A stretch of 64,000 nt of DNA from Gilliamella sp. wkB171 (GTDB lineage Bacteria; Pseudomonadota; Gammaproteobacteria; Enterobacterales; Orbaceae): NCBI RefSeq assembly GCF_001693755.1, contig NZ_LYST01000043.1:310001-374000 (forward strand), given 5' to 3'. The notes under the pieces are model-generated. The model saw only the letters and a list, made by a program, of their open reading frames with translations. It did no database searches and had not been told where the DNA came from. A program made the position numbers and the translations under genes. This document shows, in pieces, positions 1-64,000 of the stretch (the first letter of the stretch is position 1; each line of letters begins with the position of its first letter).

Positions 1-110
1 TTTACGCCAAGTAATGCACTATTATCATCTGAAAAAAGATGCATATCGGTAATTTGTAATATTTTGGCGTGTTGTTTATTTTGTGTTGGAAGCTGTAAAA
101 GTGATTCCAA
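1..110 (-). CDS. cpdA: 3',5'-cyclic-AMP phosphodiesterase CpdA, N-terminal fragment
   Basis: Only the first 36 codons are in the window; the gene runs off the left edge. The start is TTG at 110-108, preceded by GAGGTG four bases upstream. The translation begins LESLLQLP and continues ILQITDMHLF, matching the N-terminus of enterobacterial CpdA including the metal-binding D-x-H (DMH) of the calcineurin-like phosphoesterase fold. CpdA hydrolyses cAMP in the cytoplasm and so tunes CRP signalling. It lies downstream of nudF on the same strand, as in E. coli, but yqiB, which sits between them there, is missing. Family call is strong despite the short fragment. Confidence 0.85.
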   Translation of the reverse strand, partial: MESLLQLPTQNKQHAKILQITDMHLFSDDNSALLGV

Positions 111-230
111 AATTCACCTCAATTATTCATTAATACATTACAGTTAATGACGGAAATAGTAAAACCTAGGGGTGTAGCGAGTGATATAATTTTTATTATA
201 AATCCTAGCGTTATATTAAAGTGTAAAATA

Positions 231-267
231 GATCACATTTTAATGAAAGAAATAATTAAATGTGATC
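231..267. repeat. 10-bp inverted repeat between nudF and cpdA
   Basis: GATCACATTT at 231-240 is repeated inverted as AAATGTGATC at 258-267 with a 17-base loop, just downstream of the nudF stop codon. It could form a weak hairpin in the nudF-cpdA transcript. There is no strong U-run, so a terminator role is uncertain. The arms resemble CRP half-sites but face outward. Confidence 0.4.
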
Positions 268-278
268 AACAATACTCA

Positions 279-908
279 TTACATCCACTCATTTTTTAAT
301 CGATGATGATTAAGTTGTAACCACTGTAGTGCAATAATCGAAGCCGCATTATTAATTAAACCATCTTCTACCCATTGGTAAGCTTGTTCTCTGCTCACTA
401 CATGGACTTTAATATCTTCGTTTTCTTCAGCTAATCCATGAACGCCTTTTGCTGTCGTTGAATCAACCTCACCAACCAAAATATGCAATTTTTCAGTTAG
501 ACCACCAGGTGAAGCCAGATAACTTGTAATTGGCATACAACGACCAACTTCAATCCCGGCTTCTTCCATAGCTTCGCGCCTTGCAACATCTTCACAAGAT
601 TCATTTTCATGATCCATCATGCCGGCAATCAGCTCTAACATCCATGGTGTATCTTGAGTTTCAATAGCAGCAATACGAATTTGTTCAATTAAAACAACTT
701 CATCACGTTTAACATCATAAGCTAATAACACGACAGCGTGACCACGTTCTAAAATTTCTCTAGTGACAAATTCACTAACAGAACCATCGAATTTGCGGTA
801 TTGAAAACGATATTCAAGTAATGAAAAAAAACCCTTATACAAAACTCGTTTGGTTAGATTGAACACATCGTTTTTGTTGAAATGGACAGGATTATTGATA
901 ATTTTCAT
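279..908 (-). CDS. nudF: ADP-ribose pyrophosphatase (Nudix hydrolase)
   Basis: Hydrolyses ADP-ribose to AMP and ribose 5-phosphate in the cytosol; 209 aa, the usual NudF length. The Nudix box is visible around residues 95-120 (EDVARREAMEEAGIEV), with one extra residue between the Gly and the first Glu compared with E. coli. Downstream, ASPGGLTEKLH and the C-terminal SIIALQWLQLNHH are near-identical to NudF. I take ATG at 908 (MKIINNP), which has GAGA seven bases upstream, over a TTG at 920. It is divergent from tolC, with cpdA downstream, which is the enterobacterial order. Confident assignment. Confidence 0.93.
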   Translation of the reverse strand: MKIINNPVHFNKNDVFNLTKRVLYKGFFSLLEYRFQYRKFDGSVSEFVTREILERGHAVVLLAYDVKRDEVVLIEQIRIAAIETQDTPWMLELIAGMMDHENESCEDVARREAMEEAGIEVGRCMPITSYLASPGGLTEKLHILVGEVDSTTAKGVHGLAEENEDIKVHVVSREQAYQWVEDGLINNAASIIALQWLQLNHHRLKNEWM

Positions 909-1048
909 ATTGTTTCTCAATTTTAAGCTAAATTTTAATAAAAAGTGCGAATGTTACATAAACTATGCTTACTATATGCTAATTATCTGTTAAAATCACT
1001 TAAATCAACGTACTATTATATTTTAATGTTTCTTAAAAGAGATAATTG

Positions 1049-2404
1049 ATGAAAAAAACGCTAACTTTTCTAATCGGCTTAACATTAAGCCAAGCAGTTT
1101 TTGCTGAAAATTTGGTTCAGGTTTATGAACAAGCCAAAGAAACGAACCCAGATCTACGAAGTTCATTAGCCGATAAAGACAAAGCTTATTCAGCAATTTC
1201 TGGCTCTCGAGCAAGTTTATTACCACAAGTTGGGTTAAGTGCTTCTTACGGTGTAACACATGGTCGCCGTGATACTAGTGGACAAAAAAGCAAAAGTGGT
1301 AATTTATATCAAGTCACTTTATCACAAAGTATATTCAATTTTGCTAATTGGAAAAATTTAGATATTACAAAAAAACAAGCGAGTATTGCGGATATCACCT
1401 ATCAATACCAAGGGCAAACATTAATTTTAAATACTTCAGTTGCTTATTTTAATGTGTTAAAAGCGCTTGATGCATTAAGCTTTATCGAAGCTCAGAAAAA
1501 AGCCATTGGTCGTCAATTAGAACAAACCCAGCAACAACATCAAGTGGGTTTAGTAGCTATTACAGATGTACAAAATGCTAAAGCTAATTATGATTTAACC
1601 GTTGCACAACAAGTTAATGCTTTAAATGATTTAAATAACGCCATTGAAGACTTACGGCAAGTCAGCGGTCGTTTTTATTCCCAGTTAGCAAGTATTAATA
1701 CCAATACGTTTAAAACTGAAATGCCAACTCAAATCGGCGCATTGTTAAAACAATCAGAAACATCAAATCTGAATTTATTAACAATGAAATTAAATCAAGA
1801 TATCGCGCGCGATCAAATCAAGTTAGCACAATCTGGTTATATGCCAACAGCAAGTGTTGATGCATCGACAAATCTCAATAAAACCGACCGATATGGTAAT
1901 TATAGTTCTGCTGGCACACCTGCTGCCCGTAATGGTAAAAGTTATTCAGGCAGTAACTATGTTGGCGTGAGTGTTAGTATGCCAATCTTCTCGGGCGGTG
2001 CAACCATGTCTCAAGTTGAACAAGCGCAACACAACTTTGTCAGTTTTAGTGAAAAACTTGAAAGCACCAATCGTAGCGTGATCAATCAAGTTCGTTCTTC
2101 TTATAACAATATTTCGTCATCTATCAGTGCAATCAAAGCTTACCAACAAGCGGTTGTCTCTGCGGAAAGTTCATTAGAAGCAACCACATCAGGATACCAA
2201 GTTGGAACACGTACTATTGTTGATGTATTAAATGCCACAACTCAGCTTTATAGTTCTAAGCGCAACTTATCTGATGCTAAATATACTTATTTAACGAGTT
2301 TATTGCAGTTGAAGTATGCAGTTGGAACATTAACTGCTGATGACTTAGTTTACCTTAACAATATGTTAGGAAAAGAATTAAGCACAACAGTGACAATCAA
2401 ATAA
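1049..2404 (+). CDS. tolC: TolC-family outer-membrane channel
   Basis: Outer-membrane exit duct for tripartite multidrug efflux pumps and type I secretion. The 451-aa product starts with a signal peptide (MKKTLTFLIGLTLSQAVFA) followed by ENLVQVYEQAK, the typical TolC mature start, and carries the two structural repeats of the OEP family. The second repeat contains the SVSMPIFSGG motif near residue 310. A TTG three bases upstream is possible, but ATG 1049 sits well behind AAGAGA. It is shorter than E. coli TolC (493 aa) mainly at the C-terminus, a region that varies. Divergent nudF and the strong terminator downstream fit a monocistronic tolC. Confidence 0.9.
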   Translation: MKKTLTFLIGLTLSQAVFAENLVQVYEQAKETNPDLRSSLADKDKAYSAISGSRASLLPQVGLSASYGVTHGRRDTSGQKSKSGNLYQVTLSQSIFNFANWKNLDITKKQASIADITYQYQGQTLILNTSVAYFNVLKALDALSFIEAQKKAIGRQLEQTQQQHQVGLVAITDVQNAKANYDLTVAQQVNALNDLNNAIEDLRQVSGRFYSQLASINTNTFKTEMPTQIGALLKQSETSNLNLLTMKLNQDIARDQIKLAQSGYMPTASVDASTNLNKTDRYGNYSSAGTPAARNGKSYSGSNYVGVSVSMPIFSGGATMSQVEQAQHNFVSFSEKLESTNRSVINQVRSSYNNISSSISAIKAYQQAVVSAESSLEATTSGYQVGTRTIVDVLNATTQLYSSKRNLSDAKYTYLTSLLQLKYAVGTLTADDLVYLNNMLGKELSTTVTIK

Positions 2405-2408
2405 ATAG

Positions 2409-2464
2409 TAGTTTAAATCCGTTTAAACTATTAACTAAAAAGGCGACTAAGTCGCCTTTTTTTG
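2409..2464 (+). terminator. tolC transcription terminator
   Basis: A 9-bp hairpin (TAGTTTAAA / TTTAAACTA, 2409-2430) is followed by a GC-rich hairpin AAAAGGCGAC-TAA-GTCGCCTTTT (2437-2460) and a T-run to 2464. This is a textbook intrinsic terminator directly after the tolC stop codon. Confidence 0.88.
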
Positions 2465-2552
2465 TTATCAATATTTTAACTAGTGATTATATTATCCCAC
2501 TTAGATTCAGTTATATCGACCAATATACATATAGTAAACAACATCGAATAAG

Positions 2553-3443
2553 CTAAGCCATCTTATCCACTATAAATTCAATAAACATCTTTAATTTCAA
2601 CAACTGGCGTTTATCCGCTGTATAAAGTAGATGAACTTCTCTAGGTGGTGGTAAATACTCCTGTAGAATGGGTAATAATTTATGTTGTTTAATTGCTTCA
2701 CTTAGCATTGACTCAGGTAACATCGTTACTCCCAATCCTTGAATTGCGGCTTGTGCTAACGCAAAGGTATCATTACTTTGTAACATTCCGGATATAGGAA
2801 GATTAATCACTTGACCATTGACTTTAAAAGACCAAAGATGATCTTTTCTTGTTGGATTAACATATTGATAAATTAAACATTGGTGTTTTTTTATATCATT
2901 GGGTACTGATGGTATTCCATATTGAGCCAAATAACTTGGCGCAGCAGCAAAAATAAGTTGAAAAGATTTGAGTTTACGAGCAATTAGGCTTGAATCATCT
3001 AATACCCCGATACGAAATACAGCATCAAAATCATCCTGCACTAAATCAACATAGCGATCACTTAATTGAAGATCAATATTTACTTTGGGATAACGCTTCA
3101 TAAAACAGCTAATAACTGGAATTAAATTGAAATGACCAAAACTGACTGGCGCACTGATCCTTAATCGACCATTAGGTTCTTCACTAAATTGCTGGGCAAG
3201 ATTTTTTGTTGCTTTAACTTCATCAAGAATAAACAAACACCGCTCATAATACTGTTTGCCAAATTCAGTTAAATGCTGTGAACGTGTTGTTCGATTAAGT
3301 AGCTTTAAACCAATGTATTTTTCTAGGTAAGAAATATATTTAGTGACCATTTGAGGTGAAGTATTTAACGAAACAGATGTAGCAACAAAAGATCCTGTTT
3401 TTACTGTCACAACAAACGCTTCCATGCACTTTAACAAATCCAA
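2553..3443 (-). CDS. LysR-family transcriptional regulator
   Basis: A 296-aa LysR-type regulator. The N-terminal winged helix-turn-helix (residues 1-60: FVVTVKTGSFVATSVSLNTS...KYISYLEKYIGLKLLNRTTR) is followed by a substrate-binding domain beginning near residue 90 (GRLRISAPVSFG). This resembles the YhjC/DmlR-like group that acts next to oxidoreductase genes. The start is TTG at 3443, with AGGAG seven bases upstream, so a non-ATG start is well supported. It is transcribed divergently from the reductase at 3546 across about 100 bases, suggesting it controls that gene and perhaps the SDR beyond it. The inducer is unknown. Confidence 0.85.
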   Translation of the reverse strand: MDLLKCMEAFVVTVKTGSFVATSVSLNTSPQMVTKYISYLEKYIGLKLLNRTTRSQHLTEFGKQYYERCLFILDEVKATKNLAQQFSEEPNGRLRISAPVSFGHFNLIPVISCFMKRYPKVNIDLQLSDRYVDLVQDDFDAVFRIGVLDDSSLIARKLKSFQLIFAAAPSYLAQYGIPSVPNDIKKHQCLIYQYVNPTRKDHLWSFKVNGQVINLPISGMLQSNDTFALAQAAIQGLGVTMLPESMLSEAIKQHKLLPILQEYLPPPREVHLLYTADKRQLLKLKMFIEFIVDKMA

Positions 3444-3545
3444 TTATCAACTCCTAGTTGTTAATAAATCAATTATTATCGTATTTATTATCTATTATTT
3501 TATAAAGATAATACAACTACTTTATTTATTCAGAGGAAATATAAA

Positions 3546-4208
3546 ATGAAAAAAATATCAATTATTGGCGCGGGCTTTATTGGTCAAGCTTGTGCAAAAT
3601 TATTTATAGAATCTGGGTATCAAGTTATGCTAAGCAACTCAAGAGGAAAAAATACACTTTTCAGCGTAGCAAGCTCGATAGGTTGTCAAATCGGCAGCCA
3701 ACAAGAAGCCATAGAATTTAGTGATATTATCGTAACTGCAATACCTTTTGCTAACTATAAACAGTTACCAACAGATTTGCTAAGTAACAAAATTATTATT
3801 GATACCATGAACTACTATCCTGATAGGGATGGTCATTTTGAGTTATTGGATAATCATCAAATAACAACCAGCGAACTTGTCGCTCAACACCTTAACCAAT
3901 CGAAAGTAGTCAAAGCATTTAATGCTATTCTTGCAAAAGATATCGTTAAAGATGCTAAACCAAATGATAAAGTTAACAGAAGAGCGCTGCCTGTCGCTGG
4001 TAATGATATGCCAAGCAAACAGGTAGTTTGTCAGTTGCTTGACCAAATTGGCTATGATTATATTGATGTTGGCAATTTATCAGAAAGCTGGCGATTTGAA
4101 CGAGCTAAACCTGCTTATTGCATTTCACTTAATCGTGAACAATTAAAAGAAGCTTTAGCAAAAGCGACCAAAGAAGGTGAATTACCACATAATTCATGGA
4201 AATCTTAA
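3546..4208 (+). CDS. NADPH-dependent F420 reductase-like NAD(P)-binding oxidoreductase
   Basis: A 220-aa protein with an N-terminal Rossmann fold (ISIIGAGFIGQACAKLF, residues 4-20) and the SNSRG segment expected for NADP(H) phosphate recognition, as in the F420:NADP oxidoreductase-like/YrfG-like family. The central IIDTMNYYP and the later VVKAFNAI motifs are typical. In gammaproteobacteria, which lack F420, the true substrate is unknown. AGAGGAAAT precedes the ATG. It is divergent from a LysR regulator and followed 118 bases later by an SDR, so a small regulated redox cluster is plausible. Confidence 0.75.
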   Translation: MKKISIIGAGFIGQACAKLFIESGYQVMLSNSRGKNTLFSVASSIGCQIGSQQEAIEFSDIIVTAIPFANYKQLPTDLLSNKIIIDTMNYYPDRDGHFELLDNHQITTSELVAQHLNQSKVVKAFNAILAKDIVKDAKPNDKVNRRALPVAGNDMPSKQVVCQLLDQIGYDYIDVGNLSESWRFERAKPAYCISLNREQLKEALAKATKEGELPHNSWKS

Positions 4209-4326
4209 ATTAAGGGATACAATTCAATTATCTTTAATGCTTTAATATTAAAAAAAATGGCAATTAACCGTTTTATTTAATTACTAGACAAATTAAATTT
4301 AATAATCGTTTTAATGGAAATAAAAT

Positions 4327-5112
4327 ATGAATATGACAGATAAAAGATACACAGCTATAACAGGTGCGAGTTCTGGTATAGGTTATGCAACAGCACTTGA
4401 ATTTGCTAAACGCAATAAATCCCTTATTCTTATTGCAAGAAGGGAAGAACAATTAATTGATCTTAAAAACAAAATTGCAGAGACCAACCCAGCGGTCGAT
4501 GTCATTATAAAATTATGTGATTTATCCGTAGCCAGTAATGTACATTCACTTTTTCAAGATCTTGATCAATATTTTATCGAGACTTGGATTAACAATGCGG
4601 GTTTTGGCAATTATGGAAGTGTTAAAGAGCAGGACTTAAATAAAATAGAATCAATGCTACATTTAAATATTGAAGCATTAACAATTCTATCAACACTTTA
4701 TGTGCGTAAATACCAAGATCAAGCGAATACTCAAATAATTAATCTTTCATCAAGAGGCGGATACACAATAGTACCAAATGCAGTCACATACTGTGCAACT
4801 AAATTTTATGTTAGTGCATTCACTGAAGGTTTAGCTCACGAATTAAAACAAGCTAAAGCGCCATTACAAGCTAAAGTCCTTGCGCCTGCTGCAACCAAAA
4901 CAGAGTTTGGACAAAAAGCTAACAATGTCACCGATTATGACTACAATAAAAGCTTTGCAAAATATCATTCAGCCGAACAAATGGCACAATTTTTGTTGGC
5001 GTTATACGATAGTGATAAAGTCGTTGGTGAAATTAGCACTAAAGACTTTTCATTTTCACTTAAAGATAGCATATTCCCATATTCAGGCAATCCAGCTGAA
5101 AATCAAAAATAG
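4327..5112 (+). CDS. short-chain dehydrogenase/reductase (SDR)
   Basis: A classical SDR of 261 aa: the nucleotide-binding TGASSGIGYA is at residues 10-19, NNAGFG near 90, the catalytic Ser in NLSSRGG near 141, and the catalytic YxxxK as YCATK near 156. It reduces or oxidises a carbonyl/alcohol with NAD(P)H in the cytosol; the substrate cannot be read from sequence. It follows the F420-reductase-like gene in the same direction, 118 bases away, and ends before a clear terminator, so it probably belongs to the same LysR-linked cluster. The family call is firm; the specific reaction is unknown. Confidence 0.85.
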   Translation: MNMTDKRYTAITGASSGIGYATALEFAKRNKSLILIARREEQLIDLKNKIAETNPAVDVIIKLCDLSVASNVHSLFQDLDQYFIETWINNAGFGNYGSVKEQDLNKIESMLHLNIEALTILSTLYVRKYQDQANTQIINLSSRGGYTIVPNAVTYCATKFYVSAFTEGLAHELKQAKAPLQAKVLAPAATKTEFGQKANNVTDYDYNKSFAKYHSAEQMAQFLLALYDSDKVVGEISTKDFSFSLKDSIFPYSGNPAENQK

Positions 5113-5157
5113 TAAGATGATGCCATATTACTATTGAATGATATTTGAATAAAAACT

Positions 5158-5198
5158 AACTCAAAACCATAACATTGTTATCGTTTTGAGTTTTTTTA
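5158..5198 (+). terminator. terminator after the SDR gene
   Basis: Stem AACTCAAAAC (5158-5167) pairs with GTTTTGAGTT (5183-5192), followed by a run of T to 5197. It is an intrinsic terminator on the plus strand. Confidence 0.8.
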
Positions 5199-5252
5199 AA
5201 TCTAATTTAAATAAATGGTATCTTAAACAGCTAATGCCTAAAAAACCTATTG

Positions 5253-5555
5253 TTACATCTGAATTAAATTCATCAGTGAGCCAATTTTAGCAAACCTTTC
5301 TTCAACTTTCTTAGCTGCGCCATCTAATGAATATCCATCATCAATCAATTCTTGAATAAGAATTATCTTTTTAATATTGGCTAAATCAAATTGGCGAGAT
5401 TTAGATTGCGGGTCAACTGTTTTAATGATGCCTTTTTCTTCCCAATAACGTAATTTCCTTACTGGAATTTTAGTCATTTCAGAAACTTCCCCAATACCAA
5501 CAATCACAGTTGATAAAAAGTCATCATACGTATTTTTTAATGAATTATCACCCAT
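5253..5555 (-). CDS. MerR-family transcriptional regulator
   Basis: A 100-aa MerR-type protein made almost only of the DNA-binding domain. The winged helix (IGEVSEMTKIPVRKLRYWEE, residues 21-40) is complete, followed by a short helical segment (LIQELIDDGYSLDGAAKKVE), with no effector domain. ATG 5555, preceded by AGCAGG, is preferred over a longer reading that starts upstream. It is divergent from an MFS transporter, with a perfect 14-bp inverted repeat in the shared region, so it probably regulates that transporter and itself. The ligand is unknown. Confidence 0.85.
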   Translation of the reverse strand: MGDNSLKNTYDDFLSTVIVGIGEVSEMTKIPVRKLRYWEEKGIIKTVDPQSKSRQFDLANIKKIILIQELIDDGYSLDGAAKKVEERFAKIGSLMNLIQM

Positions 5556-5653
5556 GTCGAAAACCTGCTTATATTCAAAATAAACGCTTATTATAAGGCA
5601 CAATTTCTTTAAACAACAAATAATGTTGCATTTAAGATAAAAATGACTCTATA

Positions 5654-5688
5654 ATTCAATAATTGTACTTTAACTACAATTATTGAAT
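5654..5688. promoter_or_regulatory. perfect 14-bp palindrome, probable operator of the MerR/MFS pair
   Basis: ATTCAATAATTGTA (5654-5667) and its exact reverse complement TACAATTATTGAAT (5675-5688) are separated by seven bases (CTTTAAC). The site lies 14 bases before the MFS start codon and between two divergent genes, where a MerR-type regulator would bind and where the promoter elements should lie. Confidence 0.7.
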
Positions 5689-5702
5689 ATTTAGAGCTTA
5701 AC

Positions 5703-6866
5703 ATGAAATATAAATTAATTATAGGTACCTTTTACATTCCTCTTATTGCACTGGCCGTTGTGAGTCAACTTTATATATTAATGCCTGTCTCAACCAATCT
5801 ACTACTTTTTGTTACTCACGCAAGTGCCGATAATATTGGATTATTAACCACCTTTTTTGGCATTTTCTACGCTATCGGACTGATTGTCTGGGGAAGTTTA
5901 TCAGACAAAATCGGCAAGGATCTCACTTTAATCATTGGTCTGCTATTACTTGCCTGCGTTAGTTTTATCTTACCACTGTTACCAAACTACTATTTACTAC
6001 TGCTTGCTCGTTCAGCTCAGGGATTTTGCGCCGCCTCGTTTCCGCCTGTTGCTTTAGCGTGGATTTCGATTAACTTGCCTGACAGCTCAAAATCTAAAGC
6101 GATATCAATAATTAGTTGTGCATTTTTACTTGCAGCAACAATTGGGCAATGGTTAGGGTCGTTATTGATTTCAAACTCACTGTTCTATGCAATGTGGTTT
6201 TTAGGCGGTATTTATGCATGTGGTGCCACTATTTTTTACGTCTATCACTTAAAAAGCGAAAAAAATAATCTGGCCGTACCAAGTACAACGCTTATTTCAA
6301 TATTGTCTAAGTTACCAACTATACTGATCAATAAAAAATTGTTTCCAGTATATCTTTGCTCATTATTCGTTTTACTCGGTTTTGTTGCACTTTATTCCGT
6401 ATTATATCGTAGCTCGCTTATCAGCCATATTCCAACTTTAAGAAGCATTGGTATTGTTGCTATGCTATTTAGTTTAACCGCAAGTTATCTATTTAAAGTG
6501 ATCAAACCCGCATATGTGCTAGCAATAGCGCTTTGCTTAATGGCATTAACATTATTGATACAGGCATTTTTTATAAATGATCAAATTAACACGTTATTTT
6601 TCCTCTATCTCTCTCATTTCATATTCATCATTGGTCTTGCTTATGCTATTCCTTCTATGATTGTATATGTAGCAACACAATCAGAGATTAAAGATAGAGG
6701 TATTGCAACATCACTATATACTTGTATTTTGTTTATTGGTGTAAGTCTTGGGGCATTTTTACCGTCTTTAATTAACCCTTTTATACTAATAACCGCGCTT
6801 TCTCTTTTACTTTTACTCTGCGCAATCCAACTCATCATCAATTTAACCCTCATCATTAGGAATTGA
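5703..6866 (+). CDS. MFS transporter (DHA1-type, probable drug/metabolite efflux)
   Basis: A 387-aa inner-membrane protein with about 12 hydrophobic segments. The MFS signature after TM2 is GSLSDKIGKD (near residue 63), and RSAQGFCAASFPPVALAWI in TM4-5 resembles DHA1-family efflux pumps of the YnfM/Bcr-like type. The substrate is unknown. It is divergently transcribed from a MerR regulator, a common arrangement for inducible efflux pumps. The next gene starts three bases after its stop codon, so the two are co-transcribed and probably co-translated. Confidence 0.8.
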   Translation: MKYKLIIGTFYIPLIALAVVSQLYILMPVSTNLLLFVTHASADNIGLLTTFFGIFYAIGLIVWGSLSDKIGKDLTLIIGLLLLACVSFILPLLPNYYLLLLARSAQGFCAASFPPVALAWISINLPDSSKSKAISIISCAFLLAATIGQWLGSLLISNSLFYAMWFLGGIYACGATIFYVYHLKSEKNNLAVPSTTLISILSKLPTILINKKLFPVYLCSLFVLLGFVALYSVLYRSSLISHIPTLRSIGIVAMLFSLTASYLFKVIKPAYVLAIALCLMALTLLIQAFFINDQINTLFFLYLSHFIFIIGLAYAIPSMIVYVATQSEIKDRGIATSLYTCILFIGVSLGAFLPSLINPFILITALSLLLLLCAIQLIINLTLIIRN

Positions 6867-6869
6867 TTT

Positions 6870-7538
6870 ATGATAAAACGATTAATCAAACTGACACTAA
6901 TTTTTAGTTTTTGTTATTCAACATGCTATGCTCAACAATTGCACCAAACAAAGGAAAATACGATGGCCTTAACCGAGTTAACAAACATTAGTACCCAAGC
7001 TGCACCCAATTTACAACAATTATTAGATAATAATGAACGTGATTTTAAGTTAGTTTTAACTATTGAAGCAAAGCACAACAAACAACCAGTGACACTATAT
7101 CGTTTTGAACCGCAAGAAACCATGCAACTTAATAACCAGCATATCTCATTTTTATTGGATAATAATACTGGGAAATTAGAAGGATTTGTTAGATTATTGC
7201 CGAAATATCAATCATCTAAAACGCAAGTAGATAAAGATAAAGCATTATCAATAACACTTAAATTTCTAGAAACTTATGCACCCGATTTATTAAACAACTT
7301 TAACAATAATTGGATAGATACGCATGATGAACAAATCATCGTTGACGGAAAAAAAGTGACGTTGACAGGTATGAAGGTAAAATGCCGTGATTTAAATACA
7401 GGTCTTTACTTTTGGACAATTATTGCACCAGACGAAACAGTAATGGTTTTTGAAAGGGATGTTGAATGGGACTTTATTCGTGCGGGTCGTCAAACACAAA
7501 AATGGTTGCACGATAGCTGGTTAAGTAAAAACTTATAA
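6870..7538 (+). CDS. secreted protein of unknown function
   Basis: A 222-aa product with a clear signal peptide (MIKRLIKLTLIFSFCYSTCYA, cleavage near residue 21) and then a polar periplasmic domain. I do not recognise the family. The C-terminal half (residues 105-215) alternates short strands and helices and ends with an aromatic-rich segment (LYFWTIIAPDETVMVFERDVEWDFIRAG), vaguely like PepSY-type domains, but I would not name it so. It begins three bases after the MFS transporter stop codon, so the two are almost certainly one MerR-linked transcription unit, perhaps a periplasmic partner of the transporter. Confidence 0.7.
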   Translation: MIKRLIKLTLIFSFCYSTCYAQQLHQTKENTMALTELTNISTQAAPNLQQLLDNNERDFKLVLTIEAKHNKQPVTLYRFEPQETMQLNNQHISFLLDNNTGKLEGFVRLLPKYQSSKTQVDKDKALSITLKFLETYAPDLLNNFNNNWIDTHDEQIIVDGKKVTLTGMKVKCRDLNTGLYFWTIIAPDETVMVFERDVEWDFIRAGRQTQKWLHDSWLSKNL

Positions 7539-7590
7539 TTCAACTAACCATCGTAGTGAGGTGCAATTTCATTTAAATATCTACTTAAAA

Positions 7591-7629
7591 ACATCTTAAC
7601 AAGCTTTTACGTTTAACTTGTTAAGATGT
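7591..7629. terminator. terminator between the secreted-protein gene and metG
   Basis: A perfect 13-bp stem (ACATCTTAACAAG 7591-7603 / CTTGTTAAGATGT 7617-7629). On the minus strand it is followed by TTTTTAAG, so it ends metG transcription, and it may also stop the plus-strand transcript. Confidence 0.8.
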
Positions 7630-7644
7630 GAATAATATAAACAG

Positions 7645-9672
7645 TTACGAAATTCGCATACCCGGTTTTGCTCCGCTATCTGGTGATAATAAGTAAACAC
7701 CTTCGCTATCGTCTTTACCACTTGCACAAAGTACCATCCCTTCTGAGATACCAAAGCGCATCTTACGCGGAGCCAAGTTGGCGATCATAATAGTTAATCT
7801 ACCAACTAAAACCGATGGATCAGGATAGAACTGTTTAATGCCCGAAAATACGTTGCGAGTTTCGTCACCAATATCAAGTGTTAACTGCAATAACTTATCA
7901 GAGCCGTCAACTACAGTTGCATTTTTTATTAAGGCAACGCGCATATCAACTTTGGCAAAATCATCAAAATTGATAGTTTCAGCAATAGGTTCGGCAACTT
8001 TTTCTTTAGCTGGCGTCGCTAATGCAGCTTGTTGTTTTGTTTCGTCAATCATAGCAGTAATTTTATCCATATCGATACGGTTAAATAGGGCTTTAAATCG
8101 GTTAATAGTGTGTCCAATTAAAGGTTGATTAATCGAATCCCACGCTAATTGGCTACCTAAAAATTCTTCGGTGCGCTGTGCTAATGACGGCACGATTGGT
8201 TTTAAATAAGTCATCAAAATACGGAATAGATGAATACCCATTGAGCAAATATCTTGTAGAGTTTGCTCCTGCCCCTCTTGTTTAGCAACTACCCATGGCG
8301 CTTTTTCATCAATATAGCGATTGGCTTCATCAGCCAGTGCCATGATTTCACGTATTGCTTTCCCTGATTCACGTTGTTCAAAGTAGTCAGCAATCACGAT
8401 TGATTTTTCGACAAATAACGCATAAAGTTCGGGTTCAGCAAGATTATCAGACAATTTACCGTCAAAACGTTTGCTGATAAAACCTGCCGAACGCGAGGCA
8501 ATATTCACCACTTTATTAACTAAATCACTATTTACACGTTGCACAAAATCTTCTAAGTTTAAATCGATATCATCGATATGTGGCGATAATTTCGCTGCAT
8601 AATAGTAACGCAAACAGTCAGGATCTAAATGTTTCAAATAGGTGCTTGCTTGGATAAAGGTGCCACGTGATTTAGACATTTTAGCGCCATCGACTGTCAC
8701 ATAACCATGTACAAAAATATTGGAAGGTTTACGATGTTCGCTACCGTCTAACATTGCCGGCCAAAACAAGCTATGGAAATAAACAATATCTTTACCGATA
8801 AAATGGTAAAGTTCAGTTGTTGAGTCTTTGTTCCAAAACTCATCAAAAATCGGTTTATTATGTTTATTGCAGTAATTGAGGAAAGAGCCCATATAACCGA
8901 TTGGTGCATCTAACCAAACATAAAAATATTTACCTGGTGCGTCTGGAATTTCAAAGCCAAAATAAGGCGCATCACGGCTGATATCCCATGGTTGTAATCC
9001 TGCTTCAAACCACTCCTGCATTTTATTAGCTACTTGATCTTGTAATGTACCTGAACGAATCCACGCTTGTAACATATCTGAAAACGCAGGCAAGTCAAAA
9101 AAGAAGTGCTCAGAATCTTTCATGATCGGCGTCGCACCTGACACCACTGATTGCGGATTGATTAAATCAATCGGATTATAGGTTGCGCCACAAACTTCAC
9201 AGTTATCACCATATTGGTCTGGTGATTTACAACGTGGGCAAGTCCCTTTCACAAAACGATCTGGTAAAAACATCTTTTTTTCAGGATCGAATAATTGTGA
9301 AATAACTTTAGTTTTAATATAGCCATTGGCTTTTAGCTTTTTATAAATTTGCTCTGATATTTCACGATTTTCAGGACTATGCGTTGAGTGGTAATTATCG
9401 TAACTAATATTAAAACCAGCAAAATCTCGTTGGTGCTCGATGTTAACGTCTGCAATCATTTGCTCTGGTGTCATACCTAATTGCTGAGCTTTAAGCATGA
9501 TTGGCGTACCATGCGCATCGTCAGCACAAATAAAATAGATCTCATTACCACGCATACGTTGATAACGTACCCAAACATCAGCTTGAATATGCTCAAGCAT
9601 ATGCCCTAAGTGAATTGAACCATTTGCGTAAGGAAGCGCACAAGTCACCAATATTTTGCGTTTTGTTGTCAT
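7645..9672 (-). CDS. metG: methionyl-tRNA synthetase
   Basis: Class I aminoacyl-tRNA synthetase that charges tRNA-Met in the cytosol; 675 aa, the full enterobacterial length. The HIGH-type motif is HLGH in [17 protein letters not shown] (residues 13-29). A zinc knuckle with CPRC and CEVC follows near residues 145-161, and the KMSKS motif is intact ([10 protein letters not shown]). The C-terminal EMAP-like tRNA-binding/dimerisation domain ([16 protein letters not shown] onward) is present. It is divergent from mrp, as in E. coli. Very secure. Confidence 0.97.
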
Positions 9673-9930
9673 GTCGATTAATTACCTTTTATTACATAAT
9701 GGCGGAAATAGTACATCAATCGTGGGATTATCGCTAGATTTATGCCATAATTTAATAACATTTCTCTCAAATTCAACATGAATTCAAAGTGTAATAGGCA
9801 TAATTAATCATATAAAATGGCAATACTTAATTTATCGATTAGATAACTGTTTGTCATCGTACTTGAAATACTAATAATTTAAAACAATATAAGTAGAAAG
9901 CTGGTACACAAAATTTAAGGTCAAAAAAAC

Positions 9931-10998
9931 ATGGAAGCAAAACAGATTCTTGAAACATTTACGCATCCTACTTTACAAAAAAATTTAGTTGCACTTGGTG
10001 CGGTTAAGCGATGTGAATATGTTGATGAGTCCCTCACAATTCATTTAACCATGCCATTTGCTTGGGGACTTGCTTTTGAAGAATTAAAAGCTAAGTTAAC
10101 GCCTGAGTTACTTAAGTTAGATAATGTTAAAAATGTGAATTGGCAGCTTGACTATAACATAGCCACTTTAAAACGCGCCAATAGTCAACATGCTGTTAAA
10201 AATATTAAAAATATCATTGCTGTTAGCTCAGGAAAAGGCGGGGTTGGTAAATCGTCAACAGCAATTAATCTAGCCCTTGCATTACAAGCGCAAGGCGCTA
10301 AAGTTGGCATTTTAGATGCTGATATCTATGGTCCTTCTATTCCAACAATGTTAGGCACAGAAAAACAGCAACCATTAACCCCAGATAATAAACATATGAG
10401 CCCTATTATGGCATATGGACTGGTGAGTAACTCTATTGGTTATTTAGTTGATGCTGATGGTGCTATGGTATGGCGAGGCCCAATGGCAAGTAAAGCATTG
10501 TTACAAATTTTACAAGATACACTTTGGCCCGAGCTCGATTATTTAGTTATCGATATGCCACCAGGCACTGGCGATATACAATTAACACTTGCACAAAGTA
10601 TTCCTGTGACAGCAGCGGTTATTGTTACAACTCCGCAAGATATTGCTTTAATTGATGCTAAAAAAGGCATTACCATGTTCAACAAAGTCAACATTCCAAC
10701 GCTGGGAATTGTTGAAAATATGAGTTATCACATCTGTGAAAATTGTGGTCATCATGAAGCTATTTTTGGAGAAGGTGGTGCTAAGCATTTAGCCGAGCAA
10801 TATCACACTAAATTATTGGGCCAAATACCCCTACATAAAATGCTACGGCAAGATCTTGATTCTGGCAAACCAACTGTAATTAGTCACCCCGAAAGTGAAT
10901 TTACACAACTTTATTGTCAAATAGCCAGCTTAATTGCTAGTGAACTTTATTGGCAAGGGGAAACTATTTTGCCAGATATATCATTCAAAGCAGTATAA
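9931..10998 (+). CDS. apbC: iron-sulfur cluster carrier protein Mrp/ApbC
   Basis: P-loop ATPase that binds and transfers Fe-S clusters in the cytosol. The 355-aa protein has the short N-terminal MIP18-like domain (residues 1-85) and the ATPase domain with deviant Walker A SSGKGGVGKSSTAINLAL (near residue 100), Walker B-like VIDMPPGTGD, and the cluster-binding C-x-x-C (CENC, near residue 270). AAGGTC stands upstream of the ATG. It is divergent from metG, the conserved enterobacterial arrangement. High confidence. Confidence 0.95.
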   Translation: MEAKQILETFTHPTLQKNLVALGAVKRCEYVDESLTIHLTMPFAWGLAFEELKAKLTPELLKLDNVKNVNWQLDYNIATLKRANSQHAVKNIKNIIAVSSGKGGVGKSSTAINLALALQAQGAKVGILDADIYGPSIPTMLGTEKQQPLTPDNKHMSPIMAYGLVSNSIGYLVDADGAMVWRGPMASKALLQILQDTLWPELDYLVIDMPPGTGDIQLTLAQSIPVTAAVIVTTPQDIALIDAKKGITMFNKVNIPTLGIVENMSYHICENCGHHEAIFGEGGAKHLAEQYHTKLLGQIPLHKMLRQDLDSGKPTVISHPESEFTQLYCQIASLIASELYWQGETILPDISFKAV

Positions 10999-11007
10999 GA
11001 GTTAATC

Positions 11008-11036
11008 AATTGGCTTTTTATGATGAAAAGCCAATT
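11008..11036. terminator. bidirectional terminator between mrp and the acid phosphatase
   Basis: AATTGGCTTTT (11008-11018) pairs with AAAAGCCAATT (11026-11036) around a 7-base loop, shortly after the mrp stop and before the convergent phosphatase stop. The A/T ends of the stem supply U-rich tails on both strands. Confidence 0.75.
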
Positions 11037-11086
11037 TCAATGCTAATTATAAATTACAACTTAATAACGCTAAGTTAAATTTTAGA

Positions 11087-11833
11087 TCAATGATTTTTTA
11101 AATGACTAAATTCCGCTTTAGCTTTAGCTAATTGCTGATTAAATGCAGGGTTAGTATGTAATTGCGCGACAACTGCTGCTGCCATCACTTTAGCGGCATC
11201 CACATCACTTTGCCAATGATAGCCACAAATTACCCGACTTTCACCAATCTCATAACCACGTTTTAAAATTTCATTTTGACGCTCAGGATTTATCTCAGCC
11301 AACACTAGTGAAATAGCAAACCCCATTGTGGTGTGGCCTGACGGATATGAACCATTAGTGGATAATGTTTTTTCATCCTCTGGTCGACAAGTTGGTTCGT
11401 TAAAAAAAGAGAACGGCCTAACGCGATTATAATGGTTTTTCGCTGAACGTGTGGCGAGATCCCCCGCATCTTCTTTCATCGTGGTAATTAGTTTATAAAT
11501 CTCAGGAGTTGTTTTGATTGATATTTCGTGACCAAAAGATGGCGAAAACTGTTTAGTAACATTATCTTTACTGGAGTCAGCATCTAAATAGGCTTGATGG
11601 CCTCGCTCAGTATTACGCATAGATTTTCCCCAATCATATTGAGCTTTATCTCTTAAAAAATCAATACTATTATAAGATGGTGGGGGTGGTAGCAATAATA
11701 GACTATCAGGTGCTTGATCTTCTTTAAGATAAAAATCTTGCGGATCGGTAGTGACATCTTTCACGCCTGCCGCAAAAGCATTTGCACAAAATAAACAACC
11801 AATGATAATACTTTTGACAAAAAGTTGTTTCAT
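11087..11833 (-). CDS. class A non-specific acid phosphatase (PhoN/PhoC-like, PAP2 superfamily)
   Basis: Periplasmic vanadium-haloperoxidase-fold phosphatase, 248 aa with an N-terminal signal peptide (MKQLFVKSIIIGCLFCANAFA). All three parts of the signature are present: K-x6-RP (KNHYNRVRP), PSGH (GSYPSGHTT) and SR-x5-H-x3-D (SRVICGYHWQSDVD). The segment before the domain, DFYLKEDQAPDSLLLLPPPP, is typical of class A enzymes. The start at 11833 has TAAGGAG six bases upstream; the ATG at 11839 overlaps that site. Probably scavenges phosphate from organic phosphomonoesters. Monocistronic. Confidence 0.92.
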   Translation of the reverse strand: MKQLFVKSIIIGCLFCANAFAAGVKDVTTDPQDFYLKEDQAPDSLLLLPPPPSYNSIDFLRDKAQYDWGKSMRNTERGHQAYLDADSSKDNVTKQFSPSFGHEISIKTTPEIYKLITTMKEDAGDLATRSAKNHYNRVRPFSFFNEPTCRPEDEKTLSTNGSYPSGHTTMGFAISLVLAEINPERQNEILKRGYEIGESRVICGYHWQSDVDAAKVMAAAVVAQLHTNPAFNQQLAKAKAEFSHLKNH

Positions 11834-12154
11834 ATACATCTCCTTACTAAACTTGGCATTACACTATCAATATAGTCTGTGAAACAAATTGCCTTGTTAG
11901 TTCCTTTAAGTAATAAAAAATTTTGATAATGCGTTGCTAAAACGCTATTTGATCAGATTGACTACTTCACAGTCAGCCAATCTTAAATGGAATTATTTTT
12001 GGAATAAACAGTCGGATTTTTGTTATGTGATAAGTGTCACATATTGATAAATGCGATTTTGTTTGTGTTGAGCAGAAAATTTTTTAACAAACCTATTTGC
12101 TTTATCTTTAACCAAATCGTATTTATCAATATTTATTCAGGTTGTGAAAGTCTA
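11834..12154. other. non-coding interval upstream of the phosphatase gene
   Basis: About 320 bases between divergent flanks, holding the phosphatase promoter region. Two small hairpins are visible: GCGTT/AACGC around 11931-11946, and GATTGACT/AGCCAATC (one mismatch) at 11956-11982. A short plus-strand reading frame here has no start context and looks spurious. Nothing else recognised. Confidence 0.4.
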
Positions 12155-12508
12155 TTAAGCAAAGAGTTTATCTCGAAACATAAAAAATACAGCGCCAAGC
12201 AAACATAAACCGGCCCAAATATAATCGGTTTTGAATGGTTCTTTTAAAATGTAAATTGAAAATGGAATAAACACAGACAAACTAATCACTTCTTGAATAA
12301 TTTTTAACTGACCCGCGGTCGCGACTTGAAAACCAATTCGATTAGCAGGGACTTGTAATAAATATTCAAATAATGCAATACCCCAACTTATAAAAACAGC
12401 AACTATCCAAGCTTGATTATGTAAAAAACGTAAATGTCCATACCAAGCAAAAGTCATAAAAATATTACTAAAAGTAAGTAAACACACAGTGATAAGAAGT
12501 TGGCTCAT
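12155..12508 (-). CDS. DMT-superfamily membrane protein (DUF486)
   Basis: A small inner-membrane protein of 117 aa with four hydrophobic segments, belonging to the DUF486 branch of the drug/metabolite transporter superfamily. The conserved AWYGHLRF near residue 24 and the central WGIALFEYLLQVPANRIG are diagnostic, as is the final GAVFFMFRDK. The function is not established; four-TM DMT proteins usually act as dimers. ATG 12508 (MSQLL) is preferred over a TTG three codons earlier, although neither has a clear ribosome-binding site. It stands alone. Confidence 0.8.
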   Translation of the reverse strand: MSQLLITVCLLTFSNIFMTFAWYGHLRFLHNQAWIVAVFISWGIALFEYLLQVPANRIGFQVATAGQLKIIQEVISLSVFIPFSIYILKEPFKTDYIWAGLCLLGAVFFMFRDKLFA

Positions 12509-12585
12509 AATGATCAATAAAGTATTAGAAAAGGAAATAACATTATATACCTACACCTAATAAAGCTGCAAAATGGATAAATAAC

Positions 12586-12611
12586 CATTGCGTTTAAATC
12601 GCAATGTTTTT
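12586..12611 (+). terminator. orphan intrinsic-terminator-like hairpin upstream of tpx
   Basis: CATTGCG (12586-12592) pairs with CGCAATG (12600-12606), followed by TTTTT (12607-12611), on the plus strand. No plus-strand gene ends upstream of it within about 1.5 kb, so it either ends an unannotated transcript or lies in a long tpx leader. Confidence 0.5.
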
Positions 12612-12772
12612 AGCAATTTTATTAATTGGGTAAATCATCATTATTCACCCTGTGATACTATTGATGATTATTTAATCTAGCTTTATAGTAAAGAAAGTTT
12701 TTCTATCCTCACCTTTCCATCTTATTTCTACTACTGTTAAGTTAATGTGACACTAAAAATTAGGAGAAAGTT

Positions 12773-13288
12773 ATGCAAAAACGAGTTAATGAAGTCACGA
12801 TGAAAGGAACGCCTGTTACTTTGCTAGGACCAAAAATAACAATTGGTGATACTGCGCCAGATTTTACTGTTGAAAATAGTAAAATGGAGCCGATAAAATT
12901 ATCGGATTTTAAAGGCAAGATTAGAATAATTAATTCGGTACCATCAATTGATACTTCTGTGTGCAGTGCGCAAGTTCACCGTTTTAATGTTGAAGCTGCA
13001 AAATTAAAAGATGTCGTAATATTCTCTGTCAGTGTCGATCTGCCATTTGCATTAAATCGATACTGCGCGGCTGAAGGAATTGATGCAGTAAAAGTGACAT
13101 CAGATCATAAAAATCTGGATTTTGGTTTAAAATATGGTGTTGTTATAGAAGAAAAACGATTACTTACAAGGGCTGTGTTTGTCGTTGATAAAGATGATAA
13201 AATCGCTTATGTTGAATATGTTAAAGAAACGTCGGACGAACCTAATTACGATAAAGTGTTAGCCGCAGTCACAGCGTTAACAAACTAA
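12773..13288 (+). CDS. tpx: thiol peroxidase
   Basis: Thioredoxin-dependent 2-Cys peroxiredoxin of the Tpx (atypical) class that reduces hydroperoxides, 171 aa. The peroxidatic Cys lies in VPSIDTSVCSAQ (near residue 64) and the resolving Cys in RYCAAEG (near residue 99), the usual Tpx pair. AGGAGAAAGTT precedes the ATG. The hairpin after the stop fits a monocistronic gene. A likely stress-induced promoter lies upstream, but I cannot assign an OxyR box. Secure assignment. Confidence 0.95.
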   Translation: MQKRVNEVTMKGTPVTLLGPKITIGDTAPDFTVENSKMEPIKLSDFKGKIRIINSVPSIDTSVCSAQVHRFNVEAAKLKDVVIFSVSVDLPFALNRYCAAEGIDAVKVTSDHKNLDFGLKYGVVIEEKRLLTRAVFVVDKDDKIAYVEYVKETSDEPNYDKVLAAVTALTN

Positions 13289-13305
13289 TTTTACCCATTA
13301 TGAAA

Positions 13306-13338
13306 GCTATGTCATCTAAAGATCATAGATGGCATAGC
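13306..13338 (+). terminator. tpx terminator hairpin
   Basis: GCTATGTCATCTA (13306-13318) pairs with TAGATGGCATAGC (13326-13338), 13 bp with one G-U pair and a 7-base loop, just after tpx. The U-run is weak. Confidence 0.65.
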
Positions 13339-13431
13339 TAAGCAAGATTTATGCTACCTATCCGTTTAATAACTAACAATATTCAGTTATAATTATTCAA
13401 AATCAATTTATCCCTTCAATAAAGTTATATC

Positions 13432-14607
13432 ATGAATAATGCCAATAAACGGTCTCGAATTTGGTCGTCGATACTTTGTCTGGCTTTTGCTGGATTCATT
13501 TTCAACACCACTGAATTTGTTCCCGTTGGATTACTACCCAACATTGCTGAAAGTTTTTCGATGGATGTTGCTCATGCCGGGCTTTTATTAACCATTTATG
13601 CTTGGGCGGTATCGTTATTGTCTTTGCCATTGACGGTATTGACCTCAAAAATGGAAAGACGAAAATTATTAGCAGGACTTTTTTGTTTGTTTATTTGTAG
13701 TCACATTTTAGCGGGTTTTGCTTGGAATTTTTATAGTTTGATGGTGGCTAGAATTGGTATTGCTTGTGCGCATGCCGTTTTCTGGGCTATCACTACGCCA
13801 TTAGCAGTTCGATTAGCGCCAAATGGCAAACGGGCACAGGCAATGAGTTTTATTGTTGTAGGTACATCAATGGCTACCGTTTTAGGTATTCCAATTGGTA
13901 CAATGATAGGACAACTCGTGGGCTGGCGAGCAACCTTTTTATGCATCAGTATCATTGCATTTTCAATTATGGTGTTATTACTCTACTTATTGCCTCAAGT
14001 ACCCAGCTTAAATGTTATTTCACTTAAAGACATTCCAAAAGTGTTAAAACGCCCTGTTCTTTTGAATATCTATTTATTGACGGCGATAATTATCACGGGT
14101 CATTTTACTGCTTACACGTATATCACACCATTTATGATGAAAGTGGGCGGTTTTAGTCAACATGTTATTGTCATTATATTATTAGCTGTTGGATTTTCAG
14201 GCATGATAGGTAGCATACTTTTTGCTCGCTATGCTGACAAATACCCTATTGCGATTCTCGTCTTACCCATGATAGGGCTAATAATTTGTTTATTGTCTTT
14301 ATATGTTTGTGCTTTAAGTCTTTATACTGCAATTATGCAAAGTATGTTATGGGGTCTTTCGATAACTATTATTGGTATGGTAATGCAAAGCAAAGTGATT
14401 GACGCTGCACCTGATGCCGCAGATATTGCCACATCGGTCTATTCAGGTATATACAATATCGGAATTGGTGGCGGCGCATTTGTCGGTAGCCAAGTTTTAG
14501 TTGTACTCTCAACCCATTACATTGGCTTTGTTGGCTCAATTTTTGTTGTTATTGCATTACTTTTATTCTTTTTATTATCCAAACGAATTTGGTTATTAGC
14601 AAAATAA
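13432..14607 (+). CDS. sotB: sugar efflux transporter SotB (MFS)
   Basis: A 391-aa, 12-TM major facilitator. It aligns along its whole length with E. coli SotB/YdeA: the N-terminal FIFNTTEFVPVGLL, the following LTIYAWAVSLLSLPL, ERRKLL in the TM2-TM3 loop, and the C-terminal SGIYNIGIGGGAFVG are close matches. SotB exports arabinose and related sugars or IPTG-like molecules. It is convergent with uup, with both stop codons inside a shared hairpin. The family is certain; the sugar exported is not known. Confidence 0.88.
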   Translation: MNNANKRSRIWSSILCLAFAGFIFNTTEFVPVGLLPNIAESFSMDVAHAGLLLTIYAWAVSLLSLPLTVLTSKMERRKLLAGLFCLFICSHILAGFAWNFYSLMVARIGIACAHAVFWAITTPLAVRLAPNGKRAQAMSFIVVGTSMATVLGIPIGTMIGQLVGWRATFLCISIIAFSIMVLLLYLLPQVPSLNVISLKDIPKVLKRPVLLNIYLLTAIIITGHFTAYTYITPFMMKVGGFSQHVIVIILLAVGFSGMIGSILFARYADKYPIAILVLPMIGLIICLLSLYVCALSLYTAIMQSMLWGLSITIIGMVMQSKVIDAAPDAADIATSVYSGIYNIGIGGGAFVGSQVLVVLSTHYIGFVGSIFVVIALLLFFLLSKRIWLLAK

Positions 14608-14627
14608 GCGCTAAACAAGCGCTTATT
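14603..14627. terminator. compact bidirectional terminator shared by sotB and uup
   Basis: AATAAGCGCT (14603-14612) pairs with AGCGCTTATT (14618-14627) around a 5-base loop. The sotB stop (14605-14607) and the uup stop (14623-14625) both lie inside the stem, so one hairpin ends the two convergent genes. Confidence 0.75.
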
Positions 14628-16548
14628 GGCTTAACGATTCAAGTTGTTCCCAGCGTGTAAATACAGTTTCTAATTCAGCTTCTTTATCGGCCAAATCTTG
14701 TAATATTTTGCTAGTAACGTCATGAGGTTGGTTAAAAAAGTCACTATGACCTATTTGTGTTTGTAAATCACTAATAGCCACTTCTAGTTGCTCAATCTTA
14801 ATTGGTAATTGAGTCAATTCACGTTGCTCGTTATAACTCAGTTTGCCTCTCTTTTTAGTGGTTTGATCTTTGTTATCAACAACTAGATTAGCTTCATTGT
14901 TAGTTGATTTACTCGACTGATTAAGGGGTATTTGTGCTTTAACGGGGTTGGCTTGTTGCTGTTGTTGTAAAGCATCGTTATAACCACCTGCATAAATACC
15001 AATATGACCATGATCTTCAAAAAACCAGCATTGTGTGACAACATTATCCACAAATTGCCTATCGTGGCTAACAAGTAAAACCGTTCCTTGATAATCATTA
15101 ACAAGTTCTTCTAGTAATTCTAACGTATCAATATCAAGATCATTGGTTGGTTCATCAAGTACCAATAAATTACTTGGTTTTAAAAAGAGTTTTGCTAATA
15201 ACAGACGATTACGCTCACCACCGGATAATGCTCTTACTGGTGTACGTGCTCGTTTGGGTGGAAATAGAAAATCCTGTAAATAGCCTAAAACATGCCTTGA
15301 GCGCCCATTTACCATCACTTCTTGCTTACCTTCAGCAAGATTATCCATTACGGTTTTTTCGGGATCGAGTTCTAATCGATACTGATCAAAGTACGCAACT
15401 TCTAACTTGGTTCCACAATGAACATGACCGGATGTTGGGATTAAATCACCTAACATTAATTTTAGTAATGTCGTTTTACCCACTCCGTTAGGTCCAATTA
15501 AGGCGATCTTATCACCTCTTAAGACTTGCACGGTAAAATCTTTAATTAATTGTTTATTCTCAATTTGATAACTGACATCATCAAGTTCAAAAACAATTTT
15601 ACCTGATCTTAATGCTTCTTCGATTTGCATCTTAGCACTGCCCATCACTTGACGGCGCTCGCGATGCTCTTGCCGCATTGCTTTTAAGGCGCGTACTCTG
15701 CCTTCGTTACGTGTTCGGCGTGCTTTAATACCTTGACGAATCCAAACCTCTTCTTGAGCTAATTTTTTATCAAATTCCGCATTTTGTAGTTCTTCAACCC
15801 GTAATGCTTCTTCTTTGCCAATTAAATAACTATCATAATCACAACCCCATGATGCAACCTTACCGCGATCCAAATCAATAATACGCGTCGCCATTTGTCG
15901 AATAAAAGATCGGTCATGAGAAATAAAAACAATACTGCCATTAAAACTTTTTAAAAACTCTTCTAACCATTTAATCGTTTCAATATCCAAATGATTGGTA
16001 GGCTCATCAAGTAATAAAACTGTTGGTTGACAAACCAGCGCTTTGGCTAAAGCGGCTTTACGTAACCATCCACCCGACAATGATGATAATAATGCATCAC
16101 CATCTAAAGAAAGTGATGAAATCACATTACGAATACGATTATCTAGTTGCCAACCATTTTGATGATCGAGTTGCTCTTGAATTTTTGCCAACTTAGTTAA
16201 ATTACTTTCTGTTGGATTTTGCTCAATTTGATGAGATAAATCATAATAATCTCGTAATAATTGCGCCTGATCTTTTAATCCTTCTGCCACAAAATCAAAT
16301 ACATTACCTTGAATATCTCTAGGAGGATCTTGTTGAAGGCGTGAAACAATAACATTATTTTCATAAATAATTTGTCCTTCATCTAAAGGCACTTCTTTAT
16401 TAAGGACTTTAAGTAACGTCGATTTACCTGCCCCATTACGTCCAACAAGACAAACTCGTTCATTTGCTTCAATCGACAGATCAATATGATCAAGCAGTGG
16501 TGCATCACTAAATGAAAGATAAGCATTTGTAAGGTTAATTAATGACAT
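14623..16548 (-). CDS. uup: ABC-F ATPase Uup
   Basis: A cytoplasmic ABC-F protein of 641 aa with two ATPase domains and no membrane segments. NBD1 has Walker A GRNGAGKST (near residue 36), LSGG and LLDEPTNHLD; NBD2 has GPNGVGKTT (near 354), LSGGERNRLLLAKLF and LVLDEPTNDLD. A C-terminal region rich in Gln and charged residues (from about 530) ends in a coiled coil, the Uup-type DNA/ribosome-interacting tail. Uup affects precise transposon excision and ribosome assembly in E. coli. It is monocistronic here. Other ABC-F members lack this tail, so the name is well supported. Confidence 0.92.
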   Translation of the reverse strand: MSLINLTNAYLSFSDAPLLDHIDLSIEANERVCLVGRNGAGKSTLLKVLNKEVPLDEGQIIYENNVIVSRLQQDPPRDIQGNVFDFVAEGLKDQAQLLRDYYDLSHQIEQNPTESNLTKLAKIQEQLDHQNGWQLDNRIRNVISSLSLDGDALLSSLSGGWLRKAALAKALVCQPTVLLLDEPTNHLDIETIKWLEEFLKSFNGSIVFISHDRSFIRQMATRIIDLDRGKVASWGCDYDSYLIGKEEALRVEELQNAEFDKKLAQEEVWIRQGIKARRTRNEGRVRALKAMRQEHRERRQVMGSAKMQIEEALRSGKIVFELDDVSYQIENKQLIKDFTVQVLRGDKIALIGPNGVGKTTLLKLMLGDLIPTSGHVHCGTKLEVAYFDQYRLELDPEKTVMDNLAEGKQEVMVNGRSRHVLGYLQDFLFPPKRARTPVRALSGGERNRLLLAKLFLKPSNLLVLDEPTNDLDIDTLELLEELVNDYQGTVLLVSHDRQFVDNVVTQCWFFEDHGHIGIYAGGYNDALQQQQQANPVKAQIPLNQSSKSTNNEANLVVDNKDQTTKKRGKLSYNEQRELTQLPIKIEQLEVAISDLQTQIGHSDFFNQPHDVTSKILQDLADKEAELETVFTRWEQLESLSQ

Positions 16549-16746
16549 ATTTTTGGTTTTATTTGGATATTAAATAATAAAGCGTTATTCTATCACAAAG
16601 TTGTAATAGGCAACTAAATTCAATTTTCAAAGTTGTAGTTAAAGGCTTCACTATGGTGAGCATTCAATGCTCTTCTTTTAAAAAATAAATACTGCGATAT
16701 TTTTACTATTTATCACTATCAATGATATTTCATTATGGAGGTTATG

Positions 16747-18915
16747 ATGAGCCATATGTGGACATTTCAACGTGTAGGTGGATTAGATCAAGTCGTTTTT
16801 AAAAGTGCTGACGATATTATTGATTTACCACAATTAGATCCCAAATTATGGGTGGCATTAAGTTGCCCTACAACAGGGTTAGATTTTGACGAAAGAACAC
16901 TTGCGTTATTAGATGATGATAAAGATGGGCGAATTCGTATTCCTGACATTTTAAATGCAATTAATTGGATAAAAGACAAAATAGTATCTTTTGATAATAT
17001 TTTAACAAGCCGGCCGACCTTACCTTTATCAGAGATCAACACATCGACCGAACAAGGTAAAAAATTATTAATAACCGCTCGTAGTATCTTAGCCAATCTA
17101 GGTAAAAATCAAGCGGAGTCTTTGACGCAAGATGATGTACAACAATCGTTTAAAATAAATGCAAGTAAACTCTATAATGGCGATTTGATTTTTCCTGCAT
17201 CTGCTCAATTACCAACTCAAATGCAATCTTTTATTGAATCTGCCATTAAAACTGTTGGTGCAGAAAAAGATATGAGTGGACAAGATGGTATAACGCTCGA
17301 CATCGCTAAAACTTTTGTAAGCAATATCAAGATATGGCAACAATGGCAAACAGATATTAGTAATACCCAAACACCTTTTGGTGCAAATAGTGCAGAAATA
17401 TGGAAATTAATCCAATTACTTAAACCTAAAATTGATGATTATTTTTTACGTGTTGAACTGGCGCAATATGCGCCCCAAGCACAATCAGTACTTAATGTTG
17501 ATGAGAAGTATATTGTACCAAATCAAAATGGACTGTTATCAAATGAAGCACTCGCTCAATTACCTTTATCTAAAATTGATAACAGCCTAACGCTTGACTT
17601 AGTCAATGGTCTTAATCCGCTTTGGAAAGACAAAATTAGCCGTTTTAAAACATTAGTTGCAACTTCATTGACTAATCCAAATCAACTTAGTCAATCAGAA
17701 TGGAAAGCGATACAACATAGCTTGGAAGGCTACGCTACATTGATTAATTCTAAACCGGAAATGGTGAAATTAAATGTCACAACCAACCCAACGGAAAGTA
17801 TAGAGGATATACCAAATCAACTCATCAATGATTCGACAATCGATCATTTATTGCTTGAATTTGAAAAAATGATTGAACAAGACAGTAAAACACCAATTTC
17901 AGCATCAGATGTATTAGTGTTAGAAAAACTGGTGCTTTTTCAAAAACACCTTTATCGTTTATTAGTTAACTTTGCTTCATTTGCTGATTTCTTTTCACTG
18001 GAAAAAAGAGCCGCATTTCAATTAGGAAAACTTTATATTGACGGTCGTTGTGCCACATTATGTGTTGCGGTAGAAAATATAGCTAAACACTCAACGATGG
18101 CCAATTACTCCGAGTTATGTCTACTTTATTGTGAATGTACCAGACTAGGCGAAAAACAGACTATTGCAGCAGCAATCACAGCGGGGCAAGGTGATCTATT
18201 AATAGAGGGGCGTAATGGTGTATTTATCGACAACGATGGCAATGACTGGGATGCCAATGTAGTTAAAATGATAACTAAACCCATTAGTATTCAACAAGCA
18301 ATATGGGCACCTTATCAACGTATAGGGCGTTTAATTACGGAACAAATTAACAAATGGGCAACAAGCAAAGATGCTGATATCGAAAAATCCAGTGAAAAAG
18401 TCATCCAACAGCCAGAAACAAAATTTGATATTGGTAAAAGTGTCGGAATTTTTGCTGCTATAGGCTTAGCTGTCGGCGCCATAGGTACTGCACTAGCCAC
18501 ACTATTTCAAGCTATTTTTTCACTTACTTGGTGGCAATTTCCACTGGTTTTTATCGGTCTGTTTTTAATTATTTCAGGTCCTTCTGTTGTTTTAGCTTGG
18601 TTAAAATTAAGGCGTAGAACACTTGGTCCTTTACTTGAAGCATCCGGCTGGGCAATTAACGGGCAAGTAAAAATCAATCTATTATTAGGAAGATTACTTA
18701 CCAGCAAAGCAGAACTACCGGATAACGCTAAACGAAATTTACGCGATCCATTAAAAAGAAGAAATAAAAAATTAACTATAGCATTTTGGTTAGCCATTGT
18801 ACTTGGCATAGCTATAAGTGGAGGATGGCTTTGGTATAAAGGGTATTTCAATCAATATTTAGAACCGGAAAAGTCTTCAGTTCAAAAAAATACCACAACA
18901 ACTTCAGAAAAATAA
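16747..18915 (+). CDS. large EF-hand membrane protein of unknown function
   Basis: A 722-aa protein I do not recognise by name. Residues 56-67 form a canonical EF-hand calcium loop (DDDKDGRIRIPD) in an otherwise long soluble region (1-555) rich in helices. Hydrophobic segments follow near 560-585, 592-615 and 675-697, ending in a short polar tail, so the big N-terminal domain is anchored by a C-terminal membrane module. I place the start at ATG 16747, five bases after GGAGG (16737-16741); ATGs at 16735 and 16744 overlap or crowd that site. It stands alone between uup and glyA. Calcium sensing at the envelope is a guess. Confidence 0.8.
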   Translation: MSHMWTFQRVGGLDQVVFKSADDIIDLPQLDPKLWVALSCPTTGLDFDERTLALLDDDKDGRIRIPDILNAINWIKDKIVSFDNILTSRPTLPLSEINTSTEQGKKLLITARSILANLGKNQAESLTQDDVQQSFKINASKLYNGDLIFPASAQLPTQMQSFIESAIKTVGAEKDMSGQDGITLDIAKTFVSNIKIWQQWQTDISNTQTPFGANSAEIWKLIQLLKPKIDDYFLRVELAQYAPQAQSVLNVDEKYIVPNQNGLLSNEALAQLPLSKIDNSLTLDLVNGLNPLWKDKISRFKTLVATSLTNPNQLSQSEWKAIQHSLEGYATLINSKPEMVKLNVTTNPTESIEDIPNQLINDSTIDHLLLEFEKMIEQDSKTPISASDVLVLEKLVLFQKHLYRLLVNFASFADFFSLEKRAAFQLGKLYIDGRCATLCVAVENIAKHSTMANYSELCLLYCECTRLGEKQTIAAAITAGQGDLLIEGRNGVFIDNDGNDWDANVVKMITKPISIQQAIWAPYQRIGRLITEQINKWATSKDADIEKSSEKVIQQPETKFDIGKSVGIFAAIGLAVGAIGTALATLFQAIFSLTWWQFPLVFIGLFLIISGPSVVLAWLKLRRRTLGPLLEASGWAINGQVKINLLLGRLLTSKAELPDNAKRNLRDPLKRRNKKLTIAFWLAIVLGIAISGGWLWYKGYFNQYLEPEKSSVQKNTTTTSEK

Positions 18916-18948
18916 AAGCATAAATAAAATATATTTATGATGATTAAT

Positions 18949-18972
18949 TTCGCCGACTTAGCGGTCGGCGAA
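18949..18972. terminator. terminator between the EF-hand protein gene and glyA
   Basis: TTCGCCGAC (18949-18957) pairs with GTCGGCGAA (18964-18972) around a 6-base loop, between convergent stop codons. It is GC-rich against an AT background, although the U-tails are modest. Confidence 0.75.
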
Positions 18973-18984
18973 TATCATTTAAAA

Positions 18985-20241
18985 TTAATGTTGATAAACC
19001 GGTAGTCGCTTACAAATAGCTAGCACTTTTTCTTTTACTGCTTGTATAGTTTGCTCATCATCAATATTATCTAGCACATCACACATCCAATTCGCGAGTT
19101 CTCGTGATTCGGCTTCTTTAAAACCACGTCGGGTAATTGCCGGCGTACCAATACGCACACCAGAGGTAACAAATGGGCTTTGTGGATCTTTAGGAACACT
19201 ATTTTTATTCACTGTAATATTTGCACTACCTAAAGCAGCATCCGCTTCTTTACCTGTGATATTTTTATCAACCAAATCAATTAAAAATAGGTGGTTTTTA
19301 GTTTCGCCAGAAACTACTTTATAACCACGTTTTAAAATAACTTCAACCATAGCCTGTGCATTTTTCACGACTTGTTGTTGGTAAATTTTATATTCTGGCT
19401 CCATCGCTTCTTTCAGTGCAACTGCTTTTGCTGCAATAACATGCATTAAAGGGCCACCTTGCGCGCCAGGAAAGACCGATGAGTTTAATTTTTTATAAAG
19501 ATCTTCACTACCATTTTTAGCTAAAATTAATCCACCACGTGGACCGCCAAGCGTTTTGTGTGTCGTTGTTGTTACAACGTGCGCATAAGGCACTGGATTT
19601 GGGTAAACACCTGCGGCAACTAAACCTGCAACATGGGCCATATCAACAAAAAAGTATGCCCCTACGCTATCAGCTATTTCACGCATACGTTTCCAATCAA
19701 CAATACCTGAATAAGCTGAAAAACCACCAATAATCATTTTAGGTTGCGACTCTTTAGCGATTTTAGCTAATTGCTCATAATCGATATGACCGGTAGCATC
19801 AACACCGTAGGCAACAATATTATAAAGTTTACCTGAAAAACTAACAGGTGCGCCGTGCGTCAAGTGACCGCCTTCAGATAAATTCATGCCTAAAACAGTA
19901 TCACCGGGCTGTAAAAGTGCGGTATAAACAGCAAAGTTAGCTTGTGATCCAGAATGGGGCTGTACATTAGCATAATCGGCGCCAAATAATGCTTTAGCAC
20001 GATCTATGGCTAATTGCTCAACAATATCAACATATTCACAACCGCCATAATATCGTTTACCGGGATAACCTTCCGCATATTTATTGGTCAGTTGAGAGCC
20101 TTGAGCCTGCATAACACGAGGGCTGGTGTAATTTTCTGATGCGATAAGTTCGAGATGATCTTCTTGTCGTTGTTCTTCACCTTTAATCGCATCCCACAAA
20201 TCCTTATCATAATCGGCAATTGTCATTTCTTTACTAAACAT
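18985..20241 (-). CDS. glyA: serine hydroxymethyltransferase
   Basis: PLP enzyme that interconverts serine and glycine, with tetrahydrofolate as the one-carbon acceptor; 418 aa, one residue longer than E. coli GlyA. The PLP-lysine motif [14 protein letters not shown] is near residue 225, and HSGSQAN and DMAHVAGL are intact. AAGGAG lies seven bases before the ATG. It is convergent with the EF-hand gene and forms the left border of the duplicated adhesin island. Secure. Confidence 0.97.
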
Positions 20242-20683
20242 GTTGGCTCCTTGTTGTCAATCACATTGACCTTGCGGCTAATTGTTGTATTAATATGTTC
20301 AAAAAAAATCGTGTTCGATTATCGTTACTTAATTAACCAGCAATTTCAATCTTTTTTTAATCATTATAAGTAATATTTATATGAAAAATGCTGAAAAAGA
20401 GATTTGCTATTTTGGTCTACAGTTTTAATTATTCACTCACTAAAGGAATTGATAGGTCAGTTTCGCTTAGGTATTAACTCGTTGATAAAATAATAAGTAA
20501 AAATGTGAATAAATAGTGATTGGTTGAGTGAAATCGTTAATTAACTAGCGGATTGTTTTCATGCTTATCCGATTTGATATCGGCTATTTCATTATTGTGT
20601 GAATAACTTTCTCTCAAAAAAAGTGTGTTGAGATTTTACATTATTTTAAATAATAAAAATGCATGTTTTTTATACTAAAAATT
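20242..20683. other. non-coding interval, left edge of the duplicated island
   Basis: About 440 AT-rich bases holding the glyA promoter region. From about 20570 (GATATCGGCTATTTCATTATTG) the sequence is repeated at about 25812, marking the left end of the 5.2-kb duplicated unit. No gene seen. Confidence 0.6.
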
Positions 20684-20716
20684 TTATCTCAGACGGCTTC
20701 GCCCCTGTGATAAAAT
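20676..20716 (-). terminator. hairpin at the 3' end of MutS-I-like gene A
   Basis: The minus strand reads AAATTTTATC, a GC-rich loop, then GATAAAATTTTT, overlapping the stop codon. The same structure is at 25917-25958 behind copy B. It is terminator-like, although the stem is mostly A/T. Confidence 0.45.
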
Positions 20717-21247
20717 TTTTTCCTTCAAACCTCGGATAAAACCCGATTCTATTGATGATGGATATTTATCCTGTCGCCAATTCATTAAAAAATAATACTC
20801 TTGCTCGCTGAGTGTTAGCTGCCTGCTGGCTGCTAACTCTCTGCTCAAAGCCGATACTTCTAAGTTTTTTTCAGCCTCTACTAGCTCTGTTTTATTATTT
20901 CGCTCGATTGCTTCTTTCTTTAGTAGATAATTTTTTTGCTTGAGATACCAACTGTTATAATCTGCTAAATCCTCTATTTCATGTGTTAACTTTATTTCAT
21001 AACCATATTCATGATGAATTAATCTACGACCAAAATGTTTTTCTAAGGTTGAAACCGGTAATCCACCTCGTAGAATAAGATCGCCACCACTTTTTTTATG
21101 ACGAACACCGCATACTTTCACTAAAAGATTTAACTCTATTCTAGCCAAATAAAGCGACATGCCATACAACTGCGCAAATATTCCTTGTTTGAAAAAATAA
21201 ATACTAGTGCGACTATTACTTTTCTCTAATTTAGTAATTATATCCAT
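20684..21247 (-). CDS. stand-alone MutS domain I-like protein (copy A)
   Basis: A 187-aa soluble protein. Residues 14-80 align with the N-terminal mismatch-recognition domain of MutS: YFFKQGIFAQLYG corresponds to MutS FYRMGDFYELF, and RGGLPVSTLEKHF to MAGIPYHAVENYL. The Phe-x-Glu mismatch motif reads Phe-Ala-Gln here. Residues 95-187 are charged and helical, with no ATPase domain. It lies 290 bases downstream of an adhesin gene on the same strand, and the pair is duplicated at 25927-28346. ATG 21247 matches the only possible start in the other copy. MutS-like small proteins are known as accessory factors of diversity-generating retroelements; the role here is unknown. Confidence 0.65.
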   Translation of the reverse strand: MDIITKLEKSNSRTSIYFFKQGIFAQLYGMSLYLARIELNLLVKVCGVRHKKSGGDLILRGGLPVSTLEKHFGRRLIHHEYGYEIKLTHEIEDLADYNSWYLKQKNYLLKKEAIERNNKTELVEAEKNLEVSALSRELAASRQLTLSEQEYYFLMNWRQDKYPSSIESGFIRGLKEKILSQGRSRLR

Positions 21248-21502
21248 ACTACATTTCACCTTTATCTAATCAATAGTGATTATGAATTTTAATCAAATCA
21301 GTAATGCTCATTTTGTATTCTGCTAGTAAAAAATTCATCCATCCATAAAGTTACTTGATATATTTATTCACTAAATAATACGCACATGTGTATGCCATAA
21401 CATAAGCCTTATTTCAATGAAAACACTATTGTTCATTAAACAGACATTATAAAAAAACAGTATTATCATCCTAAATTTTATTGCTTTTTTAAACCCAAAT
21501 TT

Positions 21503-21526
21503 TTAAAAATCTAAAACACATGCTCG
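21503..21526 (-). pseudogene. leftover 3' end of an older adhesin C-terminus
   Basis: Just beyond the stop codon of adhesin A, the minus strand encodes RACVLDF followed by a stop. This matches the last residues of adhesin B (AACVLDFY), and the DNA (TCTAAAACACATGCT) is identical over that stretch. It looks like the tail of a former C-terminal cassette left behind when the current 3' end was swapped in. Confidence 0.65.
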
Positions 21527-21539
21527 ACATAAATGATTG

Positions 21540-22928
21540 CTAAGGAGCTACACATACTGAATAGACAGAAAGATGTCCACCAAAAGCGTAGATAACTCCA
21601 TCGTCGAAGAAAACACGATAATAACTATCACTTTGTCCACGATCTCTTGTCCAATATAGACATGTTTCGCTATTATTAAAATCTGCATTTGGATAATTTC
21701 CCATTTTGCCCCACTCAGCTAAAAAACTTGCCCCAATGTAACGCTGATAAGGTGAGAAATCCGATGTTGGTACAGCTGATTGACAAGTTGGATCATCTGG
21801 AAATGGACAATAGCCGTTAGTAAGATCTTTTACTGTTGGAAGCTGATAACCTATGCTATCACACCAAGTTTTTGCGTTATCGTAATTAACTTTATTTTGT
21901 CCCCTATTAACAAACCACTGCTTTAACACAAACCCATATTTTATTACTTCTTTACCTTGATTATCTTTACCCACTAATTCAAATGTTGCAGGTAAGTTCG
22001 GTTTTGGAATAATACCAGGGGTAAGTGCTTGCTTTTGAGCCTCACTTGCAACAGGTCCAGTCAGTGTCACTCGCACACTGGTACCACTACTATTTGGAAT
22101 CATTGTGGCTGTGATCCCCCCATGTGTTACTACAGGCCAATTTAATGCTCCTGTCCCGCTTATATCAAGATCAAAATATAAATTGTCAGCACCCGTAGTC
22201 GGAAAGTTAATGCCATATGACTCGGGCGTGATAGATTGAACAAGAAAACCATGGTCTGGATTCCAAATATTAGGTGGACCGGCAATCTCTCCACCTAGAC
22301 CCTCATCATTGAAATGACGACCATATGCAAGGCTTGGTTTAACATAACATACTTTAGGCGTACTTGGGTAAAGATAATAACTATGACTGCCTCCCGTAAA
22401 GCTTCCTATTGAGGGGATCCCATAATTTGTTGCTAACGAACCTGCATCTGCACTGAGTGTCAATTTATAAGGCGATTTACAGGTGTCTAACTCACTATTT
22501 GGATTTGACTTTACATAATTGGTGACATCTTCTCCTGCCGCATTTTCCCACTTTATTTGCATATTACCCGTTATCGTAAATAATTTATCACCATCCGGAT
22601 CGTGCCAATAATTATTTGTCACAACCACATTGGCTAAGGTCGTTGATGGATAATTTGCAAACGGCATATTTGTCACAATATCACTAAATGTCGACGACAC
22701 CTTATCTATCATAATAGGATCTGTCGCACTTGAATTGTCTTCCAATGCCGAAATCACCTTATTTTTTGGTAAAGTGATTGATAACAACGGTAGTATTGTC
22801 GATGAAGCACTCTTACCATTGTCAAAACTTAAATACGGACTACTACCATTAATCGACTTTGCTGTCTGTGAACTTAATCCATAAACGGGCATACTAAACA
22901 GCACCGGACATAACAAAAACACTAACAA
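21540..22928 (-). CDS. phase-variable invasin-like adhesin with C-type-lectin-like tip (copy A)
   Basis: An exported surface protein. The open frame given starts at a TTG inside the signal peptide (LLLVFLLCPVLFSMPVYG, then LSSQTAKS). The same frame continues upstream without stops to a GGCT repeat tract, and the likely real start is ATG 23172 behind AAGGA. The 13-unit tract puts that ATG out of frame, so this copy appears OFF. Mature residues 1-190 resemble the enterobacterial adhesion domain DUF823 (DPDGDKLFTITGNMQIKW). The last ~110 residues (AKTWCDSIGYQLPTVKDLTN...EWGKMGNYPN...LYWTRDRG...VCVAP) look like the C-type lectin fold at invasin tips. The C-terminus differs greatly from copy B. 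Confidence 0.75.
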   Translation of the reverse strand: MLVFLLCPVLFSMPVYGLSSQTAKSINGSSPYLSFDNGKSASSTILPLLSITLPKNKVISALEDNSSATDPIMIDKVSSTFSDIVTNMPFANYPSTTLANVVVTNNYWHDPDGDKLFTITGNMQIKWENAAGEDVTNYVKSNPNSELDTCKSPYKLTLSADAGSLATNYGIPSIGSFTGGSHSYYLYPSTPKVCYVKPSLAYGRHFNDEGLGGEIAGPPNIWNPDHGFLVQSITPESYGINFPTTGADNLYFDLDISGTGALNWPVVTHGGITATMIPNSSGTSVRVTLTGPVASEAQKQALTPGIIPKPNLPATFELVGKDNQGKEVIKYGFVLKQWFVNRGQNKVNYDNAKTWCDSIGYQLPTVKDLTNGYCPFPDDPTCQSAVPTSDFSPYQRYIGASFLAEWGKMGNYPNADFNNSETCLYWTRDRGQSDSYYRVFFDDGVIYAFGGHLSVYSVCVAP

Positions 22929-23095
22929 TAAACGTCGTTTTATAAATAATTTTAATAATAAGTCTAATTTGGATAAAACGGCTAATTTTAACCGACCAAC
23001 AAATTGATTAATGAAAAAATAAAATAATAAAGAGGATTTTCTGGCTGGAATAATAACGCTAACAAACGTGCTAAAAAAGTGAATTATTCTATATG

Positions 23096-23148
<53 letters not shown>

Positions 23149-23165
23149 CCGTAAACAACTGTATT

Positions 23166-23190
23166 TTAACATATTTTTAATCCTTTTTAA
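23166..23190 (-). promoter_or_regulatory. ribosome-binding site and ATG of adhesin A ahead of the repeat
   Basis: The minus strand reads AAAAAGGATTAAAAATATG, with AAGGA eight to nine bases before ATG 23172-23170. The same leader is at 28360 in copy B. It is the only strong start signal upstream of either tract. Confidence 0.75.
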
Positions 23191-23909
23191 ATAATCCGTT
23201 GTTCTTTTATACTAAATTTTGAACAAATACCATATGCTTTCAATAATATTATATGGAAAGCAGTATAAAAAAAAACAATCAAACTCATCAATGATAAAAT
23301 AGTTAATAATTGTAAAGTCTACTTTAATAATAGCTGATAATAATTTGCAGGTTTGTTGTTTATTAAAAAAGTGAATACATACCGTATCGTTATCGATCTT
23401 ATTGCTTAAATTAAACTGTATAGATCAGATCGGAAAGATGCTTCACCAGTAGCAATCACTTCATAAGCTTTATTTTATTTTCAGAAAATAACAGAATGAT
23501 AACTGTGTTTATATAATCTTTTTTTATTTATTCAAAAACAAGTTAAGTTATTTTAGTTTTCGATACATCTAACCTCTAATAGACAATGTTATTTTCATCC
23601 ACATGTTTGTCAAATTTATAGGTCACGCATAATAGTCAGAATCTTTGGTAACAGAAGTAAGTAAAAAAACCAATAGCAACAAAACAGTGAAATTCTTCAT
23701 ATTATTTTTGCTTTTTTTATTAACCTATTAATTTAATATCAAAAAAATAAAAAAAAGATTGTTAATTTTTTTAATAACTTTAACCGCCAATGCTGAGTGG
23801 CCAACAATAATGGAATATAATGTTCGTTATACCACCCTTGGTTACTTTTTTATTTTTTCAAGAATACGTATATACTGTGGCAAAGTTAATTGCTGAGTAA
23901 CACGTTTTT
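23173..23909. other. intergenic region between adhesin A and the sulfatase gene
   Basis: About 740 AT-rich bases between divergent genes, so it should hold both promoters. The first ~170 bases are almost identical to the leader of adhesin B and carry the inverted repeat TGCTTTC (23235-23241) / GAAAGCA (23256-23262) overlapping a TATAAT-like element on the minus strand. The rest has diverged from the matching region of unit B. No open frame worth calling. Confidence 0.55.
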
Positions 23910-25352
23910 ATGCCTTTATCTACCCTTGTTATTTTACCTTTTTTGCTACTAACTATTCTTTTCGCTTCATTATTTAAACAAAAAAAATGGCAACTATTGA
24001 TCATAGTATTAATGACAGTTTTTATTGTGATGGAACTGACCTCGATCTATTTTAGTGGTGGATTTATCGATTATCAGTTTTACGTTAATTTAAATGTTAA
24101 TGATATTATTGAAGGGCTGTTTATCTTTAAATTACAAGCCGTACTTGTGATTGCGGTATTTTTTATATTGATATATTTGCTGACAAAGTTAGCTAATTTG
24201 TGCCAACATAAATGTCGATTATCGATCCGAATATTAATTGGTGTAATAGCAATTATCTCATTAAGTTATCAAAACGGTCCATTTAGCCGAATATACGAGA
24301 TCTATCAAGTGACCTGTGCACCTAAACGATCATTTGAGCAGGCACTACACGCATTAAACATGGACAATTATCCAACTAAGCAACAAATCACTAGTGAAAA
24401 AGGTAAAAATATTATTGTTCTATCTTTAGAATCGTTTGAACAAGGTTTTTTTGATTTTACTGATATTACGCCACATTTACGCCAACTACGGCAAGACTAT
24501 ACCTTCTTTGCTAATATGCCAATGAGCGCTGGTAGCAGTTGGACAACAGCTTCAATGTATACTTATATGACTGGTATGCCATTTTTAATTGGTGAATATT
24601 CGACATCACCGCTGGCCAGCGCAAATAAAACACAGTTAGTCAGTTTGGGGGACGTACTCAAACAAGCAGGCTATGAAACGCGCTATGTTATGGCTGGCCC
24701 TGAATTTGCGGGTATTGGACACATAGCCGAGCTGTTAGGCATGCAAGTCGTTTCTGAGAAAAACTATGCTGGTCAATATCCTAATGCGCCTTTTGGTTTA
24801 TATGATAAAGATATATTAGATATAGCCCACAAACAGGTAACGAGTTTGCATAGCTCAGGTAAACCCTTCGCGCTATTTATTTCAACCATTTCAACGCATG
24901 CGCCAAATGGTTTTTATGACGAACGAATGCGATCGGTGATTGCACCGAAAGACGATAATATGTCATTTGTTGCTGCTTCGTTAGACTATAATGTTGGTCA
25001 GTTTATTAAGCAGTTAAAAGATCAAGGACTACTTGAAAACACCGTGTTTTATATCTTTCCCGATCACTTAATGATGGGTGCGGCAACCCCAACGATAAAA
25101 CATCTTGCAGAAAAAGAACGTAAGCTTTATTTGCTCACAAATGCACAAACAGCTGATTTACAAAAAACACCCGATCAAACCATTTATCAGATTGATTTGC
25201 CAAGGCTCATTTTAAATGGTGCTCAAATTAACAGTAATGTTAAATTTTTAACCGATTATTTAACTCAACCAAATTTAGATAAAAAACAGTATATTGAACA
25301 AAATAAACCGAATATTGCTAGTTTGAATCAAGCTGCTCAATTATTGAATTAG
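23910..25352 (+). CDS. sulfatase/LTA-synthase-family membrane phosphotransferase
   Basis: A 480-aa inner-membrane enzyme with about four N-terminal TM segments (residues 1-135) and a periplasmic alkaline-phosphatase-superfamily domain. The metal-site strand is IIVLSLESFEQGFF (near residue 170). The probable nucleophile Thr/Ser is in SAGSSWTTASMYTYMTG (near 210), with ISTHAPNG (near 330) and FPDH (near 388) as further ligands. Relatives transfer phosphoglycerol or phosphoethanolamine to glycans or lipids, such as OpgB, EptA and LtaS; which one applies is unknown. A lysE pseudogene follows by eight bases. Its duplicate in unit B is reduced to a 39-residue remnant. Confidence 0.8.
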   Translation: MPLSTLVILPFLLLTILFASLFKQKKWQLLIIVLMTVFIVMELTSIYFSGGFIDYQFYVNLNVNDIIEGLFIFKLQAVLVIAVFFILIYLLTKLANLCQHKCRLSIRILIGVIAIISLSYQNGPFSRIYEIYQVTCAPKRSFEQALHALNMDNYPTKQQITSEKGKNIIVLSLESFEQGFFDFTDITPHLRQLRQDYTFFANMPMSAGSSWTTASMYTYMTGMPFLIGEYSTSPLASANKTQLVSLGDVLKQAGYETRYVMAGPEFAGIGHIAELLGMQVVSEKNYAGQYPNAPFGLYDKDILDIAHKQVTSLHSSGKPFALFISTISTHAPNGFYDERMRSVIAPKDDNMSFVAASLDYNVGQFIKQLKDQGLLENTVFYIFPDHLMMGAATPTIKHLAEKERKLYLLTNAQTADLQKTPDQTIYQIDLPRLILNGAQINSNVKFLTDYLTQPNLDKKQYIEQNKPNIASLNQAAQLLN

Positions 25353-25360
25353 GCATAATT

Positions 25361-25788
25361 ATGACTCTTGATACCGTACTTTTTAGTGTCAACCATCAGT
25401 TGTCTTGGCATGATTTCGCCTGGCCCTGACTTTTTTGGTTTTGAAAAACAGCTTAACTTATAGCCGAAAAATAGTGCTGTTGACGTGTTTAGGAGTCATC
25501 ACTGCAATATTAATCCATATGAGTTATTGTGTAGCCGGTGTGGCAGTACTGATTGCTGCTACGCCATTACTGTATAATGCATTACGCTATGCGTGTGCCG
25601 TTTACTTATTATGGCTTGGCATTAAAGCATTACTTGCAAAAAAGACCAATATCACTTATGTAAATCAGCAATTAATTGACAAACAAATGTCAGCTAAATC
25701 CGCGTTTATGCAAGGGTTATTGTGTAACTTACTTAATCCTAAAGCAACGTTATTTCTTCTAGCTATTTTTACACAGGTATTAAATTAA
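25361..25788 (+). pseudogene. lysE/rhtB-type exporter pseudogene (left copy)
   Basis: Near-identical to the intact exporter at 29051-29674 but broken. The run after GTAC has one extra T, and the later T-run has six instead of eight, so the first ~25 codons are out of frame with the rest. The 3' end stops at the duplication junction (TQVLN then TAA), removing the last ~65 residues. The remaining frame encodes about 117 residues of TM segments. The ancestor was a small inner-membrane amino-acid exporter; this copy should be inactive. Confidence 0.85.
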
Positions 25789-25926
25789 CTTGTTGATTGG
25801 TTAGATACTTAGCCGACTTGATATCGGCTATTTCATTATTGTGTGAATAACTTTTTCTCAAAAAAGTGTGTTGAGATTTTACATTATTTTAAAAAATAAA
25901 AATGCATGTTTTTTATACTAGAAATT

Positions 25927-26490
25927 TTATCTCAGACGGCTTCGCCCCTGTGATAAAATTTTTTCCTTCAAACCTCGGATAAAACCCGATTCTATTGATG
26001 ATGGATATTTATCCTGTCGCCAATTCATTAAAAAATAATACTCTTGCTCGCTGAGTGTTAGCTGCCTGCTGGCTGCTAACTTTCTGCTCAAAGCCGATAC
26101 TTCTAAGTTTTTTTCAGCCTCTACTAGCTCTGTTTCATTTTTTCGCTCGATTTCTTCCTTCTTTAGTAGATAATTTTTTTGCTTGAGATACCAACTGTTA
26201 TAATCTGTCAAATCCTCTATTTCATGTGTTAACTTTATTTCATAACCATATTCATGATGAATTAATCTACGACCAAAATGTTTTTCTAAGGTTGAAACCG
26301 GTAATCCACCTCGTAGAATAAGATCGCCACCACTTTTTTTATGACGAACACCGCATACTTTCACCAAAAGATTTAATTCAATTCTAGCCAAATAAAGCGA
26401 CATGCCATACAATTGCGCAAATATTCCTTGCTTGAAAAAATAAATACTAGTGCGACTATTACTTTTCTCTAATTTATCAATTATATCCAT
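25927..26490 (-). CDS. stand-alone MutS domain I-like protein (copy B)
   Basis: A 187-aa protein differing from copy A (20684-21247) at only six positions, mostly in the charged helical region (EIERKNETEL against AIERNNKTEL). The MutS-I-like core (FFKQGIFAQLYG, GGLPVSTLEKHF) is unchanged. The conserved sequence and intact frames of both copies suggest both are functional. It lies 149 bases downstream of adhesin B and is probably on the same transcript. It has no ATPase or nuclease domain, and no reverse transcriptase or template repeat is nearby. Function unknown. Confidence 0.65.
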   Translation of the reverse strand: MDIIDKLEKSNSRTSIYFFKQGIFAQLYGMSLYLARIELNLLVKVCGVRHKKSGGDLILRGGLPVSTLEKHFGRRLIHHEYGYEIKLTHEIEDLTDYNSWYLKQKNYLLKKEEIERKNETELVEAEKNLEVSALSRKLAASRQLTLSEQEYYFLMNWRQDKYPSSIESGFIRGLKEKILSQGRSRLR

Positions 26491-26639
26491 ACTACATTTA
26501 ACCTTTATCTAATCAATAGTGATTATGAATTTTAATCAAATCAGTAATGCTCATTTTGTATTCAGCTAGTAAAAGATTCATCCATCCTTGGACTAACATT
26601 GTAAAAAACGTATCAGTATATTGAAAATTAATACATTTT

Positions 26640-28346
<1,707 letters not shown>

Positions 28347-28360
28347 CTGTATTTTAACAT

Positions 28361-28922
28361 ATTTTTAATCCTTTTTAAATAGTCCTTTGTTTTTTATACT
28401 AAATTTTGAACAAATACCATATGCTTTCAATAATATTATATGGAAAGCAGTATAAAAAAAACAATCAAACTCATCAATGATAAAATAGTTAATAATTGTA
28501 AAGTCTACTTTAATGATAGCTGATAATAATTTGCAGGTTTGTTGTTTGAACTCAAAAAGGTCGATACATACTGTATACTTATCAAGCTTATTATTTAACT
28601 TAAATGATAAAGCTCTAAACCATTTATCACCCCAATTAATTGTGTGAGATCATAAGAATGAAATCGTTTCACATAAAGCCAATCTATTAAGAAAATTAAT
28701 TACCATCATCGATATAATTAATTTGACGTTGCGCAACGAAATAACTATCAACGTTATCTATTAAGCATTTTCGAGCGGATACTTCACTTGTAATAAGTAC
28801 CTCAATAAACTCTATTTTGATTATTATGTAAAGAAAATGATAAACTTGTTGGGATAACTTTTTTATTTTTTCAAGAATACATATATACTATGGAAATATT
28901 GATTGCCAAGTAACGCGTTTTT
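28361..28922. other. intergenic region upstream of adhesin B
   Basis: About 560 AT-rich bases. The part next to the adhesin repeats the unit A leader, including the TGCTTTC/GAAAGCA inverted repeat around 28420-28450. Beyond about 28550 it differs from unit A. No open frame seen. Confidence 0.5.
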
Positions 28923-29042
28923 ATGCCTTTATCTACCTTTGTTATTTTACCTCTTTTGCGACTTAATTTTATTTTCGCTTCATTATTTAAGCAAAATTCC
29001 GGCATTGCTAGTTTAAATCAAGCTGCTCACTTGTTGAATTAG
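28923..29042 (+). pseudogene. remnant of the second sulfatase/LTA-synthase-family gene
   Basis: A 39-codon frame joining the first ~25 residues (MPLSTFVILPLLRLNFIFAS) to the last ~15 (IASLNQAAHLLN) of the gene at 23910-25352. About 1.3 kb has been deleted, and the junction LFKQN/SGIAS happens to stay in frame. It has lost all catalytic motifs. It shows that unit B was once complete. Confidence 0.88.
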
Positions 29043-29050
29043 GCATAATT

Positions 29051-29674
29051 ATGACTCTTGATACCGTACTTTTAGTGTCAACCATCAGTTGTCTTGGCAT
29101 GATTTCGCCTGGTCCTGACTTTTTTTTGGTTTTGAAAAACAGCTTAACTTATAGCCGAAAAATAGCGCTGTTGACGTGTTTGGGAGTCATCACTGCAATA
29201 TTAATCCATATGAGTTATTGTGTAGCCGGTGTGGCAGTACTGATTGCTGCTACACCATTACTGTATAATGTATTACGTTATGCAGGTGCCGCTTACTTAT
29301 TATGGCTTGGCATTAAAGCATTACTTGCTAAACAGACCAATACTACTTATGTCAGTCAACAATTAATTGACAAACAAATGTCCGCTAAATCCGCGTTTAT
29401 ACAAGGGTTATTGTGTAACTTACTTAATCCTAAAGCAACCTTATTTTTTCTAGCTATTTTTACCCAAGTATTAAATGCTAACTCGTCAACCACCGACAAA
29501 TTGTTAGTTGCATTCATCATTTGGATAGAAGCCGTATTATGGTGGCCATTTGTGGTTTTCATCTTTCAAACACAAGCAGTTCAACGACACTATTTTAAAA
29601 TGCAATTAATTATCGATAAATTATTGGGGGTAATTTTAATCACATTGGGCATAAAAGTGGCTTTTGGGTTATAA
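29051..29674 (+). CDS. LysE/RhtB-family amino-acid exporter
   Basis: Intact 207-aa inner-membrane exporter with five to six TM segments. The signature near the N-terminus, SCLGMISPGPDFFLVLKNSL, is typical of RhtB/LysE proteins, as is NLLNPKATLFFLAIFTQ near residue 125. The family exports amino acids or homoserine-like compounds; the substrate is unknown. It follows the sulfatase remnant by eight bases, the same spacing as the broken copy in unit A, so this is the original right end of the duplicated array. Confidence 0.9.
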   Translation: MTLDTVLLVSTISCLGMISPGPDFFLVLKNSLTYSRKIALLTCLGVITAILIHMSYCVAGVAVLIAATPLLYNVLRYAGAAYLLWLGIKALLAKQTNTTYVSQQLIDKQMSAKSAFIQGLLCNLLNPKATLFFLAIFTQVLNANSSTTDKLLVAFIIWIEAVLWWPFVVFIFQTQAVQRHYFKMQLIIDKLLGVILITLGIKVAFGL

Positions 29675-29861
29675 ATTATTATGTATTGATGTTTAAAGGC
29701 TTGAAATACCACAAATGCTTTAATGTCACACCTTTCTTTTTTGAATATTCGATCGTTAATTGATAAAATATCAGTAATCCGACTCTTTATAATCATTTTA
29801 CGTTGTTATCACCGATTATAAATTCATTTTATTCATATTAAATGCGTTAGGCTTGTTGAAA

Positions 29862-30824
29862 ATGGACAAATTATTACAATATGGTCGTGAGTTACTTGAA
29901 TTAGAACTTCACGAAGCTCAAAAACTACCAAACCGACTCGGGCAAGATTTTATCAAAGCTTGTCAGCTGATTTTAACAACAAAAGGCAAAGTTGTTGTAT
30001 CAGGTATTGGTAAATCTGGGCATATTGGTAAAAAAATTGCGGCCTCACTTGCCAGCACTGGTAGTCCAGCTTTTTTCATGCATCCTTCCGAAGCATTACA
30101 TGGTGATCTAGGCATGGTGACCGAAAACGATGTTGTTATCTTGATTTCTTATTCTGGTCGGGCAAAAGAATTTAATTTTATTATCCCTATCCTTACAGCA
30201 ATGAATGTGCCTATTATTGCAATTACAGGTGGATTAGATTCACCATTAGCTAAATCTGCTCAGGCTGTGCTTGATATTTCAATTGAAAAAGAGGCCTGCC
30301 CTATGGGACTTGCACCGACTTCGAGTTCGACCAATACTTTATTAATGGGCGATGCGCTTGCCATAGCTGTTATGCGTGCTCGGGGTTTTAAAGAAGAAGA
30401 TTTTGCGCGCTCTCATCCTGCGGGGAGTTTAGGCGCTAAATTACTCAATCATGTGAAAGATGTTATGCGACAGGGCGATTTAATTCCCAAAGTACCACAA
30501 ACGGCTACCGTATTTGATGCTATGTTAGAATTAAGCCGAACTGGTGTGGGTATAGTTGCAATCTGCAAAAATAATAATAAAATTGTTGGTGTATTTACTG
30601 ATGGGGATTTACGCCGTTTATTACTCAAAAATGGGACATTGCAAGACAGCATTACAGACGTGATGACCAGCCCAGGATATCAAATACCTGAAAATTGGAA
30701 AGCAGTAGAGGCTTTAAAATCATTTAATGACCACAATATTACAGCTGCACCCGTTGTAAATAGCGAAGGTGAATTAGTCGGTGCGTTAAATATTCATGAT
30801 TTACACCAAGCAGGAATAAGCTAG
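29862..30824 (+). CDS. gutQ: arabinose-5-phosphate isomerase (GutQ/KdsD family)
   Basis: A 320-aa SIS-domain isomerase converting ribulose 5-phosphate to arabinose 5-phosphate, the first step toward KDO of lipopolysaccharide. The SIS domain (residues 30-175) contains VVVSGIGKSGHIGKKIAA, HPSEALHGDLG and KEACPMGLAPTSS. Two CBS motifs follow (VMRQGDLIP..., VMTSPGYQI...). The N-terminal pattern LELELHEAQKLPNRLG matches GutQ better than KdsD, but no gut operon is present, so it may be the only such isomerase here. ATG 29862 is preferred; TTGs at 29853 and 29856 lie closer to AGG. Confidence 0.9.
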   Translation: MDKLLQYGRELLELELHEAQKLPNRLGQDFIKACQLILTTKGKVVVSGIGKSGHIGKKIAASLASTGSPAFFMHPSEALHGDLGMVTENDVVILISYSGRAKEFNFIIPILTAMNVPIIAITGGLDSPLAKSAQAVLDISIEKEACPMGLAPTSSSTNTLLMGDALAIAVMRARGFKEEDFARSHPAGSLGAKLLNHVKDVMRQGDLIPKVPQTATVFDAMLELSRTGVGIVAICKNNNKIVGVFTDGDLRRLLLKNGTLQDSITDVMTSPGYQIPENWKAVEALKSFNDHNITAAPVVNSEGELVGALNIHDLHQAGIS

Positions 30825-31010
30825 AAAACTATTACAAATACTTATTGCAAAAAGGTACTATCTATTGAGATAATTACCGACCTAAATTTTTGTCGTTAGA
30901 CGGAGATCCAAGAAAAGTTACACAGTTAATGAGGTAAATGATTCAATCAGTCATAAACATTAACATTGTGTTGTATATTTTAACCAAAATTAATAGATGA
31001 TGAAACTACA

Positions 31011-31532
31011 ATGGCAGAAAAGCGAAATATCTTTCTAATTGGCCCAATGGGGGCTGGAAAAAGCACTATAGGCCGACAAATTGCACAACAGTTGGGCATG
31101 GAATTTTTCGACTCTGATCAAGAGATTGAAAAACGTACTGGTGCTGATATTGCATGGATTTTTGATTTAGAGGGTGAAGACGGATTCAGAGCCAGAGAAG
31201 AAAAAGTTATTAATGAATTAACTGAAAAACAAGGTGTAGTATTAGCTACCGGTGGTGGTTCAGTATTATCAAAAGAGACCCGTAATCGATTATCAGCACG
31301 TGGTATTGTTGTTTATTTAGAAACAACTATTGAAAAACAAATGGCAAGGACGCAAAAAGACAAACGTCGCCCATTATTACAAGGTGGTAATACTCCAAGA
31401 GAACTTTATGAAGAGTTAGCGGGAGAACGTGAACCTCTTTATGAAGAAATTGCGGATATCACAATTAAAACAGATGAACAAAGTGCCAAAGGTGTTGCGG
31501 GTTATATCATTGAAAAAATAGAGCAAATTTAA
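31011..31532 (+). CDS. aroK: shikimate kinase I
   Basis: Phosphorylates shikimate in the aromatic amino-acid pathway; 173 aa. Walker [13 protein letters not shown] is at residues 11-22, the shikimate-binding D-x-D region [13 protein letters not shown] near 34, and GGGSVL near 80. It lies at the head of the dam cluster, as in E. coli, but aroB, which normally follows, is absent and damX comes next after 68 bases. Secure identification. Confidence 0.95.
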
Positions 31533-31600
31533 GCCATTTATTTTAACAATAATGGTTAGTCATAAAGCAATAAACCTTTTGGATAGGTTAAGGAGCAAGT

Positions 31601-32449
31601 ATGCGTGTAGATAGAGATGACCGTTATATAACAGAACAACCTAGTAAGGACGCTAAGCCCTCGTTGACATTGCCAAGTTTTTTACAAGATTTTCCAAGAA
31701 AAAAATTAATTATTCTTGGTTTGGCAATCGTTATTATTCTGTTATTGCTTAGTTTAATTATCTTTCGATCTTCTTCACGTAAAAATGAACCAACGCTTGT
31801 AACGCCACCTGAAGTAAATAGTGTAAGTTCAGCTGACGCCAATACTACGCCTATAACTGACGGACTAAACAGTCCAGCGACAAATGCAATGCCAACAGAA
31901 AGCGCTGGCGTTGCAAATCAGACACCAACTGAAAGTGCGTTAAATCAAACAAATACGCAACAACAACTGGATATTCCTAGCGATACAGGTAGCGACTTAG
32001 CAAATACAAATACGCCAACTGCTCCTTCAGTTAATCGTGATATAACAACGTCAACGAATAGAACGACAACAATTAATGACACTAACGGTAGAACCCATGT
32101 TTCACACCAAACAGATAGTCATAATCGAAAATCAACTAATAAAAAAGACGAAAAAACCAATACAGCTAAAAACGCTAAGATAGGAAACGATCGTTACGCA
32201 ATTCAGCTTAGCGCTTCTAAATCGGCTGAAGGTTTAAGGAAACTTGTAAAACAAAATAATATTACTGATTATCATATTTATGAAACTAAGCATAAAAATG
32301 GTACGTGGTTCATTTTAATCAAAGGCAATTATTCATCAAGAGATGAAGCTCATAAAGCGATGAAATCTTTACCAGCAGTACTCCAAAAAGATAAACCATG
32401 GGTTAAATCTGGAGCCGCTATTAACAAAGAGAAAATTGCAAACAACTAA
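31601..32449 (+). CDS. damX: SPOR-domain cell-division protein DamX
   Basis: A 282-aa bitopic inner-membrane protein. Residues 1-33 are cytoplasmic, one TM spans about 34-55 (KLIILGLAIVIILLLLSLII), and a long Thr/Asn/Ser-rich periplasmic linker leads to a C-terminal SPOR domain (YAIQLSASKSAEGLRKLVK..., residues 200-270) that binds septal glycan. The SPOR sequence and its setting between aroK and dam match DamX. It is shorter than the E. coli protein (428 aa), mainly in the linker. AAGGAGCAAGT precedes the ATG. Confidence 0.88.
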   Translation: MRVDRDDRYITEQPSKDAKPSLTLPSFLQDFPRKKLIILGLAIVIILLLLSLIIFRSSSRKNEPTLVTPPEVNSVSSADANTTPITDGLNSPATNAMPTESAGVANQTPTESALNQTNTQQQLDIPSDTGSDLANTNTPTAPSVNRDITTSTNRTTTINDTNGRTHVSHQTDSHNRKSTNKKDEKTNTAKNAKIGNDRYAIQLSASKSAEGLRKLVKQNNITDYHIYETKHKNGTWFILIKGNYSSRDEAHKAMKSLPAVLQKDKPWVKSGAAINKEKIANN

Positions 32450-32497
32450 AGGATATCGTTCATTTATCCGACTACAAAGAAAAACTAGGAGTAACCG

Positions 32498-33319
32498 TTG
32501 AAAAAGCAACGAGCCTTTTTAAAATGGGCAGGAGGAAAATATGAGCTTGTGGACACAATTAGGCGATATCTCCCTGAAGGTGATCAATTAATTGAACCTT
32601 TTGTTGGTGCTGGATCAGTATTTTTAAATACACATTATAAAAGCTATATTTTAGCTGACATCAATCATGATCTGATTGCATTATTTAACTTGTTAAAATC
32701 CAGCCCAGATCAATTTATTAATGATCTTAAATTATTATTTACTCATCAGAACAACCAGTCTGATGCCTTTTATCAACTGCGCGATGTATTTAATCATAGT
32801 AAAGATCAATATATACGTTCACTATTATTTGTCTATTTAAATCGACATGGTTACAACGGCTTATGTCGTTATAATAATAGTGGTTTTTTTAATGTGCCAT
32901 TTGGTCGTTATAAAACTATCTATTTTCCAGAAAGAGAACTCTATTTTTTTGCTAAAAAAGCTCAAAATGCCCAATTTATTTGTGCTCCTTATTATGAAGT
33001 AATGAAAAAAGCTAAACAAAATTCAGTAATTTATTGTGATCCCCCTTACCTTTCAGCGGGTAATTCGGCGGGTTTTACAGCCTATTATTCGAATAATTTT
33101 GGTTTTGAAGAACATAAAAAGTTATCGCAACTTGCTGAAAATATCGCCTATCAAAATGATATTCCGGTTCTTGTATCTAATCATGATACTTCTTATACAA
33201 GAAGCTTATATAAAAAAGCACGCCATCTTTATCGGGCCGAAATGCGTCGTTCGATTAGCTGCGCTGGTGAAGGGCGAAAAAAAATTGACGAGATTTTAGC
33301 ACTATATCAAAAATCTTAA
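32498..33319 (+). CDS. dam: DNA adenine methylase (GATC)
   Basis: N6-adenine methyltransferase acting on GATC; 273 aa. The SAM motif FLKWAGGKYELVDTIRRYLP (residues 7-26) and the catalytic DPPY (YCDPPYLS, near 181) are intact, as is the N-terminal alignment with E. coli Dam (MKKNRAFLKWAGGKY). The start is TTG 32498 with AGGAG six bases upstream, and homology begins at that codon, so the rare start is genuine. It serves mismatch repair, replication timing and gene regulation. Cluster: damX upstream, rpe downstream. Confidence 0.95.
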   Translation: MKKQRAFLKWAGGKYELVDTIRRYLPEGDQLIEPFVGAGSVFLNTHYKSYILADINHDLIALFNLLKSSPDQFINDLKLLFTHQNNQSDAFYQLRDVFNHSKDQYIRSLLFVYLNRHGYNGLCRYNNSGFFNVPFGRYKTIYFPERELYFFAKKAQNAQFICAPYYEVMKKAKQNSVIYCDPPYLSAGNSAGFTAYYSNNFGFEEHKKLSQLAENIAYQNDIPVLVSNHDTSYTRSLYKKARHLYRAEMRRSISCAGEGRKKIDEILALYQKS

Positions 33320-33356
33320 ACGACAGGGATGAGCTTTTAGCACAAGAGGTTTTATC

Positions 33357-34034
33357 ATGAAAGAATTTATTATAGCACCATCAATATTATCTGCTGACTT
33401 TGCTCGCCTTGGTGAGGATACTCAAAAAGTACTTGATGCAGGAGCAGATGTTGTCCATTTTGATGTAATGGACAATCACTTTGTTCCCAATCTTACCATG
33501 GGCAGTATGTTTTGTAAGGCACTGCGTGATTTTGGTATAACAGCACCGATAGATGTCCATTTAATGGTTACCCCAGTTGAGGAGCTGATTATTTCATTTG
33601 CTAAAGCAGGTGCAACGAATATTTCTATTCATCCTGAAGCGACCATCCACTTAGATCGTTCTTTACAATTAATCAAAGATCATGGCTGCACAGCGGGTAT
33701 TGTGCTTAATCCTGCTACACCTTTAAGCTACTTAGATTATGTGATGGATAAAGTCGATATTATTTTAGTAATGGGCGTAAATCCTGGTTTTGGTGGACAA
33801 TCATTTATTCCATCAACATTGAAAAAACTACAACAAGTAAGAGAGCGTATTAATCAATCTAAACAAAATATTCGTTTAGAAATTGATGGTGGTGTAAAAG
33901 TTGATAACATTGCCGAAATTGCTAAAGCTGGTGCAGATATGTTTGTTGCAGGTTCAGCAATATTTAGTCAACCAGATTATAAAACAGTGATTGATGCAAT
34001 GCGTAAAGCGCTATCAGGAGTAACTCATGCCTAA
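33357..34034 (+). CDS. rpe: ribulose-phosphate 3-epimerase
   Basis: TIM-barrel enzyme of the pentose phosphate pathway, interconverting ribulose 5-phosphate and xylulose 5-phosphate; 225 aa. Conserved [13 protein letters not shown] (residues 7-19), [25 protein letters not shown] and EIDGGV carry the metal- and phosphate-binding residues. Its 3' end overlaps gph by eight bases, so the two are translationally coupled, as in enterobacteria. Confidence 0.96.
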
Positions 34035-34722
34035 ACTCGACGATATTCAAGCCATCGCCTTTGATCTGGATGGAACACTAGTGGATAGTGTTCCTGGACT
34101 TGCGCTTGCAGCCCAACATATGCTTGCCGATTTAAAATTAAATACGATAACCAATGAGCAAGTAAAAAACTTTGTAGGTAATGGCATTGATGTGATGTTA
34201 GAACGCATATTTAAAGCTATCAATGTCCAACCTTCTAATGAAATGTTTTCACAAGCCAAGGCACTCTTTAATCGACATTACGATAAGGTTATGGATGTAG
34301 AAACTAAGTTATTTCCACACGTCAAACAAACCTTAAAAGCATTACATGACAACCACTATCCACTTGCTTTAGTCACCAATAAACCTGCACAATTTTTGCC
34401 TGATTTACTGACTTCTTTAGGAATAAAAGAATACTTTTCGTTAGTCTTAGGTGGTGGTGATGTGATCAAATTAAAACCTCATCCAGCTGGACTTTATCAA
34501 GTGATGGCGGCCTTCGGTCTATTTAGTGATCAATTATTATTTGTGGGTGATTCTCAAAATGACATTATGGCAGCTAAAAACGCACATTGCCCTACTGTAG
34601 CATTGAGCTATGGTTATAATTATGGAATATCGATTGCAACAAGTGATCCCGATTTCTTATTTGATGATTTTAAAGATATATTAACGTTATTACCTCATCC
34701 CAAAGCTGATGCAAAAAAATAA
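34027..34722 (+). CDS. gph: phosphoglycolate phosphatase
   Basis: HAD-superfamily phosphatase, 231 aa, removing 2-phosphoglycolate formed during DNA repair. Motif [16 protein letters not shown] is at residues 11-25, motif II LVTNKP near 117, and motif [17 protein letters not shown] near 176. The start overlaps rpe and has CAGGAG upstream. It sits in the conserved dam-rpe-gph-trpS string. Confidence 0.94.
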
Positions 34723-34761
34723 TTAGCAAAAAACAGAGCATAAATAAATTAGGAATAAATT

Positions 34762-35757
34762 ATGAGTAAACCGATTGTATTTAGTGGTGCACAACCTTCA
34801 GGAGAACTAACACTTGGCAACTATTTAGGTGCTTTAAAAAATTGGGTTGCGCTACAAAACGAATATGACTGCATTTACTGTATTGTCAATCAACATGCGA
34901 TAACCGTAAGACAAGATCCACAAAAATTACGCAAAGCAACGCTAGATACAATGGCATTATATTTGGCATGCGGTATCGATCCACAAAAAAGCACTATATT
35001 TGTACAATCTCATGTTCCTGCCCATGCAGAATTAGGTTGGGCGTTAAACTGCTATACCTATTTTGGTGAACTTAGCCGCATGACGCAATTTAAGGATAAA
35101 TCATCACGTCATTCAGAAAACATTAATGCTGGTCTATTTGATTATCCTGTGCTTATGGCTGCTGATATTTTGCTATATCAAGCCAATTTAGTACCGGTTG
35201 GCGATGATCAAAAACAACACCTTGAGCTAACACGTGATATTGCTATGCGATTTAATGCACTTTATGGTGATGTTTTTACTGTACCAGAGCCATTTATTGC
35301 TAAAGTTGGTGCAAGAGTGATGTCATTACAAGAACCAACTAAAAAAATGTCTAAATCTGATGAAAACCGCAATAACGTGATCGGTCTACTTGAAAATCCA
35401 AAAGATGTGGAGAAAAAGATCAAACGAGCGATGACCGATTCTGACGAACCACCAGTAGTTCGCTATGACTTAAAAAATAAAGTCGGCGTTTCTAATTTGT
35501 TAGATATTTTAACTGGCGTTACAGGTAAACCGATAGCAGAGCTTGAAAAAGAGTTTGAAGGAAAGATGTATGGTCATTTGAAAACGGAAGTAGCAACGCA
35601 AGTGATCGATATGTTAACAACATTACAAGCCCGTTATCATGAGTATCGCAACGATGAAAATTATCTATTTTCTATTATGCGTGAAGGCGCTGAAAAAGCG
35701 CGCGCTAAAGCCGAGCCGACCTTGAAAAAAGTATACGATGTAATCGGTTTTGTTTAA
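34762..35757 (+). CDS. trpS: tryptophanyl-tRNA synthetase
   Basis: Class I synthetase charging tRNA-Trp; 331 aa, close to the E. coli 334. The HIGH-like motif is [18 protein letters not shown] (residues 8-25) and the KMSKS loop is KKMSKSDEN (near 194). TTAGGAATAAATT lies before the ATG. It is the last gene of the dam cluster. Secure. Confidence 0.96.
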
Positions 35758-35875
35758 TAGCGAGTCGAATAAATAGCGCAAATTAAGGGTAAACTTAAAC
35801 AATATTAATTGACATAAGTACGCTTGTCACAAGATAGCAAGCGTAGTAAAGTCATTTAACGATGATAGGTCTGTT

Positions 35876-37237
35876 ATGAAAATTATTATTCTAGGTGCAG
35901 GACAAACCGGCAGTGCATTAGCTGAGTATCTGGTTACCGAAAAACAAAACGATGTTACTGTCGTTGATGAAGATCATGACAAACTGCAATCACTACAAGA
36001 ACGCTTTGATTTACAAGTTATTTTAGGAAAATCTTCATACCCTCAGGTATTAGAAAGCGCCGGTGCCGAATCCGCTGATATGCTTGTTGCTGTAACCAAT
36101 TCTGATGAAGTTAACATGATGGCCTGTCAAATTGGTCATGTCATGTTTAAAATACCGCAAAAAGTTGCACGTATTCGAGCGCCTGAATATAACGACGAAA
36201 AATATCCCTTCTTTAACAAAGATTGTATTAATATTGACCACATCATTGCACCCGAAAATTTAATCACTAATCATGTCAGCCGGTTAGTACAATATCCAGG
36301 CGCTTTACAATTTGCCTCTTTTTATGATAATCGTGTCTGTCTCGTTGCAGTCACTGCTTATTATGGCGGTGCATTAGTGGGCAGTGAATTATCTGAACTA
36401 AAAGAGCATTTACCGCATGTCGAAGCTCGAGTGGTTGCGATATATCGAAAAAATCGTTTTATTCGCCCAATCGGTTCAACCTTAATTGAAGCGGGTGATA
36501 TGGTCTATTTTATTACCCCTCCGGTGAACATAAAAGCCGTAACAAGTGAATTACAACGCTTAGAAAAGCCCTATAAACGTATCATTATTAGTGGCGGAGG
36601 CGGTGTTGCTGTCGCTCTAGCCAAACGCTTAGAAAACGATTATCAAGTAAAGTTAATTGAACGTAATGCTCAACGAGCTGAGTTTATTGCTGAACAGTTG
36701 GTCAATACAACCGTATTACATGGCGAATCTTCAGACCAAGAACTACTCTCACAAGAACAGGTAGAATTAACCGATCTCTTTATCGCTGTCACCAGTGATG
36801 ATGAATCTAATATTATGTCATCAATGCTGGCTAAACGAATGGGCGCTAAAAAAGTGATTGTACTGATTCAACGGCAAGCTTATCTTGAATTGATCAATGA
36901 TAGTGTGATTGATATTGCTATTTCACCACAGCATGCCACAATCTCTGAGCTTTTAAGCCATGTAAGACAAACGGGTATCGTCAAAGTCGTTTCACTCAGA
37001 CAAGGGGAATCCGAAATTATTGAAGTTGTAGCGAAAGGCAATAGTGATACATCAAAACTTGTTGGTAAAAATATCAATGGATTAAAATTACCTTCAGCTG
37101 CAACAATTGGTGCAGTAGTACGAGGTGAAGATGTGATTATTGTTAATACTGATTTAACTATTGAAGATAATGACCATTTAATCATCTTTTTACCTGATAG
37201 AAAAGCCATTACCGATATTGAAAGATTATTACAATAA
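35876..37237 (+). CDS. trkA: Trk potassium uptake regulatory protein TrkA
   Basis: A peripheral NAD(H)-binding subunit of the Trk K+ uptake system; 453 aa with two RCK repeats. Rossmann motifs are IILGAGQTGSALAEYL (residues 3-18) and IISGGGGVAVALAKRL (near 237), each followed by a RCK_C domain (near 140-215 and 375-453). It is a stand-alone gene here rather than beside rsmB as in E. coli; the partner channel gene is outside the window. Confidence 0.93.
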   Translation: MKIIILGAGQTGSALAEYLVTEKQNDVTVVDEDHDKLQSLQERFDLQVILGKSSYPQVLESAGAESADMLVAVTNSDEVNMMACQIGHVMFKIPQKVARIRAPEYNDEKYPFFNKDCINIDHIIAPENLITNHVSRLVQYPGALQFASFYDNRVCLVAVTAYYGGALVGSELSELKEHLPHVEARVVAIYRKNRFIRPIGSTLIEAGDMVYFITPPVNIKAVTSELQRLEKPYKRIIISGGGGVAVALAKRLENDYQVKLIERNAQRAEFIAEQLVNTTVLHGESSDQELLSQEQVELTDLFIAVTSDDESNIMSSMLAKRMGAKKVIVLIQRQAYLELINDSVIDIAISPQHATISELLSHVRQTGIVKVVSLRQGESEIIEVVAKGNSDTSKLVGKNINGLKLPSAATIGAVVRGEDVIIVNTDLTIEDNDHLIIFLPDRKAITDIERLLQ

Positions 37238-37282
37238 TCTTGTTTAAAACTTATACTCAGTTCATAATACACAAATTGTTTT

Positions 37283-37366
37283 GACTCGGGGTGTTTTTTG
37301 TTTGATACAAAAAACTGAGATTTTACCCGTTGAACCTGATCTGGATTATACCAGCGTAGGGAAGTC
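37283..37366 (+). ncRNA. TPP (thi-box) riboswitch
   Basis: The leader of thiM contains all conserved TPP elements in order: ACTCGGGGTG, an A/T-built P3 stem (TTTTTTGT ... ACAAAAAA), CTGAGA, ACCCGTTGAACCTGATCTGG, TACCAGCGTAGGGAAGTC. This is the same layout as the E. coli thiM aptamer. It should reduce expression of thiM-thiE-thiD when thiamine pyrophosphate is plentiful. Confidence 0.96.
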
Positions 37367-37391
37367 TAGCCGTTAACCTTCTGATTGGCAA

Positions 37392-37438
37392 ATTCTTCCT
37401 AACCTGTTATAAGTTGTATTAATCGTTAAGGAAAGAAT
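37392..37438 (+). promoter_or_regulatory. ribosome-binding-site sequestering hairpin of the TPP riboswitch
   Basis: ATTCTTCCTAAC (37392-37403) can pair with GTTAAGGAAAGAAT (37425-37438) with two single-A bulges. The right arm contains the Shine-Dalgarno AAGGA and touches the thiM ATG at 37439. This suggests the riboswitch acts on translation initiation. The alternative pairing with the aptamer was not modelled. Confidence 0.6.
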
Positions 37439-38227
37439 ATGTCAGAGATAAAAACCTTTCAGGCTGAGCACGCCACACCATTTATTCACCTTGTTAAGCA
37501 GCAACGCCCATTAGTACATTGCATCACCAATGAAGTCGTGCAAAATTTTACTGCCAATATCTTATTGGCGATTGGTGCATCGCCAGCGATGATTATTGCC
37601 AAACAAGAAGTAAAACCATTTGTCGATATTGCCAATAGCTTATTAATCAATATTGGAACACTACATAGCAATATTGCTGAAAGTATGCTGTTAGCAGCCG
37701 AACAAGCCCAACAAAGCCGAACACGCTGGGTGCTTGATCCGGTTGCCGTTGGACCTGCCCTAGCTTACCGCACTGATATCGCTCAACAACTGTTAAACTA
37801 TCAACCGACAGTGATTCGTGGTAATGCCTCTGAAATTTTAGCGCTAAATGGCGAACATTCATGTTCTAAAGGTACCGATAGCCAAGATTCGACAACGGTT
37901 GCATTAACAGCAGCTCAACAATTGGCTCGTCGTTATCAAACCATTGTCGCCATGACAGGCGATATTGACTATATCACTGACGGTGAGAACACCTATCGCA
38001 TTGCGGGTGGAGATATTGCATTAACTTATGTCACCGGTACAGGTTGTTCATTATCCGCGATGGTAGCTGCGTTTATTGCTTGTGGTGCTGATAGTTTAGC
38101 TGCCACAGCCAGTGCTTGTTATATGATGAAAACAGCTGGCGAGCGAGCCAATAAACAGAAAGGACTAGGCAGTTTTGCTGTGTCGCTTATCGATCAGCTT
38201 TCACTTTTTGTTGATGGTTCAAAATAA
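37439..38227 (+). CDS. thiM: hydroxyethylthiazole kinase
   Basis: Salvage kinase phosphorylating 4-methyl-5-(2-hydroxyethyl)thiazole; 262 aa, the same length as E. coli ThiM. RPLVHCITNEVVQNFTAN (residues 24-41), VLDPVAVGP (near 98), RGNASEILAL and the catalytic VTGTGCSLSA (near 200) are all present. It is the first gene of a riboswitch-controlled thiamine salvage operon, nine bases ahead of thiE. Confidence 0.96.
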   Translation: MSEIKTFQAEHATPFIHLVKQQRPLVHCITNEVVQNFTANILLAIGASPAMIIAKQEVKPFVDIANSLLINIGTLHSNIAESMLLAAEQAQQSRTRWVLDPVAVGPALAYRTDIAQQLLNYQPTVIRGNASEILALNGEHSCSKGTDSQDSTTVALTAAQQLARRYQTIVAMTGDIDYITDGENTYRIAGGDIALTYVTGTGCSLSAMVAAFIACGADSLAATASACYMMKTAGERANKQKGLGSFAVSLIDQLSLFVDGSK

Positions 38228-38236
38228 GGCAAGCAG

Positions 38237-38878
38237 ATGAAAAAACAACTCGATTTAACCCTCTATTTAGTGCTCGATCCGCAATTGTGTGGCGGTATTC
38301 AAGGCATGCTTAATACCACCAAAATTGCCATCGAAAATGGTGTAACTACCGTACAATTAAGATCAGAACAAGAACTATCAGGTAAAGATTGGTATCACGC
38401 GGCTATGCAACTCAAACACCTTTTAAAAGACACACCAGTACCGCTACTTATTAATGATCATGTCGATATCGCATTAGCAATAGACGCTGACGGCGTACAT
38501 ATTGGACAGCGTGATCTACCTGTTGCCGTCACGCGTCAATTAATCGGTGCAAATAAATGGCTCGGCTTTTCTGTTAGTAATCAACAACAACTTGATGCCG
38601 TTGAATGGAAATTGGTTGATTATTTGGGTATCGGGCCAATCTTCCCAACTTCAACCAAAAAAGATGCAGCTTCTGCCATAGGTACTGCACAATTAGCTGA
38701 ACTGGTGAAACTCAAACAGTGTCCTGCGGTTGCCATTGGCGGAATTGGTTTATCCAATGTCACTGAGGTCATAAAAACTGGTATTGAAGGTGTCGCAGTA
38801 GTATCCGCTATTTGTGGTCAAACAGATATTGCTAATGCCAGTCAATCGCTACTGACCAAAATTCAACAAGCAAGATAG
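38237..38878 (+). CDS. thiE: thiamine-phosphate synthase
   Basis: Joins HMP-PP and thiazole phosphate to thiamine phosphate; 213-aa TIM-barrel protein. TTVQLRSEQ (near residue 36), the Mg-binding LINDHVDIALAIDADGVHIG (near 72-91), YLGIGPIFPTSTKKD (near 130) and AIGGIG are conserved. It lies in the thiM-thiE-thiD operon between thiM and thiD, with 9- and 11-base gaps. Confidence 0.95.
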   Translation: MKKQLDLTLYLVLDPQLCGGIQGMLNTTKIAIENGVTTVQLRSEQELSGKDWYHAAMQLKHLLKDTPVPLLINDHVDIALAIDADGVHIGQRDLPVAVTRQLIGANKWLGFSVSNQQQLDAVEWKLVDYLGIGPIFPTSTKKDAASAIGTAQLAELVKLKQCPAVAIGGIGLSNVTEVIKTGIEGVAVVSAICGQTDIANASQSLLTKIQQAR

Positions 38879-38889
38879 GAAATCAAAGA

Positions 38890-39684
38890 ATGACAACAGT
38901 TGCATTAACCATTGCCGGCTCCGATCCTAGCGGTGGCGCTGGTATACAAGCAGATTTAAAAACCTTTTCAGCGTTAGGTGCTTATGGCATGTCAGTGATC
39001 ACCGCATTAACCGCACAAAGCACGCAAGGCGTCGATGCTGTTTTACCTGTCTCGCCTGAATTTGTAGAAGCCCAATTTAATACTCTGTATCAGGATATCA
39101 ACATTAATAGTGTAAAAATGGGTATGTTAATGAATAAAGAGATTGTGACAGTGGTTCATCATCTCTTAAAAAAACATCCGATTGCCAACATCGTACTTGA
39201 TACTGTCATGGTGGCTAAAGGCGGTCATCCACTACTGAAATCCGATGCGGTGAATGCAATCCGTGAATTACTATTACCATTAGCTACCGTTATCACCCCG
39301 AATCTACCAGAAGCTGCTGCCCTGCTCGATTGTCAAGAGGCTCAAAATGAGGATGAAATGCAGGTACAAGGACATGCCTTGCTAAAATTAGGTTGTAAAG
39401 CGGTATTAATCAAAGGTGGGCATTTACTTAGTCAAGAAAGCCCAGATTATTTAATTACTCCAAGCCAAACAATTAGAATGGTATCGCCTCGTATCCAAAC
39501 TAAAAATACGCATGGTACTGGGTGCACATTATCAGCTGCAATTACCGCATTATTACCGCAAAACAGTTTGCCAGATGCCATTCAACAAGCAAAGAACTAC
39601 TTACAAGGTGCAATTAGTCATGCCGATGATTTATCGATTGGCAAAGGAATTGGTCCAACCCACCATTTTTATCAATGGTGGTAA
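38890..39684 (+). CDS. thiD: hydroxymethylpyrimidine/phosphomethylpyrimidine kinase
   Basis: Phosphorylates HMP twice to HMP-PP for thiamine synthesis; 264 aa, ribokinase fold. TIAGSDPSGGAGIQADLKTF (residues 7-26), the central VLDTVMVAKGG (near 100) and the anion-hole motif THGTGCTLSAAI (near 210) are intact. It is the last gene of the salvage operon. With only thiM, thiE and thiD here, de novo thiC/thiG functions would have to be elsewhere or absent. Confidence 0.96.
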   Translation: MTTVALTIAGSDPSGGAGIQADLKTFSALGAYGMSVITALTAQSTQGVDAVLPVSPEFVEAQFNTLYQDININSVKMGMLMNKEIVTVVHHLLKKHPIANIVLDTVMVAKGGHPLLKSDAVNAIRELLLPLATVITPNLPEAAALLDCQEAQNEDEMQVQGHALLKLGCKAVLIKGGHLLSQESPDYLITPSQTIRMVSPRIQTKNTHGTGCTLSAAITALLPQNSLPDAIQQAKNYLQGAISHADDLSIGKGIGPTHHFYQWW

Positions 39685-39768
39685 AAGCTAGCGAGCAAAA
39701 TAATGGATTGCTTGATGTTTGATTACCCATTATTAGGGAATATCATGGCAGTTTGTGAATTGAACGGG

Positions 39769-39798
39769 TGTGGGATTGCCAAGCTTTGCAATCCCACA
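39769..39798. terminator. terminator between thiD and the convergent secreted-protein gene
   Basis: TGTGGGATTGC (39769-39779) pairs with GCAATCCCACA (39788-39798), an 11-bp stem with an 8-base loop between two convergent genes. The U-tails are short. Confidence 0.7.
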
Positions 39799-39803
39799 TA
39801 GGA

Positions 39804-40310
39804 TTATTTAACATCTTCGGCTTTATTTGTACTGCAATAAAGTGTATTTTCATGAGATACTTCCTTGCCGTACTTATCCTCAGAATAAAAAATCCAACAG
39901 CTTTTCATCGATGAGTCAATTTTTTGCACCAATTTAACCCTACTTCCGGAGTAGTCACAACGAACATAAAAGTTCTCATTAGGTTTAAATTGTTCAACCT
40001 CCCAGATAAACTGATATTTTTTAACGCCATTCTTTTTACTCAGCAAACGTTGATCGGGTTCTTGTATCACCGCCGGATCGTCTAGATAAACATTAATACC
40101 CCAAAACTCCTGTGAAAGGATAGACTGATCGATATCAGAAGCATCAGCATATTTGCTCTTACCAATCAGGTCCCAACCTTCTGGCATGTTTACCATTTTT
40201 TCTCGAACATCGATCGATTTTGGACAATCAATTTGGTAAGCATTGACGGTAAAAACCATTGCAAACCCAACAATGATTGTAACGATCGCATTTAACGTTT
40301 TTCCTTGCAT
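39804..40310 (-). CDS. small secreted protein, STY0301-like
   Basis: A 168-aa product with an N-terminal signal peptide (LNAIVTIIVGFAMVFTVNA, cleavage near residue 24). The mature part starts YQIDCPKSI and has PEGWDLIG, then a wide strand-rich domain with WGINVYLDDPA, YQFIWEVE, FYVRCDYSG and a late Cys pair (SCWIFY, LYCST), the pattern of the enterobacterial STY0301 family. Function unknown; probably periplasmic with disulfides. I take ATG 40310, since AAGG abuts the earlier ATG at 40319. It is convergent with thiD. Confidence 0.7.
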   Translation of the reverse strand: MQGKTLNAIVTIIVGFAMVFTVNAYQIDCPKSIDVREKMVNMPEGWDLIGKSKYADASDIDQSILSQEFWGINVYLDDPAVIQEPDQRLLSKKNGVKKYQFIWEVEQFKPNENFYVRCDYSGSRVKLVQKIDSSMKSCWIFYSEDKYGKEVSHENTLYCSTNKAEDVK

Positions 40311-40522
40311 ATTGTTCATCCTTTTACTTTTTGTAGGTTAATAACTTATTGAAATATTCAACATTTCCTGTAATTATGGCAAGAATATCGACTTAGTCAA
40401 GTAGATTTAATCACTGATCACTGCACGTAGCATTATCATGATTTTCGGTTGCCTTTTATTGAGATTGCTTTAAGTGAAATCCATTGCAACCATGAATAGT
40501 CAACAAGGATATAGTGGAAAAC
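40311..40522. other. non-coding interval upstream of the STY0301-like gene
   Basis: Together with the adjoining terminator this makes about 320 bases before the next gene. It is AT-rich and holds the promoter of the STY0301-like gene on the minus strand. No gene or RNA recognised. Confidence 0.4.
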
Positions 40523-40552
40523 AAAAAAAGGACTTTAGCTAAAGTCCCCTTT
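40523..40552 (-). terminator. terminator of the HMA-domain gene
   Basis: On the minus strand GGACTTTA and TAAAGTCC form an 8-bp stem with a GC-rich base (AGGGGACTTT...), followed by TTTTTTTG. It lies about 80 bases beyond the stop of the HMA protein gene. A strong intrinsic terminator. Confidence 0.85.
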
Positions 40553-40630
40553 AAATTTAGCGTAATATTTTGCCACCCTTTACACAGCAAAATCACCCGA
40601 TATGTATCTGCTTATTAAACAAATTAAAAA

Positions 40631-40834
40631 TTAATATGAAATGCCCACAAATTCATAACCAGCTTCATTGACAGCTGCAATTGCCGATTCTTGTGAAATG
40701 CTACCACCCTCAATATCAACTTCATGTTTGGCTAAATCAACAGTCACCTTAGCTTTGGGATCGATATCATTAATCGCCTTAGTAATTGCTTTAACACAAT
40801 GCTGACAAGTCATATTATCGACTATTAATTTCAT
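40631..40834 (-). CDS. heavy-metal-associated (HMA) domain protein, CopZ-like
   Basis: A 67-aa single ferredoxin-like HMA domain with the metal-binding motif M-T-C-x-x-C (MTCQHC, residues 8-13) and a C-terminal GYEF. It resembles soluble copper chaperones of the CopZ type, which hand Cu(I) to P-type ATPases. No copper ATPase or CueR-type regulator lies next to it. AGAGAGG stands before the ATG. Monocistronic with a strong terminator. The domain is certain; the metal is inferred. Confidence 0.88.
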   Translation of the reverse strand: MKLIVDNMTCQHCVKAITKAINDIDPKAKVTVDLAKHEVDIEGGSISQESAIAAVNEAGYEFVGISY

Positions 40835-41041
40835 GATAGACCTCTCTAATCAATCTGATAAAATCTACTATTAAATAAAAATTCATTTAACATCATTTAA
40901 ATGTTACACAAAGAACCATTCTTTTAAATAATTGTTTTCGGTTGTACCTATATAGCATTATATATAACTAATTTTTAATAAATTCAAGCTGAGTTTTATT
41001 AATAACTTTGTATAGCTAAAGAAGGCAATATTTTTTATGAT

Positions 41042-41394
41042 TTAATGCAACTTTGCAAAGGAAAGAACATAATCAATATTTTGCTCTAGAGTCATAGTTT
41101 TACCACGAATACAATGAGAGTAACGTTCATTCCCAAATTTTTTACTTTTGGTCTATTTGTTGTTTTACCTTCAGTATATAGATAACCAAAATTAGGTTTT
41201 ATTACATCAAAATTGATAATACTAAAATGATACCAACTATCATAATCCCCTACAAGCATAACCCTTGCCCTTGGTTCATTAGCACTTGGCTCTACATATT
41301 GGATAACTTTTTTATAGCCTATAAGGCTACAACCAGTTAATTAAGTTAGTATAATTAAAAGAAAAATTTGACTAAATAGTTTTTCATAAATCAT
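41042..41394 (-). pseudogene. decayed small lipoprotein gene
   Basis: Reading from ATG 41394 gives MIYEKLFSQIFLLIILT, an in-frame TAA, then the lipobox LTGC followed by SLIGYKKVIQYVEPSANEP and about 40 further sensible residues. Near GRPK a frameshift is needed to continue into a second frame, which ends ...TLEQNIDYVLSFAKLH and a stop at 41042. A signal peptide, lipobox and mature domain thus remain readable but are broken twice. I do not recognise the family. Confidence 0.7.
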
Positions 41395-41625
41395 CCAACT
41401 TATACAGTAATCGCATTACACGCATACTAGATTATTTCTATTCTATATAAAGTTATTATAATTACGTTTCTTCTAGTTAGAATCTAATGTTAATACAACA
41501 AACTATCCTTGTTATATTGATAATATTCACCTCTTTTGAGCATTAAATCTTATATTTCAAATACAGCCCAGTTTAATTTATACAGTGAAAATTATGGCAA
41601 TAATTAGAATAATTATCGATTTATG

Positions 41626-42987
41626 TTATTTTCCAATACAAAACGAACTAAATATCCGTCCAAGTAAATCATCCGAAGTAAATTGACCCGTTATTTCACT
41701 TAAAGCTTCTTGTGCTAACCTTAATTCTTCAGCTAATAGTTCACCTGCATGAAATGTCGTTAGTTGGTACTTACCGTTATTTAAATGTTCAGCGGCTTTT
41801 TCTAGTGCCTGTAAATGGCGACGACGGGCTAAAAATCCACTTTCTGTGCTACTGGTATAGCCCATGGCTTGTTTAAGATGTTCACGTAATAGTTCAATAC
41901 CCTCACCTGTCCGTGCAGAAAGTTGAATCAGTGAGTAGCCATTTACTTCACTAAGACCAAGTTGTTCACCCGTAAGATCAGCTTTATTACGGATAACTGT
42001 CATCGGTATATTCTTAGGTAAACGTTCAATAAACTCAGGCCATAATTTTTCTGGGTTGGTTTCGGTTGTCGTAGTACTATCAACCATAAATAGTACGCGA
42101 TCAGCTTGGTTTATTTCTTGCCAAGCCCGTTCAATACCAATACGTTCGACTTCGTCACTGGCTTCACGTAACCCTGCTGTGTCAATAATATGCAATGGCA
42201 TGCCATCAATATGGATATGTTCACGTAATACATCACGGGTAGTGCCGGCGATATCAGTAACAATAGCCGCATCGCGCCCTGCTAATGCATTAAGTAAGCT
42301 CGATTTACCGGCATTGGGACGCCCTGCTATGACGACTTTCATGCCATCACGTAATAACGAACCTTGTTTAGCTTCTTGCCTGACTTCATTTAAGCGAGCA
42401 ATCACTTCATTAAGCTGCGCTTCAATTTTGCCGTCCGATAAAAAGTCAATTTCTTCTTCAGGAAAATCGATGGCAGCTTCAGTAAAAATCCTTAAATGAA
42501 TTAACGATTCAACCAATGCATTAACTTTTTGTGAAAATACCCCTTGTAATGATGAAATTGCCGATTTTGCAGCTTGCTCAGAACTGGCATCAATCAAATC
42601 GGCTATCGCTTCCGCTTGTGCCAGATCCAATTTATCATTCATAAAAGCACGTTCGGAAAATTCACCAGGTCTTGCTATACGCACGTCAGCAATTTCTAAA
42701 ATACGTTTCAACAGTAGATCTAAAATAACGGGTCCACCGTGGCCTTGAAGTTCAAGTACATCTTCACCAGTAAATGAATGTGGATTGGGGAAGAATAAAG
42801 CAATGCCTTCATCTAACGTTGTCCCGTCAGAAGCTAAAAAAGGTAGATAGTGCGCATATCGTGGCTTAGGTAAAATGCCTAAAACTGCTTTGGCAACCTC
42901 TTGAGCTTTAGGGCCAGAAATACGTAATATGCCAACACCACCACGACCAGGTGGTGTTGCTTGTGCAACAATTGTATCTGATTTCAT
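41626..42987 (-). CDS. mnmE: tRNA uridine-5-carboxymethylaminomethyl GTPase MnmE
   Basis: GTPase that works with MnmG to modify U34 of certain tRNAs; 453 aa. The N-terminal folate-binding domain begins [19 protein letters not shown], the G domain has [14 protein letters not shown] (near residue 222), DIAGTTRD and DTAGLRE, and the C-terminus ends with the catalytic CIGK. A longer reading from 43083 is possible, but homology begins at [10 protein letters not shown] 42987. It is not next to yidC or rnpA as in E. coli. Confidence 0.95.
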
Positions 42988-43173
42988 ATTTGTATTTTTT
43001 CTAAAAAAATTAAAAAGCAATGTGTTCATCATACCATGTACACATTGCAAATACAGTATTTGTCGAGTGTTTACTGTTAACAAACTAGCAAACTCACTGT
43101 TTGGTAATCAACAAATTATTGATAAATTAATTAGTTCGGGAGTATTCAGCATTACCATTTTTTATGGTTGTGA

Positions 43174-43764
43174 CTATCTTGGATCGTTGGGATGATCGAA
43201 GAGCCATGAATTAAGTAATGCCAGTGGTTCTCGCACAAACGCCACATATTTATCAACATTATCAAAACTCAAAGCAGCAGATAACCCCGACACATCCTCA
43301 ATTCCTGAACGTTTTGCTAACATAATTGAACGCAGTATATGAAAATCATTTGTAACAACGACAGTTTTGCCTGGTGGTAAAATCTTCATCACATTAACAA
43401 ACTGTTCGGCGGTACGCATGGATTTATCTTCAATGTAGATTCTTGGTAAATCGATCCCTTTACTAATTAAGTAATGTGCCATAACACTTGCTTCGGTCGC
43501 TGATTCATCTTTACCCTGACCACCACACACCACAACTTTGGTTTCAGGATTTTCGTTTAAGTAAGTAATAGCGACATCTAAACGTGCCTGTAGAGTCGGT
43601 GGTGCCTCCGCAGGATTACCGACCACTTGTGAGCCTAATATTATCAAATTGTCAGCATGACTTGCTGGTTTTTGCTGTGCATAGTAAAAAATAACAATAT
43701 TGCAAATAATAAAATAAGCAACAACGATAATTACACAGTATTTTAAAAGTTTTAAGATACCCAT
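43174..43764 (-). CDS. DUF218 (YdcF/SanA/ElyC-family) membrane-anchored protein
   Basis: A 196-aa protein with one N-terminal TM (residues 8-28) and a periplasmic DUF218 domain: NLIILGSQVVG (near 40), VVVCGGQGKDE (near 78), EDKSMRTAEQFVN (near 111) and VVVTNDFHILRS (near 135). Relatives affect vancomycin sensitivity and envelope glycan/ECA metabolism. It starts five bases after the tag stop codon, so it is probably co-transcribed with tag. Confidence 0.85.
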   Translation of the reverse strand: MGILKLLKYCVIIVVAYFIICNIVIFYYAQQKPASHADNLIILGSQVVGNPAEAPPTLQARLDVAITYLNENPETKVVVCGGQGKDESATEASVMAHYLISKGIDLPRIYIEDKSMRTAEQFVNVMKILPPGKTVVVTNDFHILRSIMLAKRSGIEDVSGLSAALSFDNVDKYVAFVREPLALLNSWLFDHPNDPR

Positions 43765-43769
43765 TTAAA

Positions 43770-44339
43770 TTAATACCCTCTTTTATGACAATTTTGAAAA
43801 TGATCGTTCACTAATCCCATTGACTGCATAAAAGCATAGCAGATCGTCGAACCAACAAATGAAAAACCTCGTTTTTTAAGAGCTTTAGACATTTTATCCG
43901 ATATATCAGTAGTAATAGGGACTTCACTTTTATCTTTAAAATGATTAATGATTGGTTTGCCACCCACAAATGACCAAATAAATTGTGAAAAATCTTCACC
44001 GTTATTTTGCATTGCAAGATAAGCTTTGGCATTTTTTATAATACTATTAAGTTTTAATTTATTTCGAATTAATCCCTTATTGGTAAGTAATTTATCGATA
44101 TCTTGCGCTGTTAGTTGAATAATCTTTTTAGGATCAAAATTAAAAAAACAGCGACGATATTCATCACGTTTTTTTAGTACGGTAATCCAAGATAAGCCTG
44201 CTTGCTGACCTTCCAAACAAATTTTTTCAAATAATTTAAGACTATCGTATTGTGCAATACCCCACTCATTATCATGATAGTCAATATACAACGGATCATT
44301 TGAAACCCAACTACAACGTGTTATTTCATTATTTTTCAT
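43770..44339 (-). CDS. tag: DNA-3-methyladenine glycosylase I
   Basis: Base-excision enzyme removing 3-methyladenine; 189 aa. RCSWVSNDPLYIDYHDNEWG (start of the fold, with the zinc-ligand Cys and His), LEGQQAGLSWITVLKKR and the C-terminal KKRGFSFVGSTICYAFMQ with the distal zinc ligands NDHFQNC are conserved. ATG 44339 is preferred to 44378 because homology to Tag begins there. The DUF218 gene follows immediately. Confidence 0.93.
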   Translation of the reverse strand: MKNNEITRCSWVSNDPLYIDYHDNEWGIAQYDSLKLFEKICLEGQQAGLSWITVLKKRDEYRRCFFNFDPKKIIQLTAQDIDKLLTNKGLIRNKLKLNSIIKNAKAYLAMQNNGEDFSQFIWSFVGGKPIINHFKDKSEVPITTDISDKMSKALKKRGFSFVGSTICYAFMQSMGLVNDHFQNCHKRGY

Positions 44340-44579
44340 TAAGTTATTACCTAATAAATGAATTTTTTTAATATTCATTTAAAAAAACATTATACATAAT
44401 TTAGCTATAGTAAATTATAAATCAAATAGTCGGTTTTATAACATCCATTAAATTTTTTTATGATAAAAAAAAACACATTTTTTTGTGGCAAAATGAGCGC
44501 TTTATATTTAGTTTTAATCAAAAATAAGTATGTTTCTTTATTATCTATCTTAATTTAACAATAATTATAAGGTCTTTTC

Positions 44580-45929
44580 ATGAGTCAATCTGAAATCAAT
44601 GCGCAGTGGCAACCTAATGCCCGGCCATTAAACAGTAAAGATTTAAAAACATTAGTCTTATCCTCTTTAGGAGGAACGTTAGAATTTTATGACTTTGTTA
44701 TCTACGCGCTATATATTGATACCATTGTCAAACCGCTATTTTTACCTCACACTTTATCGCCATTGACTTTAGATCTTTTTGCGTGGGGTATCTTCGCTGC
44801 TGGTTATTTGGTAAGGCCAGTTGGTGGCATTATTATGGCTCACTTTGGCGATAAAGTAGGACGTAAAAAAATGTTCACTTTAAGTGTGGCAATGATGGCG
44901 TTACCGACATTTATCATTGGTGTTTTACCTACTTATGAAATGATAGGTATTTTTGCACCATTATTGCTATTAGTGATGCGTATGCTGCAAGGCGCAGCTA
45001 TTGGTGGTGAAATGCCAGGTGCATGGGTGTTTATTGCCGAACATGTGCCAAAACAGCGCTATGGTTTAGGTGTCGGCACATTAACATCAGGCATTACTGG
45101 TGGAATTATGCTCGGCTTTATTGTAACAATTATTATTGATCTTTATTTTACCAAAGAAAATATTTTAGATTATGCTTGGCGTATTCCATTTATTATTGGT
45201 GGTATTTTTGGTGTGATTTCAGTTTATTTACGTCGATTCCTATCAGAAACCCCAATTTTTAAAGAATTAGCTGCCCGTAAGGCTATCGAAAAAAATATTC
45301 CTGTGGTTACAGTACTACAAAAACATAAAACTGCATGTATTATTGTAGCTTTATTAACTTGGTCATTATCCACTGCAATCATGGTCGGTATTTTAATTAC
45401 ACCTGGCCGTATTGTTGGAGGAATGTATCACTTTGCCAATCTTGATTGGCGTATCGGTGGTTGTATTGCGGCATTAACTTTAACCATAGGCTGTGTCATT
45501 TCTGGTTGGTTAGATGATAAATTAGGCACTACAAAAACGGTAGTTATTACGTGGGGTGGCCTTGCTATTGCAAGCATCTATTTTTATAGTTCATTAACTC
45601 CAGATATGTCATTAACTAAACTGTATTGGAATTGGGCAATATTTGGTCTGTTTATTGGTTCTATTGCCATGACACCAATTATTGGTACCAGAACATTTCC
45701 ACCAGCTATTCGCTATTCAGGCTTATCATTTTCTTATAATTTAGCGTATGCACTATTTAGTGCTTTTACACCTACATTAACCATTTATTTATTAAGTCCT
45801 GACCATTTATTAGGTAAATATAGCTATTTAGGTGCGGGAATTTACATCTCATTTGTTGCGCTAATTGCTGTTGCTGTTGGTTTTTATCCTTTGGCTAAAA
45901 ACGGCTGGCAAAACGAAGCGGATCATTAA
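44580..45929 (+). CDS. MFS transporter of the metabolite:H+ symporter (MHS) family
   Basis: A 449-aa, 12-TM protein. GGTLEFYDFVIYALY in TM1, RPVGGIIMAHFGDKVGRKKMF after TM2, and RMLQGAAIGGEMPGAWVFIAEH are hallmarks of MHS (ProP/ShiA/KgtP-like) symporters. The solute, perhaps an organic acid, shikimate or a betaine-like compound, cannot be told from sequence. It is a single gene ending in a strong terminator. Confidence 0.85.
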   Translation: MSQSEINAQWQPNARPLNSKDLKTLVLSSLGGTLEFYDFVIYALYIDTIVKPLFLPHTLSPLTLDLFAWGIFAAGYLVRPVGGIIMAHFGDKVGRKKMFTLSVAMMALPTFIIGVLPTYEMIGIFAPLLLLVMRMLQGAAIGGEMPGAWVFIAEHVPKQRYGLGVGTLTSGITGGIMLGFIVTIIIDLYFTKENILDYAWRIPFIIGGIFGVISVYLRRFLSETPIFKELAARKAIEKNIPVVTVLQKHKTACIIVALLTWSLSTAIMVGILITPGRIVGGMYHFANLDWRIGGCIAALTLTIGCVISGWLDDKLGTTKTVVITWGGLAIASIYFYSSLTPDMSLTKLYWNWAIFGLFIGSIAMTPIIGTRTFPPAIRYSGLSFSYNLAYALFSAFTPTLTIYLLSPDHLLGKYSYLGAGIYISFVALIAVAVGFYPLAKNGWQNEADH

Positions 45930-45941
45930 TCATTTTAGTAA

Positions 45942-45970
45942 AAAAAGCAGATCAAATAGATCTGCTTTTT
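45942..45970. terminator. bidirectional terminator between the MHS gene and gor
   Basis: AAAAAGCAGATC (45942-45953) pairs with GATCTGCTTTTT (45959-45970), loop AAATA. A/U-flanked on both sides, it serves both convergent genes. Confidence 0.88.
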
Positions 45971-46002
45971 CATTAAGTTGTCACTTTAGAATTTGAATAT
46001 TA

Positions 46003-47355
46003 TCATCGCATTGTTACAAATTCTTCAGCCGCTGTTGGATGAATAGCGACAGTATTATCAAAATCTTTTTTGGTTGCACCCATTTTAAGCGCCACAGCAA
46101 AACCTTGCAGCATTTCGTCCATACCATAACCCATGCCATGGATTCCGACAATTTTTTCGTCTTTACCAACACACACTAACTTCATTCGACATGGTTGGCG
46201 ATGCGTTGTGACCGCAGTATACATTGCAGTAAAAGTTGAGGTGTATACTTTTACATTTTGCTCACCAAATTGTGCAATTGCTTCAGGTTCAGTTAAACCA
46301 ACCGTACCGATTGCTGGATGAGTAAATACAACTGTTGGAATGTTAGTATAGTCTAAATGCTCATCCACTTTATTATTAAATAATCGTTCAGATAAGCGTC
46401 GTCCAGCTGCCACGGCAACAGGTGTTAGAGCGATAGCACCTGTATCATCACCAACAGAATAAATACCAGGAACATTGGTATTTTGATATTTATCGACCAC
46501 AACAAAGCCATTATCATTAGTTTTTACCCCTGCTGCGGATAAGTTTAGATCGTTGGTTGCTGGTTCTCGGCCAATTGCCCAAATCACACAATCAACAGTA
46601 TAACTTTCGCCATTTTCTAACGTTAATGTTAATGAATTATCACTATTTTTAGTAACAGACTGAAGAATAGCAAAAGTATGCAAAGTTTGACCTTCTGTCT
46701 TAATAACCTCCATTAATGTCTCAACAATAAGTGGATCAAAAGAACGTAATGGTGTTGCTTTACGAATAAATTGATGAGTTTGTGCGCCTAATGAATGTAA
46801 TACACTGGCAATTTCACAAGCTATATAACCCGCTCCAACAACTGCAACACGCTTTGGTAATGCTTTCAATGCAAAAAAACCATCAGAAGTAATACCATAC
46901 TGCGCACCAGGAATGTTAGGTATAGTTGGTTTACCACCAACTGCAATTAAAATATGATCCGCGCTATAACATTCACCATTTACTTCAACCGTATGTGAAT
47001 CAATAAATTTAGCATATCCTTGAATCACATCTACCTTATTTTTACGTAGCACGTTATCATAAGATTGATGAATACGATCAATATAAGCACTTCTACTCTC
47101 AATTAATTTATCCCAATTAAATTGATTTATCGTTGTATCAAATCCATAATCTGGACCATAATGTTTTATTGCTTCGGCAATTTGTGCACCATACCACATC
47201 ACCTTTTTAGGTACACAACCAACATTTACACAGGTACCACCTAATAATTTTGCTTCAATAATTGCACATTTTTTTCCGTATGACGCCGCTCTGTTAACTG
47301 ACGCAATACCACCACTACCACCACCGATGGCAATATAATCATAATGTTTCGTCAT
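46003..47355 (-). CDS. gor: glutathione-disulfide reductase
   Basis: FAD-dependent NADPH:GSSG oxidoreductase, 450 aa. The FAD motif [16 protein letters not shown] is at residues 8-23, with the redox-active Cys pair [13 protein letters not shown] (near 41-53). The NADPH domain is [13 protein letters not shown] with the downstream Arg pattern, and the C-terminal active-site His is in [10 protein letters not shown]. Secure. It probably has its own promoter in the 550-base gap upstream. Confidence 0.95.
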
Positions 47356-47908
47356 TCAATATCCTTAATACTCGTTGTCTTCATTTAACTATAGCTTTGC
47401 ACAAACGAGATAATAAAAAAAGTATTAAATTTAAAATTTAATGATAGTTATTAACGATTGATTACGCGACCTAGATTTGTATTTCCTAGTAACTTCAAAA
47501 GTAAAAAAGGATAATTTAAATAATTAAATTAATACTATTATGTAATAACAATGTCTATTGATCTGATTTTTAATCAAAAAATTCAATGGGGATTACAGAG
47601 ATATTAACCAAATATAGCTATTTTATTGATATTAACTGCTGCGATATTAGGTGGTTAAGCTACCACTCAATAGTAATAGCTAAACTTAATTCTAACAATG
47701 ATAATTTTACTTGTTATCCAAAACGTTTAGTGGTCGCACTAACCATATACATTATTACACATCATATAATGATTCTAGTTAGCACAAACTTATTAGTAGC
47801 AGTTGAAACGATTAACGCTGGTGTTATATTAATTAAAGCGTAAAAAAAATTTTTACAGCTAATAAGACTACCTGCTTAACTCAAGTAGTCTTATTAATAA
47901 AATGATAT
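47356..47908. other. gene-poor interval with possible decayed coding sequence
   Basis: It holds the gor promoter region and a plus-strand frame of 85 codons (47586-47843) without a ribosome-binding site. A second frame reads LLILTAAILGG before a stop, like a broken membrane segment. This may be an eroded gene; I cannot identify it. Confidence 0.3.
47863..47893. terminator. hairpin downstream of hldE
   Basis: TAAGACTAC (47863-47871) pairs with GTAGTCTTA (47885-47893) around a 13-base loop, just beyond the hldE stop on the minus strand. It is a likely terminator with a moderate tail. Confidence 0.65.
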
Positions 47909-49333
47909 TTAACGACTTTTAATCTTGTTAATAATATTTGTCGTTGAACAACCATCTTCAAAATTAAGTACTTTGACAATGCCGCCAGCATCAATCACCT
48001 CTTTCCCCCCAGCAATATCCTCTGGTTTATAGTCACCGCCTTTAACTAATACATCAGGTAATATATTAGCGATAAGTCTTTGCGGTGTTTGTTCGTCAAA
48101 TGGTACCACCCAATCAACTGAATCAAGCGCACCTAAAACAATCATACGTTGCATAAGAGGGTTAATCGGTCTTGATTCACCTTTTAATTGTTTTACCGAT
48201 GCATCGCTATTAACCGCTACAATTAATCGATCTCCCAATTTTCGAGCATTGGCAAGATAAGAAACATGACCGGCATGTAAAATATCAAAGCAACCATTAG
48301 TCATGACAATTTTTTCACCACGTTGTCTCGCTTTTTTAACTTCTTCTTTTAGCTCATCCTCAGTCATAACACCAAAACCATTATCTTTTCGAGCGCGAAT
48401 AGCATTTTCCAGCTCGACTTGTGATACTGTAGAGGTACCTAATTTACCGACTACTACCCCCGCAGCCGCATTGGCTAAATAACAGCTATCTTCGAGCGAT
48501 TGACCTGATGCTAAAGCCGCTGCTAATGTGGCTATCACAGTATCGCCAGCACCAGTGACATCAAAAACTTCTTTAGCTTGGGTCGGTAAATGATAAGTTG
48601 GTTTGTCTAACTGTAATAGTGTCATGCCTTTTTCACTACGCGTAACAAGTAGTGCTTTTAGTTGATATTTTTTGATAAGTGCAAGCCCTTTTTCGACAAT
48701 TTCTTGCTCACTATCACAGTGCCCTACCACTGCTTCAAATTCTGACATATTTGGCGTCAGTAACGTTGCGCCGCGGTAACGCTCAAAGTCAGTTCCTTTA
48801 GGATCAACCAAAATAGGAACATTAGCCTGATTAGCAAGATCAATCATCTTTTGTATTGATGATAAAGCACCTTTTGCATAATCAGATAAAACTAATACTT
48901 TATGTGTAGTTAATGCAGTTTGTATACGCTCTAAAATTGGGCTAGCATCAACTTTATCAAATCCTTCTTCAAAATCGATTCGAATTAATTGTTGATTTCG
49001 CGAAAGTACTCTTAGTTTAGTTATGGTTGGATGAGTAGAAACAGCAACAAAATCACAATGAACATGATGTTTGCTTAATTCTTCATCTAAAATTTTAGCG
49101 GCTTCATCAATACCTGTTAAGCCAATTAAACGAACATTACCACTTAATGAAGTAATATTCATTGCTACATTGGCAGCGCCACCTGGCCGCTCTTCTAATG
49201 CATCAATTTTAACCACAGGTACAGGCGCTTCAGGCGATATACGATTGGTTCCACCATACCAATAGCGATCTAACATGATATCACCAACAACTAATACATT
49301 GGCTTGACTAAAATCAGGTAATGAAGTTTTCAT
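47909..49333 (-). CDS. hldE: bifunctional heptose-7-phosphate kinase / heptose-1-phosphate adenylyltransferase
   Basis: Makes ADP-heptose for the LPS inner core; 474 aa. The N-terminal PfkB-type kinase (residues 1-320) has [11 protein letters not shown], the GGAANVAMN stretch and the anion-hole [11 protein letters not shown] (near 262). The C-terminal nucleotidyltransferase (340-474) has [16 protein letters not shown] with the HxGH motif. ATG 49333 fits homologs; a TTG at 49339 has the better-spaced AGGA. With gmhA at 56610 it covers much of the heptose pathway in this window. Confidence 0.94.
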
Positions 49334-49380
49334 TATCAATAATTATCCTTTACTTATCATTTATATTTTTATATAACGAC

Positions 49381-50151
49381 TTATTCAGTTTTATTTGATT
49401 CACTATCATCTTCATCGTCTTTGATATCTGTGGTTCTTGGGCGATAAAACCTCGCAAAAAAAGTACCAATTTCAAACAATAAACAGATAGGAATCGCTAA
49501 AAGAATTTGTGAAAATACATCAGGTGGGGTCACAAACATAGCGACAGCAAATACACCAACAATAATATATGGGCGTTTTTTTCTTAAATTTTTGGGTGTG
49601 GTAACACCTGTCCAACAGAGCAATATAATGGCTACAGGCACTTCAAAAGCAAAACCAAATACAATAAAAAGTGTCATGACAAAATCAAGATACTTCGTAA
49701 TATCGGTATTAATCGCAACATCAACTGGTGCAGTGTGAATAAAAAAGTAAAATGCTAATGGAAACACCACAAAATAAGCAAAAGCTATCCCCATATAAAA
49801 AAGTACAGTACTTGATACTATCAGTGGCATAACCAAACGTTTTTCATGCTGATAGAGGGCAGGAGCAATAAATCCCCAAACTTGGTAAAGTACATAAGGA
49901 ATCGAAATAAAAATAGCGACTATAGCGGTGAGTTTAATTGGGGTAAAAAAAGGAGCCGCGATATCGGTCGCAATCATACTGCTGCCTTGCGGTAATTGGC
50001 TAATTAAAGGATTTGCTACAATATGATAAATATCATTTGAGAAATAGAGTAAACAAATTAATACCAGTAAAATACAGATAATACAGCGTAAAAGTCGAGT
50101 CCGAAGCTCGATGAGATGTCCAATTAACGGTTGTGTAGCGTCTTCTGTCAT
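49381..50151 (-). CDS. tatC: Sec-independent protein translocase TatC
   Basis: Six-TM core receptor of the twin-arginine pathway, 256 aa. The N-terminal [16 protein letters not shown], the periplasmic [17 protein letters not shown] and the TM5-6 region are typical; the C-terminal tail is charged. It overlaps tatB by four bases (ATGA), so tatABC are translationally coupled. Confidence 0.95.
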
Positions 50152-50489
50152 GATTTATCTTTATCAGAATGAGTTGGAGTATCAATGTGAGCGGCTGAAT
50201 CAATTTCTTTTTGTAATGATTCGGTAACGCGTTTTAAATCGTCAATTGACGCTTGAATCTCGGGAGTGAGCGTTTTTAAGCCACTTTGTTCAGCTTTTTT
50301 TAAACTATCTTGTAACTCTTGTAATTTAAGTTCTTTATTTAACTCTAATTGTACAGTCGCTGACATGCGACGAAGTACTTTGATCCAGCCAGCGACGGTT
50401 TTAATTGCCACAGGCAAACGCTCGGGACCTAATACAACCAGCCCAAGAATCATCACTAATAGTAATTGCCCAAAGCTAATATCAAACAC
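50148..50489 (-). CDS. tatB: Sec-independent protein translocase TatB
   Basis: A 113-aa single-pass protein: a short N-terminal TM ([25 protein letters not shown]), an amphipathic helix, then a long coiled-coil cytoplasmic region. The Glu at position 8 of TatB is Gln here, with the GPERLP hinge kept. It partners TatC in twin-arginine signal recognition. It starts three bases after tatA and overlaps tatC. Confidence 0.92.
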
Positions 50490-50492
50490 AGG

Positions 50493-50708
50493 CTACTCTT
50501 TTTTATTAGTATTATTATCGGAAGAATCAAGATTTTCAACTTGTTGTGAATCATTACGATCTTGTTTGTCATCATCGTCATTCATCGCTTTTTTAAAGCC
50601 TTTGATAGACGCACCAAGATCCGATCCTAATGAACGTAATTTTTTAGTTCCAAATAATAATACAACAACAGCAATCAATATTAATAGTTGGGGTAAACTT
50701 GGCATCAT
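50493..50708 (-). CDS. tatA: Sec-independent protein translocase TatA
   Basis: A 71-aa pore-forming Tat subunit: N-terminal TM ([15 protein letters not shown]) followed by [21 protein letters not shown], the classic TatA amphipathic helix, then a Asp-rich tail (NDDDDKQ). GGAG lies nine bases before ATG 50708; an upstream TTG frame covers this ribosome-binding site and is unlikely. First gene of tatABC. Confidence 0.93.
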
Positions 50709-50777
50709 GATAACTTTCTCCAACAAGCTTAGGTAAACAAATTATACACTTAATTTATAAGATTTTAAAATAACATG

Positions 50778-52319
50778 CTAATGAATGATCAGCGCCATTA
50801 TACATAATAGACTGATAACAACCGTGAATCCCAAGAGATAAGATTCGCGCTTTTTACTCTGTTTTATCTCTTGCTGGATTTGCATTAATTGTTGACTCAA
50901 CTGCTTTGTCATGCGCGCATTATCATTTAGTCTAGCAGGTAATTCAGGCAAAATTGTGCGCCACTGCGGTAATGCTGTCCAAAATTGTTGTAATATTTTT
51001 TTAGCGCTATACTTATCTTCATACCATTTTTCTAAAAATGGTTTAGCAGTTTGCCATAAATCAAGTTCGGGATAGAGCTGACGTCCTAATCCTTCTATGT
51101 AAAATAACGTTTTTTCAAGTAAAGTTAATTGAGGTTGTATATCCATATTAAATTGACGGGCAACTTGAAATAATTGTAGTAAAATTTGTGAAAAAGATAT
51201 CGCTGACAATGGTTTGGCAAAAGCAGGCTCGCAAACATTACGCATTGCCATTTCAAGAGCAGTTGCGTCAGTTGTTTCAGGCACCCAACCCGAAGCGATA
51301 TAAGTTTCAGCGATTTTGCGATAATCCCGATTAAAAAAAGCAAGAAAGTTTTCAGCAAGATAACGTTGATCATCTTCACTTAACACGCCGACAATAGCAC
51401 AATCAATGCCGATGTATCTTGGATTTTGTACATCAGTAATATCAACAAAGATATTACCGGGATGCATATCTGCATGAAAAAAATTATCACGAAACACTTG
51501 GGTAAAAAATGCTTGAACACCACGTTCAGCCAGTAATTTCATATTAACTTTTTTATGCTTGAGTTGTTCAATATCGGCTATTGGAACACCTCTAATTCGC
51601 TCTTCAACTAATATGTTTTTTCGACATAGATCTTGGTAGACATACGGTATATACAAAATATCACTATTGATGAAATTATCACGTAATCTAGCTGTATTAT
51701 AAGCTTCTTGCTGTAAGTCTAGCTCTTTTAATAAGGTACTTTCGTAATCGCGTACAATCTCTAAAGCACGTAATTTTTCGCCCGATTTAACGCGTTTAGT
51801 CAACTGATTAGCAGCCCAATACATTAGGTCAATATCGGAGCGAATGACCGGTAAAATATTAGGACGTAATACTTTTATTATTATCTCAGCTTGGCTGCGC
51901 TTTAATATTGCTGTATGCACTTGAGCAATGGATGCGGATGCTAGCGGTTTTTCATCAAAATTAGAAAAATAGTAATCTAGGGGTTGTTCTAATGCACTTT
52001 CAATTAGTTGTTTAGCAATTTTACCATCAAAAGGGTCGACTTGATCTTGTAATTTAGCCAGCGCATCTGCAATATGTATCGGCAAAACATCACGCCTAGT
52101 TGAAATCATCTGTCCAAATTTAATCCAAACTGGACCTAACTCTTGCAAAGCTTGACGTAGTCTTTCCCCTATTTCTTGGTGTTTTGCTTTGGGGCGGATC
52201 CAAAATAAACACTTTGACAAAAATTTAGGCCATCTTACTGAATGGTGTTTTGGCAATAATTCATCTAATCGATATGCACGAAATACTGCCAATATTTTAT
52301 AAAGTCGAAAAAATGTCAT
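50778..52319 (-). CDS. ubiB: ubiquinone biosynthesis ATPase/kinase UbiB
   Basis: Atypical kinase-like protein (ABC1/ADCK family) needed for ubiquinone synthesis; 513 aa. The KxGQ motif is KFGQMISTRRDVLP (near residue 67), the A-rich loop is ASASIAQVHTA (near 125), and HADMHPGNIFVD (near 282) carries the catalytic Asp. Two TM-like segments lie at the very C-terminus (LLGFTVVISLLCIMALII). It follows ubiE by 20 bases; ubiJ, normally between them, is missing. Confidence 0.93.
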   Translation of the reverse strand: MTFFRLYKILAVFRAYRLDELLPKHHSVRWPKFLSKCLFWIRPKAKHQEIGERLRQALQELGPVWIKFGQMISTRRDVLPIHIADALAKLQDQVDPFDGKIAKQLIESALEQPLDYYFSNFDEKPLASASIAQVHTAILKRSQAEIIIKVLRPNILPVIRSDIDLMYWAANQLTKRVKSGEKLRALEIVRDYESTLLKELDLQQEAYNTARLRDNFINSDILYIPYVYQDLCRKNILVEERIRGVPIADIEQLKHKKVNMKLLAERGVQAFFTQVFRDNFFHADMHPGNIFVDITDVQNPRYIGIDCAIVGVLSEDDQRYLAENFLAFFNRDYRKIAETYIASGWVPETTDATALEMAMRNVCEPAFAKPLSAISFSQILLQLFQVARQFNMDIQPQLTLLEKTLFYIEGLGRQLYPELDLWQTAKPFLEKWYEDKYSAKKILQQFWTALPQWRTILPELPARLNDNARMTKQLSQQLMQIQQEIKQSKKRESYLLGFTVVISLLCIMALIIH

Positions 52320-52339
52320 AATCGTTGTCGCATGTCGCC

Positions 52340-53116
52340 TTAAAATTTAAAACCAGTATGCAAAGCCACAATACCGCCTGTCATATTGTGATATTTAACA
52401 TCAACAAAACCGGCATCTTCCATCATTTTCTTTAATGTTTTTTGGTCAGGATGCATACGAATAGATTCAGCTAGATAACGATAACTATCGGCATCGTTCG
52501 CCACAACTTTACCCATTAATGGCAGCATCGTGAAAGAATACAAATCGTAAGCTTTATTTAGAATTTTGTATTGAGGTTTAGAAAACTCAAGAATAAGTAA
52601 ACGACCACCTGGTTTTAATACCCGCCACATCGAACATAATGCTTTTTGTTTATCAGTAACATTACGCAGTCCAAACGATATGGTAATACAATCAAAATAG
52701 TTATCAGCAAAAGGCAGTTCTTCTGCATTCGCTTGTACATACTCTATATTTTTAAATAAGCCTTTGTCGCGTAACTTGTCTCGACCAACTTTTAGCATGG
52801 ATTCATTAATATCAGCCAACACTACTAGCCCATCATCCCCCACTAGTTGAGAAAACTTAGCTGTTAGATCACCTGTTCCACCCGCTAAATCCAATACTTT
52901 TTGGCCCTTACGTACGCTACTATATTCAATGGTAACCTTCTTCCAGATACGATGAATACCAAATGACATAAGATCATTCATTACATCGTACTTATCAGCA
53001 ACGGAATGAAATACTTCTGCAACTCGTTTGACTTTTTCTTGCTTTAGAACTTGTGTATAACCAAAATCAATTTTTTCTTGTTCTTTATTATCTTGTTTAT
53101 CAGGGGATTGAGACAT
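52340..53116 (-). CDS. ubiE: ubiquinone/menaquinone methyltransferase
   Basis: SAM-dependent C-methyltransferase of quinone synthesis; 258 aa. DFGYTQV near the N-terminus, [19 protein letters not shown], the SAM motif [15 protein letters not shown] (near 72) and SFGLRNVTD are characteristic. First gene of a ubiE-ubiB unit, with tatABC further downstream on the same strand, matching enterobacterial order apart from the lost ubiJ. Confidence 0.95.
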
Positions 53117-53178
53117 AAAAATTTACCTATCACATCGAGTTAGCTTATTTTAGCATAAGCCACTGTAAATGTGATGAA

Positions 53179-54114
53179 CTAAATCAACAATGACTCAACC
53201 ATTTTAGAAATAGCTTCAAAATTTTGTAACATCGTATTAGACGAATTAAGATCTTGCTGATGAATAACTAAATCGAAATGATAGCTCTGTTTCAATCCGT
53301 TTAAAACCTCATGTTCTTTTTGAAAGATTTGCGTATAGTATTGAGACAGTGTTTCGAAATCGATTGAAGTAAAAAGCACCTTATTACTCGTTTCAATCGC
53401 TTTTGATAACCGCTCCACATGTAACATTGCAATACGGATATAATCAGTTTCACTCAAATAACGCTGATTATAAGGGGTTGATATTTCACGTTCAATGTAA
53501 TTAATATAACCATTTGTTACATATTGTGTGTTATAGATATTAGCTAATTGTAAAGAAAGCTCATTGAATTTTCCCTGTCCAATAATTGCTATTTTTTTGA
53601 CAAAAAAAGGTTTAGCAGCTTTGGCAATAAAAGACCAATTTTGATATGGATTTTCACGAATTTGAGTCGCACTAATGTTAATAAAATCGCGATTAGCATC
53701 GACTAACACGACTGGACAATGAAAATATAATTCATGATTTTTAATGTCTTGCGGTTCACTGGTAAAAACCACAGTAGGTTCTATTTTATACTCAGTTAAA
53801 ATCTGTTTTACCCGATCACTCCAATCTTGCCAACCATTTGGATAATATTCAATGTTAGATTCATCTAAAATATGTACATGGATATTATGGCGATCTTTAA
53901 ACGTTTCTTGTAACCACGAAAAACGGTCACACACTTGCGGTTGTTTAGGTAGGCGACTGCTTGCAAAAAGTTGTTTATCACGATTTGCCTCACAACCTAA
54001 CATGATATGGAGTTCATCAACTTGTGTCATCGCTTTTTCAATTAGATAGATATGACCACAATGTAAAGGGTAAAATTTACCGAAAATCAAACCAACTTTA
54101 TGTTTAGATACCAT
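53179..54114 (-). CDS. NadR-like NMN adenylyltransferase with degenerate kinase domain
   Basis: A 311-aa protein homologous to NadR but starting directly at the NMN adenylyltransferase domain (GLIFGKFYPLHCGH, residues 8-21; ISATQIRENP near 147), without the DNA-binding helix-turn-helix. The C-terminal half aligns with the ribosylnicotinamide kinase domain (KKIAIIGQGKFNELSLQLAN against E. coli KVAILGGESSGKSTLVNKLA). The P-loop GxxxxGKST has lost its Lys and Thr, so the kinase is probably inactive, while NMNAT should work. Start ATG 54114; a TTG four codons earlier is weaker. It stands alone. Confidence 0.82.
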   Translation of the reverse strand: MVSKHKVGLIFGKFYPLHCGHIYLIEKAMTQVDELHIMLGCEANRDKQLFASSRLPKQPQVCDRFSWLQETFKDRHNIHVHILDESNIEYYPNGWQDWSDRVKQILTEYKIEPTVVFTSEPQDIKNHELYFHCPVVLVDANRDFINISATQIRENPYQNWSFIAKAAKPFFVKKIAIIGQGKFNELSLQLANIYNTQYVTNGYINYIEREISTPYNQRYLSETDYIRIAMLHVERLSKAIETSNKVLFTSIDFETLSQYYTQIFQKEHEVLNGLKQSYHFDLVIHQQDLNSSNTMLQNFEAISKMVESLLI

Positions 54115-54263
54115 GACTATTACCAACGCATTGAAATCCTGCTAACAATGTACAGAAAATATTAACATTGTCTAATGAATTGATGCTATTTTAATGTTTT
54201 TGTAGTATTTTTGTTACTTTGACTATTCAACATAGTAAATAGTCAACAATAACATAAAATATT

Positions 54264-55325
54264 TTAATATTGCATTGAGGATAAAGTAATACCTGTTGCA
54301 ACAGAGATATTAAGTGAAGGCATGTTATCATTCCCCTTCAAATGAACAACCACATCAGCACATTGTACTAATTTTATATTTATTTGTTGGAATATGACTA
54401 ATACCGTTTTTTTATGAAACTCAACTTTTGCTAATTCTGTTGAGGCAATTGATTTTACCTGACAAGGTAATAAGACAATAATCTGATAACCATGCTGTTT
54501 GAATTGATCAAGTGAAACAATAAAATCATCGCTTTTTATTGATTCAACCGCTTCAATTCCCCCTTCTGCCACCCGCATAGCTGCGCCACTATCAAGTAAA
54601 TTAGTTTGTCGTAGCATAACAGCATTTACTTTATAAAATGCAGCGCTACGAATTAATCCCCCCAAATTATGAGGATTATTTACATCATCAATCGCTAAAA
54701 TACAATCTTGCTGTTTATCATGATATTTGTCTAAATAGTCAAACATAGTGATAGCAACACGTTTTTTAACAATCAAACAAACACCACCATGATGCGAAGT
54801 TTGAGTTATTTTGGCAATTTGCTCATTTGAAACAATATCGTAGCCTAAACGTTGTTTAACTAACCAATTAATTAAATCCCTAAATTGATAAGTCATTTCT
54901 TGCGTAATGAACAATTTTACAATTGCCGCGCGGCGGTGCTTAAAGACCGATTTACAACTGTTTTCACTATAAACTAAAGTTTCTTCTTTACGTTGACGAT
55001 AGCCATCATAACCAAATGTAGGGCTTTGATCATTATCCCGTACTTTTTTGCGCCAAGGGGATTCATTTTCATCTTGTAAATCGTACGCAGATTTATTTAC
55101 TTCAACAATAATACTTTGTTTGACAAAGTTCGTTTTAGGTTTGAACGTTTCAATTCGATCATTATTACGCTTATCTCTTCCTTTAGCGTTAAACTGAAAA
55201 GAATTATCTTTGCGCTTATCTTTATGCCCACTAATTTTTTCTTTATTGGTTCGAGAATGCTTTTTAGGCTCATTAGTTGTAGCGTAAAAAATAGCTGGTT
55301 TATTTTTTTCAGTATTATCGTTCAT
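54264..55325 (-). CDS. YfiF-like TrmH/SpoU-family RNA methyltransferase
   Basis: A 353-aa SPOUT protein aligning with E. coli YfiF. A basic, disordered N-terminus (residues 1-105) is followed by an RNA-binding substrate domain (YSENSCKSVFKHRR... HHGGVCLIVKKR). The catalytic fold has motif 1 NPHNLGGLIRSAAF (near 225) with the Arg kept, and motif 3 PSLNISVATGI near the end. Motif 2, normally Gly-x-Glu-x-x-Gly, reads VIFQQINIKL, so the SAM-binding loop is eroded and activity is doubtful. It ends a gene group behind ribE-nusB, 20 bases from nusB. Confidence 0.82.
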   Translation of the reverse strand: MNDNTEKNKPAIFYATTNEPKKHSRTNKEKISGHKDKRKDNSFQFNAKGRDKRNNDRIETFKPKTNFVKQSIIVEVNKSAYDLQDENESPWRKKVRDNDQSPTFGYDGYRQRKEETLVYSENSCKSVFKHRRAAIVKLFITQEMTYQFRDLINWLVKQRLGYDIVSNEQIAKITQTSHHGGVCLIVKKRVAITMFDYLDKYHDKQQDCILAIDDVNNPHNLGGLIRSAAFYKVNAVMLRQTNLLDSGAAMRVAEGGIEAVESIKSDDFIVSLDQFKQHGYQIIVLLPCQVKSIASTELAKVEFHKKTVLVIFQQINIKLVQCADVVVHLKGNDNMPSLNISVATGITLSSMQY

Positions 55326-55345
55326 AGTTATCTCAAAATAATTGG

Positions 55346-55765
55346 TTATCGTGTACGAATGGTTGGCGCAATTTTATCTAAAACACCGTTGACAAATTTA
55401 TGGCTATCTTCTGCTCCGAAAGTTTTAGTTAAATCGATAGCTTCATTAATAACAACCTTATAAGGCACATCGTGACGTTTCATTAATTCATAGAGTGCAA
55501 TTCTCAATACGGCTAACTCAACTTGACCAAGCTCATCTACTGTTCTTTCAGTAAGATAAGGTGCCATTTTTTCATCTAACTCTGTAGTGTTTTTAGCAAC
55601 ACCATGAAGTAACTCTCGAAAATATTTCGTATCAACACCTTTCATATCTTGTTCAGTCATAAAACTTGTCTCAACATCAGCAAGATCATTTCTAGATATT
55701 TGCCAAGAGTAAATTGCTTGAACGGCGCATTCTCTTGCTCGACGACGAGGATTAACTAATGCCAC
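55346..55765 (-). CDS. nusB: transcription antitermination factor NusB
   Basis: A 139-aa all-helical antitermination factor acting with NusE at boxA in rRNA operons. The N-terminal Arg-rich [18 protein letters not shown] and the C-terminal [30 protein letters not shown] are diagnostic. It starts four bases after ribE, the usual ribE-nusB pair. Confidence 0.96.
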
Positions 55766-55769
55766 TAAA

Positions 55770-56240
55770 TTACTCCTTAATTGTTTTGATAACGTTGAGC
55801 ATTTCTAGTGCAGTTAATGCAGCTTCAGCACCTTTATTACCTGCTTTAGTACCAGCACGTTCAACGGCTTGTTCTATGCTTTCAGTCGTTAAAATGCCAA
55901 AACCGACTGGAATTGAAAATTCTAAACTAGCACTTAATAGGCCAGAGCTTGACTCGCCTGCAACAAAATCAAAATGTGCAGTGCTTCCTCTAATTACTGT
56001 CCCCAAAGCCACGATAGCATCATATTTTTTAGATTGTGCAGCAACTTTTGCAGTAAGCGGAATTTCATAAGCGCCCGGTACCCAAATAACCGTAATATTT
56101 TTTTCATCAACTTGACCAATACGCGTTAACGCATCAACAGCACCGTTTACTAAACTTTCATTAATAAAATGATTAAAACGTGCCACAATTATAGCTACTT
56201 TAGCTTTTGGTGCAGCAACTTTACCTTTAACTGTTTGCAT
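55770..56240 (-). CDS. ribE: 6,7-dimethyl-8-ribityllumazine synthase
   Basis: Penultimate riboflavin enzyme (called RibH in some schemes); 156 aa, forms icosahedral or pentameric shells. [20 protein letters not shown] (residues 15-34), [13 protein letters not shown] (near 54), [19 protein letters not shown] with the catalytic His, and [11 protein letters not shown] are conserved. It is upstream of nusB. No FMN riboswitch is visible in front of it. Confidence 0.96.
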
Positions 56241-56609
56241 AGTGATTCCTTATCGTTCGATTATAAATGCAATTTCACTTTGATTAATTGTAGGTGACAA
56301 TATTTGCTTATTATATCATGATTTGAAGGCTTATCCTATCAGCAAATAACGCTACAACCTCGTTTTGATTAACAATTTATTGGAAAATAAATACAAAGAT
56401 TTTATTTATTAGAACTTAAATAGTTTGAGTAATATAAAAAAATTTTAATTAAACAATTTTGTTAATTTTTTATGATTGATATCTACGCTAATAAATCAAA
56501 TTTACTTCAACTTTTTTCACTATCTATCATTTTATTTTTATTACCCCTTGCAAGCAGTTTTGAACGCACTACAATGGTAGTAAGATTTTTCATTTATGAG
56601 GTAATTTAG
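56241..56609. other. divergent promoter region between ribE and gmhA
   Basis: About 370 AT-rich bases holding the promoters of ribE-nusB (minus) and gmhA-yafJ (plus). No FMN riboswitch and no other recognised element. Confidence 0.5.
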
Positions 56610-57185
56610 ATGTATATTGATGCTATTCGTGATGAACTCAACCAAGCACTAAATGTATTGGTAAATTTTGTTTCGGATGATGGCAATCTTCACAAAATCC
56701 AACAAGCAGCTGTGCTTATAGCTAACGCATTTAAACAAGGTGGTAAAGTTTTATCATGTGGCAATGGTGGTTCCCATTGTGATGCTATGCATTTTGCTGA
56801 AGAGTTAACCGGTCGTTACCGTGATAATCGTCCAGCTTATCCTGCAATAGCTATATCAGATGTTAGTCATATATCTTGTGTAGGCAATGATTTCGGATTT
56901 GATTCTATATTTTCACGTTATGTTGAAGGTGTTGGACAAAAAGGCGATGTATTATTAGGTATTTCAACTTCAGGGAATTCAGCTAATGTATTAAAAGCAA
57001 TAGACGCAGCTAAACAAAAAGGGATGAAAATCATTACCTTAACCGGTAAAGACGGCGGTAAAATGAATGGACTGGCTGATGTCGATATTCGTGTACCACA
57101 TTTTGGTTATGCTGACCGTGTACAAGAAATCCATATCAAAGTTATTCATATTTTAATTATGTTAATTGAAAAAGAGATGGCTTAA
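56610..57185 (+). CDS. gmhA: sedoheptulose-7-phosphate isomerase
   Basis: First enzyme of ADP-heptose synthesis for LPS; 191 aa SIS-domain protein. [22 protein letters not shown] (near residue 47), [15 protein letters not shown] and [13 protein letters not shown] are conserved and carry the zinc and phosphate ligands. ATGAGGTAAT precedes the ATG. yafJ starts one base after its stop codon, the enterobacterial gmhA-yafJ pair. Confidence 0.96.
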
Positions 57186-57186
57186 A

Positions 57187-57966
57187 ATGTGTGAATTATT
57201 GGGTATGAGCGCAAACGTGCCAACTGATATTTGTTTTAGCTTCACGAGTTTGATTAAACGTGGCGGAGATAAAGGACCACATAAAGACGGTTGGGGTATT
57301 ACCTTTTATGAAGGTAAAGGCTGCAGAACGTTTAAAGATCCTGAGCCTTGTAGCTATTCACCTATCGCTAAGATGGTACAGCAATACCCAATTAAATCTA
57401 AGGCTGTTATCGCCCATATTCGTCAAGCAAATCGTGGGGGGGTAGCGCTTGAAAACACGCACCCCTTTACCCGAGAATTGTGGGGTAAAAATTGGACTTT
57501 TGCCCACAATGGGCAATTAACTGATTACGAAAAGCTGGATATGGGAATTTTTCAACCTGTTGGATTAACCGACAGTGAATATGCTTTTTGTTACTTAATT
57601 AATCAGTTACATAAAAAATACCCAAAACAACCCACTGATGATATTGAGCTTTTTACTTATATCCAACAATGTGCACTTGAACTTAATCAACTTGGCATAT
57701 TTAATATGCTACTTTCTAATGGGCAATATGTTTTTGCTTATTGTTCAACTAATTTACATTGGATTACGCGCAAAGCACCTTTTGGTAAAGCAAAGTTAAT
57801 TGATGAAGATGTTGAAATCGATTTTCAAAAGCATACTACACCAAATGATATTGTTACTATTATTTCAACTATGCCGTTAACTTCAAATGAAACTTGGCAT
57901 AAATTAAACACTGGTGAAGCAATTTTATTTAAATATGGTGAGATTAATCAATTTTTTTCATCTTGA
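57187..57966 (+). CDS. yafJ: class II glutamine amidotransferase YafJ
   Basis: An Ntn-hydrolase-fold glutaminase, 259 aa. The start must be ATG 57187 because the product then begins Met-Cys-Glu-Leu-Leu, exposing the nucleophile Cys2 after Met removal. [26 protein letters not shown] and GLTDSEYAF follow the class II pattern. It lacks a synthase domain; the physiological role is unclear. It is coupled to gmhA, and its last 23 bases overlap the convergent mdtH. Confidence 0.9.
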
Positions 57967-59155
57967 CTAAATTAAAAGGTGGTTCATCTTTAAATAGATA
58001 TTGTAAATAACCTAACGTTAATAATCCAATTAACGTTAAAATAATCCACGGCAAATGCGGAAAACCCATCTTGATTGCAATTTCATAAAGCCATCCAGCA
58101 CCGGTATAACCAATAAATCCGCCTAAAGCAAGCCCTAATCGACTAAATCCCATATAACTACCTTTGGCTTTTGGATTAGTTAACACCGTTGCTAAAGTTT
58201 CTCTAGCCGGCTCTGCAATAATTGCACCAAGGTAAAAAAGCGCTATGAGAGATAGCAAAATAGATAATTGGGATGTAAATCCAATTATTATAAAAGCAAC
58301 CGACATCAGAAGTAATCCAAATTTAAGGCGTTGATCTAATCTAAAATGTTTTTCACTAAAACGGGCAAGAGGATAAAGCAGAATTAGTGAAATAGTTGCT
58401 TCAATCACGTACATCCATTTCACATAGCTTGAACTTCCTGAAATATTGGTAATAGTTAGCGGTAGCATCAACATGACTTGTACCCCAAGCACATAATAAC
58501 CCGTTAGTGTTAAGACATAACGTGTAAATTTTTTATCTTTAAGCACCATTTTCATACCATTGACAATGGGAGCTTTACCAATAGCAATATGATAAGCAGG
58601 CAAAAAGAAAAGGTTGAAAAGACCACATAAGAAAAAAATAAATGCGCCACACCAACAAACTAAATGAAAATCATAATCAATCAAAATACCACCAATAAGT
58701 GCACCAATCACTGCACCGGCATTATCTTGTATCATTAACAGCGAAATAAACTTACCGCGCTCATGTGGGCGGGTAAACTTGATGGTCAGTCCCATACGTG
58801 GTGGATCAAACAGTAATCCACCTAAAGCAGAAAGTAAGCAAGATAGTAATAAAAGCCAAGGTTGACTAGCAATAGCCATTGATATAAACCCGACGCAACG
58901 TAAAAACATTCCACAAACAATCATCGGTTTAGCACCAAAGCGATCAGCAATAGCACCACCAATAATACCAAATCCTTGTTGTACAAATTGTCTGAATCCT
59001 AAAGCAAAACCGACAAACAAAGCACTCCAACCAACTTGACTAACAAAGTGTGTCGAAACCAATGGAAAAACAACATAAAATCCTAGAACAATAAATAAAT
59101 TATCTAGTAGTAATATTTGTTTACCGGTTTTACGAATTTGCGACGGTATTGGCAC
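57944..59155 (-). CDS. mdtH: multidrug efflux MFS transporter MdtH
   Basis: A 403-aa, 12-TM drug exporter closely matching E. coli Mdt[19 protein letters not shown] at the start, [15 protein letters not shown] after TM2, [18 protein letters not shown] in TM5, and [13 protein letters not shown] in the second half. The start is GTG at 59155, directly abutting the TAA of mgsA, so translation is coupled to mgsA. The 3' end overlaps yafJ. Confidence 0.92.
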
Positions 59156-59617
59156 TTATTTTACTCTTTCAGCTAAATATCTTTGGTAATCAGGAATTTC
59201 AATTTCAACTTCTTGGGTAAAAATGGCTGATTGAATCAGTGCATTAGCTGTTGCTTCATTTGTCGCAACAGGTATATTCCAAACTGTTGATAAACGCAAT
59301 AATGCTTTAACATCGGGGTCATGCGGTACTGCATTAAGTGGATCCCAAAAAAAGATGAGTATATCAATTTTACCTTCGGCAATTAATGCACCAATTTGTT
59401 GATCGCCACCCATTGGACCACTTAACATTGGAGTAATATTTAACCCTATCTCTTTTTTAATTAAATTCCCTGTCGTGCCGGTACCACATAGATTATGATG
59501 TGCAAGTTCTGCTCGGTTTTTTCTGCACCAATTTAATAAAGTACTTTTTAAGTGATCATGAGCAACTAAAGCAATATTTTTTTTAGCAGCCAATTTACGC
59601 GTTGTGTAAAGCATCAT
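59156..59617 (-). CDS. mgsA: methylglyoxal synthase
   Basis: Converts dihydroxyacetone phosphate to methylglyoxal, a glycolytic bypass under phosphate stress; 153 aa. [13 protein letters not shown], the phosphate-binding GTTGNLI, the catalytic [13 protein letters not shown] and [21 protein letters not shown] are nearly identical to E. coli. It is the first gene of an mgsA-mdtH unit. Confidence 0.96.
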
Positions 59618-59704
59618 TATTGTCCCTATCGATGATTATTCGATAGTTTTTAACAGAGTATGTATTAAAGTGCAAGCGTTATTTGCTTAGATTTAAGACA
59701 ATAA

Positions 59705-59727
59705 AAAAGGCACCTAAGTGCCTTTTA
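59705..59727 (-). terminator. terminator of porin 1
   Basis: AAAAGGCAC/CTAA/GTGCCTTTT hairpin with a U-run on the minus strand (reads ...GTGCCTTTTTTAT). Nearly the same hairpin ends porin 2. Confidence 0.9.
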
Positions 59728-59747
59728 AAAACCTAATTTACGGGTAA

Positions 59748-60893
59748 TTAGAATTGGTAAATTAAACCTAATGCAACAGTATCTTTAGTCGTTGCTTTAA
59801 TTTGTGATCGACTAAATGAGCTATCATCATATAAAGCACGGCGAGCACCGATGTCATCTTTATCTAACAAGTTGATTTTATAATCAAGGATAGCTTGTAA
59901 ATTTTTGTTGAAGTCATAAGTCAAACCAACATCAACATACTTAATTAAGTCATTTCCTTTAAGTCCTGCATCACCACTTCTTGAAAAGCTTGAAGCGTCT
60001 TGTACACGATGTTGAATGTAAGCAACAGATGGGGTTAAGCGACCAATATCAAAGTCGATACCATATTGTGCAACGACTTCGTAACCTTTAGTTTTTAAAT
60101 CATCGGCACTATGGGTAGCTGAAGCATTATCCCAACCATATTTTTGTTTGCCTTGAATATATAATGCGGCTAAATAAAGGTTATTATTATCATATTTCAC
60201 ACCGGCTGACCATGCTTTTGCATCTTTATGACCACCAGTTTGCGCATAACCTGCACCAATAGATAGGCCTGTATCTAATACATCCCAATCAACTACTGAA
60301 CCCCAAGCTTCAGCACTATTGTTACCATCACGATCATGTTTATTAAAATAGCTTGTTGAGCTGTTATCGCCATTATCGGCATATTGAACAGCAAAACGTA
60401 AACCGTTTACTAAACCAAAGAAATCACTATTACGATAAGTTGCAACCGCTTTAGTACGAGCACTTAATGCATAAAGATCATTGTCCGATGCATCACCACC
60501 AAACTCAGGTAATACGTCAGTATAAGAAGTTAACGTTTTTAACACACCATCATTACGACCATAGTCAAATGAACCTAGATCACCAAAGTTCATACCTGCA
60601 TAGGCATAACGCGTTTCGTTTTCAGCGTTTGAACCAGTTTTTGCCTCGTATTCCCAGCGACCATAACCGGTAATGTTCTCAGTAACTTGAGTTTGACCTG
60701 ACATACCTAAACGTGCAGTGGTTTTATCACCTTCACCAGTTTGATTATCACGGTCGGTGATATAATTTAGCGCATAAACACGCCCATAAAAATCAACTTT
60801 ATTACCGTCTTTATTCCATACTTCGATAGAAGCACTCGCCGTACCTGCTACTAATAATGCAGGAATAGCAATAGCTAATAGATTACGTTTCAT
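59748..60893 (-). CDS. general porin (OmpC/OmpF-like), copy 1
   Basis: A 381-aa outer-membrane trimeric porin. A signal peptide (MKRNLLAIAIPALLVAGTASA) is followed by SIEVWNKDGNKVDFYGRV, the enterobacterial porin start. The constriction loop L3 has DVLPEFGGD (near 137), and the protein ends with the C-terminal Phe motif LGLIYQF needed for BAM assembly. It lies downstream of a second porin and asnS, as E. coli ompF lies next to asnS. Pore selectivity is unknown. Confidence 0.93.
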   Translation of the reverse strand: MKRNLLAIAIPALLVAGTASASIEVWNKDGNKVDFYGRVYALNYITDRDNQTGEGDKTTARLGMSGQTQVTENITGYGRWEYEAKTGSNAENETRYAYAGMNFGDLGSFDYGRNDGVLKTLTSYTDVLPEFGGDASDNDLYALSARTKAVATYRNSDFFGLVNGLRFAVQYADNGDNSSTSYFNKHDRDGNNSAEAWGSVVDWDVLDTGLSIGAGYAQTGGHKDAKAWSAGVKYDNNNLYLAALYIQGKQKYGWDNASATHSADDLKTKGYEVVAQYGIDFDIGRLTPSVAYIQHRVQDASSFSRSGDAGLKGNDLIKYVDVGLTYDFNKNLQAILDYKINLLDKDDIGARRALYDDSSFSRSQIKATTKDTVALGLIYQF

Positions 60894-61202
60894 TTTTTTA
60901 CCCTCGTAGGTATTTTTATATTACTAAATAAGGCAAAATATTTTGCTTTTGACCCATAAATTACTACTAATCCAGAGTAATTATACGTTTTATGCGTTAT
61001 TAATATTAACCAACAATGACCAATAAATAATGCACGTAGTATATTTAACAATGTTTATTTAATAAATTCTAAAAATTTACGATAATTTTAATACTTACTA
61101 TAAAATTTTTTAAGCATAAAATGTGTTTTGATATGAAATAAATTTCAATAATTATGAAAAAAGGCACCTAAGTGCCTTTTTATAAGATATTAAGAATATA
61201 AA
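60894..61202. other. interval between the two porin genes
   Basis: About 310 bases containing the porin 1 promoter on the minus strand and the porin 2 terminator. No small RNA or gene was recognised. Confidence 0.5.
61157..61184 (-). terminator. terminator of porin 2
   Basis: AAAAAAGGCAC/CTAA/GTGCCTTTTT, the same stem as behind porin 1, with a T-run on the minus strand. Confidence 0.9.
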
Positions 61203-62408
61203 TTAGAATTGGTAAATTAAACCAACACCTAACACATCTTTAGTACCTGGTTTGTAAGGGTAACGACCATTAGAGTCACGAGCTGTGTTATTTTCAGCTC
61301 CAATATCACGCTTATCAAGTAGATTAAATTTATATTCTACAATAGCACTAAAGTTTTTATTTAAATCATAAGTTGCGCCAAGTGAAACATATTTAGCCAA
61401 ATCACGACCTTGTCTATGAGTATCATCATAATATATGTCGCCAGTATTACTATTTTTATGTTGTACATAAGCTAAAGAAGGTGTTAGACGACCAACTTCT
61501 AAATCAATACCATATTGAGCAACCAATTCAATACCTTTAATTTTTGGATTATGATGATGGTCTTCATCATATTCGCGATAATTATTGAATTTAGATTGGA
61601 AATAAGTAGCAGCTAAATATAAATTATAGTTGTCATATTTAATACCTGCCCCCCAAGTCTTAACATTTTTGGTACCACCATAAATATCACCATCTTCATC
61701 GCGGTAAGCTTTGCCTTTACCAGATGTTTGCGCGTAACCAGCACCAGCAGTTAAACCTGTATCAAAAATACGCCATTGAACATTTGCACCAAATGCTTCT
61801 CGACTATCCCCAGAATAACCTGAAAAATCGCCATCTTCATCATAGTTAGCTTTGAAACGTTTACCATCATTAGTTGCTGAATTATCACCGTTATCAGCAT
61901 ATTGTAATGCAAAGCTAACATCATCAGTTAAACCAAAGAAATTATTATTACGGTAAGTTGCAACCGCTTTAGTTCGACTAGAAAGTACATTCCATGCATT
62001 ATTTGCTGCATCGCCACCAAATTGTGGTAATACGTCGGTATAAGCTGTAATTGCTTTTAACACACCATCATTACGACCATAATCGAATGAACCAAAATCA
62101 CCAAAGTTTAAACCAGCAAATGCATAACGCACTTCGTTAGATGAATTTTTACCAGCGTTTGCTTGGTATTCCCAACGACCATAACCCGTTACACTGTCAG
62201 TAATTTGAGTTTGACCAGACATACCTAAACGAGCAGAAGTATCATCACCTTCACCATCTTGATTACGATCAGTGATGTTGTTAGCTGCTTTTACACGACC
62301 ATAAAAGTCAACTTTATTACCATCTTTATTCCAAACTTCGATAGATGCATTTGCGCCAGCTGCAACTAAAAGTGCAGGAATAGCGATTGCTAATAGATTA
62401 CGTTTCAT
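61203..62408 (-). CDS. general porin (OmpC/OmpF-like), copy 2
   Basis: A 401-aa paralogue of the porin at 59748-60893: almost the same signal peptide and first strands, the same loop DVLPQFGGD, and the final LGVGLIYQF. Differences lie in the external loops, several rich in Asp/Glu/His (DEDGDFSGYSGD, EYDEDHHHNP), so surface exposure and ion preference may differ. Both copies have their own promoter interval and terminator. Tandem paralogues allow alternative expression. Confidence 0.93.
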   Translation of the reverse strand: MKRNLLAIAIPALLVAAGANASIEVWNKDGNKVDFYGRVKAANNITDRNQDGEGDDTSARLGMSGQTQITDSVTGYGRWEYQANAGKNSSNEVRYAFAGLNFGDFGSFDYGRNDGVLKAITAYTDVLPQFGGDAANNAWNVLSSRTKAVATYRNNNFFGLTDDVSFALQYADNGDNSATNDGKRFKANYDEDGDFSGYSGDSREAFGANVQWRIFDTGLTAGAGYAQTSGKGKAYRDEDGDIYGGTKNVKTWGAGIKYDNYNLYLAATYFQSKFNNYREYDEDHHHNPKIKGIELVAQYGIDLEVGRLTPSLAYVQHKNSNTGDIYYDDTHRQGRDLAKYVSLGATYDLNKNFSAIVEYKFNLLDKRDIGAENNTARDSNGRYPYKPGTKDVLGVGLIYQF

Positions 62409-62700
62409 TTTTTACCCTCACGGTTATTTTAATATTGACACTATCCATTAAGTCATGTGTCATTTGTACAAAAATCATTCATCCAAAAACAATAGTACTT
62501 CTATTATTTTCATCTACTTTTTACAGTACCGTAAATTATGTATAAATTTTTTTTAAAATCAAGAGAACTTTTTAGTAAATAAGATGTCTAACCTTAAAAT
62601 CACACCTGTTTGATTATTTTTTAATCATTATTTCAATAAAATCTATACAAATCGTTTTTTTAATAAACCTAGTAAGCGAATGGTTTACAATTTAATCATA

Positions 62701-64000
62701 TTAAAAATTTGCATTGCGTGGAGTTCTTGGAAAAGGAATAACATCACGCACATTTTGTACACCAGTAACATATACAATTAAGCGCTCAAAACCGAGACCG
62801 AATCCTGAGTGAGGCACAGTACCATAGCGGCGCAAATCACGATACCACCAATAATCTTCTTTTTTAAGTCCCATTTCATCCATACGTTTATCTAACATAT
62901 CTAAGCGTTCTTCACGTTGTGAACCACCAATAATTTCACCAATACCTGGTGCTAATACGTCCATAGCAGCAACGGTTTTACCATCATCATTCATACGCAT
63001 ATAAAATGCTTTGATATCTTTTGGATAATTTTTAACTACCACGGGTGCTTTAAAGTGTTGTTCAGCTAAATAGCGTTCATGCTCAGAAGCTAAATCAATT
63101 CCCCAGCTTACTGGATTTTCGAATTTAGCATCACAATTTTGTAAAATAGTAATGGCATCAGTATAATCAACTTGTGCAAAATCTGCGTTGATGAAGCTTT
63201 CTAAACGATTAATCGCATCTTTATCGATATGCTGGGCAAAAAATTGCATATCATCAGCACGTTTTTCAAGCACGGTTTTGAAAACATACTTCAACATATC
63301 TTCGGCTAGTTTGGCGTTATCATCAAGATCTGCAAAAGCGACTTCTGGCTCCATCATCCAAAACTCAGCTAAATGACGGGTTGTATTTGAATTTTCTGCT
63401 CTAAAAGTAGGGCCAAAAGTGTAAACTTTAGATAATGCACAAGCATAAGTTTCAGCGTTGAGCTGCCCTGAAACCGTTAAGAAAGCCTCTTTACCAAAAA
63501 AATCTTTATCAAAATCAATATTACCTTTGTCAGTTTTAGGCAGATTTAACAGATCCAGTGTCGAAACTCGAAACATTTCGCCCGCACCTTCAGTATCTGA
63601 TGCGGTAATGATTGGTGTAGAAAGCCAAAAAAAGCCTCGCTCATCAAAAAACTGATGGATTGCTTGAGCAAGTGTATGACGAACGCGCGTAATTGCTCCA
63701 ACAATATTGGTTCTAGCTCTTAAGTGAGCAACTTCACGTAAATACTCAATTGAGTGACGTTTAGCCGCCATAGGATAAGTTTCTGGATCATCAACAAAAC
63801 CATAAATTTCAACTTGTGTTGCTTGCAATTCATATTGCTGACCTTGTCCTGGAGATTCAACAACAGTACCTGTGACTTTGACTGAGCAGCCCGCAGTTAA
63901 ACGCAAAATATCTTGTTCGTAATTCGGTAGATCTTTTTCAATTACCGCTTGGATTGGGTCAAAACATGAACCATCATACACAGCTAGGAACGAAATACCA
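62701..64000 (-). CDS. asnS: asparaginyl-tRNA synthetase, C-terminal part
   Basis: Class II aminoacyl-tRNA synthetase. The window contains the sequence from the end of the anticodon-binding OB domain ([19 protein letters not shown]) to the C-terminus ([12 protein letters not shown]), about 433 residues. The N-terminus lies beyond the right edge. Motif 2 ([18 protein letters not shown]) and motif 3 ([13 protein letters not shown]) are intact. It is upstream of the porins on the same strand. Confidence 0.96.

Follow-up and report, generated by a model that had tools for sequence, protein, structure and literature searches.

The gene at positions 16747-18915 (plus strand) of the window, the whole 64,000-nt stretch of Gilliamella sp. 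wkB171 DNA analysed here, raises the question of whether a protein with one canonical EF-hand loop and a C-terminal membrane module responds to intracellular calcium, holds a metal ion for structural reasons or acts on the membrane in some other way. Its coding sequence was delimited from the open reading frame (ORF) list, by inspection of start sites and from the starts of homologues. The ORF lister places the start at 16735, giving 726 aa, but ATG 16747, giving 722 aa, is the better choice because a likely ribosome-binding site, GGAGG (16737-16741, plus strand), lies 5 nt before it and many homologues begin at the matching residue in the alignments. Residues are numbered throughout on the 722-aa protein, that is, the 726-aa number minus 4. 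The gene stands by itself: an ABC-F gene on the minus strand (14623-16548), which we take to be Uup-like, is divergent from it, and a minus-strand gene (18985-20241), presumably glyA, converges on its 3' side. Promoter-like sites were no more numerous than in shuffles (10 observed versus 11.1). The product comprises about 555 soluble residues followed by three hydrophobic helices, much as an earlier note on this DNA had described it (some 550 soluble residues, then a membrane module).

A pattern requiring ligands at positions 1, 3 and 5, Gly at 6, a hydrophobic residue at 8 and Asp or Glu at 12, with position 9 left free, matches the window protein once, compared with a mean of 0.003 matches per composition-shuffled copy in 20,000 shuffles. 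This match, the canonical loop DDDKDGRIRIPD (residues 56-67; 16912-16947, plus strand), which is also evident in the alignments, carries Asp at position 12 and Arg at position 9 and bears out the claim of the earlier note that the protein has one canonical calcium loop, here regarded as a putative binding site. As in the 12-residue loops of the EF-hand superfamily, positions 1, 3 and 5 are acidic or polar and position 12 is Glu or Asp, and the loop lies between helices in the AF2 model: residues 49-76 (EF-hand 1; 16891-16974, plus strand) form a helix (49-55), a short strand (62-64) and a second helix (65-76), a block with pLDDT 90-94. Conservation was assessed in an alignment, A2, of 61 homologues (80 named loci minus 15 near-identical Gilliamella loci and two truncated ones, leaving 63, minus three near-duplicates, plus the window protein) and in 30 additional copies outside A2 (32 loci minus the interrupted copies L118 and L152). 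Complete ligands are present in 59 of the 61 aligned homologues, in 29 of the 30 additional copies and, in a count that overlaps with these, in 90 of the 92 distinct copies of the first set whose N terminus could be read (of 94 in all, two are cut at contig ends); made non-redundant at 75%, 115 of 117 copies were reduced to 56. Loss of the loop aspartates in homologues, which the earlier note had named as the finding that would render the match fortuitous, did not occur: in A2, position 1 is Asp in 61/61, position 3 is Asp in 56/61 (Asn in three, Gly in two), position 5 is Asp in 60/61 and position 12 is Glu in 55/61 and Asp in 6/61, hence acidic throughout. Gly occupies position 6 in 56/61 and Ile, Val or Leu position 8 in 61/61. 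All six divergent planctomycete copies (L153-L158) keep the loop ligands; they score 380-517 bits, and the remaining 24 rows of the 30 score 731-1087 bits.

The Orbaceae rows mostly have Asp at position 12 (9/9 in alignment A1), and position 9 (residue 64 of the window protein, nt 16936-16938) is Arg in 58/61 sequences of A2 and in 28/30 additional copies. For comparison, the same position is occupied by Gln, Asp, Ser, Gly, Glu or Thr in 13 loops of four unrelated EF-hand proteins (five loci were compared, of which four gave sequence with two loops). The PROSITE EF-hand pattern excludes Arg at position 9, and the chemistry of Asp at 12 and Arg at 9 is compatible with low Ca2+ affinity or with Mg2+ as the ion. 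The combination of Asp at 12 in Orbaceae with a near-universal Arg at 9 thus suggests a weak or unusual metal affinity, such that the affinity for Ca2+ may be low or the ion may be Mg2+. Arg at position 9 may be a family hallmark that bears on ion choice or kinetics; the available text of PMC3997525 yielded no position-9 data.

In addition to EF-hand 1 at residues 49-76, the whole-protein AF2 model (mean pLDDT 84.9, pTM 0.66) contains helix-short strand-helix units at 102-139, approximately 128-169 and 157-205. From this pattern, residues 114-139 (17086-17163) appear to form a degenerate EF-hand-like unit, a possible partner of EF-hand 1, and two more EF-like loops are apparent from the profile and alignment, all on the plus strand: loop 3 (residues 142-153; 17170-17205), with a conserved N-G-D-G, and the non-canonical loop 4 (residues 175-186; 17269-17304), with a conserved DxSGxxG. 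In A2, N144 and D146 of loop 3 are invariant (61/61 each), as is G181 of loop 4 (61/61), with D175 found in 60/61; the canonical end ligands are absent from both loops, loop 3 having no acidic position 1 and being rarely acidic at 12. The N-domain profile listed 16 PDB sequences at E up to 10, and 12 of these carry the name of an EF-hand or calcium-binding protein, the best being a weak match (E 0.022) to polcalcin, an EF-hand pair, over residues 127-193; others include CDPK over 50-85 and NCS-1 over 51-74, and the matches at E 0.02-0.1 are singly not significant. In hhalign comparisons, residues within 41-73 land on EF-hands of all four unrelated EF proteins used (4/4), each time with a score above that of the reversed control, at probabilities of only 1.5-21.7%. 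Taken together, the conservation of the loop and several weak results that agree in direction argue for EF-hands, and the N-terminal domain may be viewed as an array of EF-hands in which a single site is canonical.

No recognized family covers the protein, as had been surmised earlier. For the window protein, Pfam yielded no family above cut-off and no EF-hand family even at E up to 10, NCBIfam gave no match at E up to 10, and nothing significant emerged from PDB sequence searches with the whole protein, the whole profile, the N-domain or the beta domain. The failure of the window protein to reach the Pfam EF-hand gathering score weakens the case for formal Pfam membership but leaves the evidence from the loop as it is. 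Across the 61 homologues, EF-hand families of Pfam were matched at E up to 0.1 (EF-hand_7 in 20, with a best E of 0.00046, EF-hand_6 in 16, EF-hand_5 in nine and EF-hand_1 in eight), and NCBIfam at the same threshold returned XopAW in three and LanM in two (best E 0.00077), both of them calcium- or EF-hand-type proteins, along with six other families in one or two homologues each. Two further Pfam matches were set aside. MFS_1, in 11/61 homologues (best E 9.5e-5), was judged to reflect hydrophobic similarity, and the same is likely for DUF2207_C, which scores 14.8 bits against a cut-off of 33 in the window protein, spans the long helix, TM1 and TM2 (535-629 in the 726-aa numbering) and matches 3/61 homologues at E up to 0.1. 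Open frames upstream of three family copies, which might represent fusions, contain no Pfam domain at E 0.01, and a literature search confined to titles and the starts of abstracts found no paper naming the family. In the Gilliamella genome, EF-hand_7 (PF13499) has no match at E 1e-4; the same search misses the window protein, so that other single EF-hands are possible.

Downstream of the putative array, the AF2 model predicts a mainly helical middle region (residues 206-411; 17362-17979), followed by a small beta domain (residues 412-512; 17980-18282), delimited from the alignment and AF2 models, and a 40-residue helix (residues 515-554; 18289-18408) that joins the soluble part to the membrane, all on the plus strand. 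The beta domain has conserved C439, H448, C462, C464, T478, D495 and W501; neither this domain nor the degenerate EF-hand-like units figured in the earlier note. Modelled alone (pLDDT 82.3, pTM 0.75), it gave no convincing PDB match in Foldseek (best E 0.12), and its best VIA match, EF-Tu domain 3 (Z 3.9, 64-67 residues, rmsd 3.1-3.9 A), says only that the model resembles a small beta-barrel-like domain. The segment from residue 439 to 464 (window 18061-18138), with C439, H448, C462 and C464, is a possible second metal or redox site. Metal binding by this Cys/His set is speculation, and the divergent planctomycete copies are devoid of most of the Cys (C439 and C464 absent in 6/6, C462 in 5/6) and retain H448 and Y461.

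In the hydropathy profile, three membrane segments stand out as peaks around 560-594, 591-620 and 675-696. TM1 (residues 562-588; 18430-18510), which contains GIFAAIGLAxGAxG, and TM2 (residues 593-618; 18523-18600), with a conserved SGPS inside the helix, are defined by the AF2 model, hydropathy and conservation and form a Gly/Pro-rich two-helix hairpin; a conserved basic loop with GWAxN, predicted to be cytoplasmic (residues 619-674; 18601-18768), and the variable TM3 (residues 675-697; 18769-18837), both defined by hydropathy and conservation, complete the module on the plus strand. Relative entropy is 3.19 bits for TM1, 3.00 for TM2, 2.99 for the TM2-TM3 loop and 2.98 for the beta domain, and 2.88 for residues 1-45 and 2.74 for EF-hand 1; the value for the protein overall is 2.36, and TM3 with the tail has 1.12. 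The C-terminal membrane anchor of the earlier note is therefore upheld as to its three segments but not as a simple anchor, since conservation peaks in TM1-TM2, the loop and the beta domain. Accordingly, the TM1-TM2 hairpin is taken to be more than an anchor and to represent the output module, and TM3 is probably no more than an additional anchor. The membrane-module profile and the full-length profile match an identical set of 17 of 119 genomes of the planctomycete phylum, at identical positions, indicating that in this sample the module does not occur apart from the EF-hand head.

None of the homologues (0/61) has a hydrophobic segment within its first 60 residues, and the TM2-TM3 loop carries, on average over the same 61, 9.9 Lys and Arg and 3.8 Asp and Glu. 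Given the lack of a signal sequence and the basic loop, the EF-hands are predicted to be cytoplasmic and the topology to be N-in, loop-in, C-out. The protein thus combines a constrained EF loop and three C-terminal hydrophobic helices, including a conserved TM1-TM2 hairpin and loop, with no export signal. We tentatively favour, at somewhat less than an even chance, a Ca2+- (or Mg2+-) responsive inner-membrane protein, in which the predicted cytosolic head passes the metal state to the hairpin. Upon a rise of the metal in the cytoplasm, Ca2+, or possibly Mg2+, would occupy loop 1 and make the N-terminal EF-hand array pack differently; this change would be relayed via the helical middle region, the beta domain and the 40-residue helix (515-554) to the Gly/Pro-rich TM1-TM2 hairpin, for which conduction, lipid handling or partner binding are candidate outputs. 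Several observations weigh against a sensor: only one loop is canonical and the remaining ones are degenerate, a configuration less typical of cooperative sensors; the window protein escapes the EF-hand models of Pfam even at E 10; the residues preceding TM1 are not basic (4.2 Lys and Arg, 4.9 Asp and Glu); and neither a recurrent neighbour outside Orbaceae nor a fold match names an output.

The same single canonical loop, with its degenerate companions and its D12 and R9 variants, would suit a structural site, at which the EF loop permanently holds Ca2+ or Mg2+ and serves not to sense but to stabilize the head, the protein being a membrane scaffold or enzyme. This reading, doubtful but a serious contender, also draws on the distribution of conservation, with 2.98-3.19 bits in the beta domain and TM hairpin versus 2.74 in the EF-hand 1 region; because the former are better conserved, the working parts may lie outside EF-hand 1. 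The retention of loop ligands in copies devoid of other conserved residues fits the sensor and the structural site equally well.

We regard as unlikely a Ca2+-controlled channel, pore or membrane-remodelling protein, whose TM1-TM2 hairpin would oligomerize and either conduct ions or bend the membrane. The spacing of small residues and the invariant GIFAAIGLA in TM1, the best conserved region, are consistent with such an activity, as is the polar SGPS kink inside TM2. In VIA alignments of the whole model, the top two places go to the alpha-pore-forming toxins XaxB (Z 4.6, rmsd 16.1 A over 203 residues) and PaxB (Z 4.5, rmsd 8.4 A over 123). However, Z-scores of this size are typical of common arrangements, the superpositions are poor by rmsd, and Foldseek found no match to the whole model at E 0.001.

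Export of the soluble domain, which would then sense periplasmic or external Ca2+ in the manner of EfhP, appears very improbable. According to the available parts of the respective reports, known exported or membrane EF-hand proteins of bacteria include EfhP, for which a location beyond the cytoplasm is predicted (PMC4053335), and the Caulobacter CaBP, for which one is reported (PMC13171946), but the present family has neither the N-terminal hydrophobic segment nor a TM2-TM3 loop of the charge that this topology would call for. Finally, a fortuitous loop match, for which the silence of the EF-hand models on the window protein might be invoked, is scarcely credible given ligands conserved across eight phyla by record title and the rarity of the pattern in shuffled proteins.

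With the calmodulin-like EF-hand superfamily (polcalcin, NCS-1, CDPK), the family shares the helix-loop-helix, D1, D3, D5, a hydrophobic residue at 8 and E/D12, and polcalcin aligns with the EF-like pair of its N-domain profile; it differs in having one canonical loop, in the Arg at 9 and in being embedded in a 722-aa membrane protein. EfhP (PA4107) of Pseudomonas and CasA of Rhizobium are likewise bacterial EF-hand proteins. In the text available, EfhP is predicted to be membrane-anchored and is linked to Ca2+ homeostasis (PMC4053335); it has an N-terminal TM segment and two loops, its EF-hands being predicted periplasmic, whereas the window protein has three C-terminal segments, one canonical loop, a predicted cytoplasmic head and, as in all 61 homologues, no exporting N-terminal signal or TM segment. 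Bacterial EF-hand fusions surveyed in PMC7016017 include 7TM, Tic110-like, NADPH oxidase, cNMP-binding and other architectures, in which EF-hands are joined to membrane or signalling modules, as in the present family; none of those named in the text available matches the window protein. As far as these sources go, bacterial EF-hand membrane proteins are already known, and what appears to be new is an unnamed family with a putative EF-hand head on a conserved membrane hairpin.

The window protein belongs to a full-length family; in the best 80 loci, identity is 37-45% for members outside Orbaceae. A scan of named genomes uncovered at least 560 relatives among at least 582 candidate stretches, of which these best 80 were kept; by record title they represent eight phyla, Nitrospirota, Elusimicrobiota and Cloacimonadota by one MAG each. 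All eight are diderm groups, Gram-positive phyla lying outside the named sampling. The family is present in 33 of 35 genomes of the same genus, own genome included (the two misses are genomes 74% and 59% complete), in 34 of 60 relatives overall and in 15 of 197 genomes of the order sample, nine of them from the same genus. Profile searches of phylum samples, each including its centre genome already known to be positive, were positive for 11/299 genomes in Pseudomonadota, 5/198 in the phylum of a genome titled Bacteroidetes, 6/118 in that of strain Smac51, 17/119 in that of a planctomycete and 24/95 in that of a Myxococcales genome. The phyletic survey that had been proposed thus reveals a patchy distribution across eight phyla by record title, usually with a single copy per genome, and this patchiness disfavours a universal Ca2+ pathway. 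Two copies occur in Nitrosomonas ureae Nm13 and in genomes G930 and G726, those of the latter two being partly interrupted or cut; L153-L158 form a divergent planctomycete group, and in G930 one of the two copies (L152) is broken by a stop. The family was not found in viral contig and phage collections, and the one plasmid place is partial: a relative without an annotated gene at 1748-2125 of the Aeromonas salmonicida conjugative plasmid pBY3 (NZ_CP060033.1, L180), near tet(Y) and tetR(Y), aligns with query residues 360-485 of 726 at 37.7% identity.

In a 69-row tree, built by a quick method with SH-aLRT support only and leaving out 16 named Gilliamella loci and truncated copies, the Orbaceae copies form one clade (SH-aLRT 99) inside a 12-row group (100) that also holds Bilophila, another Desulfovibrionaceae member, strain Smac51 and two planctomycete MAGs and is separate from other gammaproteobacterial copies. 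This position points to a likely lateral entry into an Orbaceae ancestor, with paralogy or binning errors as alternatives; perhaps the transfer took place among gut bacteria, a gut origin suggested by record names only.

Gene context was compared by clustering 74 loci, 73 of which are in the target cluster. The ABC-F gene adjoins the family gene in 12 of 13 clustered Orbaceae loci, some of which are the same genome fetched twice, and outside Orbaceae no neighbour recurs across phyla among the clustered loci. An apparent ABC cluster of 21 loci proved to be a mixture of these 12 Orbaceae ABC-F genes and nine other ABC ATPases; the ABC gene of L097 presumably is also ABC-F. Pfam annotation covered one Nitrosomonas gene and 19 of the 28 close same-strand genes among 153; these 20 neighbours produced a mixed list, of which about eight look envelope-related. 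By a crude count, an N-terminal hydrophobic segment is present in 17/42 close same-strand neighbours, 37/122 adjacent genes and 84/321 controls, and this weak signal for an envelope-related context was not used as evidence. Four Nitrosomonas loci (L075, L077, L114 and L116) share one gene family directly upstream on the same strand; its L075 member matches Pfam DPBB_1 and is presumably RlpA-like.

Bacteria hold cytosolic Ca2+ low and show Ca2+ transients and, to our knowledge, few membrane-coupled sensors of cytosolic Ca2+ have been confirmed in them. The mechanisms are described as little known in the available part of PMC9132961, and the present family is a candidate for this poorly understood intracellular calcium sensing. 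Since it is usually present in single copy in culturable Gilliamella, Methylomonas and Nitrosomonas, a direct genetic and biochemical test is possible. The boldest version, a long shot, would be a new family of membrane proteins whose conserved two-helix module is gated directly by cytosolic Ca2+ and acts as a channel, pore or lipid-handling device, and which has reached at least eight phyla through both vertical inheritance and lateral transfer. If true, the Ca2+-gated hairpin would be a direct effector of cytosolic calcium across at least eight bacterial phyla.
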